Below are positions 1-64,000 of a stretch of 64,000 nt of DNA, in pieces; position 1 is the stretch's first letter; the number at the start of each line of letters is the position of its first letter. The stretch is from positions 3,431,283 to 3,495,282 of the forward strand of contig NZ_CP132359.1 of the NCBI RefSeq assembly GCF_030758975.1, in the 5' to 3' direction. Origin of the DNA: Bosea beijingensis (GTDB taxonomy: Bacteria > Pseudomonadota > Alphaproteobacteria > Rhizobiales > Beijerinckiaceae). The notes under the pieces are model-generated. The model did no database searches and was not told where the DNA came from. It worked only from the letters and a program-made list of their open reading frames with translations. The position numbers and the translations under genes are program-made.

Positions 1-558
1 ATCGCCTGCCTCGCCGCCGAGCGCCACGACCTCGTGCCCATCGCCCGCGTGCCGGACCGAACGGCTGCCACGATCACCCGCTTCCTCGATCGGGGCGTGC
101 GCGGCATCGTGGTGCCGCATGTCGACTCTGTCGCCGACGCGCAGGAGGCGCTGGACGCCATCTATTTCTCGCCGCGCGGCAGCCGCTCCTTCGGCGGCGG
201 CAGGCCCTATTACCTCGCCATCGATGATCTGCCGCGACATCTTGCCGACGTCAACGAAGACATCTCGGTGGGCATCATGATCGAGAGCGTGGCCGGGCTC
301 GAGGCGGCCCACGAGATCGCGGCGCTGCCCGGCGTCGACTATCTCAGCTTCGGCCTCAACGATCTCGCGCAGGCCCTCGGCTATCCCGGCGAGCCCGCCC
401 ATGCGGAGGTCCAGCGACAGGTGGCGCAGGCCTCGGAGCGAATCCGGGGGGCCGGCAAGCGCATTCGCGAGGACTTCATGAAGGTCGCCTGGATCAATCA
501 GGTGCTGCTGACGGGCATGCGCGAGCTGATGGCCCGCCCGATCACGCTTCCCTATTGA
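1..558 (+). CDS. HpcH/HpaI aldolase family protein (5' end outside window)
   Basis: The reading frame is open from base 1, so the true start lies upstream and only the C-terminal part is visible. The fragment shows the family's TIM-barrel signatures: VPHVDSV, then IMIESVAGLE, whose Glu is the usual metal ligand, then FGLNDLAQALGYPG, whose Asp is the second ligand. Family members cleave or form 2-oxo acids with an aldehyde using a divalent metal; the substrate cannot be told here. It ends 11 bp before tctB and so probably heads or belongs to the tctBAC operon, which suggests that it acts on a carboxylate imported by that transporter. Confidence 0.85.
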   Translation: MACLAAERHDLVPIARVPDRTAATITRFLDRGVRGIVVPHVDSVADAQEALDAIYFSPRGSRSFGGGRPYYLAIDDLPRHLADVNEDISVGIMIESVAGLEAAHEIAALPGVDYLSFGLNDLAQALGYPGEPAHAEVQRQVAQASERIRGAGKRIREDFMKVAWINQVLLTGMRELMARPITLPY

Positions 559-569
559 GGGGCGGGGAC

Positions 570-1037
570 ATGCGGGCATCGACCTTGCCGAAGGTCAAAT
601 GCGGGACCGACCTCGCATTCGGGCTGTTCCTGCTCGCCGCGGGGCTGACGGCGCTCTGGCTGACCAGTGAACTGCGGCCGGGCATCGCCATGCGGATGGG
701 GCCGGGATATGTGCCGCGTCTGCTGGGCTGGCTGTCGGTCGGCTTCGGCGCTGTCATCGCGACCCGCGGCCTGCTGGTCGAGGGGCCGGGCCTGACGGCC
801 TGGGCTATGCGGCCGCTGATCGCGGTCTCGGTCGCGGTCTTCGTCTTCATGGGCGTCGAGCGCATCGGGTTGGTCGCAGCGGTGGTTGCGGTCACGCTCG
901 TCGCCTGCCTCGGCGACAGGACGACGAACTGGAAGCATGCGCTGGTCCTCGCCATCGGGCTCGCCGCCTTCACCGGGCTGACCTTCGTCAAGGCCCTCGG
1001 ATTGCCGATGCCGCTCTGGCCGGCGCTTGGCTTCTAG
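570..1037 (+). CDS. tctB: TTT transporter small membrane subunit TctB
   Basis: About 155 residues with four hydrophobic segments, the size and topology of TctB, the small inner-membrane subunit of tripartite tricarboxylate transporters. The charged N-terminus leads into a first helix at about residues 14-30. I chose the ATG at 570 over an in-frame TTG at 555 because it follows a GAGGGGCGGGG stretch that can serve as ribosome site. tctA follows after 9 bp, so the genes are co-transcribed. TctB is poorly conserved; the call rests on size, topology and position. Confidence 0.85.
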   Translation: MRASTLPKVKCGTDLAFGLFLLAAGLTALWLTSELRPGIAMRMGPGYVPRLLGWLSVGFGAVIATRGLLVEGPGLTAWAMRPLIAVSVAVFVFMGVERIGLVAAVVAVTLVACLGDRTTNWKHALVLAIGLAAFTGLTFVKALGLPMPLWPALGF

Positions 1038-1046
1038 AGGCAGGAC

Positions 1047-2555
1047 ATGCTCGACGTCTTCCCACAGTTTCTAGGTGGCCTCGGCATCGCGATGATGCCG
1101 ACCAATCTGCTCTACTGCTTCATCGGCGCGCTGATCGGTACGCTGATCGGCGTGCTGCCCGGGCTCGGGCCTGTCGCAACCGTGGCGATGCTGCTGCCTG
1201 TGACCTTCTACCTGCCGCCGGTCTCGGCGCTGATCATGCTCGCAGGCATCTATTACGGCGCGCAGTATGGTGGTTCGACCACGGCGATCCTGGTCAATCT
1301 GCCGGGCGAGAACTCGGCGGTCGTGACCTGCCTCGACGGCTACCAGATGGCGCGCCGGGGCAGGGCTGGGCCGGCGCTCGCCGTCGCGGCGCTGGTCTCG
1401 CTGACTGCCGGCGTGTTTGCGACCTTCTTCATCGCGCTGTTCGCCCCGCCGCTGGCGAAGGTCGCGCTGATGTTCGGACCGGCAGAGTATTTCTCGCTGA
1501 TGGTACTCGGGCTGATCGCGGCAATCGTGTTGGCGCAAGGCTCGATCATCTCGGCACTGGGCATGATCGTCTTCGGTCTTCTGCTTTCGATGGTCGGCAC
1601 CGACGTGAATTCGGGTGTGCCGCGCATGACTCTCGGGATTCCTGAACTCAACGACGGAATCGGCTTCGTTCCGCTGGCGATGGGCCTCTTTGCCGTCGGC
1701 GAGATCGTCAAGAATCTCGAGAACCCCGAGAATCGGGTGCTCGTCAGCGAGAAGATCGGCAGGCTCTGGCCGTCGCGCGACGATTTCCGGCGCTCGGCCC
1801 CTGCAGCGCTGCGCGGCACGGCGCTCGGCTCACTGCTCGGCCTCCTGCCGGGCGGCGGCGCGATGCTGTCGGCCTTTGCCGCCTACACGCTCGAGAAGAA
1901 GCTGTCCAAAGAGCCGCAGCGTTTCGGCAAGGGCGCAGTCGAAGGCGTGGCCGCTCCCGAAAGCGCCAATAATGCCGGAGCGCAGACTTCATTCATCCCA
2001 TTGCTGACCCTCGGCATACCGGCCAACCCGGTGATCGCGCTGATGGCCGGCGCGATGATGATCCACGGCATCCAGCCGGGTCCGCAGGTCATGACGCAAA
2101 ACCCGGACCTGTTCTGGGGCCTGATCGCGTCCATGCTGATCGGCAACGTCATGCTGGTGATCATCAACCTGCCGCTGATCCGCGTCTGGGTCGCGTTGCT
2201 GAAGATTCCTTATCAGCTGTTCTTCCCGGCGATCCTGATCTTCTGCTGCATCGGCGTCTACTCGCTGAACAATTCCGTGTTCGAGGTCGGGCTCCTCGTG
2301 GTGTTCGGCGTCGTCGGCTACGCGTTCCTGAAATGGGGCTGCGAGCCCGCGCCGCTTTTGCTGGCCTTCGTGCTCGGGCCTTTGATGGAAGAGAACCTGC
2401 GCCGCGCGATGCTGCTGTCGAAGGGGGACCCCGCGACCTTCGTCACCAGCCCGATCTCGGCGGTGCTTCTAGCGATCGCTGCTGCATTGCTGGTGATGGT
2501 CGTGATGCCGGCTTTCCGCAAGACGAGAGAGGAGGCGTTCACTGAAGCGCCCTGA
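1047..2555 (+). CDS. tctA: TTT transporter large membrane subunit TctA
   Basis: 502 residues with about twelve hydrophobic segments. The Pfam TctA signature is clear near the N-terminus (GTLIGVLPGLGPVATVAM, residues about 29-46), with the typical YYGAQYGGSTTAILVNLPGE region after it and a GxPxNPVIALMAGAMM repeat in the second half. It forms the permease that imports a carboxylate delivered by the periplasmic TctC, probably driven by an ion gradient. GAGGCAGGAC precedes the ATG. Complete; the substrate is unknown. Confidence 0.95.
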   Translation: MLDVFPQFLGGLGIAMMPTNLLYCFIGALIGTLIGVLPGLGPVATVAMLLPVTFYLPPVSALIMLAGIYYGAQYGGSTTAILVNLPGENSAVVTCLDGYQMARRGRAGPALAVAALVSLTAGVFATFFIALFAPPLAKVALMFGPAEYFSLMVLGLIAAIVLAQGSIISALGMIVFGLLLSMVGTDVNSGVPRMTLGIPELNDGIGFVPLAMGLFAVGEIVKNLENPENRVLVSEKIGRLWPSRDDFRRSAPAALRGTALGSLLGLLPGGGAMLSAFAAYTLEKKLSKEPQRFGKGAVEGVAAPESANNAGAQTSFIPLLTLGIPANPVIALMAGAMMIHGIQPGPQVMTQNPDLFWGLIASMLIGNVMLVIINLPLIRVWVALLKIPYQLFFPAILIFCCIGVYSLNNSVFEVGLLVVFGVVGYAFLKWGCEPAPLLLAFVLGPLMEENLRRAMLLSKGDPATFVTSPISAVLLAIAAALLVMVVMPAFRKTREEAFTEAP

Positions 2556-2594
2556 CAAGGCGCAACCCTGGCGGCCGCCGGCTGCACAGGTCGT

Positions 2595-2614
2595 TTTGCA
2601 CGACAGAGTGCAAA
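2595..2614 (+). other. Inverted repeat between tctA and tctC
   Basis: TTTGCAC and GTGCAAA are separated by six bases, in the 100-bp gap between tctA and tctC and 41 bp before the tctC start. It could be an RNA hairpin that sets relative expression of the binding protein, or an operator for an internal promoter. The two other tct operons in the window also have a hairpin beside tctC, though stronger ones. Confidence 0.5.
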
Positions 2615-2655
2615 GCCAACAAAAATTTCGATCTTGAAACGATGGGAGGAAGAAG

Positions 2656-3618
2656 ATGTATCGCAGGACATTGCTCTTAGCAGCAGCCGCTCTGGCGCTC
2701 GGGCTTTCCGGAAGCGCGCAGGCTCAGAACTGGCCGACACAGCCGATCACCATCGTCGTCGGGTTCCAGCCCGGCGGTGTCGCCGACGCCCTGCCGCGCG
2801 TCATGCAGGAATACCTGCAGGCCGAGTTCGGCCAGCCGATCGTGGTCGAAAACCGTCCCGGCTCCGCCGGCGCTATTGCCATGGCTGCCGTGGCTAAGGG
2901 CAATGCGAACCATACGCTCGGCGTTCAGACGCTGCAGAATCTGATCCTGCCTTCTGTCAGCAGCAACGCAATCTACGATCCACGCAAGGATTTCCGTGGC
3001 ATCAGCGTGATGGCCTCCATCCCCAATATCCTCGCGGTGCATCCCGATGTGCCGGCCAAGACAGTACCCGAGCTCATCGCCTATGCGCGCGCCAATCCCG
3101 GCAAGCTGAACTGGGGCTCGGCCGGCATGGCGACGGCGCCGCATCTCATGCTCGAGGTGCTCAAGCGCGACGCGAAGCTCGATATCGAGCATGTGCCCTA
3201 TGCTGGCATCAACCAGGCTTATGTCGACCTGCTCGCGGGCCGTATCCAGGCCATCCTCGGACCCTATGGCTCGATAAAGCCGCATCTGCCCCAGTTGCGG
3301 GCACTGGCGGTCAGCACCCCGGAGCGCAGCGCCTTCGTGCCGGACCTGCCGCCCATGAGCGAGGCTTCCGGGCTGAAGGATTTCGCGCTGACCGAATGGT
3401 ACAGTCTGATCGCGCCGGCAAAGATGTCGGACGAGGTCGCCGCGCGCATCGGGACGGCCGTGAACAAGTTCCTGAAGAGCGACAAGTTCAAGGAGTTCGC
3501 GACCAATCGCGGCCTGACGGTGGTCGCCAGCGAGCCGGCCGCGGCGCAGACCTATCTGATGAAAGAGTTCGACGCGATGGCCGCCGTCGTGAAGTCGGCC
3601 AACGTCAAGCTCGACTGA
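2656..3618 (+). CDS. tctC: TTT substrate-binding protein TctC (Bug family)
   Basis: 320 residues. A Sec signal peptide (MYRRTLLLAAAALALG, cleavage probably after AQA near residue 24) is followed by the Bug-family start NWPTQPITIVVGFQPGG and the usual IVVENRPGSAG motif. Bug proteins are two-lobed periplasmic binders of carboxylates and related small molecules. GGGAGGAAGAAG just before the ATG is a strong ribosome site. It is the last gene of the operon and its job is to feed the TctAB permease. The ligand cannot be predicted. Confidence 0.93.
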   Translation: MYRRTLLLAAAALALGLSGSAQAQNWPTQPITIVVGFQPGGVADALPRVMQEYLQAEFGQPIVVENRPGSAGAIAMAAVAKGNANHTLGVQTLQNLILPSVSSNAIYDPRKDFRGISVMASIPNILAVHPDVPAKTVPELIAYARANPGKLNWGSAGMATAPHLMLEVLKRDAKLDIEHVPYAGINQAYVDLLAGRIQAILGPYGSIKPHLPQLRALAVSTPERSAFVPDLPPMSEASGLKDFALTEWYSLIAPAKMSDEVAARIGTAVNKFLKSDKFKEFATNRGLTVVASEPAAAQTYLMKEFDAMAAVVKSANVKLD

Positions 3619-3641
3619 GAGCGGTGTCCTAGAGCTGCGTG

Positions 3642-3676
3642 GCGTTGATGGCTGGAACTCCCAACGCCATCAACGC
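3642..3676. terminator. Hairpin between convergent genes
   Basis: Perfect 11-bp arms (GCGTTGATGGC and its complement) with a 13-base loop lie between the stop of tctC and the stop of the convergent dehydrogenase gene. No T-run follows on either strand, so it is terminator-like by position and stem only. Confidence 0.5.
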
Positions 3677-3727
3677 TCGTGCCGGCCATGGCCGGATGGC
3701 CCCGAGGGGCGATCCTGCCCGGGCAAA

Positions 3728-4525
3728 TCAGACGACGGCCGAAAGGCCGCCGTCGATGTTGATCGCCACGCCTGTGACGTAGCTCGCCCTCGCAGAGGCC
3801 AGAAAGGCGATGACGTCGCCGGCTTCGGCGCCGTCACCGACGCGGCCCAGCGGAATGCCACGCTGCGTCGCTTCCTTGGCGTAAAGCCCGTCCAAGGCCG
3901 CGGCGTCTGAAATATTGGCCGAGCGGCTGAAGCGCCGCTCGTGCTGGCCGCTCCGGATGAAGCCGATGCAAACGGTGTTGACCAGTATGTTGTCGGCGGC
4001 GAGGTCCTTTGACAGCCCCTTCGTGAAGGCGATGCCGGCGGCTCGCGCGATGCTGGTGGGCATCTTGCCGGCGCCGGGCGTACGGCCGTCGAGATTGGTG
4101 ACGTTGACGATGCGTCCGCCGCCGCGCGCGCGCATATGCGGAATCACCTCGCGTGCGAGCGCGATCGCGGCCCAGAGCTTCAGGTCGAAATCGGCACGCC
4201 AGTCCTGATCCGTGACCTGCTCGAAAGGCTTGGCCATCGAGACGCCGGCGTTGTTGACGAGAATGTCGACCCGACCGAAGGCTTCATGTGCCGCCGACAC
4301 GATGCGGGATGCGGCGTCCGGCGTCGTGATGTCGATCGGGATGGGAAGAGCTTCACCCGCTCCCTCGCTCGCGATGGCCGTTGCCGCCTGTTCGAGGATT
4401 TCCCGGCGGCGACCGACAATCACGACCTTGCCTCCCTCCGCCGCGATCCGCGAGGCGGCGGCATAGCCGATGCCTTCGCCGCCGCCCGTGATGATGGCGA
4501 CCTTTCCTGCAAGACCCAGATCCAT
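3728..4525 (-). CDS. SDR family oxidoreductase with atypical active site
   Basis: 265 residues with a Rossmann fold. The cofactor loop TGGGEGIG (residues 13-20), NNAG (91-94) and the C-terminal YVTGVAINIDGG are classical SDR features. The catalytic Tyr-xxx-Lys is missing: the aligned segment reads MPTSIARAAG, with Thr157 and Arg161 in those places, and the usual Ser region reads NVTNLDG. It is therefore either a divergent SDR subgroup with another mechanism or a non-reductase member. AAAGGGG precedes the ATG. It is the last gene of the leftward NHL-tctC-tctB-tctA operon (19 bp after tctA) and probably acts on the imported compound. Confidence 0.85.
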   Translation of the reverse strand: MDLGLAGKVAIITGGGEGIGYAAASRIAAEGGKVVIVGRRREILEQAATAIASEGAGEALPIPIDITTPDAASRIVSAAHEAFGRVDILVNNAGVSMAKPFEQVTDQDWRADFDLKLWAAIALAREVIPHMRARGGGRIVNVTNLDGRTPGAGKMPTSIARAAGIAFTKGLSKDLAADNILVNTVCIGFIRSGQHERRFSRSANISDAAALDGLYAKEATQRGIPLGRVGDGAEAGDVIAFLASARASYVTGVAINIDGGLSAVV

Positions 4526-4544
4526 GGCGTGCCCCTTTCGGTTG

Positions 4545-6038
4545 TCACACTTCGCTGTCGACCTTCAGCGCCCGCAACGATCGAAGCGAGGAGAGGGCGA
4601 TTGCCGCAGCCGCCAGCGCAAGCAGGCCGAGCGCAAGCGGCCGTTCGGCGAAGATGCCGAACTCGCCGCCGGACATCTCGAGCGATTGCCGCAGCGCCCG
4701 CTCCATCAGCGGCGTCAGGACCAGCGTCAGGACGAGCGGCGCGACAGGGATGTCGAACTTCTTGAGCGCGTAGCCGAGAATGCCGAAGCCGAGCATGACC
4801 CAGATATCGAAGACGCTGTTGTTGATCGAGTAGACCCCGATCACGCAGAAAACGACGATGACCATGACGAGAATCGGGTAGGGGACGCGCAGCAGCCTGA
4901 CCCAGAGCGGGATCAACGGCAGGTTCAGCACGAGCAACATCGCATTGCCGACGACGAGACTTGCGATCACCGCCCAGACAAATTGAGGATGCTCGGTGAA
5001 AAGCGTCGGGCCGGGGATCAAGCCGTTGACCATGAAGGCGCCCATGAGGACCGCGATCGTCGGCGAGCTCGGTATTCCCAGGGTGAACAGTGGTATCAGC
5101 GCCGCATTGGCGTAGGAGTTGTTCGCCGTTTCCGGGCCGGCCACCCCCTGGATCATGCCGGTGCCGAATTTCTCGGGCGTCTTCGAGATGCGCTTCTCGA
5201 CCGCATAGGACAGGAAGGTGGGGATCATCGAGCCCAGACCCGGGATCAGGCCCAGGAAGAAGCCGATGAAGGTGCCGCGCGCGATCGGCCCCGCGGAGTC
5301 CCTAGTATCCTGCCGCGAGAGATAGAGCGAGCCGACCCGCGAGGCGAAGACGTTCTTCGTCTTTGCCTCGACATTCGAGAGGATCTCGCCGAGGCCGAAC
5401 AGCCCCATCACCACAGCAACGATGCTGAAGCCGTCGAACAGCTCGGGCCAGCCGAAGGTGAAGCGGTTCGTCCCCATAACCGGATCTATGCCGACCTGGG
5501 CGATCAGCATGCCGAGCACGGCGGCGATCAGCGCGCGAACCATCGATTGGCTGGCCAGAGCCGTCACCAGAGCGAGACCGACGACGAGCAGCGCGAAAAT
5601 CTCGGGCGGCCCGAAGGTCAGCGCGAGCCGGGTCAGCGGCAGCGCCAGCACGACGAGCCCGGCCGTCGCGACGAGCCCGCCGATGAACGAGCCGATCGCA
5701 GCGACGGCAAGAGCCGGGCCGGCTCGTCCCGCTCGCGCCATCTGATAGCCGTCGAGACAGGTGACGGCCGAGGCCGCCTCGCCCGGCGTATTGACCAGAA
5801 CCGAGGTGATCGTGCCGCCGTACATTGCGCCGTAATAGATCGCCGCCAGCATGATGATCGAGCCCGTCGGGTCGAGCGCAGAGGTGACTGGGATCAGGAT
5901 GGCGGTGCCCGCTGCTGGGCCGATTCCAGGCAGCACGCCAACCATCGTGCCGAGCAGGCAGCCCAGAAAAGCAAAGCCGAGATTGCTCGGTTGCAGCACT
6001 GTGGCGAAGCCGCCGAGGAGAAGCGAAAGAGTGTCCAC
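4545..6038 (-). CDS. tctA: TTT transporter large membrane subunit TctA
   Basis: 497 residues with about twelve membrane segments. The TctA signature GTMVGVLPGIGPAAGTAILI is near residue 30 and YYGAMYGGTITSVLVNTPGE follows. The start is a GTG with only a weak ribosome site, 16 bp after the tctB stop, so translation may be coupled to tctB. This is the permease of the second TTT system in the window. Its sequence differs clearly from the first copy, so this is not a recent duplication, and the substrate may differ. Confidence 0.94.
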   Translation of the reverse strand: MDTLSLLLGGFATVLQPSNLGFAFLGCLLGTMVGVLPGIGPAAGTAILIPVTSALDPTGSIIMLAAIYYGAMYGGTITSVLVNTPGEAASAVTCLDGYQMARAGRAGPALAVAAIGSFIGGLVATAGLVVLALPLTRLALTFGPPEIFALLVVGLALVTALASQSMVRALIAAVLGMLIAQVGIDPVMGTNRFTFGWPELFDGFSIVAVVMGLFGLGEILSNVEAKTKNVFASRVGSLYLSRQDTRDSAGPIARGTFIGFFLGLIPGLGSMIPTFLSYAVEKRISKTPEKFGTGMIQGVAGPETANNSYANAALIPLFTLGIPSSPTIAVLMGAFMVNGLIPGPTLFTEHPQFVWAVIASLVVGNAMLLVLNLPLIPLWVRLLRVPYPILVMVIVVFCVIGVYSINNSVFDIWVMLGFGILGYALKKFDIPVAPLVLTLVLTPLMERALRQSLEMSGGEFGIFAERPLALGLLALAAAAIALSSLRSLRALKVDSEV

Positions 6039-6054
6039 GCGCGCAGCCCGATCG

Positions 6055-6522
6055 TCAGTTGAAGAGCGTGCCGGCGGGAAGCTGCACTCCCAGCCAATGG
6101 GTGAAGACGAAATAGACGCCGAAACTTCCCGCCAGCGCCGTGGCCAGCAAGGGGAGCGGCTTCCGGACGCCGAGGGCGAGCAGCAACATCAGATTGACGA
6201 CCAGCATGGTGGGGCCGAAGCCTGCTTGGTTGAGCCCGGCCGCCGCCAGCGCGACCGCTCCGAGCACGACCAGTACCCGCCGGAAGCCGCCCTCTGCCGG
6301 CCAGAAATCCTCCGGTAATGCCCGCGGCGACTCGGTGAACGCCTGGATCAGCATGACCGCGCCGAGCAGCAGCAGAATCATCGACAGCCAATATGGGAAG
6401 AACCCCGGGCCCGGGCCGAGCGATGTCATATAAGGCATCTGCATCGAGGCATGGAGCAAAGCTGCAGCCCCTGCCATCACGATGCAGCCACCCGTCTGAA
6501 ACAGCCGTCTGGTCGTCATCAA
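6055..6522 (-). CDS. tctB: TTT transporter small membrane subunit TctB
   Basis: 155 residues with four hydrophobic segments, typical of TctB. The start is an ATG preceded by GGGAGGGATTG. It sits between tctC and tctA in a leftward operon; a strong hairpin separates it from tctC upstream. Family assignment comes from topology, size and neighbours. Confidence 0.85.
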   Translation of the reverse strand: MMTTRRLFQTGGCIVMAGAAALLHASMQMPYMTSLGPGPGFFPYWLSMILLLLGAVMLIQAFTESPRALPEDFWPAEGGFRRVLVVLGAVALAAAGLNQAGFGPTMLVVNLMLLLALGVRKPLPLLATALAGSFGVYFVFTHWLGVQLPAGTLFN

Positions 6523-6552
6523 TCCCTCCCGCCGCGGTCCACCCTGGCGTTG

Positions 6553-6575
6553 GCGGGCCGGCTTTGCCGGCCCGC
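6553..6575 (-). other. Intercistronic hairpin after tctC
   Basis: Ten-bp perfect arms (GCGGGCCGGC and GCCGGCCCGC) with a TTT loop lie between the tctC stop and the tctB start in the leftward transcript. Such a stem can protect the tctC message from 3' decay or stop part of the transcripts, giving more binding protein than permease. That role is an inference; no T-run follows. Confidence 0.65.
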
Positions 6576-6600
6576 TGTCGGGCAGTGCAGTCTTGGTGCT

Positions 6601-7572
6601 TTACTTGCCTTGCTTCTTAGCCTCGTCGATCAACGGCTTGAACCGCGCGTCGACAGCATCCCAGAACTTCCCATAGTCCTTGCTGTCGAGATACTTGACC
6701 GTGTTCCCGAGCTCCAGCATCCGCGCCTTCAGGGCTGGGTCCTGGGTGATTTTCGCCATGGCTGCGTTGACGCGGTCGATGATCGGCTGAGGGGTTCCGG
6801 CCGGAGCGGCGAGGCCGATGTCGGAGCCGATGGGTGCGACTTCAAACCCGGCCTCCTTGGTCGTCGGCACGTCGGGGATCAGCTCGGACCGGGTCTCGTC
6901 CATGACGGCGATGATGCGAATGCTGCCCGCCTTGTGCTGCGTGAGGAGCTCGCCGATCGAGTTGAAGCCGACGTCAATATGGCCGCCGAGGACGGCCGTG
7001 AGCTGCGGGCCGCCGCCCTGGAAGTTGACGGTGGCCATCCGCACGCCGGCACCCTGCTGGAAGGCGATATTGGCGAAATGGCCGGACGACATGAACCCTG
7101 TCGTGCCGCTGCGCACCTTGCCCGGCGCGGCCTTGGCGGCCTCCACAAGGTCTTTCAGCGACTTGTAAGGGCTGTCACCCTTCACCACGATGCCGAACGG
7201 TGCGCCGTAATAGAGGGCGATCGGCGTCAGGCTGTCGCGCTTGAAGGAGGATTGGCGCTCGGCGTCGAGATAGATGCTGGCGGCCGTCGGCAGGACGACC
7301 CAGGTCAGCGTATGGCCGTCCTTGCGCGCGTTGGCCCCCTCGGTGTGCCCGATCTGCATCGAGGCTCCGGGCTTGTTGACGACCTCGACCGGCACGCCGA
7401 GCTCCTTCTCGAGAAGCGGGGCGGCGACGCGCGCGGCCGTATCCGTTCCACCCCCCGCCGTCGACGGCACGATGGTCACGATCGGACGCCCCTTGATCGG
7501 GAAATCCTGGGCCTGCGCGCCGGTGGCGAGAACCAGTCCGGCCGCGAGTGACAAGGCGATCTTCAATGGCAT
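6601..7572 (-). CDS. tctC: TTT substrate-binding protein TctC (Bug family)
   Basis: 323 residues. The signal peptide MPLKIALSLAAGLVLATG ends at AQA near residue 22. Family signatures follow: IKGRPIVTIVPSTAGGGTD, then PVEVVNKPGAS. The ATG follows GGGAGGACACC. It is the second gene of the leftward operon, after the NHL-repeat gene, and delivers an unknown carboxylate to the TctAB pair downstream. Confidence 0.93.
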   Translation of the reverse strand: MPLKIALSLAAGLVLATGAQAQDFPIKGRPIVTIVPSTAGGGTDTAARVAAPLLEKELGVPVEVVNKPGASMQIGHTEGANARKDGHTLTWVVLPTAASIYLDAERQSSFKRDSLTPIALYYGAPFGIVVKGDSPYKSLKDLVEAAKAAPGKVRSGTTGFMSSGHFANIAFQQGAGVRMATVNFQGGGPQLTAVLGGHIDVGFNSIGELLTQHKAGSIRIIAVMDETRSELIPDVPTTKEAGFEVAPIGSDIGLAAPAGTPQPIIDRVNAAMAKITQDPALKARMLELGNTVKYLDSKDYGKFWDAVDARFKPLIDEAKKQGK

Positions 7573-7633
7573 GGTGTCCTCCCTGGTGTGCTTGTTTTTT
7601 TGTTGACGAGGTCGCGAAAGCGCGGCTCCGCGC

Positions 7634-8608
7634 TCAGGATTGCGCAGGCAACCTGCGGAACTTCTTCAGTGAATTGAGGCGTTTGGGAAGCGGCTGGCCC
7701 GGAAAGAGGGAAGGCCAGGACGAGACGGTGACCTCACCGACATAGAGGTCGCCATGCGAGTCGACCGCGATTGCATGCGGAGAGGTGAATTGCGCCGAGC
7801 CGGTGCCGGGTCCTCCTTGGCTATCCAGCCGGCCGATGCGTTCGCCTTCGGAAGACAGGATCGTGACGCGTGGGCCGAGGTTGGGCGTGTCGCGGTTGAC
7901 CGCCATATAGGGCGCGATCTCGCCAACGAAGCAGTGAGGGCAGGGGCCCGGCGTCATGTAGAGCGCGCTCGGGCGATGAAGATTGTTCCACTGTCCCTGA
8001 TAGCGCCCGTCGCCGTCGAAAATCTGGATGCGGTGGTTCTCGCGGTCGGCCACGTAGAGTAGCCCGTCCTCGTCCGTGACGATGTTGTGCGGCAGGTTGA
8101 ACTGCCCCTTGTCCGACCCCGGCGCGCCCCATGTCGAGAGGTGCCGGCCATCGGGCGCGAACTTATGGACGGCGGCGTTGCCGTAGCCGTCCGTCACGAA
8201 AATCTCACCGTTCTTGCCGAGCGCCGTGTGGGTGCAGCGGTTGAACGGGCGGCAGCTCATCGGCTGTGCGGGTTGGTTCGGCACGCCGATCCGCATCAGG
8301 AGCTTTCCCTCCAGCGTGCATTTGCAGACGGTGTGCGTACCCTCGTCGGTGCAGTAGATCGCGCCGTCGCGCGCGATGTTGACGCCGTGAGCCTTGGTGA
8401 AGAGGTCGTGGCCCCATGTCGAGACGACGCTGCCTTCGCGGTCGAACACGACCATCGGATGCTCACCGCGGTTGAAGACGTAGACACGGTCGCGCTCATC
8501 GATCGCGATGCCCGCGACTTCTCCGAGCACGATGTCGGCGGGCGGCTTCGCCCAACCGTCGAGCGGCTCGAACTGGAACGCGCCGTCACCCAAAACTGCA
8601 GACATCAT
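7634..8608 (-). CDS. NHL-repeat beta-propeller protein
   Basis: 324 residues made of repeated NHL-type blades such as GEVAGIAIDERDRVYVFNRG, NLPHNIVTDEDGLLYVADRE and FTSPHAIAVDSHGDLYVGEV. Related proteins are often labelled peptidyl-alpha-hydroxyglycine alpha-amidating lyase-like, but peptide amidation is not expected in bacteria. A lactonase-like or binding role is as likely. No signal peptide is evident, so it is probably cytoplasmic. ATGATG follows GAGGAAACG; the second ATG (8605) is equally possible. It is the first gene of the IclR-divergent operon with tctCBA and the SDR gene, which ties it to the breakdown of the imported substrate. Confidence 0.8.
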   Translation of the reverse strand: MMSAVLGDGAFQFEPLDGWAKPPADIVLGEVAGIAIDERDRVYVFNRGEHPMVVFDREGSVVSTWGHDLFTKAHGVNIARDGAIYCTDEGTHTVCKCTLEGKLLMRIGVPNQPAQPMSCRPFNRCTHTALGKNGEIFVTDGYGNAAVHKFAPDGRHLSTWGAPGSDKGQFNLPHNIVTDEDGLLYVADRENHRIQIFDGDGRYQGQWNNLHRPSALYMTPGPCPHCFVGEIAPYMAVNRDTPNLGPRVTILSSEGERIGRLDSQGGPGTGSAQFTSPHAIAVDSHGDLYVGEVTVSSWPSLFPGQPLPKRLNSLKKFRRLPAQS

Positions 8609-8665
8609 CGTTTCCTCGGATCACCGTCGATGTTCGGCGGCGTATTTCTCATTTGATAGGATTTG

Positions 8666-8682
8666 ATCTCGTTCAATGAGAT
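8666..8682. promoter_or_regulatory. Candidate IclR operator
   Basis: A 17-bp near-perfect palindrome, ATCTCGTTCAATGAGAT (8-base arms with one mismatch), lies in the divergent region between the NHL gene and the IclR gene. Its right part, read on the minus strand, gives CATCTCATTGAA. The same 12-mer recurs at 10730-10741 in the other divergent promoter of this cluster. Palindromic sites of this size suit IclR-family dimers. It also overlaps an FNR-like string, so the binding protein is not certain. Confidence 0.55.
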
Positions 8683-8749
8683 GTGTCAATTCCGTTCGGG
8701 GAAAATACTTCGCTTCTCGGCGACGGGAAGCTTCGCTAGAAGAGTTCGC

Positions 8750-9520
8750 ATGAGCGAGACGACCGATATCGGCGCGATTTCCCGCGTGTTGCGGCTGATA
8801 AGCCTGCTGTCGGACCATCCGAACCTGTCCGCCAAGGAGGCCGCCGCGAATCTGGGCTGGCCATTCAGCACGACACACCGCCTGTTGCGACGACTGCTTG
8901 AAGCGGAATTCGCGGCCCAGACGCGGAAGGGCGCCTTCACGCCGGGGCCGGAGCTGTTTCGCATTGCCGGCCGGCTCGGAGGGCAGGAGCCGCTGCTCCG
9001 GATCGCGCAGCCGCTGCTCGAAACACTCGCCCAGCGCTTCGGCGAGACGGCACTGCTGACGGTGCTGGAACGACGTGCGCTCCAGATGTACATCGCCACG
9101 TCCGCCGCGCCGCCGGACCCGATGCGCTATTTCATCGAGCTCAATCGCGCGTCGCCTCTGGTCTGGGGAGCATTGGGGCGGGTGCTGCTGGCGAACCTGT
9201 CAGACGAGGAGATCGAGAGGGCGGTTGCCTGCCCCAACCCACCCGATGTGAAAGGCGCGCCGCTTGATCCGGACGGCTTGTGGTCGCACATCGCGGAAAT
9301 CCGGTCCTCCGGATTTGCGACTACCCATTCGCACCGGACGCTCAACTCGATCGGCATCGCCGTGCCGTTCTTCAATTTCAGCCAGGAGCCTGTCGGCAGT
9401 ATCGGCTTTCAGGTTCCTGCCTTCCGCTATTCCGAAGGGCACCTTCCGGAAATCGTGGCGGCGCTCAAGGAGGCGGCCGCCGTGATCTCCCAGCAGGCGC
9501 GGGCGCGCGTCGACGCCTGA
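8750..9520 (+). CDS. IclR family transcriptional regulator
   Basis: 256 residues from the ATG at 8750. An N-terminal winged helix (ISRVLRLISLLSDHPN, then LSAKEAAANLGWPFSTTHR) is followed by an IclR effector-binding domain (RYFIELNRASPLVWGALGR, ending with the AAAVISQQ helix). The frame is open up to 8663, but that extension lacks family character and would cover the candidate operator. The gene lies opposite the NHL-tct operon and ends 9 bp from the convergent alcohol dehydrogenase gene. It is the likely local regulator of both catabolic operons, with the transported compound or a product as effector. Confidence 0.92.
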   Translation: MSETTDIGAISRVLRLISLLSDHPNLSAKEAAANLGWPFSTTHRLLRRLLEAEFAAQTRKGAFTPGPELFRIAGRLGGQEPLLRIAQPLLETLAQRFGETALLTVLERRALQMYIATSAAPPDPMRYFIELNRASPLVWGALGRVLLANLSDEEIERAVACPNPPDVKGAPLDPDGLWSHIAEIRSSGFATTHSHRTLNSIGIAVPFFNFSQEPVGSIGFQVPAFRYSEGHLPEIVAALKEAAAVISQQARARVDA

Positions 9521-9529
9521 ATCCGCTGC

Positions 9530-10684
9530 TCAGGCGGCGAGCTCGAGGATCGTGCGCACATCCTTAGGCGTGATGTCGCCCCGCTCTCCGAGTGCGGTCT
9601 GGCCGGCTTTTTCGAGATGCGCGACGATGGCGTCCGGCGTCGCCTCCATCGGAGCAATCGCGGCGAACCGCACCGGGCATCCCATGCGACTAAAGAACTC
9701 CTCAGTCCTCGTGATCGCCTCTTCAGCCGCCGATGCGGCATCGGGTTCTTCTATGCCCCAGACGTTGCGGGCGTAGCGGAGAAGCATCTCCTGCTTATCC
9801 CGGCTTTTGTAGCGCAGCAGCGCGGGCATGACGAGGGTGAGCGTGCGGGCGTGATCGAGTCCGCAGACGGCGGTGATGGCATGGCCGATCATGTGGGTCG
9901 ACCAATCCTGCTGCACGCCGGCGCCGATCAGGCCGTTCAGGGCCTGGTTGGCTGCCCACAGGATGGTTTCTCGGGCTTCGTGATCGTTTTTCTCGACCAG
10001 CCGCGGGCCCCATTCGATCAGCGTGCGCAGCAAGGTCTCGCTGAAGCCGAACTGCACCGGCGTGTTCGCTGGAATGGTGAGGTATTGCTCGACCACATGG
10101 GTGAAGGCGTCGACGACGCCGTTCTCAAGCTGGCGACGGTCGAGGGTCGCCATGAAGTTCGGGTCGAGCACCGCGAAACGCGGCCGGGCGTCTTCGTTCG
10201 CGAAAGGCAGTTTCATCTGCTTGCTTCGATGGCTGATGACGGAGACCGGATTGCTTTCGGAGCCGGTGGCCGGCAACGTCAGGATAGCGCCGACCGGCAG
10301 GACGCTTCTGGCCGGGTTTCCGGCTGCCAGGTAATCCCAGGCATCGACATCGTGCAGCGAGACGATCGTCGCCAGGAACTTGCCGGCATCGACGACTGAT
10401 CCGCCGCCGACGGCTAGCACGAATTCCACGCCTTCGGTCCTGCATAGCTCGGCTGCCTCGAGGATGGTCTCGTAGACCGGATTGGCCTCGATCCCGCCGA
10501 ACTCCACGACATGGCATTCCGACAGGGCGGCGATAGCCTGCTCATAGGCGCCGTTGCGCTTGATGCTGCCGCCGCCGAAGAGGAACAGGACGCGGGTGCC
10601 TGGCGGAATGATATGCCCGATCTCGGCGACCTGCCGCTGGCCGAACAGAATTTCGGTGGGGTTGCGCAGACGGAACGCCGGCAT
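9530..10684 (-). CDS. Iron-containing alcohol dehydrogenase, YqhD-like
   Basis: 384 residues that follow E. coli YqhD along the whole length as I recall it: NPTEILFGQ at the N-terminus, FGGGSIK (36-42) and AVGGGSVVDAGKF for NADP(H), and GLIGAGVQQDWSTHMIGH. Metal ligands fall at Asp192, His196, His264 and His278, the same spacing as in YqhD. YqhD-type enzymes reduce aldehydes to alcohols with NADPH, or the reverse. An upstream ATG at 10747 is possible, but the ATG at 10684 has GGGAGG five bases before it and matches the family start. It lies opposite the hydratase-dhaKL operon and shares the candidate IclR site. Confidence 0.93.
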   Translation of the reverse strand: MPAFRLRNPTEILFGQRQVAEIGHIIPPGTRVLFLFGGGSIKRNGAYEQAIAALSECHVVEFGGIEANPVYETILEAAELCRTEGVEFVLAVGGGSVVDAGKFLATIVSLHDVDAWDYLAAGNPARSVLPVGAILTLPATGSESNPVSVISHRSKQMKLPFANEDARPRFAVLDPNFMATLDRRQLENGVVDAFTHVVEQYLTIPANTPVQFGFSETLLRTLIEWGPRLVEKNDHEARETILWAANQALNGLIGAGVQQDWSTHMIGHAITAVCGLDHARTLTLVMPALLRYKSRDKQEMLLRYARNVWGIEEPDAASAAEEAITRTEEFFSRMGCPVRFAAIAPMEATPDAIVAHLEKAGQTALGERGDITPKDVRTILELAA

Positions 10685-10729
10685 GTGACCTCCCTCATTG
10701 TACTTTGCGGTTGAGACTATATCCATTTG

Positions 10730-10771
10730 CATCTCATTGAAAGGCATGCAACTCTCATTCAGTAAGATGAG
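10730..10771. promoter_or_regulatory. Second candidate IclR site region
   Basis: CATCTCATTGAA at 10730-10741 is identical, in the opposite orientation, to the 12-mer in the palindrome at 8666-8682. A further inverted pair, CTCAT at 10754-10758 and ATGAG at 10767-10771, lies next to it. The block sits between the divergent alcohol dehydrogenase and hydratase genes, where one regulator could control both. Confidence 0.5.
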
Positions 10772-10788
10772 CGAGAAGCCGCCCGCTT

Positions 10789-11598
10789 ATGAACGAGGCG
10801 GCATCCGTGGGAGCGGACAACACAGGCATGTCAGAGACGAAGCACTCCGGTCTCGGTACGAGGGCGCCGTCGCCTGCCGTCGCCTTTCTGCTCGACGCGC
10901 ATCGAGCGGCGACACGCCCGCCTGGCATGCCCCCAACATTGGCGCCTTCAGACGTCGCGCAGGCGCTGCGGATTCAGGCGGAGCTGGTCGATGCGCTCGG
11001 CGAACCGGTCGCCGGCTGGAAAGTCTCGCTCACCGGCGAGCCGATGCGTGCGCCCATCCTGCGCAGCCGCTTGCACACCTCGCCGGTGGAGCTGCCGAGC
11101 AACGGGCTTGCTCCCTTCGGCATCGAGGCCGAGATCGCCTTCCGGTTCGAACGGTCGCTGCCGCCGCGCGAGGAAGCGTACAGCTTCGCCGAATTCGTTG
11201 AGAGCGTGGTGGCCCTGCCGGCGATCGAGGTCGTCAGCAGCCGCTTCGCCGATTACGGCGCTGCCCCGCCGCTCGAGCGCCTGTGCGACCTGATGTCGAA
11301 TGGCGGGCTTGTGGTCGGAGAGCCCGTGGTCGATTGGGCGGCGCTCGATTTCGCGCGGTTGCCGGTTCGCCTCATGCGCAATGGCGGGATCGTGCTCGAA
11401 CGCGAGGGCGGACATCCGCAGAGTGATCCCTGCGGTTGGGGATTGGCGCTGGTCAACGCATTGCGCCGCGGCATGGGCGTGCCGGAAGGGCTGGTCGTTA
11501 CGACCGGCAGCTTCACGGGGATCGTCTTCGGGGCGCCGGGCGAAGCGTACCGTGCGGAGTTCGCCGGCTTCGCGCCGGTCTCTCTGCAGTTTTCCTGA
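10789..11598 (+). CDS. 2-keto-4-pentenoate hydratase / fumarylacetoacetate hydrolase-like protein
   Basis: 269 residues of the FAH/MhpD type. The metal-binding segment FGIEAEIAFRFERSLP and the following PAIEVVSSRFADY match 2-keto-4-pentenoate hydratases and 4-oxalocrotonate decarboxylases; GSFTGIVFGAPGEAYRAEF closes the fold. Such enzymes handle 2-oxo acids by hydration, decarboxylation or C-C cleavage with Mg or Mn. The start is uncertain: ATG 10789 or ATG 10828 (MSETKHSG), neither with a strong ribosome site. The gene leads the operon with dhaK and dhaL, so its product or substrate is probably linked to a ketone that is phosphorylated. Confidence 0.82.
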   Translation: MNEAASVGADNTGMSETKHSGLGTRAPSPAVAFLLDAHRAATRPPGMPPTLAPSDVAQALRIQAELVDALGEPVAGWKVSLTGEPMRAPILRSRLHTSPVELPSNGLAPFGIEAEIAFRFERSLPPREEAYSFAEFVESVVALPAIEVVSSRFADYGAAPPLERLCDLMSNGGLVVGEPVVDWAALDFARLPVRLMRNGGIVLEREGGHPQSDPCGWGLALVNALRRGMGVPEGLVVTTGSFTGIVFGAPGEAYRAEFAGFAPVSLQFS

Positions 11599-11649
11599 AC
11601 GGCGTTCGAAGCGAGAAGACGCTCAGAGACGCCTGGCAAGGGGAAACCG

Positions 11650-12636
11650 ATGAAGAAGGTCATGAACGCGCCGGATGCCTTCGTCGACGAGATGCTCGAC
11701 GGATTGTGCGCGGCTCATCCGGCTCTGGCCCGCTCAGGGCCAGGCGGGCGCGTCGTCCATCGGAGTGCGGGCAAGGTCGAGGGCCGTGTCGGCGTGGTCT
11801 CCGGCGGTGGGTCGGGGCATCTGCCGCTCTTCACCGGCTATGTCGGTGAAGGCTTGCTCGATAGCTGCGCGATCGGCGACGTGTTCGCCGGCCCTTCCGT
11901 GGCTGCCTGCAAAGCGGCGATCGAGGTGGCTGATGGTGGGCGTGGCGTCCTCTGCCTGTTCGGCAACTATGGTGGCGACAAGATGAACTTCGCGATGGCT
12001 GCCGAAATGGTCGAGCCCGCGATCAAGACGCACACGGTGCTCGGCACCGACGACATCGCCAGTGCGGGCGCAGACGAAAGGCAGAAGCGCCGTGGCGTCG
12101 CCGGCATCGTCTACGCCTACAAGATCGCCGGCGCCAAGGCGGCCGAAGGTGCCACGTTGGAGGAGGTTGCCGATGCCGCCCGCTCGGCCGTCGAAAACTG
12201 CCGCACAATCGGCATTGCGCTGTCGCCCTGCCTGGTCCCGGGCTCTGCGGCGCCGAGCTTCAGTCTCGGCGAGGACGAGATGGAGATGGGCATGGGCATC
12301 CACGGCGAGCCCGGCATCTGGCGGGCTCCGCTGAAGGCGGTCGATCACATCGTCGACGAGATGATCGAGCGCCTGATCGCCGACGGGGCCGGTGGGGAGC
12401 GTGTCTCGGTGCTGGTGAATGGCCTGGGTGCGACGCCGCTCGAGGAACAGTTCATCGTCTATCGCCGCGTCGCCCGCAATCTTGCCGAAGCCGGCATGAC
12501 CATCGTCGCGCCGCTCGTGGGAAACTTCACGACCTCGATGGAGATGGCGGGATTGTCGATCAGCATCCTGACATTGGACAGGGGGCGGGAGGCGCTGCTG
12601 AAAGCGCCGGCGTCCTGCCCTTTCTGGAGAGTATGA
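11650..12636 (+). CDS. dhaK: Dihydroxyacetone kinase subunit DhaK-like
   Basis: 328 residues. The GGGSGHLPLFTGYVGEG loop near residue 55 and GMGIHGEPGI with His218, the residue that forms a hemiaminal with the ketone substrate in DhaK, are intact. The first loop has Leu where classical DhaK has Glu after GSGH, seen in DhaK relatives that act on other ketoses or four-carbon sugars. It overlaps dhaL by 4 bp (ATGA). No DhaM phosphotransferase partner is present, so an ATP-dependent DhaK-DhaL kinase for a small ketose or hydroxyketone is likely. Confidence 0.9.
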   Translation: MKKVMNAPDAFVDEMLDGLCAAHPALARSGPGGRVVHRSAGKVEGRVGVVSGGGSGHLPLFTGYVGEGLLDSCAIGDVFAGPSVAACKAAIEVADGGRGVLCLFGNYGGDKMNFAMAAEMVEPAIKTHTVLGTDDIASAGADERQKRRGVAGIVYAYKIAGAKAAEGATLEEVADAARSAVENCRTIGIALSPCLVPGSAAPSFSLGEDEMEMGMGIHGEPGIWRAPLKAVDHIVDEMIERLIADGAGGERVSVLVNGLGATPLEEQFIVYRRVARNLAEAGMTIVAPLVGNFTTSMEMAGLSISILTLDRGREALLKAPASCPFWRV

Positions 12637-13247
12637 CGATGGCAATGGACGTTGCTTCTGTCGCCAAGGCGCTCGAGCGTGCCGTCGTCGGCCTGCGTCA
12701 GGTGGAACAGGAGCTCAACGTCGCCGACGGTCATCTCGGAGATGGCGACACGGGGGGTATGCTGCGTCGCCTGTTCGAACGGATCGCTCAGGATGCGCCC
12801 ACCGAAGCACCGGATCTCGGCGCCTACTTTGGCGCCGTCGCGGGGACGGCCGCAGGTGCGACCGGATCGAGCCTTGGGACGCTCGTCGCACTTGGGCTTT
12901 CGACCATGGCCCGTCGCCTGGCCGGGCAGAGCGAGAGCTCTTACGCCACACTCGGTGACCATCTGCTTGCCGCGGTGGAGAAGATGCAAGCCGCCGGAGG
13001 AGCGAGCTTGGGCGACAAGACTGTGCTCGACGCTCTGGAAGCTGTCGCGAACGCGATCAAGGGGGAAGACGACCCCGCAACGCTCGGCACGAAGGCAGTC
13101 GTGGCAGCGCAATCTGCGCTCGATGCGTTCCGGCCGCTTCGGTGCAAGGTCGGACGGGCACGCATCTATGGCGAGAAGAGCGTTGGCCTGGATGATCCGG
13201 GGATGTTGGCCGTCGCGCGGCTGACCGACCATCTGTCGCGCTCCTAA
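12633..13247 (+). CDS. dhaL: Dihydroxyacetone kinase subunit DhaL-like
   Basis: 204 residues. The Mg-nucleotide motif DGHLGDGDTGG (Asp32, Asp37 and Asp39) and a C-terminal Gly/Ala-rich helical barrel (GAYFGAVAGTAAGATGSSLG, reading approximate) are DhaL features. DhaL binds the nucleotide and passes the phosphate to the ketone held by DhaK. It starts inside the dhaK stop (ATGA), a sign of translational coupling; the second Met, two codons on, may also serve. It is the last gene of the operon. Confidence 0.9.
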   Translation: MTMAMDVASVAKALERAVVGLRQVEQELNVADGHLGDGDTGGMLRRLFERIAQDAPTEAPDLGAYFGAVAGTAAGATGSSLGTLVALGLSTMARRLAGQSESSYATLGDHLLAAVEKMQAAGGASLGDKTVLDALEAVANAIKGEDDPATLGTKAVVAAQSALDAFRPLRCKVGRARIYGEKSVGLDDPGMLAVARLTDHLSRS

Positions 13248-13667
13248 CATCAGCGCGACGGCCTCACGCTCCCGATCCGCGGATACAACTAGGCTACGAT
13301 CATGGCTGATCGGGAAGAGCCGCAAGCCTTGTTCATCAACGATTTTCAGCGGCAGACCGGCCTGATCGGGCACCATGGTCAATGCTCCCGCTTGGAAGTA
13401 GAGCAGGATGCCAACTATCTTATATAACAATCTCAATTACATATATGTTCTCGGATTTGTCCGGCCCGGCCCACCACTATCCTTCCACGATCCCGATTTT
13501 CCTGCCGGTTTGCCTGTGCCGCGTCATGCGGTGCGGGAACGGCCCCGCGTTTGCAGCCTCCGAAGCTGCCATCCCGCAGCGGGCCGGGGGACGCTGACCT
13601 TTGCATGCGTCGAGTGCAGGCAAGCCGAGACGGTCGCCGTGACCGCCTCGGCCCTTGTCGGTCGGGT
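13248..13667. other. Intergenic region with a possible gene remnant
   Basis: 420 bp without a convincing gene. On the minus strand 13255-13436 encodes a protein-like stretch (AGLPLKIVDEQGLRLFPISH) that then runs into the antisense of dhaL. Such a sequence vaguely resembles the C-terminal part of some effector-sensing regulators and may be a vestige. The segment 13409-13450 is unusually AT-rich (TTATATAACAATCTCAATTA) and may hold a promoter or mark an old junction. The rest shows nothing recognisable. Confidence 0.3.
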
Positions 13668-14504
13668 TCAGCCCTTCACGAAGGCGAGCAGGTCGGCATT
13701 GAGCGTCTCGGCATGCGTGGTCAGCATGCCGTGCGGATAGCCGGGGTAGACCTTGAGCGTGCCGTTCCTCAGATGCTTGATCGATTCGTGCGCGGAGGCG
13801 CCGATCGGTACGATCTGATCGTCGTCGCCATGGGCCACGAGCGTCGGCACGCCGATCGCCTTGAGGTCCCCGGTCTGGTCGGTCTCGGAGAAGGCCTTGA
13901 TGCCGTCGTAATGGGCCTTGGCGCTGCCCATCATGCCCTGGCGCCACCAGTTCCAGATCACGCCCTGGTCGACCTTCGCGCCCGGCCGGTTATAGCCGTA
14001 GAACGGGCCGGTTGGCACATCCAGGAAGAACTGCGCGCGATTGTCGGCGAGCGCCTTGCGGAAGCCATCGAAGACCCCGATCGGCAGGCCGCCGGGATTG
14101 CCGGCCGTCTTGACCATCAGCGGCGGCACGGCCGAGACCAGCACCGCCTTGGCGACGCGACCCTGCGGCTCGCCATGTTTCGCGACATAGCGCGCGACCT
14201 GGCCGCCGCCGGTCGAATGGCCGATATGGACGGAATTCCTGAGGTCGAGATGCTCGACCACGGCGGAGGCATCGGTGGCGTAATGATCCATGTCATGGCC
14301 GTCCCAGACCTGGGCCGAGCGGCCATGGCCGCGCCGGTCGCTGGCGACGACGCGATAGCCCTTGGCCAGGAAGAACAGCATCTGGGCATCCCAGTCGTCG
14401 CTGCTCAGCGGCCAGCCATGGTGGAACATGATCGGCTGGGCGTCCTTCGGCCCCCAATCCTTGTAGAAGATCTCGACGCCGTCCTTGGTCGTGACGAATG
14501 ACAT
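13668..14504 (-). CDS. Alpha/beta hydrolase, non-heme chloroperoxidase type
   Basis: 278 residues. The fold is shown by MFHHGWPLSSDDWDAQ (oxyanion region), VVASDRRGHGRS, the nucleophile elbow GHSTGG with Ser97, the acid in HGDDDQIVP and the base in YPHGM. These match bacterial cofactor-free haloperoxidases/perhydrolases, whose natural substrates are usually esters. AGGAAGGA precedes the ATG at 14504; a longer frame to 14660 runs into an intergenic repeat and has no family character. It appears to be a single-gene unit. Confidence 0.9.
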   Translation of the reverse strand: MSFVTTKDGVEIFYKDWGPKDAQPIMFHHGWPLSSDDWDAQMLFFLAKGYRVVASDRRGHGRSAQVWDGHDMDHYATDASAVVEHLDLRNSVHIGHSTGGGQVARYVAKHGEPQGRVAKAVLVSAVPPLMVKTAGNPGGLPIGVFDGFRKALADNRAQFFLDVPTGPFYGYNRPGAKVDQGVIWNWWRQGMMGSAKAHYDGIKAFSETDQTGDLKAIGVPTLVAHGDDDQIVPIGASAHESIKHLRNGTLKVYPGYPHGMLTTHAETLNADLLAFVKG

Positions 14505-14582
14505 GATCGGTGTCCTTCCTGAGCGCTGAACAGGGGCTTCGCGTCGATGAGACCGAAGCTTGGAGGGGCGCCGTTCCAACTC

Positions 14583-14675
14583 GTCATGCTCGCCCTCGTG
14601 GCGAGCATCCACGGTTTGAACGCCACATCGCATGAAGGAACACGTGAATGGTCGGGGCAAGCCCGACCATGACGG
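14583..14675. repeat. Cruciform intergenic repeat, family A, copy 1
   Basis: A 93-bp element with 79 of 93 positions identical to the copy at 47877-47969 (hand alignment, no gaps). It contains two perfect hairpins, ATGCTCGCC/GGCGAGCAT and ATGGTCGGG/CCCGACCAT, enclosed by CGTCATG/CATGACG. It lies upstream of the hydrolase gene, next to a half copy of repeat family B. Nothing in it codes. Confidence 0.75.
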
Positions 14676-14690
14676 GAGCGTCGTGTTCTT

Positions 14691-14730
14691 GGGTTCCGGG
14701 TTCTTCGCTTACGCGAAGCTCCGGAATGAC
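14691..14730. repeat. Partial copy of intergenic repeat family B
   Basis: GGGTTCCGGGTTC, a small CTTCGC/GCGAAG hairpin and CCGGAATGAC match the right half of the family B element at 44956-45087. The left half is absent. It directly follows repeat A copy 1. Confidence 0.6.
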
Positions 14731-14763
14731 AGGGGTGGAGTTTCAGGGGGAGCGCCCGAGCGC

Positions 14764-16377
14764 CTACCGGGCAACCTCGCTCATCACCAACCGCTTGGTG
14801 CGATCGCTGTTGATGATCAGGCGATCATTCGCGATGCGGACGGTGAAGAGCCAGGGCAGCACCCAGGGGCAGACGCGCCACTGGTCGTGAACCTGCGTGC
14901 TGACGGGATGGGCGAAGAAGAAGTCGTCGCCATGGGCGACGAGCTTCACGCGCTGGCTACCCTCGGGCGAGGCCAGGGTGAGATGCAATTCCGGGCCGGC
15001 CTTGCGGGTCTCGCCGCGGAAGGCGCCGGATTCTGCCGTGAAGCGCCTGCCGGCGAACCGATCGATCGGAGTCGCGGTCGGCACGATCGGAACGAAGCGG
15101 CGGGTCCGGCCGAAGCGTGTCGCCGAGAGTGCGCCGCCGGTTTCCAGCTTCAGCGCGAAAGCCGGGATCGAGGCCTGCGGCTGCCAGCTTCCGTCGCCAA
15201 CGGGCAGGAGCGGCGCGCCGCCCATGTTCATCACCAGATAGGGCTGGCCCTGCCGCAACTCGATCTGGAAGGCGTCGTCGCCGGCTCCGTCGCGATAGGT
15301 GCCGGTGGGGAGGTCGAATGCCTGCTCGCGCTTTTCGTTGCCGGCGCCCAGCAGATCGCGCGCGATCGAGCGGGCCAGCACATAGGGCGCGCAGTCGTCG
15401 TGGTTGGCGAGCAGGACGATGCCGAGATCGGCCTCCTTGAAGCGGACCGACTCGGAACGCGCCCCGGCGATCCAGCCGCCATGGCCGACCGCCTCGCCGA
15501 GAGCGCCATTGTCGCGCACCAGCCCGTAGCCATAGGGCGAGGGCACGCCGTTGATCGTCACGCCGGCATCCTCCATGCGCGCGATCATTGCGGCGTCGCC
15601 GATCTTCGGCTGGCGCAGGTTCTGCTGCCAGATGACCATGTCGTGGAGTGTCGAGACCATGCCGCCTTCGCCGCCGATGGCGATGCCCCAGGCAGCCTTC
15701 AGCCAGTTGCCGTCCGGCCCGCGGCGGTGATGCCCGGCGAGCCGCGGCAGGATCACGTCGTCGCGGGGCATCAGCGCGGTGTCGTGCATGCCGAGCGGGC
15801 CGGTGATGCGCTCCTTCAGGAGGTCGTTGAAGCTGAGCCCCGAGACCTTTTCCAGGATTTCGGAAAGCAGCAGAAAGTTGCTGTTGCTGTAGAGCAGGTC
15901 GTAACCCGGCTCGAAATTGAGTTCGCTCTGCCGGCCGACCACATTGCAGGCATATTGGCGCGAGGAGGGCGCGAGGATCGGCACGCCCCCGATCGTCATC
16001 ATCTCCAGGATGTCGCGCAGGCCCGAGGTGTTCGAGGCGAGATGGTGCAGGGTGATCGTCCGGCCGTAATCGGGCAGCCAGGGCAGGTGAATGCGGACGT
16101 CGTCCTGAAGCGAGAGACGGCCCTCGCGCTCCAGCGCCAGCAGCAGCCAGGTGGTGAACTGCTTGCTCTGCGAGGCGATGCGCACCACCGAGCGGCTGGA
16201 CAGCGGGATGCCGTTGGCCAGATCGGCCATGCCATAGGCGGCCTCGTGCGCGACTTCGCCGCCTGAGAGCACGGCGATCATCACCCCCGGCGAGGTCTCG
16301 CTGTTCCAGGCCGCGACATGCGGGGCGACACGGGCGGCGATCGTGGCGGGATCGAGGGCGAGGGAGGCGCGGGGCAT
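14764..16377 (-). CDS. Serine hydrolase, D-aminopeptidase-like (peptidase S12)
   Basis: 537 residues. The penicillin-binding-protein-type site is visible: SQSK with Ser69 and Lys72, YSN at 163-165, and an HGG near GEAVGHGGWIAGA. The remaining 200 residues look like the two beta domains of Ochrobactrum D-aminopeptidase (about 520 residues), which releases N-terminal D-amino acids. No signal peptide is seen, in keeping with a cytoplasmic peptidase. It lies downstream of a peptide-binding protein gene on the same strand, suggesting uptake then cleavage of D-residue-containing peptides. A beta-lactamase-like esterase is the alternative. Confidence 0.85.
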   Translation of the reverse strand: MPRASLALDPATIAARVAPHVAAWNSETSPGVMIAVLSGGEVAHEAAYGMADLANGIPLSSRSVVRIASQSKQFTTWLLLALEREGRLSLQDDVRIHLPWLPDYGRTITLHHLASNTSGLRDILEMMTIGGVPILAPSSRQYACNVVGRQSELNFEPGYDLLYSNSNFLLLSEILEKVSGLSFNDLLKERITGPLGMHDTALMPRDDVILPRLAGHHRRGPDGNWLKAAWGIAIGGEGGMVSTLHDMVIWQQNLRQPKIGDAAMIARMEDAGVTINGVPSPYGYGLVRDNGALGEAVGHGGWIAGARSESVRFKEADLGIVLLANHDDCAPYVLARSIARDLLGAGNEKREQAFDLPTGTYRDGAGDDAFQIELRQGQPYLVMNMGGAPLLPVGDGSWQPQASIPAFALKLETGGALSATRFGRTRRFVPIVPTATPIDRFAGRRFTAESGAFRGETRKAGPELHLTLASPEGSQRVKLVAHGDDFFFAHPVSTQVHDQWRVCPWVLPWLFTVRIANDRLIINSDRTKRLVMSEVAR

Positions 16378-16408
16378 GGCAGGCTTTTAGGCTTGAGGCT
16401 GATGTGGA

Positions 16409-16439
16409 AGCGCCGCGCTTCCCGGGGAAACGCGGCGCT
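16409..16439 (-). other. Hairpin between binding-protein and peptidase genes
   Basis: Nine-bp GC-rich arms (AGCGCCGCG and CGCGGCGCT) with a 13-base loop that can itself pair (TTCC/GGAA). It follows the binding-protein stop in the leftward transcript and precedes the peptidase start, so it may end part of the transcripts or stabilise the upstream message. Confidence 0.6.
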
Positions 16440-16445
16440 CGAGGC

Positions 16446-17975
16446 TTAGCGCTTGATCTCGACGTTCCAGAACGCCGGCCAGGGCGACGGGGTGAAGCCC
16501 ATGAGGCCCGGCGATACCGCCGAGAGTGCGCTGAAATTGCCGATCTTGACGATGGGAGCCTGCTCGAAGATCAGCTTCTGCAATTCGACCCAGTGCTTGA
16601 CGCGGACGTCCTGGCTGGTCGCGCTGTTGAAGGCATCGAGTGCCTTTTCCTTCTCCGGCGTATCCCACCAGCCGCCGGCGGTCTTCGACAGAATGAAGTT
16701 CAGCGCGGGTTCCGGCAGGAAGGGGCTGTGGGTGATGAAGACTTCCCAGAGCTCGGGCTTCTTGTTGCGCTGGATCATCGTCGCCCAGTCGCTGACCTGG
16801 AGATCGACCTTGAAGCCGGCCTGCTCCAGATAGACCTGCGCGACTTGCGCCATCTTGTAGTGAAACTCGTACTGGCGGCTGGTCAGGATGCGGATCGGCT
16901 CGCCCTTGTAGCCGGCTTCCTTGAGCAGGGCGCCCGCCTTCTTCTCGTCGGCGATGTTGTAATTGCCCTTCACGCCGACATCGCTGCGCCAGGCATAGCC
17001 TTCCGGATACATCGCGCCGTCGGCGGCATAGAACTTCTGGTCGCCGAAGCCGGCGGCCAGCATATCCGTTTCGCTGAGGGCCGCCTGGACCGCCTTGCGG
17101 ATCTTCTCGTTCTTGAGTGGGCCTTCCTTGTTGTTCATCACGAAGATCGGCCAGCCGAAATTGTTCAGCAGGGCGGGCTTCGCCTTGCCCTTCTCCAGCC
17201 GCGGGAAGGCCTCGACGGGCAGGGAGTCGACATAGTCGAACTGGCCGGCGATGGCGGCCTCGACGCGGGTGTTGGCGTCTGGCACCGGGACGAAACGAAT
17301 CTCGTCGAACTTGGCGATGCGGGCGCCGCCGAAACCGTCTGCCTTCTCGCTGCGCGGCTTGTAACCATCGAAGCGGACAAGCTGAACATACTGGTCCGGC
17401 TTGTGCTCCTTGAGCTTGTAGGGGCCGGTGCCGATGACTTCCTTGAGCGGCGTCGCCAGAGCCTCGGCCGGCATGATCGCGGCGGCGGAGTTGTTGAAGG
17501 CGAGCAGCGAGAGCAGCGGCGCATAGGGCTGGCTGAGGGTCAGGGTGACCTCGTTCGGTCCGGTCGCGGCGACCGACTTGACGTAGGTCGCGGTCTGCTT
17601 GCCGCGCGAGGCGACCTCCATCCAGCGCTTCAGCGAGGCGACGACGTCCTGGGCGGTCATGTCGCGGCCGTTATGGAACTTGATGCCCTGGCGGAGCGCG
17701 ATCTTGTAGATCGTGCCGTCGGCACTGATGGTCGGCATCGTCTCGGCCAGCAGCGGCGTGACGTTCCACTTGCTGTCGAAGGTGAACAGCGTCTCGAAGA
17801 CATGCTGCGAGATCATGCCCACGAGGTCGGTCGCGCTGATGCCCGGATCGAGCGAGGCGGGCTCACCGATTACCGCGACATTGACGATGCCGCCGGCCTG
17901 CTGGGCGGCGCTTGGCGAGATAGACGAAAGCGAGATCGACGCGGCGACCCCCACGAGAGCCAGGAATTTCCTCAT
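16446..17975 (-). CDS. ABC transporter substrate-binding protein, family 5 (peptide/nickel type)
   Basis: 509 residues. A Sec signal peptide (MRKFLALVGVAASISLSS, ending near SAAQQA) is followed by family-5 features: GEPASLDPGISATDLVGM near the N-terminus and a long two-lobe body with ALRQGIKFHNGRDMTAQDVV, the usual motif. These proteins deliver di- or oligopeptides, or similar ligands, to an ABC permease. No permease or ATPase gene lies beside it, so it may be an orphan sharing another system. A 24-bp dyad sits just upstream of its start. The next gene is a D-aminopeptidase-like hydrolase. Confidence 0.9.
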   Translation of the reverse strand: MRKFLALVGVAASISLSSISPSAAQQAGGIVNVAVIGEPASLDPGISATDLVGMISQHVFETLFTFDSKWNVTPLLAETMPTISADGTIYKIALRQGIKFHNGRDMTAQDVVASLKRWMEVASRGKQTATYVKSVAATGPNEVTLTLSQPYAPLLSLLAFNNSAAAIMPAEALATPLKEVIGTGPYKLKEHKPDQYVQLVRFDGYKPRSEKADGFGGARIAKFDEIRFVPVPDANTRVEAAIAGQFDYVDSLPVEAFPRLEKGKAKPALLNNFGWPIFVMNNKEGPLKNEKIRKAVQAALSETDMLAAGFGDQKFYAADGAMYPEGYAWRSDVGVKGNYNIADEKKAGALLKEAGYKGEPIRILTSRQYEFHYKMAQVAQVYLEQAGFKVDLQVSDWATMIQRNKKPELWEVFITHSPFLPEPALNFILSKTAGGWWDTPEKEKALDAFNSATSQDVRVKHWVELQKLIFEQAPIVKIGNFSALSAVSPGLMGFTPSPWPAFWNVEIKR

Positions 17976-17991
17976 TGCCGTTTTATTCCGC

Positions 17992-18015
17992 TATTATGAT
18001 ATATAGGCCATAATA
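17992..18015. promoter_or_regulatory. 24-bp dyad upstream of the binding-protein gene
   Basis: TATTATG, three bases, TATA, three bases, CATAATA: a perfect dyad, 16 bp before the ATG of the leftward binding-protein gene and in a markedly AT-rich patch. It could be an operator overlapping the promoter. No regulator gene is adjacent. Confidence 0.5.
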
Positions 18016-18126
18016 ACAAAACATCCGGGTCTCAGGCTGTCAAGCGATGGCGCCGGTGGTTTCGGGCAAAGTGCTGCTGTTTCGATTCCGGCCGTCTTTC
18101 AATGATAGTACGATCGATGTGGCAGG

Positions 18127-19320
18127 CTATTGCAGCGCCTTGAAGATCAGTGCGGTATTGAGGCCGCCGAAGGCGAAGGAATTCGACATCGCGATCGGGA
18201 TCGGCATCGGCCGGGCCCGGTTCGGCACGCAGTCGATGTCGCAGTCCGGGTCGGGCGCGTCGAAATTGGCGGTCGGCGGGGCCATGCCGTTCTCGATCGC
18301 CATGATCGTCGCGATCGCCTCGAAGGCGCCGGCGGCGCCGAGCGCATGGCCGGTCACACCCTTGATCGAGGAGGTCGGCGGCACGGGCCGATCACCGAAA
18401 AGCCGTTTCAGCGCCTGCGTCTCGGCCCGGTCATTGGCGCGCGTGCCGGTGCCGTGGGCGTTGACATAGGCGAGATCGCCGGCATCGAGACCGGCATCGG
18501 CCAGCGCCAGGGCCATGGCTCGTGTCATGCCGTCGACATTGGGCGCGACGATGTCACCCGCATCGGCGCTGAAGCCGAAGCCGGCGGCCTCGATCGTGGG
18601 TGCGAGGCCCCGGCCGCGCGCATGCGCCTCGGTCTCCAGTACGATGATGCCAGCGCCTTCTCCGAGCATGAGGCCGTCGCGCCCGGCCGCGAAGGGCCGG
18701 CAGGCGGTGCGCGACATGATCTTCATCGCATCCCAGGCGAGCAGCGTCCCGGCCGAGAGCGGGGCTTCCGTGCCGCCGGCGATGACGATGTCGGCGAGGC
18801 CTGCGCGCAGGAACTGCATGGCCGTGCCGATGGCGTGGCTGGAGGACGCGCAGGCGCTCGACGTCACGAAACAGGGCCCGGTCGCGCCTGTCGCCATCGA
18901 GACCCAGCTTGCCGACGAGCTCACCATGACCTTGGCCACAGTCATCGGGTGAGGGCGCTTGTTCTGGGTATAGAGTCGGGAATACTGATCATCGGTGCTG
19001 CATTGCCCGCCGGCAGAGTTGCCGAGGATGACGCCGACGCGCTCGGGGCGGGGCAGGCCGGTGCCGAGGTCGGCGGCGGCCAGAGCCTGGCGCGCCGCGG
19101 CAACGGCGAACAGCGCGTTGCGATCACAGGCCGAGGGCGACAGGCCGAGCCCTTCCATGAAGCCCTGGTTCCGCACCTCCGCCACGCGGATGCTCTTGCC
19201 GGGCTGCGTCGAGGCTTCCCCGAAATCTCCGTTTCCTGCCAGCAGGGCCTGCCAGAAGCTATCGGTATCGCTGCCGGCTGGGGAGACGATGCCGAGACCC
19301 GAGACGACGATCCGCGTCAT
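18127..19320 (-). CDS. Beta-ketoacyl-ACP synthase (FabF-like)
   Basis: 397 residues of the thiolase fold. The condensing-enzyme triad is intact: Cys157 in SSACASSSHA, His289 in NAHGTGTRAND and His325 in GVTGHALGAAG, plus Lys320. It condenses malonyl-ACP with an acyl chain on ACP or the enzyme. Its start overlaps the stop of its own ACP gene by 4 bp (ATGA), which marks a dedicated pair outside the housekeeping fab genes. Similar pairs serve specialised lipids, polyketide-like chains or lipid A chains. With an alpha-oxoamine synthase 3 kb away it may supply the acyl donor. Confidence 0.9.
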   Translation of the reverse strand: MTRIVVSGLGIVSPAGSDTDSFWQALLAGNGDFGEASTQPGKSIRVAEVRNQGFMEGLGLSPSACDRNALFAVAAARQALAAADLGTGLPRPERVGVILGNSAGGQCSTDDQYSRLYTQNKRPHPMTVAKVMVSSSASWVSMATGATGPCFVTSSACASSSHAIGTAMQFLRAGLADIVIAGGTEAPLSAGTLLAWDAMKIMSRTACRPFAAGRDGLMLGEGAGIIVLETEAHARGRGLAPTIEAAGFGFSADAGDIVAPNVDGMTRAMALALADAGLDAGDLAYVNAHGTGTRANDRAETQALKRLFGDRPVPPTSSIKGVTGHALGAAGAFEAIATIMAIENGMAPPTANFDAPDPDCDIDCVPNRARPMPIPIAMSNSFAFGGLNTALIFKALQ

Positions 19321-19616
19321 GCCACCTGCTTCTTGGCGAGCAGCTTGGCGACCTCGTTGCAGAGCTGGCCGATCGTCTTCACATCGTTGATATCGTTGTT
19401 GGCGTTGTAGTCGATCTCGATGCCGAAATGATCTTCGAGCTTGAAGATGATTTCGACGAAATCATAGGAGTTGAAACCGGTATCCTCCAGCAAGGTCTCC
19501 GGACCCCAGGCGACGTCGGCAAGCTTTCCGCGATCGCGCGACGGGTTCTCCGCGATGACCTGCTTGAGCATCCCGATCAGAAAATCGACCGTGATCGTCT
19601 GTGCCTCACTCGACAT
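19317..19616 (-). CDS. Acyl carrier protein
   Basis: 99 residues. The phosphopantetheine site reads DTGFNSYDFVEIIFKLEDHF with Ser50, a variant of the usual DSLxxVE motif. The acidic helical character and size match ACPs; the 20-residue N-terminal extension is longer than in housekeeping AcpP (about 78). It is the first gene of a two-gene operon with the ketoacyl synthase, overlapping by 4 bp, so it is probably that enzyme's partner. A specialised ACP for a secondary lipid product is most likely. Confidence 0.88.
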   Translation of the reverse strand: MSSEAQTITVDFLIGMLKQVIAENPSRDRGKLADVAWGPETLLEDTGFNSYDFVEIIFKLEDHFGIEIDYNANNDINDVKTIGQLCNEVAKLLAKKQVA

Positions 19617-20000
19617 GGCAGAGTGCTATCCTCGTTCGCAACGGCTGCCACACCCTTGCTTGAGTTCAGCCGGGCCGTAAACCACTTATCGGCCGGGAAG
19701 CATGGTCGCGCAGCATGGCTGCCCGGTCTCGGTCGCGGCTTGTCGCGCACGACATGACGCGCTCTCGCGCTCTCTCGAACGGTGGACGTGCGTCAGGGCG
19801 GTTTGCGGCGTGACATTGTTCCAGGGCCTTCATGGCCGATGACGAAGCCGAGCTGTTTCGCCAGGGCTGGAGCAGGCAGCACGACCGCGGCGGCTGCCGC
19901 CCGGCTTCCTTCATTTGAACGATGACGCGGCGCAGATACGCAAAGGGCGGGGCCGCGAGCGGCCCCGCCCTTTGCGGGCAGTCACATTGGAGCGGTGTGC
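19617..20000. other. Intergenic region between ACP and porin genes
   Basis: 384 bp. It should contain the promoter of the leftward ACP-synthase operon on its left side and holds the strong hairpin of the porin gene on its right (19940-19975). The open frames in between are low in protein character. I see nothing else in it. Confidence 0.6.
19940..19975 (-). terminator. Terminator-like hairpin after porin gene
   Basis: A perfect 16-bp stem (GCAAAGGGCGGGGCCG and its complement) with a CGAG loop, 25 bp after the stop of the leftward outer membrane protein gene. No clear T-run follows, yet the stem is strong enough to act as a terminator or message stabiliser. Confidence 0.75.
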
Positions 20001-20729
20001 TCAGAAGCGATAGCTCACGCCGGCACGGCCGCTGTGATAGCGCGGCTCCTGGGTGCCGCTGAAGCCGGGGAAGGCCCGCTGCGAGTCGTTCTGCATGTGC
20101 TCGAACTGGGTGAAGCGGTATTCGACGCGGGCCGACAGCGACTGCGTGAAAGCGTATTCGATACCGCCGCCGACCGTATAGCCGGTCGCCGTCTTGCTGA
20201 AGCTCTCGGAGGTGCCCGGCCAGTTCCAGTAGGTGCTCTTGATGTCGGCGACGGCGAGACCGCCGGTCGCGTAGAGCAGCGCCGGTCCGATCGCATAGCC
20301 GAGGCGCAGGCGCAGCGAGCCTTGCGTATCGATCTCCGTCCGGCCGCGGCCGCCAGGATTGAACGGTGCGACCGGCGGGTCGGTGAAGCCGCCCTTGACC
20401 TTGCCGAACTCGATGTCGCCTTCGACACCGGCGACGAATGCGCCGAACTGGTAGTTTGCGCCGACATGGGCGCCGCCGATGAAGCCATCCGGCTCGAAGC
20501 GGTTCTTCAGGCCGACATAGCCCATCGTCGCGGTGAGGAATTCCTTGGTGGTGTCGACGCCCCAGCTATAGCCGGCCTGGCCGCCGACATAGAAGCCGGT
20601 CCAGGTCATCGCCGGCGGCATCATCATCGGCGGCGGACCCTTGCGGGTGCTCGGCAGGTCGGCGGCCATCGCGCCGGACGACGCGCTCAGAAGCGTTGCT
20701 GCGAGAAGGAAATGGCGGAAGCCACGCAT
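20001..20729 (-). CDS. Outer membrane beta-barrel protein, Omp25/RopB-like
   Basis: 242 residues. A signal peptide (MRGFRHFLLAATLLSASSG, cleavage near AMA-ADLP) is followed by an eight-stranded barrel: AMTWTGFYVGGQAGYSWG at the start, alternating hydrophobic strands and a C-terminal aromatic (GVSYRF). Members of this family (Brucella Omp25, Rhizobium RopB) are abundant outer membrane proteins of Hyphomicrobiales. A strong hairpin after the stop fits high expression. It stands alone between the ACP-synthase pair and a chemoreceptor gene. Confidence 0.9.
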   Translation of the reverse strand: MRGFRHFLLAATLLSASSGAMAADLPSTRKGPPPMMMPPAMTWTGFYVGGQAGYSWGVDTTKEFLTATMGYVGLKNRFEPDGFIGGAHVGANYQFGAFVAGVEGDIEFGKVKGGFTDPPVAPFNPGGRGRTEIDTQGSLRLRLGYAIGPALLYATGGLAVADIKSTYWNWPGTSESFSKTATGYTVGGGIEYAFTQSLSARVEYRFTQFEHMQNDSQRAFPGFSGTQEPRYHSGRAGVSYRF

Positions 20730-20910
20730 ATCGACTGGCCCTCAGATCGCGGACGAGCCGGAGAATCCGGCATCCCTAACTGGCTCTTTCCTGCCACAAA
20801 TATGGTTAAGGCTTCCTTATCGGCAGGTCCCGACGCGTAAATCGGATGTCATGTCGCCAGTGCCGACCGCTGGACGGAGTGAAGCTGCCGAAGCCGGCGA
20901 TGCCGAAATC

Positions 20911-22080
20911 TCAGGCTGCCGCGATCGGGAGCGCTTCCCGCAGGGCTTTCGCCTGCTCCGCCATATCGCGCGCGCCTTGAAGCGTCTGCTCGGCCGCGGC
21001 GTTCAGTTCCCCTGCTTCGTTGCCGAGGCTGCGCAGGGCGTCCGCCATCGTGCCGACGCCGGCCGCCGTCTCGGTCATGCGCGTGATGATGGCGAGCGTC
21101 GCCTCCCGCTGGCTCGTGGCGGCGGCGTCGACCACATGGGCGAGCTCCTCGAGCTCGTTGATGGAATCGGCGATGGTCGCGACAGCCTCGACGGCCTCGC
21201 GGCTGGCCGACTGCATCGCCTGGATCTGGTTGCGCGCGTCGATCGTGGTCGCGCTGGTCTGGGCGGACAGTGCCTTCACCTCGCTGGCGACGACGGCGAA
21301 ACCTCGCCCCGCCGAGCCTGCGCGCGCCGCCTCGATCGTCGCGTTGAGGGCGAGCAGGTTGGTCTGGCGGGCGATGTCGCTGATCACGTCGATCAGTGCG
21401 CCGATCCGGTGCGAGGCCTGGGTGAGATTGGTGATCGTCCGATTGGCGTTGCGGGCGTTGTCGACCGCCTCGGCTGCGATCTGGCGGGTCTGGGCCACCT
21501 GCGAGTTCATGTTGGCGGAGGTCTCGATCAGGGTATCGGCCGCCCTTGAGGCGGAATCCATTTCGTTCTCGACGGTGAGGACGGCCGTGCCGGTCTGCTG
21601 TGCCCGCTCGCTGATCGACGCGGCGCGGCCGATGACCGCGCCGATGTCGAATCGCAGCCGTTCGGAGGCCTGCGCGAGCCGGCGCATCCGGTCTCCGGTT
21701 TCGGCGTCGAGAGCCGGTGACCGCACAAGGTCGTGAGCTGCAGTCTCGTCGGTCCGGTTCTGCGCCGCACGCTCTTCGGCTCGCCGGCTTTCGGCCAACC
21801 GGTAATGCTCGACGGCATTGCGCAACGGAGCGAGCCAGCCCGGCACCGTATCGCTGGAAAGGCCCGTGCGCGCCTGCCCTGACAGCTCTTCCGCCATGGC
21901 TGTCGCCGCGTTGCGCAGCGCGCTTGCCGCGCGGATCAGCGCGACGATGCCGGCGATGGCGATCAGGATCGACGCCCCATGCAGCCAGAGGCCGGCGGCG
22001 GGGACGACCAGCCCGCCGAGATTGCACAAGCTGCCCAGCGTCAGAATTGCGAAACTGGAGCGGAGCGGGTGCTTGGACAA
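20911..22080 (-). CDS. Methyl-accepting chemotaxis protein without periplasmic domain
   Basis: 389 residues. Two closely spaced N-terminal membrane segments (about residues 10-30 and 35-50) leave almost no periplasmic loop. A coiled-coil adapter and the canonical signalling tip [20 protein letters not shown], continuing into [17 protein letters not shown], follow. Without an outside ligand domain it may sense a membrane, cytoplasmic or energy signal, or act with a partner. The start appears to be TTG at 22080; no ATG fits in frame until after the membrane region. It lies opposite the alpha-oxoamine synthase gene. Confidence 0.88.
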
Positions 22081-22529
22081 GCGGGCATCACCATACTTGC
22101 GGCATCGGCCGCGCCTTGTGGCATCCCGCCTGTCACGTCTGCTGCGGGAGCAGTGGGTCTGCAGAACGCCAGGAAAGCCTGTAATCCGCGCCCATTAAGA
22201 ATCCCCTTCCGTTGCGTGGGGGAGCGTTCTTCAGGGCGCGAAGGTCCAGCCTGCCGGAAAGTAAGCGAGCCCGGCGGTGCGTGGCGCCCTGGGCGAGGGA
22301 CATGCGCGTTCTCCCTTTCTTTGCGACTGCGGCGGCGCAAATACCGACAAGGATACGAGTCGCATATTCTATCTATCTTTCAGTAACCATTCGGCGGATT
22401 TCATAGTTAACATCGATGAAAACTGTGATTTTTGAGGCGATGAACCGAAATTTAATCCCTGTCTGCGTATTCGTCGAAGCAGTCGGCAAATAATGCCGCA
22501 AGCATACCAACAGGCTCGGGGTTCAAACG
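22081..22529. other. Divergent promoter region, chemoreceptor / oxoamine synthase
   Basis: 449 bp without a supported gene. The right 150 bp are AT-rich compared with the surroundings (AGTAACCATT, CATAGTTAACATCGATG) and probably hold the promoter of the oxoamine synthase gene. I found no strong dyad or hairpin. Confidence 0.5.
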
Positions 22530-23864
22530 ATGATCACGGACGAGAAGCTGCCGGGTGCGGCGCTGACAGGAAGCATGCGCGATTTCCGGGTGCCGGGCGG
22601 TGCCGACCTGGAGCGGCGCGTCGGCAATTTCTTCAAGTGGCAGAACCTGCGGCGCCAGAACGGCCTCTGGCCGTTCTCCCGGGCGACCGATTTCGGGCCG
22701 CGCACCGAAGTCCTTGCCACCGACGATCGCGGCATCAACATGGAAGGCGTGAACTTCGCCTCGCAGGACTATCTCAGCATGTCCTCGCATCCCGCCGTCA
22801 AGGAGACGGCGCTGGCGGCGATCGAGCGCTACGGCGTCCATAGTGCCGGCTCGGCCGCGCTCGTCGGCAACACCACGCATTCGGTCGCGCTGGAGCGCAA
22901 GATCGCCGACTTCCTGCAGATGGAAGATTGCCTGCTCTATCCGACGGGTTGGGGCGCCGGCTACGGCGTGATCCGCGGCTTGGTGCGCTCCTCCGACCAT
23001 ATCGTCATGGACGCGCTGGCCCATACCTGCCTGCAGGAAGGCGCCAACGCCGCCACCCGCAACATCTACCTGTTCCGCCATCTCGATCTCGCCCATTGCC
23101 GGCGCTGGCTGGAGAAGATTCGCTCCACCGATACCGAGAACGGCATCATGGTGGTGACCGAGGGCCTGTTCTCGATGGACTCCGACACGCCCGACATCGC
23201 GGCGATGCAGGAGCTCTGCAACGAATTCAACGCCACGCTGATGGTCGACGTCGCCCATGACCTGGGTGCGCTCGGACCGGGCGGTCGCGGCCATATCGGC
23301 GCGCAGGACATGCTCGGCAAGGTCGACATCGTGATGGGCTCGTTCTCGAAGACCTTCGCCTCGAATGGCGGCTTCGTCGCGGTCAAGGAGCGGCCGGTCA
23401 AGGAATACCTGCGCTTCTACAGCCCGACCACGACGTTCTCGAATGCGATGTCGCCGGTCAATGCCGCGATCGTCCTCAAGGCCTTCGAGATCATCGAGAC
23501 CGACGAAGGCCAGGTCCTGCGTGACGAGCTGATGGCCAATGTCCTGGAGCTGCGGCGCCAGGTCCGTGAAGCCGGGCTCGATTACTATGGCGATCCTTCG
23601 GCCATCGTCGCGGTGAAGATGGGCTCGGAAGGCCTCGCGCGCCTGGTCAGCCGGGAGCTGCCGGAACTCGGCCTGCTCGCCAACCTCGTCGAGTATCCCG
23701 CCGTCGGCAAGGGTGCTGCGCGCTTCCGCATGCAGGTCATGGCGAAGCACACCCGCCAGAACGTCACCGACGCGGTGCAGCGCATCGTGGCCGCCAGGGC
23801 CAAGGCCGAGATCGCGCTCGCGACGATGGAAGCCGGTCGTCCGGCTCTGCGGGCGGTGGCTTGA
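22530..23864 (+). CDS. Alpha-oxoamine synthase (CqsA/LqsA- or SPT-like PLP enzyme)
   Basis: 444 residues of PLP fold type I. Visible sites: NFASQDYLSMSSHP (76-89, substrate loop), His165 in DALAHTCL (ring stacking), DVAHDLG with Asp240 (pyridine nitrogen) and GSFSKTF with Lys274 (Schiff base). Enzymes of this family condense an amino acid with an acyl-CoA or acyl-ACP, losing CO2: KBL, BioF, ALAS, serine palmitoyltransferase and the autoinducer synthases CqsA and LqsA. A 45-residue N-terminal extension (FFKWQNLRRQNGLWPF) distinguishes it from BioF. Bio or heme genes are absent nearby; an ACP-ketoacyl synthase pair lies on one side and a sensor-kinase block on the other. A signal molecule or sphingoid-type lipid is therefore more likely than biotin or heme. 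Confidence 0.88.
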   Translation: MITDEKLPGAALTGSMRDFRVPGGADLERRVGNFFKWQNLRRQNGLWPFSRATDFGPRTEVLATDDRGINMEGVNFASQDYLSMSSHPAVKETALAAIERYGVHSAGSAALVGNTTHSVALERKIADFLQMEDCLLYPTGWGAGYGVIRGLVRSSDHIVMDALAHTCLQEGANAATRNIYLFRHLDLAHCRRWLEKIRSTDTENGIMVVTEGLFSMDSDTPDIAAMQELCNEFNATLMVDVAHDLGALGPGGRGHIGAQDMLGKVDIVMGSFSKTFASNGGFVAVKERPVKEYLRFYSPTTTFSNAMSPVNAAIVLKAFEIIETDEGQVLRDELMANVLELRRQVREAGLDYYGDPSAIVAVKMGSEGLARLVSRELPELGLLANLVEYPAVGKGAARFRMQVMAKHTRQNVTDAVQRIVAARAKAEIALATMEAGRPALRAVA

Positions 23865-23870
23865 GCGATG

Positions 23871-23888
23871 CCGGCACGGATGTGCCGG
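23871..23888 (+). terminator. Hairpin after oxoamine synthase gene
   Basis: CCGGCAC and GTGCCGG with a four-base loop begin 6 bp after the stop. The stem is short and no T-run follows, so termination is only possible. Transcription may continue into the GGDEF-EAL gene 104 bp further on. Confidence 0.4.
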
Positions 23889-23991
23889 GACCCTTGAAGG
23901 CCCGGGGCATGACCTACCGTAAGAGTCATTCAACTTTTACGTCTTATGCTCCGGTCAGAGCCTGCGCTCTACGATTGAGGACTGGATATCT

Positions 23992-25869
23992 ATGAGCCCG
24001 AGCCAGAAGGCGAGCGCCATCAGCATTTCGTTGCCGGACAGCCAGGAGGGCGGGCGGGCGAGCCCGGCCTCGCCGGGGCGGATTCTTCTGGTCGACGATG
24101 TCCTCGACAACCGCATCGTGCTGGGACGCAGGCTGCAACGGCGCGGCTACGAGATCGTCGAGGCCGATTGCGGCGAAGCCGCGCTGGGACTCCTGGCGCG
24201 GGAGAGCTTCGATCTCGTGCTCCTCGACGTGATGATGCCCGGCATCAGCGGGCTGGCCGTCGTCAGCGAGATCCGCAAGACCCTGACGTCCCAGCAATTG
24301 CCGGTCATCATGGTCACCGCCAAGTCGCTGACCGACGACGTCGTCGAGGCCCTGCAATGCGGCGCCGACGACTACATCACCAAGCCGGTCGATTTCGAGG
24401 TCGCCCATGCCCGCATCGTCGTGCAGGTCAACCGCAAGCGCGCCGCCGACACGCTGGAGCAATGCGTCAGGGATCGCACCGCCGCGCTGTCTGAAGCCAC
24501 GACGCAAATGACCCGCGAGGTCGAGCAGAAGCGCCAGTCGACGCTGCGCGCCGAATTCCTCTCACGCCATGACAGCCTGACCAAGCTGATGAACCGCGCC
24601 GCCTTCCTGGAGGCAGCGACGGCCGCCAGCGATGCGCATGCCGCCGGCGGGGCGCCCTACGACATCCTTTTCCTCGATCTCGACCGCTTCAAGATCATCA
24701 ACGACACCTTCGGCCACGCGGTCGGAGACCTCGCCCTCAAGGGGCTGGCCGAGCGGCTGGAGGCGATCATCTCGCCCAAGGACGCACTCGCCCGCTTCGG
24801 CGGCGACGAGTTCCTCGTGCTCCACCCTTGCGGGCCGGGAGACGAGCCGACGGCGACGCTGGCCGAGCGCATCATTCGCAAGCTGACCGAGCCGCTCGTC
24901 GTCGACAGCCACGAGGTTGCCGTCGGCGTCAGCGTCGGCATCGCCGCGCCGGCCGGCATGCACGAGCCGGCCGAGACCACGATCGGCCATGCCGACATCG
25001 CGATGTACCGCGCCAAGAAGGATGGCGGCGACCGGTTCCGCGTGTTCGATCCGGAGCTCGCCGAGGCGTCGCGCCGCCGCTCCGAGCTCGAACGCGACCT
25101 GCGCGTCGCGCTCAAAAGCGGACAGTTCAACATCGTCTACCAGCCGGTCGTCGAGCTTCGGGACCACACGATCAGCGGCTTCGAGGCCCTGTTGCGCTGG
25201 AACCACCCCAAGCGCGGTGCGGTCTCGCCGGCGGAGTTCATTCCGATCGCCGAGGAGACCGGCGTCATCGTCCAGATCGGCGAATGGGTCCTGCGCCAGG
25301 CCTGCGCCACGGCGATGACCTGGCCGAACGACGCCAAGGTCGCGGTCAACCTCTCGGCGATCCAGTTCGAGCGCAGCTCCGTCGTCGCGATCGTGATGAG
25401 CGCGCTCGCCGCGTCCGGCCTCGCGCCCCAGCGTCTCGAACTCGAGATCACGGAATCTCTCATCCTGCTCAGCGCGCCGCATACGCTGGAAGCGCTCCGC
25501 CAGTTGCGCAAGCTCGGCGTGCGGATCGTCATGGATGATTTCGGCACCGGCTATTCCAGCCTGAGCTACCTGCGCGATTTCGAGTTCGACAAAATCAAGG
25601 TCGACCAATCCTTCATCCGCTCGCTGCCGACCGACGAGGGGACCCGTGCCATTGTCGCCTCGATCGCCAAGCTCGCCCATACGCTGGGCGTCGCCACCAC
25701 GGCCGAAGGCGTCGAGACCGAGGAGCAGCTTCAGCATGTCAGGACGAATGGCATCGGCCTCGTCCAGGGCTTCTTCTTCGGCAAGCCGATCTCGGCCACG
25801 GAAATCGATGGCGTCTTTGAAGCCCTCGACGGCAACGGCAACGCGGCCGGCTTTCCGGTCAGCTTCTGA
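23992..25869 (+). CDS. Response regulator with GGDEF and EAL domains
   Basis: 625 residues. The receiver domain (about 28-150) has the phospho-acceptor Asp79 in LVLLDVMMPG. A linker coiled coil leads to a GGDEF domain whose signature FGGDEF (about 269-274) is intact, then an EAL domain with EALLRW near 397, EITES, DDFGTGYSSL and AEGVETEEQ, all intact. It can therefore in principle both make and degrade c-di-GMP under phosphorylation control. It lies downstream of the oxoamine synthase gene on the same strand, and two orphan-like sensor kinases follow within 3 kb; they are its candidate partners. Confidence 0.93.
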   Translation: MSPSQKASAISISLPDSQEGGRASPASPGRILLVDDVLDNRIVLGRRLQRRGYEIVEADCGEAALGLLARESFDLVLLDVMMPGISGLAVVSEIRKTLTSQQLPVIMVTAKSLTDDVVEALQCGADDYITKPVDFEVAHARIVVQVNRKRAADTLEQCVRDRTAALSEATTQMTREVEQKRQSTLRAEFLSRHDSLTKLMNRAAFLEAATAASDAHAAGGAPYDILFLDLDRFKIINDTFGHAVGDLALKGLAERLEAIISPKDALARFGGDEFLVLHPCGPGDEPTATLAERIIRKLTEPLVVDSHEVAVGVSVGIAAPAGMHEPAETTIGHADIAMYRAKKDGGDRFRVFDPELAEASRRRSELERDLRVALKSGQFNIVYQPVVELRDHTISGFEALLRWNHPKRGAVSPAEFIPIAEETGVIVQIGEWVLRQACATAMTWPNDAKVAVNLSAIQFERSSVVAIVMSALAASGLAPQRLELEITESLILLSAPHTLEALRQLRKLGVRIVMDDFGTGYSSLSYLRDFEFDKIKVDQSFIRSLPTDEGTRAIVASIAKLAHTLGVATTAEGVETEEQLQHVRTNGIGLVQGFFFGKPISATEIDGVFEALDGNGNAAGFPVSF

Positions 25870-25918
25870 AGGGCTCCCTGACTTTCGAGGTGTACGGACA
25901 AGTTCGATAACGAGAACG

Positions 25919-25948
25919 ACCCCGCGCCGGTCAGCACCGGAGCGGGGT
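25919..25948. terminator. Terminator-like hairpin between convergent genes
   Basis: ACCCCGC, one unpaired base and CCGG pair with CCGG, one unpaired base and GCGGGGT around a six-base loop. It sits between the convergent GGDEF-EAL and OmpW genes and could serve both. Confidence 0.65.
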
Positions 25949-25971
25949 TCGCGTTTCCGATCGCGCTTGTC

Positions 25972-26667
25972 TCAGAACTTGTAGGTCAGGCCGGTGTGTA
26001 CGACCGTGGGATCGAGCGTGACCGTTGCCTTGATCGGGACGGGGCCCATGTAACCTTGCGTCTTCGCGCGCAGGTAGACCTTCTTGACGTCGACGAAGAA
26101 GCCCCAGTTGCTGTCCAGCATGTAGTTGAAGCCGACCTGGCCGGTGAAGCCTAGGGCGTGATCGGTCTTGAGGCCGGTCACGACATGATCCCGGTTCTTG
26201 AAGATAACCATGAGCGCCGGGCCGGCGCCGACATAGGGCTGAAAGCGGCCGAGGCCGGTGAAATGGTACTGCGCGGTCAGGGCCATCGGGCCGCCATCGA
26301 CCTTGCCGAGCGTGCCGAGGCCGGTGAGCGAGCCGCGCGCCTCGACCTTGTTCAGGGGGGGGTAGCCGGCCGCGAGGCCGATCGCGAAATTCGGCGTGAA
26401 ATTGTAGCCCGCCTCGATCGCGAAGGTATAGGCATTGGGAACGCGGACATCGGCGCCCGGGATCGGGAAGCCGGCGGCGCTCATCTTCGCGCCCTCGGAA
26501 TAGAACAGCCCGGCCGGGCCGGCATGCAGGAAGAAGCGCTTGAAGGCCGGTTCCTGGAATGCGGGGGGCGGCGCATCGACGGGCCCCTGCAGCAGGTCGG
26601 CGGCTTGCGCACCAAAGGTGCCTGTGAGGCCAGCGAGCGCAGCCACGGCAACGAGAGGGAGGCGCAT
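25972..26667 (-). CDS. OmpW family outer membrane protein
   Basis: 231 residues from the ATG at 26667, which gives a clean signal peptide (MRLPLVAVAALAGLTGTFGA, cleavage after AQA). The mature part shows the OmpW pattern: FFLHAGPAGLFYSEGAKM, then AIEAGYNFTPNFAIGLAAGY, FQPYVGAGPALMV, NYMLDSNWGFFVDVKKVYL and the terminal aromatic YKF. OmpW forms an eight-stranded barrel thought to pass small hydrophobic molecules. An upstream ATG at 26703 would add twelve polar residues before the signal peptide and is less likely. A hydrophobic-ligand pore beside a putative lipid-signal synthase is suggestive but unproven. Confidence 0.88.
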   Translation of the reverse strand: MRLPLVAVAALAGLTGTFGAQAADLLQGPVDAPPPAFQEPAFKRFFLHAGPAGLFYSEGAKMSAAGFPIPGADVRVPNAYTFAIEAGYNFTPNFAIGLAAGYPPLNKVEARGSLTGLGTLGKVDGGPMALTAQYHFTGLGRFQPYVGAGPALMVIFKNRDHVVTGLKTDHALGFTGQVGFNYMLDSNWGFFVDVKKVYLRAKTQGYMGPVPIKATVTLDPTVVHTGLTYKF

Positions 26668-26975
26668 CTGGTCGATCCTGTGACGGCGAGGAACCTCGAT
26701 CATCGAGGTCTCCCGTTGATATTCTATTAGCCTTAACGAAAGGTTAGTCGCGCGTCGGTCGGTGAAGATCGCTTCATCAACAGGAAACTTCCTCATCGGA
26801 AGCGGCGGCCGGGAGAGCGCCTGGCCCGGCCATGCGTTTTGCCGCCAAAGCGCGGGGTGCGCGTGCCTGGCGCGGCCCTGCGATCGTGTGAGCTGCGGGC
26901 TTTCTTCCTTGCCTTGTCGTGCCTGCTTCAGGCGAACCGGTCCCGCCCCGGGAGCGGCGTCGAAGGACGGGGGCC

Positions 26976-27344
26976 TCAGGCCCGGCTCAGGCAGTTTTGG
27001 ATCTTGCCCACCAGCCGCGGCAGGTCGACCGGCTTGGTGTCGAAATCCGCGCAACCCACCGCAACGCTGCGTGCCTGGTCGCTGGCCAGCGCATGCGCCG
27101 TCAGGGCGATCACGGGAATCCGCGCCGTGGAGGGCGAGGCCTTGATCTGCTGCGTCGCTTCCCAGCCGTCCATGTCGCCGAGCGCGACGTCCATGAGAAT
27201 CAGGTCGGGCGTCTCGCTCCTGGCCATGGCCACGCCGCTCGGGCCGTCGGGGGCGCAGAGCACGGTGAAGCCCTGCCTTTGCAGGCGCCGGCTCAGCATG
27301 TCCCGGTTCATCTCGTTGTCTTCGACGAGCAGGATTTTAGGCAT
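26976..27344 (-). CDS. CheY-like single-domain response regulator
   Basis: 122 residues consisting only of a receiver domain: acidic pocket LLVEDNE, phospho-acceptor Asp52 in LILMDVALGDMDG, Thr in ALTAHA and Lys104 in DFDTKPVDL. There is no output domain, so it acts by protein contact or in a phosphorelay. It starts 8 bp inside the end of the upstream histidine kinase gene, so it is translationally coupled to that kinase and is its likely partner. Confidence 0.92.
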   Translation of the reverse strand: MPKILLVEDNEMNRDMLSRRLQRQGFTVLCAPDGPSGVAMARSETPDLILMDVALGDMDGWEATQQIKASPSTARIPVIALTAHALASDQARSVAVGCADFDTKPVDLPRLVGKIQNCLSRA

Positions 27345-28740
27345 GGGCAATGGTCGACCGTGATGTGGACATGGAGCGAGGGGAGGCGGAGGCGCGCACC
27401 GCGTTCGGAAGGATGAGCGTGAAGGTGCAGCCGCTGCCGGGGCGGTTCTCAACGGAAATCTCGCCACCGGAGAGCCTTGCGATCTTCTGGCACAAGGCAA
27501 GGCCGAGGCGGGCGCCGCCATACTTGCTGCCGTTCGCATCGCCGGTATCGGTGAACTGCTCGAACAGCACCGGGAGCAGCTCGGGGTCGATGCCGCCGCC
27601 GGTATCCTCGACCGTCACGGTGAGGTCGCCCCGCGTGGATCTCGCGGCGACGAGATCGATCCGGCCGTTGCGCGTGAACTTGATGGCGTTGACCAGCAGT
27701 TCCGCCAGAATCTGTCGGAGCTTGGCGCGGTCGGCCGTGAACTGGATGGGTGCCAGCACGGTGTCGACGACGATCTCGGTGCCGTTGTCGCGCGCTCGCA
27801 GCCGGAAATCCGCCGCGACGGCCTCGACGATATCAGCCGGGTCGATCGCTTCCAGATGGAGCTCCATCCTGCCGGCCTCGATCTTGGCGAGATCGAGGAT
27901 CTCGTTGACCAGCTTCAGCAGCAGATGGCCGGAGCTCTGGATCCGGCTCAGGTCCTCGACCGCCTCCTCGTCACCTTCCTCGCGAACCTCCTCCAGCAGG
28001 ATTTCGCTATAGCCGATGACCGCGTTGAGCGGGGTGCGCAGCTCGTGGCTCATCTTGGCCAAGAATTCCGTCCGGGCGGCGCCGGCGCGCTCGGTCGCCT
28101 CGATCGCCTCGCGCAGCTCGGTCGCGGTCTGGAGGTGGCCCTGCATCGCAGTTTCCAGCTCGGTCTGCGAGGCGAGGAGGCGGGCATAGAACAGGGCCAT
28201 CATGGCCACGTACAGCGAGGCGGCGATGGTCGAGATCAGGCCCAGCCCTTCGCGCGCCGAGACGTCCAGGCGGCTCGGCATCCCGCCGCCGAGAAACCAG
28301 ATCGCTCCGAAAACGGCGAAATTGGCGGCGAACATGCTGAGCGCGATCGAGCGCAGCCTCGGCTCCTCGCCGATATAGAACAGCGCCAGGAGCGGGATCG
28401 TCAGGACCCAGGGCAATGTCGGGGAGGTGACGCCGCCATAGAAATAGCAGCTCCAGAGGATGCAGAAATTCAGGTTCTGGATCGAGGCCAGCGCCAGCGT
28501 ATTGTAGTGCCCCCAGGCCCGCAGCACGAAAGGAAAGATCCAGAAGGCGGAGATCGACAGTGCCAAGACCAGGACGGGAAACCCGGGATCCCGGTCAAAG
28601 ACATAAAGGGCGAGCGGAACAGTATTGCCGATGAAAGGCCCGAAGATGTGGCTGATGAGGAACATCCGCACTTGCTTGAGCTTCTGGCGGTCCTGAGCGA
28701 TCGCGGCCGGGATGAACCAGTCGACGAGGTCGCTCAACAT
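27337..28740 (-). CDS. Membrane histidine kinase, six-helix sensor (copy 1)
   Basis: 467 residues from the ATG at 28740. The N-terminal 190 residues form about six membrane segments with short loops and the motif YGGVTSPTLPW. HisKA follows (KMSHELRTPLNAVIGYSE, phospho-His232), then an ATPase domain with DTGGGIDPELLPVLFEQF and a variant G2 box, GGARLGLAL. The start aligns with the paralogous kinase encoded at 29009 (LVDWFIP against FIDWFLP); ATGs at 28770 and 28836 would lengthen it. With no sizeable periplasmic domain, the ligand is likely hydrophobic and bound in the membrane, as in CqsS. It is coupled to the CheY-like gene. Confidence 0.9.
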   Translation of the reverse strand: MLSDLVDWFIPAAIAQDRQKLKQVRMFLISHIFGPFIGNTVPLALYVFDRDPGFPVLVLALSISAFWIFPFVLRAWGHYNTLALASIQNLNFCILWSCYFYGGVTSPTLPWVLTIPLLALFYIGEEPRLRSIALSMFAANFAVFGAIWFLGGGMPSRLDVSAREGLGLISTIAASLYVAMMALFYARLLASQTELETAMQGHLQTATELREAIEATERAGAARTEFLAKMSHELRTPLNAVIGYSEILLEEVREEGDEEAVEDLSRIQSSGHLLLKLVNEILDLAKIEAGRMELHLEAIDPADIVEAVAADFRLRARDNGTEIVVDTVLAPIQFTADRAKLRQILAELLVNAIKFTRNGRIDLVAARSTRGDLTVTVEDTGGGIDPELLPVLFEQFTDTGDANGSKYGGARLGLALCQKIARLSGGEISVENRPGSGCTFTLILPNAVRASASPRSMSTSRSTIAHA

Positions 28741-29008
28741 CGTCCCGAGGCGGTTTGCGCCTTGTGCCATCGACGTGAAATCCCGGATACCTGAGAAGAG
28801 GCGGAGAATGCGGAAACAACCGGCTGGATTGATCATGCGAACCCGTTCCGCATGAAAGCAATGTCAATCGCGCAAAGGCATTAAAGCGGCGTGAATCTCG
28901 GTTGTTGCAAGCGATTGACGCTGAGTCTGATTGTTAACGACCTCCTCCTATCCTCGAAGTGGAAACACGCGTCCCGCACGCCGCATCGACATCAAGGCAC
29001 GCAACAGG

Positions 29009-30418
29009 ATGATGAAGTTTATCGACTGGTTCCTTCCGGACGCGGCGAAATTCGACCGCGCGGAGCAGGGCCTCGCCCGCAACTTCGTCTTCACTCATCT
29101 GTTCGGCCCGCTGCTGAGCCAGCCGATCGGCGTCTTCCTCTACCTGACCGACCCCGATCCCGGCTTCGCCTGCTGGACGATCATCATCTGCACCTGGCTG
29201 TTCTGGCTGCTTCCCTTCGTGCTGAAGCTGACAGAGCGGCTGCAACTGGCGGCGCTGATCTCGGTTGAGCTTCTCGCCTTCACCGCCTTGTTCGGCGCCT
29301 TCCATTACGGTGGCGTCAGCTCGCCCTTCCTGCCCTGGCTGATCATCAGCCTGCTGCTCGGCTTCTTCTATCTGCACGACCGGCCGCTGCTGGTGCTCGG
29401 CCTGTTCGCATCGAACATCCTGACCTTCTCGGCCGCCTACATGGTCTACGGCTTCCCGACCCATGTTCCGCTCGACAAGCTGCAGAAGGTCGGCTGGATC
29501 TCGATCCTGGCCGCGGCGGTCTACATGTCCTGGATGGCCGCCTACTACGCCAGCATCACTTCGAAACGCTCCGAGATCGAGCGCGAGACCGAGCGCCATC
29601 GCGAGACCGCGCAGCGCCTCCAGGCTGCCAAGGAGGCGGCCGACGAGGCGACGCATCTGAAGTCGATCTTCGTCGCCAAGATGAGCCATGAATTGCGCAC
29701 GCCGCTCAATGCCGTGATCGGTTATAGCGAGATGCTGCTGGAGAGCTTCGAGGACCAGGGCCGCAGCGAAAGCAAGATCGCCGACCTGCAGCGCATCAAC
29801 GCGGCCGGAAAGCATCTTTTGGCGCTGGTCGCCGACGTGCTCGACATGTCGCGGATCGAGACGCAGAGCGACAAGTTCAAGATCACGAGCTTCGATGTCG
29901 ACTGGCTGGCGAAGGATGTCGTCTCGACGGCCAAGCATCTGGTCGAGGAGAACGGGAGCAAGCTCACCCTGACCGCGATCGGCAAGCTGGGAACGATGCA
30001 GTCCGATCCAACCAAGATCCGGCAGGTCATCCTCAACCTGCTCGGCAACGCCGCCAAGTTCACGGCGAACGGCTCCGTCACGCTGGCGGTGCGGCGGGAG
30101 GTGAAGCCGGGCGGCGACTGGATCGAGTTCCAGGTCCGCGACACCGGCATCGGCATCGCGCCGGAGGGGCTTGCCCGGCTTTTCCAGAATTTCGGCCAGG
30201 CCACCGCCGGGATCGCCGGGCAGTATGGCGGTACCGGTCTCGGGCTTTCGATCAGCCAGAAGCTCTGCGTGCTGATGGGCGGCAGCATTTCGGTGACGAG
30301 CGATCTCGGCAAGGGCTCCTGCTTTATCGTGCGCCTGCCGGCCGCCGCCCGGGCCGTGAGCGAGACCCGCCAACCGGAGACCGCCGTCGCCGCCGCGCCC
30401 AAGGTGGCGGCGGCCTGA
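29009..30418 (+). CDS. Membrane histidine kinase, six-helix sensor (copy 2)
   Basis: 469 residues from the ATG at 29009. It is a paralogue of the divergent kinase: HLFGPLLSQPIG, FHYGGVSSPFLPW, then HisKA KMSHELRTPLNAVIGYSE (His227) and ATPase motifs DTGIGIAPEGLARLFQNF and YGGTGLGLSISQK, all intact. The sensor is again six membrane helices with short loops. No receiver gene follows; it may act on the CheY-like or the REC-GGDEF-EAL protein nearby. A TTG at 28931 would add 26 residues without family character. The two kinase genes diverge from a 268-bp promoter region. Confidence 0.92.
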   Translation: MMKFIDWFLPDAAKFDRAEQGLARNFVFTHLFGPLLSQPIGVFLYLTDPDPGFACWTIIICTWLFWLLPFVLKLTERLQLAALISVELLAFTALFGAFHYGGVSSPFLPWLIISLLLGFFYLHDRPLLVLGLFASNILTFSAAYMVYGFPTHVPLDKLQKVGWISILAAAVYMSWMAAYYASITSKRSEIERETERHRETAQRLQAAKEAADEATHLKSIFVAKMSHELRTPLNAVIGYSEMLLESFEDQGRSESKIADLQRINAAGKHLLALVADVLDMSRIETQSDKFKITSFDVDWLAKDVVSTAKHLVEENGSKLTLTAIGKLGTMQSDPTKIRQVILNLLGNAAKFTANGSVTLAVRREVKPGGDWIEFQVRDTGIGIAPEGLARLFQNFGQATAGIAGQYGGTGLGLSISQKLCVLMGGSISVTSDLGKGSCFIVRLPAAARAVSETRQPETAVAAAPKVAAA

Positions 30419-30434
30419 TCCGGTCGGGGCCGGC

Positions 30435-31940
30435 TCAGCCCCGCGCCGCTTCCTTTCCGGCCTTGCCCGCCCGTAGCGAGGCGATGACCGTCCAGCCGAT
30501 GATGCCGATCGTGATCGCGGCCAGCACCGCGGCGATCGGCCGGTCGACCAGGCCGATCAAGCGGCCGTCGGACTTGATCATCGAGTTGATGAAGTATTCC
30601 TCCAGCAACGGGCCGAGCACGACGCCGAGGATCACCGGTGCGACCGGGAAATCGTTCTCCTCCAGCACGAAGGCGAGCACACCGAAGGCGAGCATGACTC
30701 CGATGTCGAAGATCGAGTTGTTGATCGCGTAGGAGCCGACGATCGCGAAGAGCAGGATGATCGGCATCAGGACGCGCCGGGGCACCGAAAGCACCCGCGT
30801 CGCGATCTTGATGATCGCCCAGCCGAGCGGCAGCATCAGCAGGTTGGCGATCACGAAGACCAGGAAGAGCGCATAGACGTTCTCGGGGTTGTTGACGAAG
30901 ATCGTCGGCCCCGGCGCCATATTCTTCATCATCAGCACGCCGATGGCGATGGCGGTGATCGAATCGCCGGGAATGCCGAAGACCAGTGCCGGGATCCAGG
31001 CGCCGGCGAGCGAGGAGTTGTTGGAGGCGCCGGCCTCGATCAGCCCCTCGGGATGGCCGGTGCCGAATTTCTCGGGCTCCTTCGAGAAGCGCTTGCTCAT
31101 CGCGTAGGACATCCAGGCGGCCATGTCGGCGCCGCTGCCCGGCTGGATGCCGATGACCGTGCCGAGTGCGCTGCCGCGGATGAGCTGCCAGGGATATTGC
31201 TTGGTCAGCCGCCACATGTTCGCGAAGATCGGGCCGATCTTCTTGACCACGACCTGCGGCGCGCGGCTGTCCGAGATCATGTGGCGCATCACCTCCGAGC
31301 AGGCGAACATGCCGACCATCATCGGAATCAGCGAAACGCCGCCGAGCATCTCGGTCGAATCGAAGGTGAAGCGCGGCTGGCCGGCCGGATTGTTCATGCC
31401 GATCATCGCGATCATCAGGCCGATGAGCAGCGAGATGCAGGCTTTCAGCGGCGTCGAGGAGCCGATGAAGACGGCGCCGCCGAGGCCGAGCATGACGATC
31501 CAGAAGAACTCGACCGAGCCGAAGCCGAGCGCGAAATCGGCAATGGCGGGGGAGGCGACCATCATCACCGCCGTGCCGAACAACCCGCCGAGCACCGAGA
31601 ACCACAGGCCGATGCCGAGCGCGAGCTCGGGCTTGCCCTGCAGGGTCATCTTGTAGGAATCGTCGACATAGGCCGCCGAGGCCGGCGTGCCGGGAATGCG
31701 CAGCAGGCAGCCGGGAATGTCGCCGGAAAAGATCGCCATGGTCGAGGTCGTGACGATGGCGGCGATGGCCGGCACCGGCGGCATGAAGAAGGTCAGCGGC
31801 ACCAGCAGCGCAGTCGCCATCGTGGCGGAGAGGCCGGGGATGCAGCCGACGACGAGGCCGTAGATCGCCGAGGCGGTGATGACGAAGAGCACATAGGGAT
31901 CGAGCACCATCCCCAGCGCGGTCACATAGGCGTCGAGCAT
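30435..31940 (-). CDS. tctA: TTT transporter large membrane subunit TctA
   Basis: 501 residues with about twelve membrane segments and the signature LVVGCIPGLSATMATALLVP near residue 30. The ATG at 31940 starts 4 bp after the tctB stop, so the two are coupled; the longer open frame upstream overlaps tctB and lacks family sequence. It is the permease of the third TTT system, in the operon gntR-tctC-tctB-tctA. Its divergence from the other two TctA copies points to a different substrate. Confidence 0.95.
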   Translation of the reverse strand: MLDAYVTALGMVLDPYVLFVITASAIYGLVVGCIPGLSATMATALLVPLTFFMPPVPAIAAIVTTSTMAIFSGDIPGCLLRIPGTPASAAYVDDSYKMTLQGKPELALGIGLWFSVLGGLFGTAVMMVASPAIADFALGFGSVEFFWIVMLGLGGAVFIGSSTPLKACISLLIGLMIAMIGMNNPAGQPRFTFDSTEMLGGVSLIPMMVGMFACSEVMRHMISDSRAPQVVVKKIGPIFANMWRLTKQYPWQLIRGSALGTVIGIQPGSGADMAAWMSYAMSKRFSKEPEKFGTGHPEGLIEAGASNNSSLAGAWIPALVFGIPGDSITAIAIGVLMMKNMAPGPTIFVNNPENVYALFLVFVIANLLMLPLGWAIIKIATRVLSVPRRVLMPIILLFAIVGSYAINNSIFDIGVMLAFGVLAFVLEENDFPVAPVILGVVLGPLLEEYFINSMIKSDGRLIGLVDRPIAAVLAAITIGIIGWTVIASLRAGKAGKEAARG

Positions 31941-31944
31941 GGCG

Positions 31945-32418
31945 TCACCAGCGGAACGGTTCGAGCGGTCCCCAGGGCAGTTGCACGCCGAGGCCGAGAT
32001 AGAAGATCGAGTGGATAACGAGCGCGGTCGCGAGCGCGAGACCGACGGCGTGAAGCGGTTTCGTGCCACCCACGACGAAGAGCACGACGAGGATCGCCGC
32101 CGCCGTGATCAGGAAGCCGAGAGGCTCGGCGCAGAGCATGTAGAAGACGACCGCTGCCGGAACGAGCAGCAGGCGCAGCACCGCCGTGCCGCTGCGGGCC
32201 CAGTCGGCGCGGCCGACCAGCGGGCCGGCATCGGTGGCGCGGGCGCCGTTCACCGCAAGGATCGCCGCGCAGAGCGCCAGCAATCCGGCGAGGATCAGCG
32301 GGAAGGCCGAGGGGCCGAGCGGCTGCTCGGACGGATTGGGCAGATTCCACGAGGCGAAGGCCACGAGGCCTGCCAAGGCGAGGACGACGAGCCCCGCGAA
32401 GAGATCGTTGAACTTCAT
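31945..32418 (-). CDS. tctB: TTT transporter small membrane subunit TctB
   Basis: 157 residues with four hydrophobic segments (first: LFAGLVVLALAGLVAFASW). The ATG at 32418 follows a long GC-rich hairpin that separates it from tctC. Position between tctC and tctA and topology give the assignment. Confidence 0.88.
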   Translation of the reverse strand: MKFNDLFAGLVVLALAGLVAFASWNLPNPSEQPLGPSAFPLILAGLLALCAAILAVNGARATDAGPLVGRADWARSGTAVLRLLLVPAAVVFYMLCAEPLGFLITAAAILVVLFVVGGTKPLHAVGLALATALVIHSIFYLGLGVQLPWGPLEPFRW

Positions 32419-32440
32419 GATGCGTCCGATGTTGCGGCGG

Positions 32441-32473
32441 CGGAGGGCGCGGCGGCGGCTGCCGCGCCCTCCG
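32441..32473 (-). other. Intercistronic hairpin after tctC
   Basis: A perfect 13-bp GC-rich stem (CGGAGGGCGCGGC and its complement) with a seven-base loop lies between tctC and tctB in the leftward transcript, 24 bp after the tctC stop. It probably favours tctC over tctBA expression, as proposed for similar stems after binding-protein genes. Confidence 0.7.
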
Positions 32474-32497
32474 ATCAGGTGGCGATCGGCCTTCCGT

Positions 32498-33466
32498 CTA
32501 CTGGCGCAGACGCAGGCCGAGCGCGCCCATGATCTCGCCGTTGTTCTTGTGCTGGGTCGCGAGGAAGGTGCCGAAGGCCGGACCCTTGGCGAAGGCGTAA
32601 CCGAAGCCGCGCTCCGCGAGGAAGTTCTTGTAAGCGTCGGAATTCGCGACCTTGTCCGTGGCTTCGACGAGGCGCGCGGTCACGTCCGCGGGCAGGCCGG
32701 CGGGAGCGGCGAGGCCGCGCCAGGTGCCGCCCTCATACTCCTTGCCGATCGCCTGCTTGACGGTGGGCACCTTCGGGAAGGCCGAGATCACGTCCTTCGA
32801 CATCACGGCGAGCGCCTTGACGCGGCCGGCGTCGAACATCGCCTTGCCTTCCGGCAGCGAGGACGGGACGATCTGGACGCCGCCCGAGGCCAATTCTTGG
32901 AAACCGGGCGCGGCGCCCTGGCTCGGCACCACCGTGACGCTCTTCGGGTTGATGCCCTCGAGCTGGAGCAGGCCGGCGAAGGCGAGGTGATAGGCCGCGC
33001 CGGCAGCCATACCGGAGAGCTTGTAATGGCCGACGGGCTGCTTCCTGATGTCGTCGAGCGCGGCGCGCAGGTCGCCCCAGGGCGAGTTCGCGGCGACATT
33101 GAAGGCGGCCGAGTCGAAATTCACCAGCGCCAGCGGCGTCAGCTTCTCATAGGTGAAGGGCGCCGTGTTCGACCAGTAATAGGTCGTGACCTCGGCCGTC
33201 GCGAGGCCGATCGTGTAGCCGTCCGGCTTGGCGTTGACGATCTCGGTATGGCCGACCACGCCGCCGCCGCCCGTGCGGTTGACGACGTTTACCGGCTTGC
33301 CGAGTTCCTTCTCGAGACCTGCCGCCAGGATGCGCGCGACCGCGTCCGTGCCACCACCGGCGGCCCAGGGCACGACCAGGGTGATTGGCCGTTCGGGCCA
33401 GGCGGCGAAGGCGGGGAAGGCGAGCGCCGCGACCGTGGCGGCCAGCAGCATCGTTCTGATCTTCAT
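32498..33466 (-). CDS. tctC: TTT substrate-binding protein TctC (Bug family)
   Basis: 322 residues. The signal peptide MKIRTMLLAATVAALAFPAF ends at AFA and the family start AAWPERPITLVVPWAAGGGT follows, with KPVNVVNRTGGGGVVGH after it. GGGAGAAA precedes the ATG, which overlaps the gntR stop by 4 bp (ATGA), so the regulator and binding protein are co-translated. It feeds the TctAB pair downstream. Confidence 0.94.
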   Translation of the reverse strand: MKIRTMLLAATVAALAFPAFAAWPERPITLVVPWAAGGGTDAVARILAAGLEKELGKPVNVVNRTGGGGVVGHTEIVNAKPDGYTIGLATAEVTTYYWSNTAPFTYEKLTPLALVNFDSAAFNVAANSPWGDLRAALDDIRKQPVGHYKLSGMAAGAAYHLAFAGLLQLEGINPKSVTVVPSQGAAPGFQELASGGVQIVPSSLPEGKAMFDAGRVKALAVMSKDVISAFPKVPTVKQAIGKEYEGGTWRGLAAPAGLPADVTARLVEATDKVANSDAYKNFLAERGFGYAFAKGPAFGTFLATQHKNNGEIMGALGLRLRQ

Positions 33467-34206
33467 GACGTTTCTCCCGGTTCTGATTTTCTTGGTTTTT
33501 CTCCACCCGCGAGCATCGGGCTGGAAAGCATGTGGCCGCGCGTGTAGCCGAGCACCTGTCGCATCGCCTCGCGCGCCCGGTCGGCATCGCCGGCCGCGAT
33601 CGCATCGAGCACGGCCGCGTGGTTCGCCAGGTTTCCGGCGAAGACATCGACGGTGAAGTCGAACATGGCGCTGAGGATCGCTTCGATCGCGCCACGGAAG
33701 CTGCGCAGGATCGGGTTGTTGGTCGCGTCGAGGATCGCGAGATGGAAGCGCTTGTCGGCGGCGATCGCCGCCTGCGGGCTGTTCTGATCGGCCTCCATCG
33801 CGACGAAAGCGGCGCGGATGCGGGCGAGGTCTTCGGATGTGGCGCGCACGGCTGCGAGCGCCGCCGCTTCCGGCTCGATGATCGCGCGGGTCTCTTCCAG
33901 CGCGAGCAGCAAATTGCGGTCGAGGCCATCCTCGCTGCGCATCCAGCCGAGCACGTCGGGGTCGAGCAAGGTCCATTCGTGGAGTGGGCGCACCTGCGTG
34001 CCATGGCGTGGCCGCACGCTGAGGAGGCCCTTGGCGGTCAGGATCTTGACGGCTTCGCGGACGACGCTGCGGCCGGCGCCATAGCGCTCCGCCAGCTCGA
34101 ATTCCGGCGGCAGCACCGTTCCGGAGACGATTTCGCCCCGCACGATCGCGGCTCCGAGAGCTTGGACCATCGCCCCGATCTTGCCTGGCTTGCTGCGCTT
34201 CTGCAT
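33463..34206 (-). CDS. GntR family regulator, FCD (FadR) type
   Basis: 247 residues. An N-terminal winged helix (about 15-80: IVSGTVLPPEFELAERYGAG, then RSVVREAVKILTAKGLLSVR) is followed by an all-helical FCD effector domain with metal-ligand pattern in FHLAILDATNNPILRSF and the ALLDAIAAGD-type HAAVLDAIAAGDADRA motif. It is the first gene of the tctCBA operon and faces the DapA-family gene. A 21-bp palindrome of FadR-like appearance in between is its probable operator, so it likely controls both units in response to the substrate or a product, usually a sugar acid or other carboxylate in this family. Confidence 0.92.
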   Translation of the reverse strand: MQKRSKPGKIGAMVQALGAAIVRGEIVSGTVLPPEFELAERYGAGRSVVREAVKILTAKGLLSVRPRHGTQVRPLHEWTLLDPDVLGWMRSEDGLDRNLLLALEETRAIIEPEAAALAAVRATSEDLARIRAAFVAMEADQNSPQAAIAADKRFHLAILDATNNPILRSFRGAIEAILSAMFDFTVDVFAGNLANHAAVLDAIAAGDADRAREAMRQVLGYTRGHMLSSPMLAGGEKPRKSEPGETS

Positions 34207-34265
34207 GTCCCGCGCCCTTCCGCGACAGCGAGATTGTCATGGTCGGCGCTTGCGCGCAACCATTC

Positions 34266-34286
34266 ATCTGATGTTTAACATCAGAT
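34266..34286. promoter_or_regulatory. Candidate GntR operator
   Basis: ATCTGATGT-TTA-ACATCAGAT: perfect nine-base arms around three bases, between the divergent gntR and DapA-family genes, 25 bp before the latter's start. The half-site ATCTGA/TCAGAT recurs in the palindrome beside the other FCD-GntR gene (46790-46807), and resembles the known FadR-type ATCTGGT...ACCAGAT arrangement. Confidence 0.7.
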
Positions 34287-34311
34287 CATTGAGAAGCTGG
34301 GGAAAGCGACC

Positions 34312-35244
34312 ATGACGACAGGCTTCACCGGGATCCACGCGATCCTCTATGCGCTGTTCGATGCCGGGGAGCGTCTCGACCGGCAGGCGATGCGGCGACA
34401 GGTGGAGATTTGCCTGGGCCTCGGCGTCCACGGTATCGCCGCGCTCGGGCTCGCGACCGAGGTCTCGAAGCTCACCGTCGCCGAGCGGCGGACCGTGATG
34501 GAATGGGCGTCGGAGGATCTCGCCGGGCGCAAGCCGCTGGCCTTCACGATCTACGGCTCCTCGGTCGGCGAGCAGATCGAACAGGTGAGGGCGGCCGAAG
34601 CGGTGAAGGCCGATTGGGTCATCCTTCAGCCGCCGATGGTCGGAAGCTTCGGCGCCGCCGAGTATATCCGCTTCTTCGGGCGGGTCGCGGAGGCGACGAG
34701 CCTGCCCGTCGCGATCCAGAACGCGCCGGCCTATATGGGGCGGGGCCTGTCGGCCGGCGATATCCGCGATCTCGTCGCGCAGCATCCGAACATCGCGCTG
34801 GTGAAGGGCGAGGCACCGGCAACGGATATCGCACAACTGATCGAAACCACCGAGAACCGCTTGCCGATCATGAACGGGCGCGGCGGGATCGAGCTGATCG
34901 AGAACCTGCGCGCCGGCTGCGTCGGCATGGTCCTGGCGCCCGACGTGATCGACTTCATGGTCCACGCCTATGAGAGCTTCAAGGCCGGGGATGAGGCGGC
35001 GGCCGAACTCGCCTATCGCGACGCTCTGCCGGCTATCGTCTTCATCATGCAGTCGCTGGAGAGCCTGATCTGCTACGGCAAGCGCGTCTTCGGCGCGCGG
35101 GCGGGCATCGCGATCCACGATCGCGCGCCGGCCATGCGGCCGACGGCCTTTGGCGAAGCGCTCGTGCAGCAGCACGTCGCGAAGCTTGGGCGCTTTTCAG
35201 GGCGCGCGCCTGATGGGCGCGGCGGCCACCTGCGCCCGGTTTGA
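34312..35244 (+). CDS. DapA-family (dihydrodipicolinate synthase-like) aldolase
   Basis: 310 residues, a TIM barrel of the class I aldolase/dehydratase family. The Schiff-base Lys is Lys165 in IALVKGEAPA. The usual YNxP motif reads IQNAPAY, so the catalytic Tyr of DapA is replaced by Gln, and the GTTGE loop reads GLATEV. It is therefore not lysine-pathway DapA; such relatives act on 2-keto-3-deoxy acids, N-acetylneuraminate or hydroxyproline-derived compounds. It lies opposite the gntR-tctCBA operon, whose transporter probably brings in the substrate. Confidence 0.87.
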   Translation: MTTGFTGIHAILYALFDAGERLDRQAMRRQVEICLGLGVHGIAALGLATEVSKLTVAERRTVMEWASEDLAGRKPLAFTIYGSSVGEQIEQVRAAEAVKADWVILQPPMVGSFGAAEYIRFFGRVAEATSLPVAIQNAPAYMGRGLSAGDIRDLVAQHPNIALVKGEAPATDIAQLIETTENRLPIMNGRGGIELIENLRAGCVGMVLAPDVIDFMVHAYESFKAGDEAAAELAYRDALPAIVFIMQSLESLICYGKRVFGARAGIAIHDRAPAMRPTAFGEALVQQHVAKLGRFSGRAPDGRGGHLRPV

Positions 35245-35254
35245 GCGGACGGCG

Positions 35255-35746
35255 TCAGACCTGCCGCAGCCCGCGATAGCGCGCGAAGACGTTCTGGCGG
35301 CCAGCCGAAAAGATCATGACCTCGTAGGTATCCGGTTGCTGCCCGGCGACTTCCATGCCGGGTGAGCCGACAGGCATGCCTGAGACCGCGAGGCCCGTCG
35401 CCTTGGGGCGCTCGGCGAGCAGGCGCTTGATCGCCTCGGCCGGGACATGGCCCTCCACGACATAGCCGCCGATCTCGGCGGTGTGGCAGGAGGCCAGGGG
35501 ATCGGGCACGCCGAGCCGCGCCTTCAGCGGTGCGACATCGGGCACCTCGACGACCTCGACCGGGAAGCCCGCTGCCTTCACATGCGCCACCCAGTTGCCG
35601 CAACAGCCGCAGTTGGGATCGCGCGTGACGATCATCTTCGGGAGCGTCTCGGCGGCCAGCGCCGATTGCGACAAGGCTAGGGCCGCCGCGGCTTGCGTCG
35701 CGCCCGTGAGGAGCATGCGGCGGGACGGGAGTCGTTGGATCGTCAA
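35255..35746 (-). CDS. DUF411 metal-binding protein
   Basis: 163 residues. The N-terminus (SRRMLLTGATQAAAALAL) is a twin-arginine-like signal. The DUF411 domain starts with KMIVTRDPNCGCCGNW, whose CxCC cysteines are the expected copper site, and continues with HTAEIGGYVVEGHVPAEAIK and SGMPVGSPGME, both typical. DUF411 proteins occur in copper resistance loci and are probably periplasmic copper binders. A CopZ-like gene lies 22 bp upstream on the same strand, making a two-gene copper unit. The ATPase or oxidase normally associated is not in the window. Confidence 0.88.
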   Translation of the reverse strand: MTIQRLPSRRMLLTGATQAAAALALSQSALAAETLPKMIVTRDPNCGCCGNWVAHVKAAGFPVEVVEVPDVAPLKARLGVPDPLASCHTAEIGGYVVEGHVPAEAIKRLLAERPKATGLAVSGMPVGSPGMEVAGQQPDTYEVMIFSAGRQNVFARYRGLRQV

Positions 35747-35768
35747 GAGGGCCTCCTTGGCCGTGATG

Positions 35769-36035
35769 TCAGCGGGTGGGGACCGAGCTGGGCGTGTAGC
35801 CCGCCGCGCTGACGAGCGCGCCGATGCTGGCGAAATCGCCGCCGCCCTGCACCGTGACCAGCTTGGAAGCAGGGTCCGCGGTGACGGTGGCGCCCGGAAA
35901 GGCGCCCTTGATGGCCTGTTCGATCCTGCCGGCGCAGTGGCCGCAGGTCATGTCGTCGACCCGGAGGCTGACGGCGTCGGAGGAAGCTTGCGTTGCCGCC
36001 GAGGCGGCGGTCGAATGCGGGTGGCAAGAGCACAT
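35769..36035 (-). CDS. Heavy-metal-associated domain protein, CopZ-like
   Basis: 88 residues. After a Cys/His-rich N-terminus (MCSCHPHS) comes an HMA domain (about 22-85) with the metal site MTCGHC (Cys31, Cys34), fold beta-alpha-beta-beta-alpha-beta. Such chaperones carry Cu(I) in the cytoplasm to an exporting ATPase or regulator. The extra N-terminal Cys and His residues could add a second metal site. It precedes the DUF411 gene in the same transcript. Confidence 0.88.
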   Translation of the reverse strand: MCSCHPHSTAASAATQASSDAVSLRVDDMTCGHCAGRIEQAIKGAFPGATVTADPASKLVTVQGGGDFASIGALVSAAGYTPSSVPTR

Positions 36036-36291
36036 GGCGTGTCGTTCCTGACTGTCGATGAATGCATCCTGCGCCTTCCCATAATGGTAAGGTCAAGCCC
36101 GTTGCGGCTATTCTCGCTCTTGCCTCCGGATTTGCATCTGCGGCTTTGCGTCGCCCGCCGATAAGGCACGAAGGGTGCGGGAGGCGCTCGGCTGCCTGCG
36201 GTCGCGGCAGGCAGAGCGCATCGCACTGGATTCCCGGCTCCGGGGGCGGCATGCTTCCCGGAAGCTCGAACAGCAGCGAGGAGAGGCTCCC

Positions 36292-36687
36292 TTGGACATC
36301 ACACGCGCCGGATCGCGGCCCTCCGGCAAGGGCCCCTCGGACTGGTTCACCGGAGCGGTTCGCATCGACCCGCTCTGCAATTCCCATGCGGCCGAGCGCG
36401 TCCAGGGCGCGAGCGTCACCTTCGAGCCCGGCGCCCGCACGGCATGGCATACGCATCCGCTCGGGCAGACGGTGATCGTGACGGCGGGGCTCGGCCGTGC
36501 GCAATGCTGGGGTGGACCGATCATGGAAATCCGGCCCGGCGACGTCGTCTGGTTTCCACCCGGCGAGAAGCACTGGCACGGAGCCTCTCCGGCCACCGCG
36601 ATGACGCATATCGCGATCCAGGAGGTTCAGGACGGCAAGGTCGTCGACTGGATGGAGCAGGTCTCCGACACCCAGTACGGCGGTTAA
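36292..36687 (+). CDS. Cupin domain protein
   Basis: 131 residues from a TTG start at 36292. The frame is open further upstream, but family members begin at the [14 protein letters not shown] segment, and GAGGAGAGG stands six bases before the TTG. The cupin motifs are [15 protein letters not shown] with the metal-binding His pair, and [17 protein letters not shown]. Small cupins of this type (carboxymuconolactone decarboxylase-associated) bind a metal; their reaction is often unknown. It is a single-gene unit opposite the copper pair. Confidence 0.88.
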
Positions 36688-36811
36688 CGATGTGAGCCGG
36701 TGCTTGCCGGCCCGCTGGGGAAGGCGTGCATCTGACGCTTTTATTTTGTCGCGAATTGGATCATTGATAGCGCTGTGAGTTTAATGCCTGCGTAACCTTA
36801 CGAGAGAGTTC

Positions 36812-37033
36812 ATGCGGCCCGAGCGCGTGCGACGGTTCCCAGCGCCTGTTCAGGCTCCCAGCCTCGGCCGCCGGCTGCAGGCGGCGAACGACAACGAGCC
36901 CGAGATCAGGGATAGCGTCGCCAGCATCCTGATCGGGCGTTCCCTGATCGTCGGCGCGGCGCTGCTGGCCGTGGCCATCGTTGCCGGGTGGAGCCTCTGG
37001 CTCGGCCGCACGCTCTGGCGTCACTTCGTCTGA
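36812..37033 (+). CDS. Small single-pass membrane protein, function unknown
   Basis: 73 residues. The cytoplasmic half is basic and contains RRLQAANDNEP, a string common in small Hyphomicrobiales proteins; a single membrane helix (about 45-63, IVGALLAVAIVAGWSLWL-like) follows and the protein ends with GRTLWRHFV. GAGAG precedes the ATG. I do not recognise a family. It is near exopolysaccharide-type genes but is not clearly part of their transcript. Confidence 0.6.
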   Translation: MRPERVRRFPAPVQAPSLGRRLQAANDNEPEIRDSVASILIGRSLIVGAALLAVAIVAGWSLWLGRTLWRHFV

Positions 37034-37104
37034 TCCGGAGCGGGCGGTCCGGCACCTCCGTGAAGCGTTGACGCTGCGGCAAGGATCGTTAAAATTTATC
37101 GTAT

Positions 37105-37146
37105 CGCATTCGACGGCCAGCAGAGGACCGCTGGCCGTCGAATGCG
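37105..37146. other. 17-bp perfect inverted repeat
   Basis: CGCATTCGACGGCCAGC pairs perfectly with its complement around an eight-base loop. It lies between the small membrane protein gene and the WecG-like gene. On the minus strand an ATAAATTTTAA stretch follows, which could make it a terminator for leftward transcription; on the plus strand it would sit in the 5' leader of the WecG-like gene, 51 bp before its start. Confidence 0.6.
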
Positions 37147-37197
37147 CTGCGCCCCGGTCGCATCGGGACGCCAACCCGTGTCCATGCTGGGGCGATC

Positions 37198-37758
37198 GTG
37201 CAGTCGAGCATCATCCACCGCCAGATCGGCAGCCGCGCCGCTCCCGAGCGGGTGGGCGAGATCGCCGGAATCGCCGGCCTCCTGCGCGACTGCGCCGAAG
37301 GGGAGCGCAGGGTCTTCCTGTTCGGCGGGGACAGCCGGGCGATCTACACGCTGCGGGAACAGGTCGCGGCGGTTTTCCCGACGGTTCGGATCGCCGGCAT
37401 CTGCGATGCCGATTTTGCCGGGCCGATCGATCGCGCGGTTCTCGACCATATCGCTGCAGCGAAGGCCGATGTGATCGTGACCGATCTCCCGGAGACGCGC
37501 TTCCGGCTGTTCTGCGCGCAATGCGCCGCGATGGGAATCTACGGAAAGCGGATCAACCTGCCGGGAAGCTTCGCCGATTTCGCCTTCGGCCCGGCGAAGG
37601 GCTTCCTCGGCCTCTCCGTTCCGGCTCGGCTGCGCCGGATCGGCGCCGCGGCGAGGGCCGGCCTGCGCTTCACCCGTCTTGTTCTCAGGCAGGGCCTGAG
37701 CCGGTCCGGGGCCGGGCATGCGCTCCCGGGTCCGCCCCGGCGCGGCGGCCGGGGCTGA
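37198..37758 (+). CDS. WecG/TagA-like protein, short and divergent
   Basis: 186 residues from a GTG start after CTGGGGCGATC. The core resembles the C-terminal Rossmann part of WecG/TagA/CpsF glycosyltransferases: RRVFLFGGDSRAIYTLREQV, then a VRIAGICDADF segment and DHIAAAKADVIVTDLPETRF. Family members have about 245 residues and keep their catalytic Asp in the N-terminal third, which is missing here; the usual GLGMPxQE reads TDLPETR. It may be inactive or have another role. It converges with a WcaJ-type glycosyl-1-phosphate transferase gene, so surface polysaccharide is the likely context. Confidence 0.6.
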   Translation: MQSSIIHRQIGSRAAPERVGEIAGIAGLLRDCAEGERRVFLFGGDSRAIYTLREQVAAVFPTVRIAGICDADFAGPIDRAVLDHIAAAKADVIVTDLPETRFRLFCAQCAAMGIYGKRINLPGSFADFAFGPAKGFLGLSVPARLRRIGAAARAGLRFTRLVLRQGLSRSGAGHALPGPPRRGGRG

Positions 37759-37769
37759 TCATGCAGAGC

Positions 37770-39212
37770 TCAGCGCGCGTTGGAAAAAGCCTTCCGGCTC
37801 AGAACGGTCCGGAACAGGATCGTAATGTCCAGCCAGAATGACCAGTTGTCGATATACCAATGGTCATAGGCGACGCGCCTGGCCATCTTGTCGTCGGTAT
37901 CGGTCTCGCCGCGCAGGCCGTTGACCTGCGCCCAGCCGGTGATGCCGGGCTTCACGTTATGGCGGCGGGCATAGTTGGCGATCTTGCGCTCGAACTCGAC
38001 ATCATGCGCCAGCGCGTGAGGGCGCGGGCCGACGAGCGACATATGGCCGGCGAGAACGTTGAGGAATTGCGGCAGTTCATCGAGATTGTAGCGCCGCAGC
38101 AGATGGCCGAGGCGCGTGATCCGGGGATCGTTGCGCTTGGCCTGGACGACGACCTGGCCGTCATCGGTCGTGGTCATCGTGCGGAACTTGAAGATCCGGA
38201 AAGCCTGCTGGTTGAAACCATAGCGCCGCTGGCGGAAGAGCACCGGGCCGGGCGAATCGAGCCGGATCAACGCCGCGATCAGCAGAAGGAGCGGCAGGGT
38301 CAGGACGATGCCGCAGGAGGCGGCCACGATGTCGAAGGCCCGCTTGAGAGCGATCTCGGCCGCCGATAACGGCTGGCGCGTCAGGCGCAGGCTCGACAGG
38401 GTTCCGGTATGGACGACATGCGTCCCGCTGAAGCGCTCCATGATCGGTTCGGGCGCGAGATGGATCGCGACCGGCAGGTTCATGAAGGCATCGACGCAAG
38501 CGGAGATGGTGTCCTGCTCGGCCCAGGGAAGAGCGATGAAGACGGCATCCGGCCGCTTCGCCCGGCAATTCGCCACGGCGGCGGCCAGATCGGCAGCCAG
38601 GGCAGCCGGGTCGGCTTTGCCCGACGCTTTCAGGAAGGCGACGTCGGTGACCGCGAAGCCCATGTGCCAGGGCTTGTGCCGCGACACGAAGGACATGATG
38701 TTCGCTTCGCGCCCGATCAGGAAGGCGCGCTCGGCGGTGATGCGGCCGGCGCGGCTGCCGGCCGCGACCAGCCTGACGACCACCGAGCGGGAGAGGGCGA
38801 TGACCGGGATGCCGGACAGATAGGTCGCGACGATGACCGCCCGCGAATAATTGTCGGCGACCTTGGCGAGGAACAGCAGGGCCAGGAAGGCGACCATGGT
38901 GATGTTCCACACGGCGAAGGCGGAGCCCATCTGCCCCCGCGTCGAGAGATAGTTCCCGATCTGATAGCGGCCGCGCATCAAGTTGACGAAGACGAACAGC
39001 GTCGCGAGCATCGCCGCCAGCTCCGGCGTGGAGCGATCGACGCCGAGCCGGCCGTTCGCGCCGAGGTAATACGCGAGCGAGACCGTGTAGACGAGCGCAG
39101 CGATCATGGCAGCGTCGCTCGCCGCCGTGAGAGGGCCGAGCCAGAGGCGCCAGAGTCCCGATCGATTCTCGGGCAGGGCCTGCGGCATGCCGCTCAGATC
39201 GTTGACGCTCAT
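37770..39212 (-). CDS. Exopolysaccharide sugar-1-phosphate transferase (WcaJ/ExoY-like)
   Basis: 480 residues from the ATG at 39212 (GGGGAAGAG before it). Four N-terminal membrane helices and a CoA-binding-like middle domain precede a bacterial sugar transferase domain (about 285-480): KRAFDIVAASCGIVLTLPLL, FKFRTM, RRYNLDELPQFLNVLAGHMS, LVGPRPHA and PGITGWAQVNGLRGET, all typical. The enzyme puts the first sugar phosphate, usually glucose or galactose, on undecaprenyl phosphate at the inner membrane to start a polysaccharide repeat unit. Other polymerisation or export genes are not in the window. Confidence 0.93.
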   Translation of the reverse strand: MSVNDLSGMPQALPENRSGLWRLWLGPLTAASDAAMIAALVYTVSLAYYLGANGRLGVDRSTPELAAMLATLFVFVNLMRGRYQIGNYLSTRGQMGSAFAVWNITMVAFLALLFLAKVADNYSRAVIVATYLSGIPVIALSRSVVVRLVAAGSRAGRITAERAFLIGREANIMSFVSRHKPWHMGFAVTDVAFLKASGKADPAALAADLAAAVANCRAKRPDAVFIALPWAEQDTISACVDAFMNLPVAIHLAPEPIMERFSGTHVVHTGTLSSLRLTRQPLSAAEIALKRAFDIVAASCGIVLTLPLLLLIAALIRLDSPGPVLFRQRRYGFNQQAFRIFKFRTMTTTDDGQVVVQAKRNDPRITRLGHLLRRYNLDELPQFLNVLAGHMSLVGPRPHALAHDVEFERKIANYARRHNVKPGITGWAQVNGLRGETDTDDKMARRVAYDHWYIDNWSFWLDITILFRTVLSRKAFSNAR

Positions 39213-39403
39213 CTCTTCCCCCAAGGCGGCTGGCGCATGTTCCGTTGCGGCACATCGCGCCGGCGCCGGATCATCCTGGGGAGCAGAGTGGCAAGCCGCG
39301 TGCCGGCACCGTCTGGGTCAATTCGGCGCGGCGGAGGGCCTTCGGGGCTGAGAAAAGGGACGCTTTCGGGGGCAGGCGTGAACCGGTGTTGTGCCGGGAT
39401 GAG

Positions 39404-39778
39404 TCAGGCAGGCTTGCGGAAGCGCTGGATCATCAGCTCGAACCAGACGGCGAAGCCGCTTCCCAGCACGGCGCCGGCGATCTTCACCATGGCGTCGCGG
39501 GGCATGCCGTGGCGCGTGGCCTCCCAGGTCTGCAGCCATTCCAGCCCGATCGCGACGACGACGATGCCGGCCAGGACCAGCCAGCGCCCGCGCGGATAGG
39601 CGAAGGCCAGCGCCGCGCCCGCAGCGAAATAGGACAGGAATCGCTCGGCATTGGCGCTCAGCATCGGCACATGGGGCCGTGCCTCGATCGGCGAGAGCGT
39701 GGCAGCGACGATCACCAGCACGACGGCCCAGCCGAGGAGCACGGCGAGGCGGCGCAGCTTTTCAAGCGACAGATTCAA
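39404..39778 (-). CDS. VanZ-like membrane protein
   Basis: 124 residues if translation starts at the TTG at 39778 (GGAG seven bases before it); the open frame extends to 39880 without hydrophobic or family character. It has four membrane helices and the VanZ-like pattern: LSPIEARPHVP after the first helix, NAERFLSYFAAGAALAFAYP, then a conserved Glu-Gln pair in GLEWLQTWEATRHGMPRDA and KIAGAVLGSGFAV. The role is unknown; VanZ-like proteins are often found beside polysaccharide genes, as here. Confidence 0.75.
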   Translation of the reverse strand: MNLSLEKLRRLAVLLGWAVVLVIVAATLSPIEARPHVPMLSANAERFLSYFAAGAALAFAYPRGRWLVLAGIVVVAIGLEWLQTWEATRHGMPRDAMVKIAGAVLGSGFAVWFELMIQRFRKPA

Positions 39779-40025
39779 GACCGGACTCCGAGCAATCGGC
39801 GAGGCGTGCAGGCAAGATACGGACCAGCGCCGGCGAAATCGCACGAGAGCGGGACGGAAGCCGCCCTTATGACGATGCAAAAACGACGAAGCAATGGCGG
39901 TAACGAGAGTTTTCGCTGCAACCGACGAAGTTTCTTGTCATCGTCGGCGGCCCAGTCATCCTGCCGGGTGACGGAGCGTTCGTTCCAAGACTGGCGTGCC
40001 GGCATACCGGCCGATGGGAGAGATG

Positions 40026-40775
40026 ATGACCGATGTCCTTGCAGCGCCTCCGGCGGCGCGGATCGCACGCGGCGGGAAGGCGATCTACGGCGTTCCCCTG
40101 GGCATCCTGATGCTGGAAGCCCGTTTCCCGCGGATCCCCGGCGACATGGGCAATGGCGCGACCTGGCCGTTCCCGGTGCTGTATCGCGTGGTCGGCGGCG
40201 CCAGCCCCGAGAAGGTCGTGCTCAAGGGAGCTGCCGGCCTGCTGCCGGATTTCATCGAGGCGGCGCGCGATCTCGTCCGGCTCGGCGCCGAGGCGATCAC
40301 CACCAATTGCGGCTTCCTCTCGCTGTTCCAGCGCGAGCTTGCGGCTGCCGTCGGCGTGCCGGTCGCGACCTCCTCGCTGATGCAGGTGCCCTGGGTGCAG
40401 GCGACGCTGCCGCCCGGCAAAAGGGTCGGCGTGGTCACGGTCTCGGCGGGGTCGCTGACGCCGAAGCATCTGGAGGCAGCCGGGGTGCCGCTCGACACGC
40501 CCGTCACTGGTACCGAGAACGGCCGCGAGTTCTTCCGCGTGCTGATCAAGGCCGAGAAGGACGACATGGATGTCGATCTCGCTCGGCAGGATGTGGTGCA
40601 GGCGGCGCTCGATCTCGTCGCCCGCCATCCGGAGGTCGGCGCGATCGTGCTCGAATGCACGAACATGCCGCCCTATGCGGCGGATGTGCAGGCGGCGACC
40701 GGGCTGCCGGTTCACGATATCTATTCGCTGATCAACTGGTTCCACGCCGGCCTGAGGCCGCGCCACTTCGGCTGA
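40026..40775 (+). CDS. Aspartate/glutamate racemase family protein
   Basis: 249 residues from ATG 40026, chosen over 40023 for its spacing from GGGAG. Two Cys residues typical of cofactor-independent racemases and related lyases are present: Cys95 in AITTNCGFLSLFQ and Cys211 in IVLECTNMPPYA. Related proteins include hydantoin, Asp and Glu racemases and arylmalonate decarboxylase-like enzymes. The first Cys lies in a TTNCGF context seen in an unassigned subgroup. It is a single gene between surface-polysaccharide and DUF2793 genes. Confidence 0.85.
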   Translation: MTDVLAAPPAARIARGGKAIYGVPLGILMLEARFPRIPGDMGNGATWPFPVLYRVVGGASPEKVVLKGAAGLLPDFIEAARDLVRLGAEAITTNCGFLSLFQRELAAAVGVPVATSSLMQVPWVQATLPPGKRVGVVTVSAGSLTPKHLEAAGVPLDTPVTGTENGREFFRVLIKAEKDDMDVDLARQDVVQAALDLVARHPEVGAIVLECTNMPPYAADVQAATGLPVHDIYSLINWFHAGLRPRHFG

Positions 40776-40865
40776 CCCGAAAGGCTGAGTTATCCCCGGT
40801 GGGCTGGACCGGCTGCATCATCGCCTCGCGGCAGCCAAGCGCTGCGTTTCCTTCCGCGAGGCCCC

Positions 40866-42260
40866 ATGACCGACACGCCCCGTCTTTCGCTGCCGCTGCT
40901 CGCCGCCGGGCAGGCGCAGAAGCACGTCACCCATAACGACGCCCTGGTCCGTCTCGACGGGCTGATCCATCTCACGGTCGACAGCCGAACGCAGACAGCG
41001 CCGCCGGCTTCGCCGACCGAGCTCTCCGCTTATATCGTGCCGGCCGGCGGCAGCGGCGCCTTCACGGGCCGCACCGATCAGGTCGCGCTGTTCGAGGATG
41101 GCGGCTGGATCTTCCTCGTGCCGCGCGCCGGCTGGCAGGCCTGGGTGATCGACGAGGAGGAGCACAATCTCTGGACCGGGACGGAATGGCGCCGCGGCAG
41201 CCCGCTCAGCAGCCTCGGCGCCGAGCGCTGGGGCGTGAATGCGACGGCGGACACGACCAACCGTCTCGCGGTGTCCTCGGATGCCAGCTTGTTCAATCAT
41301 GCCGGCAGCGACCACCGATTGAAGATCAACAAGAACGCCGCCGGCAGTACCGCGAGCTTGCTGTTCCAAAGCAACTGGTCGGGCCGGGCCGAGTTCGGCC
41401 TCGCCGGCGACGACGACTTCCGGGTCAAGGTCAGCGCCGACGGCTCGACGTGGCATGATGCACTGGCGATCGACCGGGCATCTGGCAGCATCGCCTTGCC
41501 GGCTTCGCCCTGGGCCACGGGAGCCAATCTGCTGGTCAATGGCGATATGGCGATCAATCAACGCGGCTTTGCCGGTGGCGCGCTCGCTGCCGGTGCCTAT
41601 GGCTTCGATCGCTGGAAGGCGGAGACAGGCGGTGCGAATCTCTCGCTCAGCGGATTCACCATCACCTTGACCTCCGGGGCCATCATTCAGCCGGTCGAGC
41701 CGGCGCTTTGGGGGCTCGCTTCCTTCGCCGGGCTGCCGTTGACGCTTTCAGTCGAGGATCTCGCTGGCGGCAGCCTCGCCGTGACGATCGGCAGCCAGTC
41801 CGGCACGGTCACGGCGGGGACGGGGCGTCGCTCGCTGACGCTGACGCCTGCTGTCGGCGATACCGGCGTGCTGCAGGTCCGATTGTCGCCGAGCGCGGGG
41901 GCGGTCAGCTTCGCGCGGATCAAGCTGGAGCGCGGGGCGCTTGCCACGATCTGGACGGCGCGTCCGCTTTCCGTCGAGCAGATTCTGTGCCGGCGCTACT
42001 ATCTGAAACAGGACGGGCAGGTGCTGATCGATGCCTATCAGGCGTTGGCGACGGCGAGCCGGCAGAGCCTCACCCTGCCAGTGCCGATGCGTACGACCCC
42101 AAGCGCGAGCTTTTCCGTCTCGCTGGAGATCAACGTGCAGGGTACCGACAGGGGCGTGGTCGCGCAATCGCCCGAGCGGGCCTACGCCTATGTCACCGCG
42201 CTGGCGCTCGGCCGGGTGAGGGCGGCTTTCGACGCGATCGCCTTCGACGCGGAGCTGTGA
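40866..42260 (+). CDS. DUF2793 protein
   Basis: 464 residues. The N-terminal DUF2793 hallmark is LPLLAAGQAQKHVTHNDALV, followed by GGWIFLVPRAGWQAWVIDEE and a long beta-rich, Gly/Ser/Thr-rich C-terminal part that resembles phage tail-associated or carbohydrate-binding modules. DUF2793 occurs in phage and gene-transfer-agent late regions of alphaproteobacteria. No capsid, portal or tail genes are near, so this is a stand-alone copy. It ends 3 bp from the convergent dehydrogenase gene. Confidence 0.85.
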   Translation: MTDTPRLSLPLLAAGQAQKHVTHNDALVRLDGLIHLTVDSRTQTAPPASPTELSAYIVPAGGSGAFTGRTDQVALFEDGGWIFLVPRAGWQAWVIDEEEHNLWTGTEWRRGSPLSSLGAERWGVNATADTTNRLAVSSDASLFNHAGSDHRLKINKNAAGSTASLLFQSNWSGRAEFGLAGDDDFRVKVSADGSTWHDALAIDRASGSIALPASPWATGANLLVNGDMAINQRGFAGGALAAGAYGFDRWKAETGGANLSLSGFTITLTSGAIIQPVEPALWGLASFAGLPLTLSVEDLAGGSLAVTIGSQSGTVTAGTGRRSLTLTPAVGDTGVLQVRLSPSAGAVSFARIKLERGALATIWTARPLSVEQILCRRYYLKQDGQVLIDAYQALATASRQSLTLPVPMRTTPSASFSVSLEINVQGTDRGVVAQSPERAYAYVTALALGRVRAAFDAIAFDAEL

Positions 42261-42263
42261 GGT

Positions 42264-43187
42264 TCACTCGCTGACGAGCTTGCGGGCGCGCAGCAGGGCC
42301 AGCAGCCCTTCGTCGCGGCGCTCCTCGAGCTGCGCGATCGTGCGCCCCGCGGCTTCCTCGGCGATGCCCTCGATGATCTTGTGCTGGACGTCCGCATCGA
42401 GCGAGGGCGTGCCGAGCGATTGCCAGCGCCGCACCTGGCTCGGCCCGAGATGGGCGAGGTAGCCGGCGATGCCGCCTTCGCCGCCGCCGAGATGATAGGT
42501 CATGTGCGGACCCATCAGGGCCCAGCGCAGGCCGGGGCCGTTGCAGAGCGCGGCATCGATCTCGGCGACGCTGGCGACGCCCTGCTCGACCAGATGGACG
42601 GCCTCGCGATAGAGCGCCGAGGCCAGCCGGTTGGCGACATGGCCGGGCATCTCGCGCTGGAGGATGACCGGGCGCCGGTCGAGGCTGCGATAGAAGGCGG
42701 CGGCGCGCGCGACGATCGTTTCGTCTTCGCCGACAATCTCGACCAGCGGCACGAGATGCGGCGGGTTGAAGGGATGAGCGACTATCACCCGGCGCTTGTC
42801 GCTGCAATCGGCGACGATCGCGCTGCGCAAGAGAGCCGAGGTGCTGCTTGCGATGATCACTTCGGGTGGCAGTGCAGCATCGAGCCGGGCGAGGAGCGCG
42901 CGCTTGGCGTTTTCGTTTTCCGGGCCGTTCTCCTGAACGAAATCAACCTCTTGCAAGGCCTCGTCGAGATTGCTCGTGAATTGGTACTGACCGGTATTGG
43001 CCAAGCCGAGCTCGGCGAGCTGGTTCCGCGCCCGCTCGACGGCGTGGCGGAACTTCTCCTCCGCGCCGGGCGCTGGATCATAGGCCGAGACGTTCAGGCC
43101 ATGGCCCATGGCAAGCGCTGCCCATGAGCTGCCGATGAGCCCGGCGCCGATGACGGCGATGCGCTCGATGTCGCGGATGTCCTGCAT
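42264..43187 (-). CDS. 3-hydroxyacyl-CoA dehydrogenase family oxidoreductase
   Basis: 307 residues. NAD fold at the N-terminus (IAVIGAGLIGSSWAALAMGH, GxGxxG at 14-19), then the catalytic His-Glu region in VAHPFNPPHLVPLVEIVG. The size and the LALMGPHMTYHLGGGEGG-like C-terminal part match the lambda-crystallin / L-gulonate or carnitine dehydrogenase group rather than fatty-acid oxidation enzymes. The start overlaps the dehydratase stop by one base (TGATG), so both are translated together. In this setting it may oxidise a hydroxy acid in sugar-acid breakdown. Confidence 0.88.
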   Translation of the reverse strand: MQDIRDIERIAVIGAGLIGSSWAALAMGHGLNVSAYDPAPGAEEKFRHAVERARNQLAELGLANTGQYQFTSNLDEALQEVDFVQENGPENENAKRALLARLDAALPPEVIIASSTSALLRSAIVADCSDKRRVIVAHPFNPPHLVPLVEIVGEDETIVARAAAFYRSLDRRPVILQREMPGHVANRLASALYREAVHLVEQGVASVAEIDAALCNGPGLRWALMGPHMTYHLGGGEGGIAGYLAHLGPSQVRRWQSLGTPSLDADVQHKIIEGIAEEAAGRTIAQLEERRDEGLLALLRARKLVSE

Positions 43188-44920
43188 CAGTGGATCTCGG
43201 GTTCGGGCACCTTCGCCGTCCCTTCCAGATAATCGAAATCGCAGCCCTTGTCGGCCTGGCGGATATGGGCTGCCGACATCTTGCCCCAGCCGCGGGGATA
43301 GTCGCGATCCGGCGGCGTCCAGACGGCGAGGCGGGCGGCGATCTCGGCCTCGGTGAGATCGACCGAGATGCTGCGGGCCTCGACATCGACGCTGATGATG
43401 TCGCCGGTCTGCACCGCCGCGAGCGGGCCCTTGATATAGGCCTCCGGTGCGACATGCAGGATGCAGGCACCGTAGCTCGTGCCGGACATGCGGGCGTCCG
43501 AGATGCGCAGCATGTCGCGCACGCCCTGCTTCAGGAGTTTCTTCGGGATCGGCAGCATGCCCCATTCCGGCATGCCGGGACCGCCGACCGGGCCGCAATT
43601 CTTCAGGACCATGATGTGATCGGCGGTGACGTCGAGATTCTCGTCGTTCACGGCCTGCATCATCGCATCGTAGTGCTCGAAGACGAGCGCCGGCCCGGAA
43701 TGCCTGAGCAGGCGCGGCTCGGCGGCCGAAGGCTTGATGACGCAGCCGTCGGGCGCGAGATTGCCCTTGAGCACGGCGAGCCCGTTCGCGGTCGATACGG
43801 GCTTGTCGAGCGGGCGGATGACGTTGTCGTCATAGACCTGGGCGAGCGCGATGGTCTCGGCGATCGGCTTGCCGGTTACGGTCATCGCATCGGTGTGGAG
43901 CTTGCTTTCGAGCTGCTTCAGCAGGGCAGGCAGCCCACCGGCATAGAAGAAATCCTCCATCAGGAAATCGCCGGAGGGGCGCAGGTTCGCAACGACGGGC
44001 ACGTTGCGCGAGAAGGCATCGAAATCATCCGGCGTCAGCGGCACGCCGGCACGGCCGGCCATGGCGACGAGATGTATGATCGCGTTGGTCGAGCCGGCGA
44101 CGGCCATATGCACCGTCAGCGCGTTCTCGAAGCTCTTGCGGGTCAGGATCTGGTCGGGCGTCAGGTCTTCCCAGACCATCTCGACGATCCGCTTGCCTGC
44201 GGCGGCGGCCATGCGCGGATGAGCGGCGTCGGCAGCGGGGATGGCGGAGGCGCCGGGCAAAGTGAGGCCCAGCACCTCGGCATGGCTCATCATCGTTGCG
44301 GCCGTGCCCATCACCATGCAGGTGCCATAGGAGCGGGCGATGCCGCTCTCCATGTCCTTCCATTCACTATCGGTGATGTTGCCGGCTTCCTTCTCGGCCC
44401 AGTATTTCCAGACATCGGCGCCCGAACCCAGCACCTTGCCGGCCCAGTTGCCGCGCAGCATCGGCCCGGCCGGCACGAAAATGAAGGGCAGGCCGGCGCT
44501 GCAGGCGCCCATGATCAGGGCCGGCGTGGACTTGTCGCAGCCGCCGAGCAGGACGGCGCCGTCGAGCGGGTGGGAGCGGATCGATTCCTCGGTCTCCATC
44601 GCCAGGAAGTTGCGATAGAGCATAGTCGTAGGCTTCTGATATTGCTCGGAAACCGACATGACGGGGATTTCGATCGGGAAGCCGCCGGCAGCCCAGACAG
44701 CGCGCTTCACCGCTTCCGCGCGATCGCGCAGATGGGTGTGGCAGGGATTGATCTCGGACCAGGTGTTGATGATGCCGATGACCGGCTTGCCCATGAACTC
44801 CTGATGGCCGAAGCCCATCTGCAGCGCCCGCGAGCGATGCCCGAAGGAGCGCAGGTCGCTCGCCCCGAACCAGCGCCAGCTACGCAGGGTCTCGGGCGTC
44901 TTGCGGGGGCGGGCGGACAT
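43187..44920 (-). CDS. IlvD/Edd family dehydratase, sugar-acid type
   Basis: 577 residues. The Fe-S cysteines are in place: Cys60 (NTWSEINPCHTH), Cys128 (GGCDKSTPA) and Cys201 (SYGTCMVMGTAA). The N-terminus (RSWRWFGASDLRSFGHRSRA) is characteristic of pentonate dehydratases such as L-arabinonate or D-xylonate dehydratase rather than IlvD of branched-chain synthesis. The reaction gives a 2-keto-3-deoxy sugar acid. It leads a two-gene unit with the dehydrogenase; DapA- and HpaI-type aldolase genes that could cleave its product follow within 5 kb. Confidence 0.92.
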   Translation of the reverse strand: MSARPRKTPETLRSWRWFGASDLRSFGHRSRALQMGFGHQEFMGKPVIGIINTWSEINPCHTHLRDRAEAVKRAVWAAGGFPIEIPVMSVSEQYQKPTTMLYRNFLAMETEESIRSHPLDGAVLLGGCDKSTPALIMGACSAGLPFIFVPAGPMLRGNWAGKVLGSGADVWKYWAEKEAGNITDSEWKDMESGIARSYGTCMVMGTAATMMSHAEVLGLTLPGASAIPAADAAHPRMAAAAGKRIVEMVWEDLTPDQILTRKSFENALTVHMAVAGSTNAIIHLVAMAGRAGVPLTPDDFDAFSRNVPVVANLRPSGDFLMEDFFYAGGLPALLKQLESKLHTDAMTVTGKPIAETIALAQVYDDNVIRPLDKPVSTANGLAVLKGNLAPDGCVIKPSAAEPRLLRHSGPALVFEHYDAMMQAVNDENLDVTADHIMVLKNCGPVGGPGMPEWGMLPIPKKLLKQGVRDMLRISDARMSGTSYGACILHVAPEAYIKGPLAAVQTGDIISVDVEARSISVDLTEAEIAARLAVWTPPDRDYPRGWGKMSAAHIRQADKGCDFDYLEGTAKVPEPEIH

Positions 44921-44955
44921 GGGCGTTCCCTCGGTGTTCTTTATTGATTCAACGG

Positions 44956-45087
44956 TTTGTCATTCCGGGGCGGCCCGCAGGGTCGAACCCGGAACCTACG
45001 ACTGGGTGAAACGACTTCCGCTTGATGAAGGGCTCGCCCAGTCGTGGGTTCCGGGTTCATCGCTTCGCGATGCCCCGGAATGACAAA
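44956..45087. repeat. Palindromic intergenic repeat, family B, full copy
   Basis: 132 bp that fold on themselves. The outer arms TTTGTCATTCCGGGGC (44956-44971) and its exact complement (45072-45087) enclose a second pair, GAACCCGGAACC(T)ACGACTGGG against its complement with one mismatch. It fills the gap between the dehydratase start and the stop of the DapA-family gene. A partial copy lies at 62773 and half a copy at 14691. It may also end leftward transcripts. Confidence 0.8.
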
Positions 45088-45088
45088 G

Positions 45089-46006
45089 TTACTCCGCCGC
45101 GGCGCGCTGGCCACCCCAACTCGACACGATGCCGCGTAATTCCGTGCGCTCGGCTTCGTTCAGCTCGGGCAGGCCGGGGAGGCGGACCGGGCCGACATCG
45201 GTGCCGAGCAGGCCCAAAGCCTCCTTCACCACCGTGACATTGGCGCCGTTGCCGTATTTGGTGCGCAGCTTCTCGAAGCCGGCGATGGCGTCGACCTCGC
45301 GGCGGGCGGTATTGTAATCGCCGGCCTCCAGGGCCCGCCAGACTGCGAGCGAACGTTCCGGCGCGACGTTGATCAGGCCGGACGTGAAGCCGCGGGCGCC
45401 GAGCGCATAGAAGGGCGCGGCCCAGCCCTCGGCGAGGCCGCAGATCCAGTTGGCCGAAGAGCCTTCCGTCTCGCGCACGCAATCGGCGAGCAGCATCATG
45501 TTGTTGGAGGCGAATTTCACGCCGGCGACGTTCGGGTGGGTCGCGACGCGGATCAGGTCCTTCACGCCGATCGCATCCGAGCGGATATAGGCGACGAGCG
45601 GGATCGTCAGCGCCTCGGCGATGGCGAGGATGTAGTCGGCCTGCGATTGCGGGGCGGCGAAGGGGTCGAGCGGGTGATGCACCATTGCGGCATCGCAGCC
45701 GGCCTTGGCCGCGAGCCTGCCGGTCGCGACGGCCTCGCGCAGGGAGCGGCCGATGCCGGCCGTGACGAGTGCCTTGCCGGCGGCGGCTTCGGCGGCGGTG
45801 GCATGGGAGCGCTCCACTTCGGCCGTCGTCATCGGGTAGAACTCGCCCGTATTGCCGGCCGAGACGATGTTGTGGATGCCGGCTTCCGCGATGCGCCGGA
45901 CGATCCGGCCCGTCAGAGCCCAGTCGGCCTCGCCATCCGCTTTCCAGGCGGTGACATGGACGCCGGAAATGCCGCGCAGCGCGCGGCGGACCTTGTCATT
46001 CGTCAT
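45089..46006 (-). CDS. DapA-family aldolase/dehydratase
   Basis: 305 residues. TIM-barrel DapA family with Schiff-base Lys164 (NVAGVKFASNN), SAGNTGEFYPMTTAEVERS as the GTTGE-type loop and Tyr140 in PLVAYIRSD. Relatives include 5-dehydro-4-deoxyglucarate dehydratase and 2-keto-3-deoxy acid aldolases. GAGGGAC precedes the ATG, which overlaps the gntR gene by 11 bp, so it is co-transcribed with that regulator. Placed between a sugar-acid dehydratase and an HpaI aldolase, it likely handles a 2-keto-3-deoxy sugar acid. Confidence 0.9.
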   Translation of the reverse strand: MTNDKVRRALRGISGVHVTAWKADGEADWALTGRIVRRIAEAGIHNIVSAGNTGEFYPMTTAEVERSHATAAEAAAGKALVTAGIGRSLREAVATGRLAAKAGCDAAMVHHPLDPFAAPQSQADYILAIAEALTIPLVAYIRSDAIGVKDLIRVATHPNVAGVKFASNNMMLLADCVRETEGSSANWICGLAEGWAAPFYALGARGFTSGLINVAPERSLAVWRALEAGDYNTARREVDAIAGFEKLRTKYGNGANVTVVKEALGLLGTDVGPVRLPGLPELNEAERTELRGIVSSWGGQRAAAE

Positions 46007-46697
46007 AGTCCAGTCCCTCCGCATCCGCGCCGAAGACCAGTCTGACATGGGCCTTCGCCGAGCGGACGATGTGACGACGCATCCTGAGTTCGGCGCGCGC
46101 GGGATCGCGCGCCAGGAGCGCCTCGTAGATGTCTCGGTGTTCCTCGAAGCCGCGGCGGCGCTCGTCCGGTTCGGAATGCAGGGCGATGCGCTGGGCATGG
46201 TCGTACATGCGCTGGCCATCGAGGCGGCGCTCCAGATAGGTGCAGCCGGAGATGCGATGGATCGCCCGGTGATAAGCCTCGTTCAGCGCGACGAGGTCTT
46301 CGAGATCACCATGCTCGGTCGCGTGTTCCATCTCGGCGATCAGCTTGCCGAGCTCGGCCGAGCCGTTCTCGGTCAGGTGATTGGCGGCGATATGGGCCAT
46401 GACGCTTTCGAGCGCCGCGCGGCCGAGGGCCATCTCCAGCGCCTGTCGCGGAGAGAATTCGACGAAGACGCCACGGCGCGCTTCCGTTCGGACCAATCCC
46501 TCGCTTTCGAGCTTGCGGATCGCGTCCTTCACCGGGGTCGTGCTGACGCCGAGCATCTCGGCGAGATGGCGCTCGTTCAGGCGCTCGCCATTGCGGAAGC
46601 GACCGGCGACGATCGCACGGCGCAGGCGCTCATGGACATGCTCGCGCAGCGAACGCAGCAGATCGGGCGCAACGGGTTCGACGGCAGGCTGCAACAT
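45996..46697 (-). CDS. GntR family regulator, FCD type
   Basis: 233 residues from the ATG at 46697 (GGAAGAA before it); the frame is open to 46811 but the extension lacks family character and would overlap the operator. Winged helix: RLRRAIVAGRFRNGERLNER, then HLAEMLGVSTTPVKDAIRKL. The FCD domain follows with FHRAI-type metal ligands (NEAYHRAIHRISG) and HRDIYEALLARDPARAE. The gene faces an orphan tctC across a perfect palindrome and is translationally coupled to the DapA-family gene; it probably controls both directions. Confidence 0.92.
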   Translation of the reverse strand: MLQPAVEPVAPDLLRSLREHVHERLRRAIVAGRFRNGERLNERHLAEMLGVSTTPVKDAIRKLESEGLVRTEARRGVFVEFSPRQALEMALGRAALESVMAHIAANHLTENGSAELGKLIAEMEHATEHGDLEDLVALNEAYHRAIHRISGCTYLERRLDGQRMYDHAQRIALHSEPDERRRGFEEHRDIYEALLARDPARAELRMRRHIVRSAKAHVRLVFGADAEGLDYDE

Positions 46698-46789
46698 GGT
46701 TCTTCCGGGGCGCGTTGCCGGGGCCGTTTCACCACGACCGCCGACCCGAGCGCCATGACCACCAAACAGCACAAAGCCGTTCGTCCAGC

Positions 46790-46807
46790 AATCTGAAATT
46801 TCAGATT
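46790..46807. promoter_or_regulatory. Candidate GntR operator
   Basis: AATCTGAAATTTCAGATT is an 18-bp perfect palindrome in the middle of the divergent region: 92 bp from the gntR start and 86 bp from the tctC start. It shares ATCTGA/TCAGAT half-sites with the 21-bp palindrome beside the other FCD-GntR gene, with closer spacing. Confidence 0.75.
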
Positions 46808-46893
46808 TCAAGATTGCGATCCTGTGTTATCGATCGGGGTAAGCACCCGGCATGAGGTGCAGGCGGAATGGTCCGCGATGGGGAGACGAACCG

Positions 46894-47865
46894 ATGAGCA
46901 TTACGCGCAGAACCATCATCGCCGCCGCCTGCCTGGCTGCGGCAGGGCCCGCCTTGGCGCAGGGCGATTATCCCGGCAGCAAGGTTGTCACCATCGTCGT
47001 GCCCTTCGCGGCTGGCGGCACCACGGACCTGCTCGGGCGCATCCTGGCCGACCGGCTAGGCCAGCGGCTCGGCGGCAAGTTCATCGTCGAGAACCGGCCG
47101 GGCGCCGGCGGCAATACCGGCGTCGCCGCGGTCGCGCGGGCGCCGGCCGACGGCTACACGCTGACCATGGGCACGGTGTCGAGCCATGCGATCAACCCGG
47201 CCGTCTATGCCAAGCTGCCCTTCGACCACATCAAGGATTTCGCGCCGATCTCACAGGTGGCGAGCGTGCCCAACATCCTGATGGTCAATATCGACCTGCC
47301 GGCAAAGAGTGTGCCGGAGCTGATCGACCTGCTGAAGAAGAATCCCGGCAAGTACTCGTTCGGCTCGTCGGGGGCGGGCACCTCGACCCATATGGCGGCC
47401 GAATTGTTCAAGGTCTCGACCGGTACCGACATGGTGCATGTGCCCTACCGGTCGAGCGGGCAGGTGACGCAGGACCTGCTCTCCGGTCAAATCCAGATCA
47501 CCTTCGACAACATCACCATCGCCTGGCCGCATGTGCAGGACGGCAAGATCCGCGCACTCGCCACCGCGACGCCGAAGCGGCTCGAAGTGGCCAAGGACCT
47601 GCCGGCGCTGTCGGAGTTCATCCCGGGCTACGATGCCAGTTCCTGGCACGGCTTCTTCGCGCCGTCCGGCGTGCCGAAGGAGATCGTCGCCAAGCTCTCG
47701 ACCGAGACGCAGGCGATCATGCGGGAGCCGGCGGTGATCGAGCAGCTCAAGAAGCTCGGCGTCGACCCGGTCGGGTCGAGCCAGGAGCAGTTCGCCGCCC
47801 ATATCGCCTCAGAGACCAAGCGCTGGGCGGAGGTTGCTCAGAAGGCGAATGTGAAGATCGAGTGA
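46894..47865 (+). CDS. Orphan TTT substrate-binding protein TctC (Bug family)
   Basis: 323 residues. Signal peptide SITRRTIIAAACLAAAGPAL ending at ALAQ, then VVTIVVPFAAGGTTD and GKFIVENRPGAGGNTG, the Bug signatures. GGGGAG lies eight bases before the ATG. No tctA or tctB follows: a structured repeat and a convergent aldolase gene come next. Orphan Bug proteins are common and may serve a TctAB pair elsewhere or act in sensing. Its divergence from a GntR gene suggests control by the sugar-acid regulator. Confidence 0.92.
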   Translation: MSITRRTIIAAACLAAAGPALAQGDYPGSKVVTIVVPFAAGGTTDLLGRILADRLGQRLGGKFIVENRPGAGGNTGVAAVARAPADGYTLTMGTVSSHAINPAVYAKLPFDHIKDFAPISQVASVPNILMVNIDLPAKSVPELIDLLKKNPGKYSFGSSGAGTSTHMAAELFKVSTGTDMVHVPYRSSGQVTQDLLSGQIQITFDNITIAWPHVQDGKIRALATATPKRLEVAKDLPALSEFIPGYDASSWHGFFAPSGVPKEIVAKLSTETQAIMREPAVIEQLKKLGVDPVGSSQEQFAAHIASETKRWAEVAQKANVKIE

Positions 47866-47876
47866 TCATCTCGACC

Positions 47877-47969
47877 GTCATGCTCGCCGTTGTAGCGAGC
47901 ATCCACGTCTCGGGCACCGCTTCGCATGAAGGAAGACGTGGATGGTCGGGACAAGCCCGACCATGACGG
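47877..47969. repeat. Cruciform intergenic repeat, family A, copy 2
   Basis: 93 bp, 79 identical to copy 1 at 14583. The structure is clearer here: outer stem CCGTCATG/CATGACGG (starting at 47875), hairpin ATGCTCGC/GCGAGCAT, long arm ATCCACGTC/GACGTGGAT and hairpin ATGGTCGGG/CCCGACCAT. It lies between convergent tctC and aldolase genes and may double as a bidirectional terminator. Confidence 0.8.
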
Positions 47970-47993
47970 AGAGGTTTCGGCGGTGAGGCCCTG

Positions 47994-48764
47994 TCAGCGC
48001 TGCCCGGCGAAAGCCTTGGCCAGCGCGTCGGCATGCTTGGTCATGAGGCCGAGATCGGAACCGACGGCGACGAAGCGATAGCCCCATTCGATATAGCGGC
48101 GCGCATCGGGCTCGGACGGCGTCAGGATGCCGGCCGGCTTGCCGATCGCGGTCAGGCGCTTCACCGCATCCTGGATCGCGGCCTGGACCTCGGGATGGCC
48201 GGGGTTGCCGATATGGCCGAGCGAGGCCGAGAGATCGGCCGGGCCAATGAAGACGCCGTCGACGCCATCGACCGAGGCGATCTCCTCGATGCGGGCCAGC
48301 GCCTCGCCCGTTTCCACCTGCACGAGCACGCAGATCTCGCCGTCGGCGCGCTTGAGATAGTCAGGTACGCGCCCGTAATGGCTGCCGCGGCCGCTGACCG
48401 TGATGCCGCGGATGCCGGCGGGCGGATAGCGGCAGGCGGCGACGGCCTTGCGCGCTTCCTCGGCATTCTGGACGAACGGCACGAGCACGGCCTGAACGCC
48501 GATATCGAGCAGGCGCTTGAGCAGCACGGCATCGTTCCAGGCCGGGCGGACGATCGGGGTCGCGGTGCCGCCCTTCAGCGCCTGCAACTGGGCGAGGACG
48601 TCGGGCGGCTCGTTGGGAGAATGCTCGGTATCGACCAGGATCCAGTCGAAGCCGCTCTGGCTGATGATCTCGGAGACGATCGGGCTGCACAGGCTGCTCC
48701 ACAATCCGATCTGGAGTTCGCCGCGCTTCAGCGCGGCCTTGAAGGCGTTGGCGGGCAGATCCAC
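47994..48764 (-). CDS. HpcH/HpaI family aldolase
   Basis: 256 residues from a GTG at 48764 (GAGGGGAA before it); family members start at this DLPANAFKAAL segment. Motifs: DWILVDTEHSP with the catalytic His, VLVQVETGEALARIEEIA with the metal-binding Glu, and DGVFIGPADLSASLG with the metal-binding Asp. Class II pyruvate aldolases of this kind cleave 2-keto-3-deoxy acids such as keto-deoxy-glucarate or rhamnonate, or 4-hydroxy-2-oxo acids. This agrees with the upstream dehydratase and GntR genes, though it is a separate unit. Confidence 0.92.
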   Translation of the reverse strand: MDLPANAFKAALKRGELQIGLWSSLCSPIVSEIISQSGFDWILVDTEHSPNEPPDVLAQLQALKGGTATPIVRPAWNDAVLLKRLLDIGVQAVLVPFVQNAEEARKAVAACRYPPAGIRGITVSGRGSHYGRVPDYLKRADGEICVLVQVETGEALARIEEIASVDGVDGVFIGPADLSASLGHIGNPGHPEVQAAIQDAVKRLTAIGKPAGILTPSEPDARRYIEWGYRFVAVGSDLGLMTKHADALAKAFAGQR

Positions 48765-48965
48765 GGCGTTCCCCTCGGGCGAATGAATTGGCGGCGTTAC
48801 TCCGTTGGCCGAAGCCACCGGGAGCACGCTGCCTTGGTTAGATCATACGGAACGGACGAGCGAACCTGACGGCAGGAGATGGCGGGGTTGCGGTTCTGGT
48901 GGCGCCGGGCGCTTTGCGAGGGCCGAATCGCTGCTAGGTTGCACAGCCCTGGAGACAACCACCTG

Positions 48966-49976
48966 ATGACTACCCCCATGCTCACCGAAGAGATCGCCCA
49001 GCGTTTTGCCCGCATCGCGCTCGGCCATGTCCGTCGCGAGTATCCCAACAAGCCGGACCATACACTGGCCGGCCCGCAGGATGCGCAGACGCCGAGCCAG
49101 CTCCATCCGGTGTTCTATGGCAGCTATGACTGGCATTCCTGCGTGCATAGCTACTGGATGCTGGCGCGGCTGCTCAGGCGCCATCCGACGATGGAGGCGG
49201 CTGCCGATATCGTCGCGCTGTTCGATGCACAGCTTGTTCCGGAGAAAGTTGCGGTCGAATGCGCCTATCTGACCCAGCCGACGGCGCGCGGCTTCAAGCG
49301 GCCTTATGGCTGGGGCTGGCTGCTCAAGCTCGCATCCGAGCTGAAGGGGCTCGACGACGGGCGCTGGGGCCGGGCGCTGGAGCCGCTTGCCGAAGCCTTC
49401 GCCCAGCGTTTCCGCGATTTCCTGCCGATCGTGACCTATCCGGTCCGGGTCGGCACGCATTTCAACACCGCCTTCGGTCTGCGGATGGCGGCGGATTATG
49501 CAGATGCGACCGGGGATCGCGCTTTCGTGGCCCTGCTGCGCGAGACGGCGCTGCGCTGGTATGGGGCCGATGAGGATTGCCCGGCCTGGGGCGAGCCGAG
49601 CGGCGACGATTTCCAGTCCTCGGCCTTGATCGAGGCGGAATGCATGCGCCGCCTGCTGCCGGCGGACCAGTTCTTGCCCTGGTTCGAGCGCTTCCTGCCG
49701 CGCATCGCGCAGAGCCAGCCTGCAATCCTGTTCAAACCAGCGACCGTGACCGACCGGACCGACGGCAAGATCGCGCATCTCGACGGGCTCAATCTCAGCC
49801 GCGCCTGGTGCTGGAGCGCGCTGGGTGCGGCGCTGCCGGAGTGGGATGTGCGGCGCCCGGTCATCGCGGACGCTGCTAGGTTGCATCTCGAAACCGGGCT
49901 GCCGCATATCGCCGGCGACTATATGGGCGAGCACTGGCTTGCGAGTTTCGCCGTGCTCGCGATCGAGGAGAGATAG
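48966..49976 (+). CDS. DUF2891 protein
   Basis: 336 residues from ATG 48966 (MTTPMLTEE); upstream frame to 48879 lacks family character. DUF2891 hallmarks: HPVFYGSYDWHSCVHSYWML near residue 47, YGWGWLLKLASEL and NTAFGLRMAADYAD. The fold is probably an alpha/alpha toroid as in glycosidase- and epimerase-like enzymes; the function is unknown. It is a single gene that converges with the transporter operon to its right. Confidence 0.85.
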   Translation: MTTPMLTEEIAQRFARIALGHVRREYPNKPDHTLAGPQDAQTPSQLHPVFYGSYDWHSCVHSYWMLARLLRRHPTMEAAADIVALFDAQLVPEKVAVECAYLTQPTARGFKRPYGWGWLLKLASELKGLDDGRWGRALEPLAEAFAQRFRDFLPIVTYPVRVGTHFNTAFGLRMAADYADATGDRAFVALLRETALRWYGADEDCPAWGEPSGDDFQSSALIEAECMRRLLPADQFLPWFERFLPRIAQSQPAILFKPATVTDRTDGKIAHLDGLNLSRAWCWSALGAALPEWDVRRPVIADAARLHLETGLPHIAGDYMGEHWLASFAVLAIEER

Positions 49977-49986
49977 GCTCGTCACG

Positions 49987-50003
49987 AGATCTGCTGCAGA
50001 TCT
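49987..50003. other. Short palindrome between convergent genes
   Basis: AGATCTGC, one base, GCAGATCT. It lies between the stops of the DUF2891 gene and the leftward binding-protein gene. Too tight a loop for a full RNA hairpin, but a six-bp stem can form; it may be part of a terminator. Confidence 0.35.
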
Positions 50004-50013
50004 ATCTGCGGCG

Positions 50014-50943
50014 TCAGTATTTGGGCAGGCCGGGAGGGTTGGTCTCGGAGCGCTCGACCGCTTCCTCCTCGATGCCCCAGCGGGCCAGCGCCTGCCGGTA
50101 CTTGCCCGACTTGATCAGGTTGTTGGTGGCGAGCGTCAGGGCATCGACGAGGCCGCTGCCCTTGCGGGTGGTGATCGCGACGTCGGATTTCAGCGGCCAG
50201 CCGGCGCTGAGCGTGCCAATGCGCTTGATGTCCTTGTCGCGGGCCGCGATGAAGACGAGCTGGGCGTGGGGCTGCACGACGACATCGACCCGACCGCCGC
50301 GCAAGGCGACGAGACGAGCGGCTTCGTCGTCGAAGAGCTGCAGTTCGAGTGGCTTCAGGCCGGAAGCGACGTTCTGCTTGCTCCATTCCAGCAGGATGCG
50401 CTCCTGATTGGTGCCGCCGCCGACGCTGAAGCTCAAGCCGGCCGCATCCTTCGGCTCCTTGATGCCGGTCACCTTGCTGTCGGCCTTGACGAAGAAGCCG
50501 TGCAGGCCAAGGCGATAGGTCGAGAAGTCGAATTTCTCCTTGCGCTGCTCGGTGACGCCGACATTGGAGATGACGGCGTCGTATTTCCCGGAGGTCAGGC
50601 CGAGCGGCCAGTCGGCCCAGGCCAGCGGGACGAGGTTGAGCTTCAGGCCGAGGCTGTCGGCGATGAGCTGGGCGAAGTCGGGGTCGGCGCCGATCACGGT
50701 CTTGGCGTCCGTGGCGTAGGTCGTGAGCGGCGGCCCGCCGGGGCTGATGCCGACGGTGAAGAGGCCGGGCTCGACGAATTTGAAACCCTTGGGCACGGCG
50801 GCGATGGCGGCCGGGTCCTTCTCGGCGCGGATGCGGCCGGATTGTTCGGGGCCGAGGTCGAAGGGAGCCTGGGCGAGGGCGGGCAGGCTCACGGCGCCAA
50901 ACGCGCCGACGAGCAGCGACAGGAGAGTCCGTCGCGGGATCAT
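50014..50943 (-). CDS. Polar amino acid ABC transporter substrate-binding protein
   Basis: 309 residues. Signal peptide MIPRRTLLSLLVGAFGAVSL ending at ALAQ. The SBP family 3 signature is seen in GADPDFAQLIADSLGLKLNL, LTSGKYDAVISNVGVTEQRK and the C-terminal end ETNPPGLPKY. It is the last gene of the seven-gene leftward operon and an intact relative of the frameshifted gene before it. By analogy with the Bacillus TcyJ and TcyK pair it may bind cystine or S-substituted cysteines; that is context, not a residue-level prediction. Confidence 0.9.
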   Translation of the reverse strand: MIPRRTLLSLLVGAFGAVSLPALAQAPFDLGPEQSGRIRAEKDPAAIAAVPKGFKFVEPGLFTVGISPGGPPLTTYATDAKTVIGADPDFAQLIADSLGLKLNLVPLAWADWPLGLTSGKYDAVISNVGVTEQRKEKFDFSTYRLGLHGFFVKADSKVTGIKEPKDAAGLSFSVGGGTNQERILLEWSKQNVASGLKPLELQLFDDEAARLVALRGGRVDVVVQPHAQLVFIAARDKDIKRIGTLSAGWPLKSDVAITTRKGSGLVDALTLATNNLIKSGKYRQALARWGIEEEAVERSETNPPGLPKY

Positions 50944-50987
50944 GATGGTCTCCAGTTCTTGAGAGTTTCGACGGTCAAGCGAGGCGC

Positions 50988-51913
50988 TCACGCCTTCGGC
51001 AGGCCGGGCGGGTTGGTGCGGGATTCCTCAATCGCCTCGGCCGAGAGGTTCCAGCGGGCCAGAACCTTGGCGTAGGTGCCGTTCCTGATCTGGGTATTGA
51101 GCGCCTGGGTGATCGCTTCGGCGAGGCCGGCGCCCTTGCGGGTCGTGACCGCGATCTCGGCGAGGATCGGCCAGCCGCCAGAGAAATTGCCGGCGAGCCG
51201 GGTCTTGTTCTCGCGCGCGGCCTTGTAGCTCAGCAGGGCGTTGGGGCCGAGATAGGCGTCGGCTATTCTAACGCGAGATAGAGCACGACGTCGTCGTCGT
51301 AATACTGGATGTCGACAGGCTTCAGCCCGTCCTTGAGATTGGCCTCGTTCCAGCGCAGCAGGATCTGCTCCTGGTTGGTGCCGGCGCCGACGATGATCTT
51401 GAGGCCGGCGACGTCGCGGGGCTCGCGAATGTCGATCTCGTTGCCCTTCTTCACGTAGAAGCCGAGCAGATCCTTGCGATAGGTCGAGAAGTCGAACTTC
51501 TCCTTGCGCTGCTCGGTGACGGTGACGTTGGAGATCACCGCGTCGAACTTGCCGGAGGTGACGCCGAGCGGCCAATCGGCCCAGGCGGTCGGGACGACCT
51601 CCAGCTTGCGGCCGAGCGCGTCGGCGATGAGCTGCGCGATATCGGGCTCCGCGCCGATGATCGTCTTGGTGTCATCGGCATAGCCGCCGAAGGGGAAGCG
51701 CCCGGTATTGTTGGCGACGGTGAAGACGCCGTCCTTCGCGAATTTGGCGTCCTTCGCGATGAGCTTGATCGCCTGTTCATCGATCTGCGCGCGGGGGCGG
51801 CCCGGCTGCTCGGGCGAGAGGTCGATGCCCTGCTGGGCAAAGACGCGGCCGGGCAGGATGGCGGCCGAGGCGGCGCCGGCGAGGAGGCTGAGCGAATTGC
51901 GTCGCGTGATCAT
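50988..51913 (-). pseudogene. Frameshifted ABC substrate-binding protein gene
   Basis: The first part (51913 down to 51263) encodes a signal peptide and 216 residues close to the next gene downstream. It stops at a TAG after the codons for YYDDDVVLYLALE. The rest of the protein, from ADAYLGPNALLSYKAAREN to RTNPPGLPKA, continues in another frame down to 50988. Compared with the intact paralogue, where VALRGGRVDVVV spans this point, about seven bases are missing near 51270. The two parts together would give a full-length protein, so this is a recent inactivation, or a sequencing error. Confidence 0.85.
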
Positions 51914-51945
51914 GGTCGATTTCCTTGTGAAGCGTGGCGGGGAAT

Positions 51946-53727
51946 TCAGAGCACCTTGGCGAGGAATTCGCGGGTGCGGCTGTGACTGGGATTGCCGAGC
52001 ACGTCGGCCGGGGCGCCGCTTTCGACGATGCTGCCTGCCTCCATGAAGACGACCTGGTCGGCGACTTCGCGGGCGAAGCCGATCTCATGGGTGACGATGA
52101 CCAGCGTCGTGCCCGAGCGGGCGAGCTCCTTGATGACGTCGAGGACTTCGCCGACGAGCTCGGGGTCGAGCGCCGAGGTCGGCTCGTCGAAGAGCAGGAC
52201 TTTTGGTTTGAGGGCGAGCGCTCGGGCGATGGCGACGCGCTGCTGCTGGCCGCCGGAGAGCTGGCGCGGATAGGCGTTCGCCTTCTCGGCCAGGCCGACG
52301 CGGGCGAGCAGTTCCTGCGCCTCGGCAAAAGCCTGCTCGCGAGAGAGGCCGCGCACGGTCACCGGCGCCTCGGCGATGTTCTCGATCGCGGTCAGGTGCG
52401 GGAAGAGATTGAAGTTCTGGAAGACCATGCCGACATCGACGCGCCGGGCCAGAATATCCTTCTCCTTCAGCTCGTAGAGCGTCTCGCCGTCCTGCCGGTA
52501 GCCGATCAGCTCGCCGTCGATGGCGATGAAGCCTTCGTCGACGCGCTCCAGATGATTGATCGAGCGCAGCAGGGTCGACTTGCCGGAGCCGGACTGGCCG
52601 ATGATCGCGGTGACGCCGCCGGGGCGCAGCGACAGGCTGACATCGTCGAGCACCTTGAGCGGGCCAAAACTCTTCGAGACATGGCTGATCCGGATCTCGC
52701 CGCCGCTGCGTGGCGAGAGCGTGGCGAGCGAGGCCGTGCGCGGTGCGGTGGGGGCATGTGTAGGGGCGGTGAAGCCGACGCGGTTCCGGCCGAGCCAGCG
52801 CCGGGCCGTGTCGATCGCCGAGGGCGGCGGGTTGCGCAGGGCGCCCCGGGCATAGTGACGCTCGATATGGCGCTGGAAGAAGGAGAGGACGCTGAGAATG
52901 ACGAGGTACCAGACCGTCGCCACCATCAGCAGCGGGATCACCTCGAGATTGCGCCGGTAGATGACCTGGATGGTGTAGAACAGCTCCGGCAGGGCCAGGA
53001 TGTAGACCTGGCTTGTGCCCTTCGCGAGGCTGATGATCTCGTTGAAGGCGGTCGGCAGAATCGAGCGCATCGCCTGCGGCAGCACGATCCGCGAGACCTG
53101 GCGGTGCTTCGGCAGCCCGAGCGCGGCCGCGGCCTCATGCTGGCCCTGGTCGACGGCGAGGATGCCGCCACGCACGATCTCGGAGGAGAAGGCGGCGGCG
53201 TTCAGTGTCAGGCCCAGCACGGCGGCGAGGAAGGGCGTGATGAGCTGCGTCGTCTGCCAGGAGCCGAGGCTGATATCGGTGAAGGGGATGCCGAGCCAGA
53301 TCGTGCTGTAGAGATAGCCGAGATTGTTCAGGATCAGCAGCAGCACGATCAGCGGGATCGAGCGGAAGAGCCAGACATAGCCCCAGGACAGCGAGGCGAG
53401 CAGTGGCGAGCCGGAAACTCGCGCCAGCGCCAGCACCGTGCCGAGCAGGAAGCCGAAGACCGTGCCGAGCAGGGTCAGGAACAACGTGCGGCCGAGCCCG
53501 ACCAGCACAGGCTCGGCGAAGAACCACTCCGCGAAGACGTCCCAGCCCCAGCGCGGGTTGGAGAGCACCGAATTCAGGACCGCGAAGATCACGACGGCGG
53601 CGAAGACGGTGCCGATGGTCCGTCCCGGATAGCGGGCGGGGACGATGCGATAGCGGCTGAAATCGCGGTGCGGGGCTGGATTCTGGGCGTGCGTGGGCAA
53701 GCCCGCGAAATCGCTGGCGAGGGTCAT
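51946..53727 (-). CDS. Amino acid ABC transporter, fused permease and ATPase
   Basis: 593 residues joining two normally separate subunits. The permease part (about 1-300) has five to six helices and the EAA loop [20 protein letters not shown] (198-217). A Pro-rich linker (about 300-340) leads to a HisP/GlnQ-type ATPase: Walker [10 protein letters not shown] (377-385), LSGGQQQR, Walker B VLLFDEP and the switch His in VTHE, all intact. A homodimer would provide two membrane and two ATPase domains. It is the fifth gene of the operon, just before the binding-protein genes. Confidence 0.93.
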
Positions 53728-53768
53728 GGCTGGCTCTTCTTGTTATGGGAGAGGGAGAAGCGGCCCGG

Positions 53769-54305
53769 TCAGGCGGCGCTGCGGGCGGCGTGGCTGTCCG
53801 GCGGGCGCGGCAGCGAGGCCGGGAGCGCGGAGAGCTCCTTCTCGAAGGGCAGCTTCCGATAGAACTCTGGATCGGCCGAGACGTCGAAGAGCGGCGTGTA
53901 GCCGGTCTCCAGATAGAGCCCCCTGGCCTCGGGCTGGCGGAAGCCGGTGGTCAGGTAGATCTTGCCATAGCCCTGCCGGACGGCCTGCGCCTCGACCTCG
54001 GCGACGATGCGGCGGGCAAGGCCCTGACGACGGAAATCGCTATGGGTCCAGATGCGCTTCATCTCGGCCGTGCGTTCGTCGAAGCGCTTGAAGGCGCCGC
54101 CGGCGATGGGCCGGCCGTCGCGCAGCAACAGCACGAAATTGCCGTCCGGCGGGGCGAAAAGCTCGGCCGGATAGCGGCTCATCTCGGCGCCGGGCGGCTC
54201 GCCGAACTGGCTGCCATAGCGCGTGGCGTATTCCCAGGTGAGTTGCTCGACCAGGGGCTGGGCGAGGGGATGAAGCGGGGTCGTGTAGAAGAATTCGTCG
54301 GCCAT
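53769..54305 (-). CDS. GNAT family N-acetyltransferase
   Basis: 178 residues. The acetyl-CoA loop RRQGLARRIVAEVEAQAV, the beta-bulge region FVLLLRDGRPIAGGAFKRF and YLTTGFRQPEARGLYLETGY are GNAT features. In Bacillus ytm/yxe operons a GNAT enzyme N-acetylates S-substituted cysteines before oxygenase attack. The same company of genes here (NtaA-type oxygenase, second LLM protein, amino acid transporter) suggests the same step, 39 bp after the oxygenase gene. Confidence 0.87.
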   Translation of the reverse strand: MADEFFYTTPLHPLAQPLVEQLTWEYATRYGSQFGEPPGAEMSRYPAELFAPPDGNFVLLLRDGRPIAGGAFKRFDERTAEMKRIWTHSDFRRQGLARRIVAEVEAQAVRQGYGKIYLTTGFRQPEARGLYLETGYTPLFDVSADPEFYRKLPFEKELSALPASLPRPPDSHAARSAA

Positions 54306-54344
54306 GGCGTGAGCCTTTCCGTGCGGGAATTGCGGGGCGCGGGC

Positions 54345-55688
54345 TCAGCTCGCGCGGCGGGCCGGGGCGGCATCCGGTGCGGTCGCGTAGCGGCTCTCGC
54401 GGCGGGGGAGGCCGAGATGGTCGCGCAGGGTCGTGCCCGGCAGGTTGCGGTCGTAGACGCCGCGCTCCTCCAGCACCGGGATCACCAGCTCGACGAAATC
54501 GTCGAGGCCCTGGCCGATCACCGGGAAGCCGAGCACGAAGCCGTCGGCCGCCTGCGCCTCGACGCGCTCGATCAGCCTGCCGGCGATCTCCTCGGCCGAG
54601 CCGATGAGGTCGGTGCGGGGCGTCGCGGCTTCCAGTGCCGCCTCGCGCAGCGTCTGGCGCTTCAGGACGGCGTTGCGCTTGATACGGTCGGTGGTCGAGC
54701 GGAAGCTGTTCTTGCCGATGTCGCCGAGGTCGGGGAAAGGCGCATCGAGCGGATAGGCGCTGAAGTCGTGGTGGTCGAAATAGCGGCCGATATAGGCCAG
54801 CGCGTCCTCGATCGAGACGAGGTTGCGGATCGCCTGATACTTCTCCTCGGCCTCGGCCGCGGTGCGCCCGACGATCGGCCCGGCTCCGGGAAAGAGCTTC
54901 ACGTCGTCGACGCTGCGGCCATGGGCGACGGCGCTGGTCTTGATCGCGCGGTAGAGCGCCTGCGCCTCTTCCAGAGGGACATGATTGGCGAAGACCGCGT
55001 CGGCATGGCGGCCGGCGAGCCCGATGCCCGCTTCCGAGGCGCCGGCCTGGAACAGCACCGGCTGGCCCTGCTGCGAGCGCTGGATGTTGAGCGGGCCTTC
55101 GACCTGGAAGAAGCGGCCCTTGTGGTTCAGCGTATGCAGCTTGTCGCGATCGAAGAAGCGGCTGGCCTCGCGGTCGCGGATGAAGGCATCGTCGTCCCAG
55201 GAATCCCAGAGGCCCTTGGCGATATCGAGATATTCCTGCGCGATCTCGTAGCGGAGCGAATGCTCGGGATGCGGGCGGCTGTAGTTGCGGCCGGAGCCTT
55301 CCAGCGGCGAGGTCACAGCGTTCCAGCCCGCCCGGCCGCCCGAGATCAGGTCGAGCGAGGCGAATTGACGGGCGATCGTGTAGGGGTCGCTATAGGAGGT
55401 CGAGACCGTGCCGACGAGGCCGAGCTTCTTCGTCACTGTCGCGAGCGCCGAGAGGATGGTCAGCGGCTCGAAGCGGTTGAGGAAATGCGGGATCGACTTC
55501 TCGTTGATATAGAGCCCGTCCGCGACGAAGGCGAAGGCGATGCCGTTCTCCTCGGCCTTGCGGGCGTTGCGGATGAAGAAATCGAGATTGACGCTGGCAT
55601 CGGCCGGGTTGCTCGGGTGGCGCCAGGCGTTCATGTGGCTGCCGGCGCCCTGGAGCATCAGGCCGAAGGTGAGGCGGGTGCGGGACAT
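54345..55688 (-). CDS. NtaA/SnaA/DszA-type flavin monooxygenase
   Basis: 447 residues of the LLM superfamily, NtaA/YtnJ/YxeK branch: TFGLMLQGAGSHMNAWRHPS at the N-terminus, AFVADGLYI, GWNAVTSPLEGSGRNYSRPH (the branch marker), PVLFQAGASEAGIGLAGRHA and LFPGAGPIVGRT. It uses reduced FMN and oxygen; relatives cleave nitrilotriacetate, dibenzothiophene sulfone or N-acetyl-S-alkyl cysteines. A flavin reductase is encoded two genes upstream. The operon context favours an organosulfur substrate. Confidence 0.92.
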   Translation of the reverse strand: MSRTRLTFGLMLQGAGSHMNAWRHPSNPADASVNLDFFIRNARKAEENGIAFAFVADGLYINEKSIPHFLNRFEPLTILSALATVTKKLGLVGTVSTSYSDPYTIARQFASLDLISGGRAGWNAVTSPLEGSGRNYSRPHPEHSLRYEIAQEYLDIAKGLWDSWDDDAFIRDREASRFFDRDKLHTLNHKGRFFQVEGPLNIQRSQQGQPVLFQAGASEAGIGLAGRHADAVFANHVPLEEAQALYRAIKTSAVAHGRSVDDVKLFPGAGPIVGRTAAEAEEKYQAIRNLVSIEDALAYIGRYFDHHDFSAYPLDAPFPDLGDIGKNSFRSTTDRIKRNAVLKRQTLREAALEAATPRTDLIGSAEEIAGRLIERVEAQAADGFVLGFPVIGQGLDDFVELVIPVLEERGVYDRNLPGTTLRDHLGLPRRESRYATAPDAAPARRAS

Positions 55689-55715
55689 GGGATCAAGTCC
55701 TTTCGACAGAGGAGA

Positions 55716-56720
55716 TCAGGCCGCCAGCGCCGGCCTCTCGCCGGCGAGCAGCGTCAGGGAGGCGAGGCGCCGGCTGGTCAGGGCGGTCGGCGTGTCGATG
55801 ACGAATTCGGCGATGCCGAAGCGGGCATGCAGCCCGTCGAGTTCGCGCCGGACCTGCTCGGGCGTCCCGGCAAGGATGTGCGGCTTGCGGATCTCGGTGC
55901 TGTAGGAGGCCGCGCCGGCCTGGCGGGCATACTCGGCCGCCTGCTCCTCGCTGCCGAGATTGAGGTTCTGGCCGTTGTCGAGGGTCAGACGGACGACGCG
56001 GTGGTCCTCCGTCAGGTTCTGCGCCTCTTCGGCCGTCTCGGCGGCGAAGGCGGCCACCGCAAGCAGCAGGGGCGCCGTGCCGCCGGCCTTGGCATAGGCG
56101 TTCAGGCTCTCGTCGATCGCCTTGGGATCGCCGTTGTGATGGCCGGCAAAGACGAAGTGCCAGCCGCGCTCGCCCGCCTGCCGGGCGCTGTCCGGGCTCG
56201 CGCCGAGCAGGAAGCGCTCCGGCGTCACAGGCGGAACGGGCAGGGCGCGGGCCTTGTCCCGCGGGCCGTCCGTCACTGCCGGCGGCACGAGGAAGCCGTC
56301 GAGCTCGTCCAGCAAAGCCTCGAAGGACGGCGCGCGGGCCGGATCGTGCAATACGCGCAGCGCCTTGGTCGAGAGTGGCAGGCCGCCGGGCGCCTTGCCG
56401 ATGCCGAGATCGACGCGGCCGGGCGCGAGCGAGGCCAGCAGGTTGAAGGTCTCTGCGACCTTGTAGGGGCTGTGATGCGGCAAGAGGACGCCGCCTGAGC
56501 CGATGCGGATGCGCTGCGTGCGGGCCAGCAGATAGGCGGCGAACACTTCCGGTGCGGGGCTGACGAGGCCGGGGAAGTCATGGTGTTCGGCCAGCCAGAA
56601 GCGGTGGTAGCCGAGGCGCTCCGCCGCCTGGGCGAGGCTCACCGTGCGCTGCAATGCGGCGCCGGCGGTTTCGCCCTCGATGAGCGGGGTCTTGTCGAGA
56701 AGGCTCAGTGCGTAGGTCAT
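55716..56720 (-). CDS. LLM class flavin-dependent oxidoreductase (MsnO8/YtmO-like)
   Basis: 334 residues from ATG 56720. Luciferase-like fold without large insertions: YALSLLDKTPLIEGETAGAA, AERLGYHRFWLAEHHDFPG, IRIGSGGVLLPHHSPYKVAE and GRVDLGIGKAPGG, typical of the group-1 LLM branch that includes YtmO. It needs reduced FMN from a partner reductase. It lies 23 bp after the flavin reductase gene and before the NtaA-type gene; two different monooxygenases in one operon may attack different substrates or successive steps. Confidence 0.92.
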   Translation of the reverse strand: MTYALSLLDKTPLIEGETAGAALQRTVSLAQAAERLGYHRFWLAEHHDFPGLVSPAPEVFAAYLLARTQRIRIGSGGVLLPHHSPYKVAETFNLLASLAPGRVDLGIGKAPGGLPLSTKALRVLHDPARAPSFEALLDELDGFLVPPAVTDGPRDKARALPVPPVTPERFLLGASPDSARQAGERGWHFVFAGHHNGDPKAIDESLNAYAKAGGTAPLLLAVAAFAAETAEEAQNLTEDHRVVRLTLDNGQNLNLGSEEQAAEYARQAGAASYSTEIRKPHILAGTPEQVRRELDGLHARFGIAEFVIDTPTALTSRRLASLTLLAGERPALAA

Positions 56721-56743
56721 GGGTTTTGCTGCCGTTGGAGATG

Positions 56744-57322
56744 TCAGGCGGAGCGGAGGCCGAGCGCGGTCGTCGCCTCCTCGGCCATCCAGCCGAGTCG
56801 CTCGTAATCGCCGCGCCAGTAGAGGAGGGCGGCGTCGTTGCTGCCGAGCCGGATCTCGCGCACCCGGCCGATGACGATGGCGTGAGAGTGCCGCTCGATC
56901 AGCTCTTCCAGCTCGCAGTCGAGCGCGGCCAGCGCGCCTTCCAGGAGAGGCGTCCCGGTGCGGCCCTCGCTCCATTCCGCCTCGGCATAACGGGCCGGGC
57001 CCTTCTCGCCGCCGCGTCCGGCAAAGCGGTCCGCGACCTGCTTCTGCGTGGCGCTGAGGAAGTTCACGCCGAAGCTGCGATGGCGCGCGAGAACGGGATA
57101 GGTCGAGGAGGAGAGGTTGAGCCCGAACATCACGGTCGGAGGCTCGGCCGAGAGTGCGGAGAGCGAGGTCACGGTCAGGCCGGTGCGATCCTCGTCGCCT
57201 CCGGTGGTGATCACGGAGACGCCGCCGGCGAGGTGGCGCAAGGCTGTGCGGAAATCGCCGCGCGTGGCCGGACCGGCGGGGGCGCGGGGCGAAGTCGAGG
57301 ATGCAAGGGACAGGACCGCCAT
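56744..57322 (-). CDS. Flavin reductase family protein
   Basis: 192 residues. Split-barrel FMN-binding fold: FRTALRHLAGGVSVITTGGD, LTVTSLSALSAEPPTVMFGL, VLARHRSFGVNFLS and HAIVIGRVREIRL, as in HpaC-type reductases. It supplies reduced FMN to the two LLM monooxygenases encoded next. It is the first gene of the seven-gene leftward operon, whose promoter must lie in the long intergenic region shared with nap. The N-terminal 20 residues are low-complexity and the start is not certain. Confidence 0.9.
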   Translation of the reverse strand: MAVLSLASSTSPRAPAGPATRGDFRTALRHLAGGVSVITTGGDEDRTGLTVTSLSALSAEPPTVMFGLNLSSSTYPVLARHRSFGVNFLSATQKQVADRFAGRGGEKGPARYAEAEWSEGRTGTPLLEGALAALDCELEELIERHSHAIVIGRVREIRLGSNDAALLYWRGDYERLGWMAEEATTALGLRSA

Positions 57323-58058
57323 GGGAACCTCTGATTCAGGCCGTTCGGATTCGTGAGGACGGGGCGCCGACCGGTGGCGCGCCGCAGGCTGCCGCGAGGG
57401 GGACGAGGCAAGCGTCCTCCATCGCCGGAAGAACCGGCGTTGCGTGCAGTCGCGTTGGAAAGATTTCAGGCGCTCAGGACGCCCGATATCCTGTCAGGAA
57501 CATCGGTCCCAAAGAACCGGAACAGGGTTTTCTGAATTCGTGCATGTCGTCACCGACGCGTCTCCGTATCTCGGAGCCCACGAATTTCGTCGTGGTGCTT
57601 TTAGCATTGTTGACGCGGTGCAAGCTGCTCCAGCAAATCCCGCGAAGGAGCGATGCGAACACCGCCCGATACTGTCCATTCTTTCCGGCTGATGCTTCGC
57701 GGTCAATGAAACAGCTTTTCAAAGATCGCGCTGGCCGGAGGCGGAAGCGCCACCATGGCGACACGCGCTGGAAGAAATCCGCTCGCGCGCCCAAGCAGGC
57801 GTCCCGGGCGTCGCTCACCGCCGCGAAGAGCGGGCTGCCGCGCGGCGCGGGCCGGGCGGCATGTCCGGCAAGCAATAAGGGGACCATCCGGGGGATCGAT
57901 CGCATTTGCTGCGTCGTGTTTGCGTTATGTCAAAGACGGTCGCGGAATGGCGGTGCAATGCGGTCCCTGACATGGACAGCACCCGGCAATCCATATTCTC
58001 ATCAGTCGATCTCTCAACAGGGGCCGGTGCGATATGCGCTCGGCTGAAGGGGTAGGAG
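57323..58058. other. Long divergent intergenic region (organosulfur operon / nap)
   Basis: 736 bp without a supported gene; open frames here lack protein character. It must hold both divergent promoters. Two adjacent small hairpins occur, CTCCG/CGGAG (57562-57576) and CCACGA/TCGTGG (57578-57595), followed by TTTT on the plus strand, which looks like a weak rightward terminator. A FixK-type box is at 57920-57933. The stretch 57580-57720 is richer in A and T than its surroundings. Confidence 0.5.
57920..57933 (+). promoter_or_regulatory. Candidate FixK/FNR-type box upstream of nap
   Basis: TTGC-GTTATG-TCAA fits the rhizobial FixK pattern TTG(A/C)-N6-(T/G)CAA and matches seven of ten fixed positions of the FNR consensus. 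It ends 125 bp before napE, a plausible place for activation of the nap promoter in low oxygen. Confidence 0.5.
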
Positions 58059-58253
58059 ATGACGACCGAGACCGCGAAGACCGGCGGCCCGGAGGCCGCG
58101 ACCGAGAAGCCGACGAGGCGCGCCGAGCTCACCGCCTTCCTCATCCTGGCCGTGCTGATCTGGCCGGTCCTGTCGGTCGGTATCGTCGGCGGCTACGGCT
58201 TCCTTGTCTGGATGTCCCAGCTCGTCCTCGGCCCGCCCGGGCCTCCACGTTGA
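58059..58253 (+). CDS. napE: Periplasmic nitrate reductase membrane protein NapE
   Basis: 64 residues with one membrane helix (about 25-50: AFLILAVLIWPVLSVGIVGG, then YGFLVW) after a short polar N-terminus, matching NapE in size and sequence. Its function is unknown but it accompanies nap operons of many proteobacteria. First gene of napEFDABC; a good ribosome site (GTAGGAG) precedes it. Confidence 0.9.
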   Translation: MTTETAKTGGPEAATEKPTRRAELTAFLILAVLIWPVLSVGIVGGYGFLVWMSQLVLGPPGPPR

Positions 58254-58263
58254 GGAGGCAGGC

Positions 58264-58776
58264 ATGGGCGAGAATGCCATCGATTTCGGACGACGCCGCT
58301 TCCTGACCGGCCGCCCGGTGCAGCCGCAGCCGGAAGGCGTGCGGCCGCCATGGTCGCGCGCGGCTTCGGTCGCAGCGGCCTGCACCGGCTGCGGCGACTG
58401 CGTGCCGGCCTGTCCGCAGCAAATCATCGCGCTCGACGCCGGGGGCCGGCCGGCTCTGAGCTTCGCCGCAAGCGAGTGCAGCTTCTGCGGCGCCTGCGCG
58501 GAAGCCTGCCCCGAGCAGGTCTTCGATCGTCTGCTGCCGGCCTTCGCGCATGTCGCGGCGGTTGGCTCCGATTGCTTCGCCAGGCGCGGCATCGTCTGCC
58601 AGAGCTGCGGCGATGCCTGCCCGGAAAGCGCGATCCGCTTCCGGGCCCGCCTCGGCGGCCCGGCCCTGCCGGAGATTGCAAGCGACCGCTGCAATGGCTG
58701 CGGCGCCTGCATCGCCGCCTGCCCGGCGCAGGCTATCGCGGTCGGCGCGCGCCCGGCGGAGGCTGCCCATGCCTGA
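58264..58776 (+). CDS. napF: Iron-sulfur protein NapF
   Basis: 170 residues from ATG 58264, preceded by GAGGAGG. Four [4Fe-4S] cysteine groups are visible: Cys40-43-46-50, Cys72-75-78-82, Cys104-112-115-119 and Cys143-146-149-153. The N-terminal DFGRRRFLTGR is a typical NapF start, reminiscent of a twin-arginine motif, though NapF stays in the cytoplasm. It helps to assemble the Fe-S cluster of NapA before export. It overlaps napD by 8 bp. Confidence 0.93.
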   Translation: MGENAIDFGRRRFLTGRPVQPQPEGVRPPWSRAASVAAACTGCGDCVPACPQQIIALDAGGRPALSFAASECSFCGACAEACPEQVFDRLLPAFAHVAAVGSDCFARRGIVCQSCGDACPESAIRFRARLGGPALPEIASDRCNGCGACIAACPAQAIAVGARPAEAAHA

Positions 58777-59056
58777 GCGTTCCCGCCCGCGCTTCCACCA
58801 TATATCGAGCGCCGTCGTCTCGGCCCTGCCGGCCAAGGTCGAGGCCGTACTCGCCAGCATCGCGGAGCTTCCCGAGACCGAGATCCATCGGGTCGAGAAC
58901 GGCAAGATCGTGATCGTGTTGGAAGGTTCCAGCACCGGCGTGATCGGCGACCGGCTCGCCGCCATCAGCCTGATCGACGGCGTGCTCTCGGCCAACATGG
59001 TGTTCGAGCAGATCGAAGACCTCGAAACCCTCGACGACCCCGGAGTAATCCCATGA
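58769..59056 (+). CDS. napD: NapA signal-peptide chaperone NapD
   Basis: 95 residues, ferredoxin-like fold: [20 protein letters not shown], a helix containing LPETEIH, and [19 protein letters not shown]. NapD binds the twin-arginine signal of NapA and holds it until the cofactor is in place. The start ATG lies inside the napF end after GGAGG; its stop overlaps napA (ATGA). Confidence 0.93.
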
Positions 59057-61554
59057 CCCTGTCCCGTCGCGAGATGTTGAAGGCGCAGGCGGCCGGCGTC
59101 GCTGCGCTCGCCGCCAATATGAGCGTGCCAGCCGAGGCCCAGCCTGTGATGGGAGGCGTCGACAGCCTGCAGATCAAGTGGTCGAAGGCGCCGTGCCGCT
59201 TCTGCGGCACCGGCTGCGGCGTCATGGTCGGCGTCAAGGAAGGCAAGGTCATCGCCACCCATGGCGACATGAAGGCCGACGTCAATCGCGGCCTGAACTG
59301 CATCAAGGGCTATTTCCTCTCCAAGATCATGTACGGCAACGACCGGCTGACCCAGCCGCTGCTGCGCAAGAAGAACGGCGTCTACGCCAAGGACGGCGAG
59401 TTCACGCCGGTCTCCTGGGACGAGGCCTTCGACACCATGGCCGCCAAGGCCAAGGCGACGCTCAAGGCGAAGGGGCCGACCGCGCTCGGCATGTTCGGCT
59501 CCGGCCAGTGGACGATCTTCGAGGGCTATGCCGCGACCAAGCTGATGCGGGCCGGTTTCCGCTCCAACAATCTCGATCCGAACGCCCGCCACTGCATGGC
59601 CTCGGCTGCCTATGCCTTCATGCGGACCTTCGGCATGGACGAGCCGATGGGCTGCTACGACGATTTCGAGCATGCCGACGCCTTCGTGCTCTGGGGCTCG
59701 AACATGGCGGAGATGCACCCCATCCTGTGGACGCGGGTGACGGATCGCCGGCTCGGCCAGCCGCATGTGAAGGTCGCGGTGCTCTCGACCTATACCCACC
59801 GCAGCTCGGACCTGGCCGACATCCCGATCGTGTTCAAGCCGGGCACGGACCTCGCGATCCTCAACTACATCGCCAACCACATCATCACGACCGGGCGGGT
59901 GAACAAGGACTTCGTCGGCAAGCATACCACCTTCGTGAAGGGCGCGACCGATATCGGCTACGGCCTGCGCCCCGACGATCCGCGCGAGGTCAAGGCGCGC
60001 AAGGCGGAGGATGTCACGGCGACGACGCCGATCGATTTCGAGGCCTATGCCGCCTTCGTGAAGGACTACACGCTGGAGAAGGTCTCGGCCCTGACCGGCG
60101 TCGAGCCCGGCTTCCTGCAGCAGCTCGCCGAGCTCTATGCCGATCCCAAGCGCAAGGTCACATCGTTCTGGACGATGGGCTTCAACCAGCATGTGCGTGG
60201 CGTCTGGGCAAATCAGCTCGTCTACAACCTGCATCTGCTGACGGGTAAGATCTCGGAGCCCGGCAACAGCCCGTTCTCGCTGACCGGCCAGCCCTCGGCC
60301 TGCGGCACGGCGCGCGAGGTTGGCACCTTCGCCCACCGCCTGCCGGCCGACATGACGGTGACCAATCCCGAGCACCGCAAGCATGCCGAGGAGATCTGGC
60401 GCATTCCGCACGGGATCATCCCGGAAAAGCCCGGCTACCACGCCGTCGAGCAGGACCGGATGCTCAAGGACGGCAAGCTCAATTTCTACTGGATCCAGGT
60501 CAACAACAACCTGCAGGCCTCGCCGAACAACACCAACGAGGCCTATCCAGGCTATCGCAACCCCGACAATTTCATCGTCGTCTCGGATGCCTATCCGACT
60601 GTCACGGCGATGGCGGCCGACCTGATCCTGCCGGCCGCGATGTGGGTCGAGAAGGAGGGCGCCTACGGCAATGCCGAGCGGCGTACCCATGTCTGGCACC
60701 AGCTCGTCAATGCGCCGGGGGACGCCCGTTCCGATCTCTGGCAGCTCATGGAGTTCTCGAAGCGCTTCACCACCGACGAGGTCTGGCCGGCGGAGATCCT
60801 CGACGCCAACCCGAACTACAAGGGCAAGACCCTGTTCGACGTGCTCTATCGCAACGGCAATGTCGACAAGTTCGATGTCTCCGAAATCGATCCGAGCTAT
60901 GAGAACCGGGAGGCGAAGGCCTTCGGCTTCTACGTCCAGAAAGGGCTTTTCGAGGAGTATGCCGCTTTCGGCCGCGGCCATGGCCATGATCTCGGACCCT
61001 ACGATCTCTATCATCAGGTGCGCGGACTGCGCTGGCCGGTGGTCGACGGCAAGGAGACGCTCTGGCGCTATCGCGAGGGGCTCGACCCCTATGTGAAGCC
61101 GGGCAAGGGCGTCGAGTTCTACGGCAACAAGGACGGCAAGGCCCGGATCATCGCGGTGCCCTACGAGCCGCCGGCGGAATCGCCCGACAACGAGTACGAT
61201 CTCTGGCTCGTCACCGGCCGCGTGCTGGAACACTGGCATTCCGGCTCGATGACCATGCGCGTGCCCGAGCTTTACAAGGCCTTTCCCGGCGCGCGCTGCT
61301 TCATGCATCCGGAAGATGCCCGCAAGCGCGGGCTCAACCAGGGTGCCGAGATCACCGTGATCTCGCGCCGCGGCGAAATGCGCACCCGCGTCGAGACGCG
61401 CGGCCGCAACCGCATGCCGCCCGGAGTGGTCTTCGTGCCCTGGTTCGACGCCAGCCAGCTCATCAACAAGACGACGCTCGACGCCACCGATCCCATCTCC
61501 AAGCAGACGGATTTCAAGAAATGCGCGGTCAAGATCGTTCCGGTCTCGGGCTGA
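59053..61554 (+). CDS. napA: Periplasmic nitrate reductase catalytic subunit NapA
   Basis: 833 residues. The twin-arginine signal is [12 protein letters not shown]; maturation probably occurs near AEAQ (residue 30). The [4Fe-4S] ligands are Cys48, Cys51, Cys55 and Cys83, and the molybdenum ligand is Cys181 in [29 protein letters not shown] and the C-terminal molybdopterin-binding domain are as expected. It reduces nitrate to nitrite in the periplasm with electrons from NapB and NapC. Length equals the family norm. It overlaps napD (ATGA) and napB (TGATG). Confidence 0.97.
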
Positions 61555-62024
61555 TGCGCTCGCGGACCTTGCTCGGGGCTGTCCTTGCGGCCGGTCTCGT
61601 CCTCGCCTTCGGCGCCGCCGTCTCGCAGGAGGGCGCGCCGGTGAAGATCGTGCCGCGCCTGACCGGCACCGCCGATCCGATGGCGCTCGAGCGCGTGCCG
61701 GCGCTCGGCCGCCCGGTCGTCGACGATGTCAGGCGGATGCGGAACTATCCGGAGCAGCCGCCGGTGATCCCGCATGCGATCGACGGCTACCAGCTCACCC
61801 TCAACACCAACCGCTGCATGGACTGCCACAAGCGCGAATTCACGGAAGGCTCGGGCGCGCCGATGATCAGCGTGACCCATTTCCAGGACCGCGATGGGCA
61901 GGTGCTCTCCGACGTGACGCCGCGGCGCTATTTCTGCACCGCCTGCCATGTCCAGCAGACCGATGTCGCGCCCCTGGTCCCGAACCGCTTCCAGGACGCC
62001 AAAGACATCGGCCGGAAGCCCTGA
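61554..62024 (+). CDS. napB: Diheme cytochrome NapB
   Basis: 156 residues from the ATG at 61554, which overlaps the napA stop by one base. A signal peptide (about 1-24) precedes two heme sites, CMDCH (88-92) and CTACH (128-132); His74 and His109 are likely distal ligands. NapB passes electrons from NapC to NapA. The YFCTACHVQQTDVAPLVPN segment is typical. Confidence 0.95.
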   Translation: MRSRTLLGAVLAAGLVLAFGAAVSQEGAPVKIVPRLTGTADPMALERVPALGRPVVDDVRRMRNYPEQPPVIPHAIDGYQLTLNTNRCMDCHKREFTEGSGAPMISVTHFQDRDGQVLSDVTPRRYFCTACHVQQTDVAPLVPNRFQDAKDIGRKP

Positions 62025-62036
62025 GGCGCGTGCATC

Positions 62037-62750
62037 ATGGCCAGGCTCAAATCCTTCATTCTCTGGTGCTGGGGCGTCGCCGTCAGTTTCTGGCGCATCA
62101 TCAGCCGCCCGAGCGCCTATCTGCCGCTCGGCGTGCTGACGCTCGGCGGCTTCGTCGGCGGCGTGCTGTTCTGGGGCGGCTTCAACACGGCGTTGGAGGT
62201 CACCAACACCGAGAAGTTCTGCACCTCCTGTCACGAGATGCGCGACAACGTCTATCAGGAGCTGCAATCGACGATCCATTTCTCGAATCGCTCGGGCGTG
62301 CGCGCGACCTGCCCGGATTGCCATGTCCCACATAACTGGACCGACAAGATCGCCCGCAAGATGCAGGCGTCGAAGGAGGTCTGGGGCAAGATCTTCGGCA
62401 CGATCTCGACGCGCGAGAAGTTCCTCAACATGCGGCTCGAACTGGCCAAGCACGAATGGTCGCGATTGAAGGCGAACGACTCGCTGGAATGCCGCAACTG
62501 CCATTCCTCGGTGGCGATGGACTTCACCAAGCAGACCCGCCGGGCTGCCGAGATCCATGGCCGCTTCCTGACCACCGGCGAGAAGACCTGCATCGACTGC
62601 CACAAGGGCATCGCCCATCTGTTGCCGGATATGACCGGAATCGAGCCAGGCTGGAAGGATGCGCCGGAGTTGCAGGGCAAGGGCAGCGCCTCCTGGCACG
62701 GGCCGGAGCGTGCAGTGCGGACCTATCTCGCCGAAATCGAGACGCGGTGA
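62037..62750 (+). CDS. napC: Tetraheme quinol dehydrogenase NapC
   Basis: 237 residues of the NapC/NirT family. One N-terminal membrane anchor (about 28-48: [20 protein letters not shown]) is followed by four heme sites: CTSCH (62-66), CPDCH (92-96), CRNCH (152-156) and CIDCH (185-189). It oxidises membrane quinol and feeds NapB. With no napG or napH, it is the only quinol link here. Last gene of the operon. Confidence 0.96.
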
Positions 62751-62772
62751 GGGGCTGCCGGCTGCAACTGTC

Positions 62773-62877
62773 TTTGTCATTCCGGGGCTTCGCGCAGCGA
62801 AGAACCCGGAAGCCCCGACTGGGCGGGCGGCCTGCAAACGGGCTGGGAATCGCTTACCAGTCTTAGGTTCCGGGTTT
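62773..62877. repeat. Partial, decayed copy of repeat family B
   Basis: TTTGTCATTCCGGGGC at 62773-62788 is identical to the left arm of the full copy at 44956. GAACCCGGAA and, further on, GGTTCCGGGTTT match the inner arms, but the right outer arm is missing. It follows napC and can still form hairpins that might end its transcript. Confidence 0.65.
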
Positions 62878-63024
62878 GCGCGCCCGGCGTGGGACGAGCG
62901 ATGATCGCGGCATTCACGATCGCGGCGGCGCCGAGCGCATTCTGCCCGAGGGGGATGGGCTGGATGCGGGAGGCTCTCCGGTGCAGAAGGAGCCTGAACG
63001 ATCGACGCTCCGGAGCGAAATGCC

Positions 63025-63327
63025 ATGACCGCCGGTGAAGCCGCGCCCGACCTGCCCTTCGTCCGGGATGCGGACGGCTCCTTCGTGCTCGATGCAGCGC
63101 GCCTGGCGAAGCGCTTCGGCTGGTCGGCGGAGGAATTGCGCGACCTCATGCGCCGCGGACTGGTGACGAGCCGGGTCGAGCGCGGGGAGGCGGACGACGA
63201 AGGCCGCTGGCGCCTCTCCGTGCGCTGCGGCAATCGCTGCTGGCAGGCCATCGTGCTGCCCGACGGAAGCGTTGCCGAGGAACAACTGGACTTCCTGCCC
63301 GCCCCCGGCCGCCGCGGACGGATCTGA
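63025..63327 (+). CDS. DUF6522-like small protein
   Basis: 100 residues. A VRDADGSFVLDAARLAKRFG start, a helix-turn-helix-looking segment (SAEELRDLMRRGLVTSRVER) and a strand-rich end (RWRLSVRCGNRCWQAIVLPD) match the small DUF6522 family as I remember it, often found near nitrogen-oxide respiration genes. It lies after nap, separated by a repeat. The function is unknown; the helical part could bind nucleic acid or a partner. Confidence 0.6.
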   Translation: MTAGEAAPDLPFVRDADGSFVLDAARLAKRFGWSAEELRDLMRRGLVTSRVERGEADDEGRWRLSVRCGNRCWQAIVLPDGSVAEEQLDFLPAPGRRGRI

Positions 63328-63483
63328 ACGAGCGCCGTTCGGGTGCGGCATGTCCGGAGCGCGGGCCTGCCGGGCGGGGGGCTGATGTACATTTCCGGGT
63401 ACCGTCCCGATAATGCGCTTTCAGCGGCGCGACTCGCTCCAGCGGCCCGCGCTTTCCTCCCGCGCTGTCTCGATGAGGGAACG

Positions 63484-63735
63484 ATGCGTCTTATCCATCT
63501 CGGCCCGGCCACGATTCTCCTTGCGGCGCTGGGCGGCTGCGCATCCCGCGAGCCGGCTGAATTTTCGGAAGCGCCGGTGGTCCAGAGCATGACCATCCAG
63601 CCGCAGCAGCGCAGCTATCTCGATCCCGGCCCGGCGCCCGCCCGCCTGAGCGGCCCCGGCTATGCGCGCGACAGCGGGACGAGTTTTGCCGGGCGCTCCG
63701 ACAGCTTCGGCAGCAGCGTGCTGCCTTCCTTCTGA
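63484..63735 (+). CDS. Small putative lipoprotein
   Basis: 83 residues from ATG 63484 (GAGGGAACG before it). A hydrophobic leader, MRLIHLGPATILLAALGGC, ends in a lipobox-like LGGC, so Cys19 may carry lipid. The mature part is low in hydrophobic residues and rich in Ser, Gly and Pro, probably disordered. No family recognised. Confidence 0.6.
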   Translation: MRLIHLGPATILLAALGGCASREPAEFSEAPVVQSMTIQPQQRSYLDPGPAPARLSGPGYARDSGTSFAGRSDSFGSSVLPSF

Positions 63736-63793
63736 GGCGGCAGGACATCCGGGCCGCTCGCATGAACGGCCGCCGCTTTGGGCGGCGACCGGA

Positions 63794-63997
63794 TCACTCG
63801 GGAAGCCGCAGCCCGGCGAGGAAGGTGACGACCGTCAGGGTTTCTTCCGGCTGGGCCTGGCACTGGCGCTCGACGACCTCGAGGATTTCTCCATCTCCGT
63901 ATTTCGACAGCCGGGAGGGGGAGGTCTGGCGCATGGCGTCGACCACCCAGCGGCCGATCAGGTTGTGCATCTCCGCATCGGTGCTCCTGCGCTTCAT
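63794..63997 (-). CDS. Hypothetical protein at window edge
   Basis: 67 residues if it starts at the ATG at 63997, three bases from the window end; it may extend beyond. The sequence (HNLIGRWVVDAMRQTSPSRL, then SKYGDGEILEVVERQCQAQP) is mainly helical and soluble. I do not recognise a family. It converges with the small lipoprotein gene. Confidence 0.55.
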   Translation of the reverse strand: MKRRSTDAEMHNLIGRWVVDAMRQTSPSRLSKYGDGEILEVVERQCQAQPEETLTVVTFLAGLRLPE

Positions 63998-64000
63998 CCA

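What the first reader, a model, noticed from the sequence alone, without database searches (positions are those of the whole stretch)
22530..30418. Candidate alpha-hydroxyketone-type signalling locus coupled to c-di-GMP
Seen: an alpha-oxoamine synthase gene with intact PLP residues, then a REC-GGDEF-EAL gene, a CheY-like gene and two paralogous kinases with six membrane helices and almost no periplasmic part. Known: CqsA/LqsA (same enzyme family) make hydrophobic hydroxyketone signals read by CqsS/LqsS, kinases with six-helix membrane sensors. Inference: this locus makes and senses a related signal, with output through CheY-like and c-di-GMP proteins. From memory, the kinase membrane part follows CqsS in layout (short loops, a basic-turn region between late helices), but I have made no alignment.
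Basis: partly seen in the sequence, partly recalled or inferred. Interest (0 to 1): 0.8.

Follow-up and report, generated by a model that had tools for sequence, protein, structure and literature searches.

The report
Ketone-synthase signalling module in alphaproteobacteria
A widespread set of bacterial genes pairs an enzyme that probably makes a greasy small molecule with two membrane sensors and c-di-GMP switches, which may be a separate form of chemical communication from the known Vibrio and Legionella ones.

Summary
The genes are as described and form a real conserved module: an alpha-oxoamine synthase (AOS), two divergent 6-helix histidine kinases, a CheY-like receiver and a REC-GGDEF-EAL protein. 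In 298 genomes of the family, 16 have the AOS, 15 the kinase pair and 14 both; in 5 of those 14 the two lie on different contigs (4 of the 5 in one genus). It is not a member of Cqs/Lqs: the synthase misses the CqsA/LqsA cut-off and lies in its own clade, outside SPT, BioF and KBL, and the sensors show no profile similarity to 15 CqsS/LqsS-type sensors. They have a weak link to RegB and a GGxxSP signature (138 of 141). The sensor model resembles the adenylyl-cyclase 6TM domain that published work replaced by the CqsS receptor. Best reading: a non-orthologous analogue of Cqs/Lqs, in which the AOS makes a lipophilic ketone signal, the kinases read it and output goes to CheY and c-di-GMP. Coupling is shown by comparative genomics; signal and ligand are inferred. 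Partly supported; new variant of a known kind.

The parts
22530..23864 (+). alpha-oxoamine synthase (AOS) of a distinct family with conserved N-terminal GSMRDFRVP extension and SQDYLS motif
23992..25869 (+). REC-GGDEF-EAL protein, GGDEF and EAL motifs intact; beside HK2 in 12 of the 14 kinase loci, beside AOS in the window and in L109, not found in L097
25972..26727 (-). OmpW-family outer-membrane beta-barrel (start uncertain); tblastn match to it over at least half its length near AOS in 30 of 80 named loci
26976..27344 (-). stand-alone CheY-like receiver, 8 nt overlap with HK1; 59-87% identical to the receiver beside HK1 in 13 of the 14 kinase loci (none found in L098)
27337..28836 (-). HK1, 6TM histidine kinase, sensor signature GGVTSPT
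28931..30418 (+). HK2, 6TM histidine kinase, sensor signature GGVSSPF; sensor model pLDDT 96
20001..20729 (-). OMP_b-brl outer-membrane protein, recurrent neighbour (same cluster in 14 of 100 fetched loci, some genomes counted twice); possibly associated

Best explanation
A five-gene signalling module that works like Cqs/Lqs but is built from non-orthologous parts. The AOS condenses an amino acid with a fatty acyl thioester into a lipophilic aminoketone or hydroxyketone (inferred from the family's chemistry). The product partitions into the inner membrane and may cross the outer membrane through OmpW (inferred). It binds the 6TM sensors of HK1 and HK2 near the conserved GGxxSP...W loop between helices 3 and 4 (inferred from conservation). 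HK1 passes phosphate to the CheY-like receiver and HK2 to the REC-GGDEF-EAL protein (inferred from gene pairing), so the signal sets c-di-GMP and a CheY-type interaction. Shown here: the module is conserved, is co-inherited even in lineages where AOS and kinases are unlinked, keeps its catalytic motifs, and has 6-helix sensors. Not shown: the product, ligand binding and phosphotransfer.
Confidence: 0.55

Rival explanations
1. HK1 and HK2 are RegB-like redox sensors that read the quinone pool through the GGxxSP loop; AOS makes a lipid that is an output or a modifier of the membrane, not the ligand.
For: NF033792 (RegB/ActS/PrrB) is the only NCBIfam hit of the HK2 sensor (E 4e-4; the HK1 sensor has none). 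Global hhalign aligns 222 columns with RegB, 0 of 60 permuted decoys as high; local mode 4 of 100 and 1 of 60. GGxxSP (138 of 141) resembles GGXXNPF, given as the quinone motif in PMC8191878 (passages).
Against: 19.4 bits against a cut-off of 350; hhalign probability only 13-16%, and one reversed control (the sensor family against its own reverse, 14 columns) scored higher, 32.3 against 29.0; no cysteine after the H-box (sequence); no RegA-type partner in the window; the genome has its own true RegB (L230); it does not by itself explain why this kinase family and the AOS travel together.
Confidence: 0.22
2. AOS makes a sphingoid-like or other amino-lipid of the envelope, and the kinases sense membrane or lipid state in general.
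For: SPT models score 239 and 223 bits; in the mycobacterial locus L173 the AOS lies between two patatin-like phospholipase genes, without the kinases.
Against: SPT forms a separate clade (100/99) and the cut-offs are missed by far; I recognised no sphingolipid gene among the 25 most widespread neighbour clusters listed (judged by eye from their first 70 residues).
Confidence: 0.15
3. A true CqsA/CqsS or LqsA/LqsS member.
For: Same enzyme superfamily, six-helix kinases, similar predicted fold; in the rows shown (up to 4 per group) CqsA and AOS share AHxxLxEGxxAA, and GW in 3 of 4 CqsA rows; the AU test does not reject an AOS+CqsA clade (p 0.177). PMC4821796 mentions CqsS-like 6TM kinases from alphaproteobacteria too.
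Against: AOS 185.8 against a 428-bit cut-off; each of the two forms its own 100/100 clade; no CqsS profile match; the CqsS-invariant Q.YE / N / W / S set is not the invariant set of these sensors.
Confidence: 0.03
4. Chance neighbours without functional link.
For: Gene order differs between relatives and AOS is unlinked in some.
Against: Co-occurrence in three overlapping samples, also in unlinked lineages.
Confidence: 0.01

Closest known systems
CqsA/CqsS (Vibrio), LqsA/LqsS/LqsR (Legionella), JqsA (Janthinobacterium)
   Same: AOS-superfamily synthase genetically tied to a 6TM histidine kinase; similar predicted sensor fold; a kinase lies within 1.2 kb of 15 of 15 CqsA-family genes that I fetched
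   Different: Synthase in another clade, sensors not alignable, two paralogous kinases instead of one, dedicated GGDEF-EAL output, mainly Alphaproteobacteria
RegB/ActS/PrrB redox kinases
   Same: Distant sensor similarity over all six helices (global mode), GGxx(S/N)P loop
   Different: Far below the family cut-off, no redox cysteine, no RegA partner in the window, tied to an AOS gene
Class IIIa adenylyl cyclase 6TM domain (Rv1625c/Cya, AC9)
   Different: Histidine kinase output; 8-10% identity
Serine palmitoyltransferase, BioF, KBL, ALAS
   Same: Superfamily, PLP lysine and catalytic residues
   Different: Separate starred clade; N-terminal GSMRDFRVP extension; Gln79 where the KBL, BioF, ALAS and CqsA rows shown have Asn

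Membership tests
CqsA/LqsA autoinducer synthase | NCBIfam NF005526 curated cut-off (428 bits) | tested here: not met
   185.8 bits
CqsA/LqsA autoinducer synthase | falls inside the CqsA/LqsA clade | tested here: not met
   CqsA 11 rows 100/100, AOS family with its paralogues a separate 100/100 clade of 23 rows
CqsA/LqsA autoinducer synthase | sister group of CqsA/LqsA | tested here: inconclusive
   AU p 0.177; long branches, tool warning
CqsA/LqsA autoinducer synthase | PLP lysine and AOS catalytic residues | tested here: met
   shared by the superfamily, so not diagnostic
CqsA/LqsA autoinducer synthase | produces a 3-hydroxy- or amino-ketone | not testable with these tools
   needs chemistry
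CqsA/LqsA autoinducer synthase | genetic link to a 6TM sensor kinase | tested here: met
CqsS/LqsS sensor | sensor profile similarity | tested here: not met
   at decoy level; positive control 255
CqsS/LqsS sensor | invariant PQPYEN / N..W..S residues of the 15 rows | tested here: not met
   different invariant sets, though both families keep a Trp as third residue of helix 4 in the models
CqsS/LqsS sensor | six helices with short loops | tested here: met
CqsS/LqsS sensor | same fold | tested here: inconclusive
RegB/ActS/PrrB | NCBIfam NF033792 cut-off 350 | tested here: not met
   HK2 sensor 19.4 bits; NF033792 not among the best 25 families shown for either full kinase
RegB/ActS/PrrB | GGXXNPF motif | tested here: not met
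   GGxxSP variant in 138 of 141 sensors; Ser in place of Asn
RegB/ActS/PrrB | redox-box cysteine near the H-box | tested here: not met
   none near the H-box of HK1 or HK2, read from the sequences
Serine palmitoyltransferase | NCBIfam cut-offs 640/500/670 and tree position | tested here: not met
   239/223/156 bits; outside the SPT clade
BioF / KBL / ALAS | NCBIfam cut-offs | tested here: not met
   272/426, 246/460, 178/339 bits

The most novel reading that the evidence does not exclude
A third, independently assembled lineage of AOS-made lipophilic-ketone quorum sensing, spread over Alphaproteobacteria. RegB-like paired 6TM receptors read a new signal class and act directly on c-di-GMP and a stand-alone receiver. 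It would show that the synthase plus 6TM-receptor design arose more than once and that redox-type quinone sensors can be recruited as signal receptors.
Probability: 0.42. Interest if true: 0.82.

Novelty: new variant of a known kind. Interest (0 to 1): 0.7.

Why it matters
If right, many environmental alphaproteobacteria have an undescribed chemical signal wired to c-di-GMP, with the synthase and both receptors already identified and so directly testable. It would also give a ligand-receptor pair for a 6TM fold like that of adenylyl cyclases, whose ligands remain debated (PMC9433096 and PMC12414865, passages). I found no description of this module in the held library; searches: (listings; subscription journals and preprints are largely not held).

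Tried and rejected
KAS (18127-19320) and ACP (19317-19616) as acyl-ACP supply for the AOS: rejected as part of the module, since at 45% identity or more they are near AOS in only 1 of 80 named loci, a same-genus MAG (L130). CqsS homology of the sensors: tested with local and global hhalign, permuted and reversed decoys; not found. RegB homology: kept as a lead; decoys as high in 4 of 100 and 1 of 60 (local), 0 of 60 (global), and one reversed control scored above it. Foldseek alone gave no match at E<=0.001 for either sensor model.

Unlinked cases that I first took as evidence and then struck: L164 is a second AOS copy of Sphingomonas parva, and the sensors found at G945:C9 are those beside its other copy, L161; the contig of L199 ends 1.4 kb after AOS, so its kinases may be neighbours. 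What is left is L192, L193 and L196 (L192 and L196 sit on short branches together). L192 and G904 are the same genome (same coordinates).

Rows dropped: L068 from the trees (no frame over 280 aa); 57 of 104 sequences used for the careful tree, with 11 of 15 CqsA rows. The tool warned of long branches meeting at the AOS clade. Sensor alignment A2 has 57 rows: 55 chosen from the 83 non-redundant picks plus the window's two. The 100 loci hold some genomes twice (for example L094/L132, L097/L141, L106/L156). Only the best 80 of 209 loci were kept by the tool. Mirror-tree correlations (0.85-0.93, 43 loci) had no species-tree control and are not used as evidence. Literature searches returned nothing; one returned two unrelated papers.

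Full report
What is there. The window lies at 3431283-3495282 of a 5.56 Mb contig. Of the four named proteins at 95% identity or more, two are from Bosea, one from a Methylobacterium sp. and one from a Hyphomicrobiales MAG. The ORFs and domains match the finding: AOS, REC-GGDEF-EAL, CheY-like receiver and two divergent histidine kinases. An OmpW gene (PF03922) sits between the REC-GGDEF-EAL and CheY genes and was missed. Catalytic motifs are intact in the synthase, the GGDEF-EAL protein and both kinases.

A conserved module. In the genus, 6 of 67 genomes have the AOS at 74-100% identity and 7 of 67 have the kinase sensor, each with two copies; all 6 AOS genomes have the kinases, and the seventh kinase genome (G032) is a 91% complete draft of about 520 contigs. 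In 298 genomes of the family the AOS (at least 59% identity, near full length) is in 16, the sensor in 15 and both in 14 (Fisher 5e-21, not corrected for phylogeny). Four more genomes there have more distant AOS matches (46-52%) and no sensor. The misses are G188 and G324 (AOS alone) and G200 (kinases alone, on a contig that ends inside the GGDEF-EAL gene). In 9 of the 14 the two lie together. In 5 (G031 and four of genus g9) they are on different contigs; the roughly 20 kb around AOS, fetched for all five, held no match to the kinases above 26% identity (L102, L104, L107, L110, L111). In the class sample of 230, AOS is in 3, the sensor in 5 and both in 3. The three samples overlap.

Wider distribution. 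The scan of the species-genome collection confirmed 209 relatives, of which the best 80 were kept: by record title mostly Hyphomicrobiales, Caulobacterales, Sphingomonadales and other Alphaproteobacteria, with six mycobacteria and a Desulfonatronospira MAG. In these 80, sensors are near AOS in 65, two or more in 47, CheY (45% identity or more) in 50, REC-GGDEF-EAL in 44, OmpW-like in 30 and KAS/ACP in 1. The commonest order is CheY-HK1 divergent from HK2-REC-GGDEF-EAL, with AOS beside them, but it varies. I searched 14 AOS genomes without kinases beside an AOS. Sensors were found in 5: L192, L193 and L196 (one lineage, truly distant from AOS), L164 (its sensors stand beside the genome's other AOS copy, L161) and L199 (contig ends 1.4 kb after AOS). 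None were found in 6 of 6 mycobacteria, G188, G324 and L184's genome.

The synthase. It misses every NCBIfam cut-off: BioF 272/426, KBL 246/460, SPT 239/640, CqsA 186/428. In the tree (57 rows) it forms a 100/100 clade together with three diverged paralogues; CqsA/LqsA (100/100) and SPT (100/99) are separate. The deeper order is unresolved: the tool warns of long branches, and a joint AOS+CqsA clade is not rejected (p 0.177). Family marks are a conserved N-terminal GSMRDFRVP region and SQDYLS in place of SNDYLG. In the rows shown (up to 4 per group) AOS and CqsA share AHxxLxEGxxAA, which KBL, SPT, BioF and ALAS rows lack, and a GW (3 of 4 CqsA rows); a hint only.

How it most likely works. AOS enzymes join an amino acid and an acyl thioester (established for the family, recalled). 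Constant company of 6TM kinases, a nearby OmpW-like gene in many loci, and an RND pump beside AOS in four genomes of one genus fit a lipophilic product that crosses membranes. The outputs in the window are receivers and a c-di-GMP enzyme with no DNA-binding part, so AOS is more plausibly the source of the input than a target. Product, ligand and phosphotransfer are untested.

Verdict. A real, widespread module that I found described nowhere in the held library; an analogue of Cqs/Lqs rather than a member. The main rival is a RegB-like redox sensor with a lipid enzyme attached.

Noticed in passing
window 18127-19616 (-): FabF-like ketosynthase and a divergent ACP with overlapping ends; near AOS (45% identity or more) in only one of 80 named loci, a same-genus MAG.
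   Followed up: partly
L173, L175, L176, L182, L186, L190: Mycobacteria carry the AOS (63-65% identity) without the sensors; in L173 it lies between two patatin-like phospholipase genes. Looks like a transferred synthase with another role.
   Followed up: partly
L066, L067: Diverged AOS paralogues in the same bacterial family have lost the His aligned with His165 and the VDxAH His, so they may be pseudoenzymes; no sensors of this family found in those genomes.
   Followed up: partly
L102, L107, L110, L111: RND efflux pump (HlyD plus AcrB type, Pfam run on L102 only) directly upstream of AOS in four genomes of one genus where the kinases are elsewhere.
   Followed up: partly
L161, L169, L174, L177, L179, L180, L183, L185, L191: Mostly sphingomonad loci carry an enlarged version with one to three extra receivers and another kinase between HK2 and the GGDEF-EAL gene.
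   Followed up: no
L135: A record titled Frankia sp. RB7 holds an alphaproteobacterial-type locus with the complete module; likely a naming or contamination issue.
   Followed up: no
window 20911-22080 (-): MCP-type chemoreceptor next to the AOS; weak MCP match (36%) also near AOS in L131.
   Followed up: no
window 30435-33600: Genes with the look of a tripartite tricarboxylate transporter (TctA, TctB, solute-binding protein) right after HK2; read from translations only, no family search.
   Followed up: no
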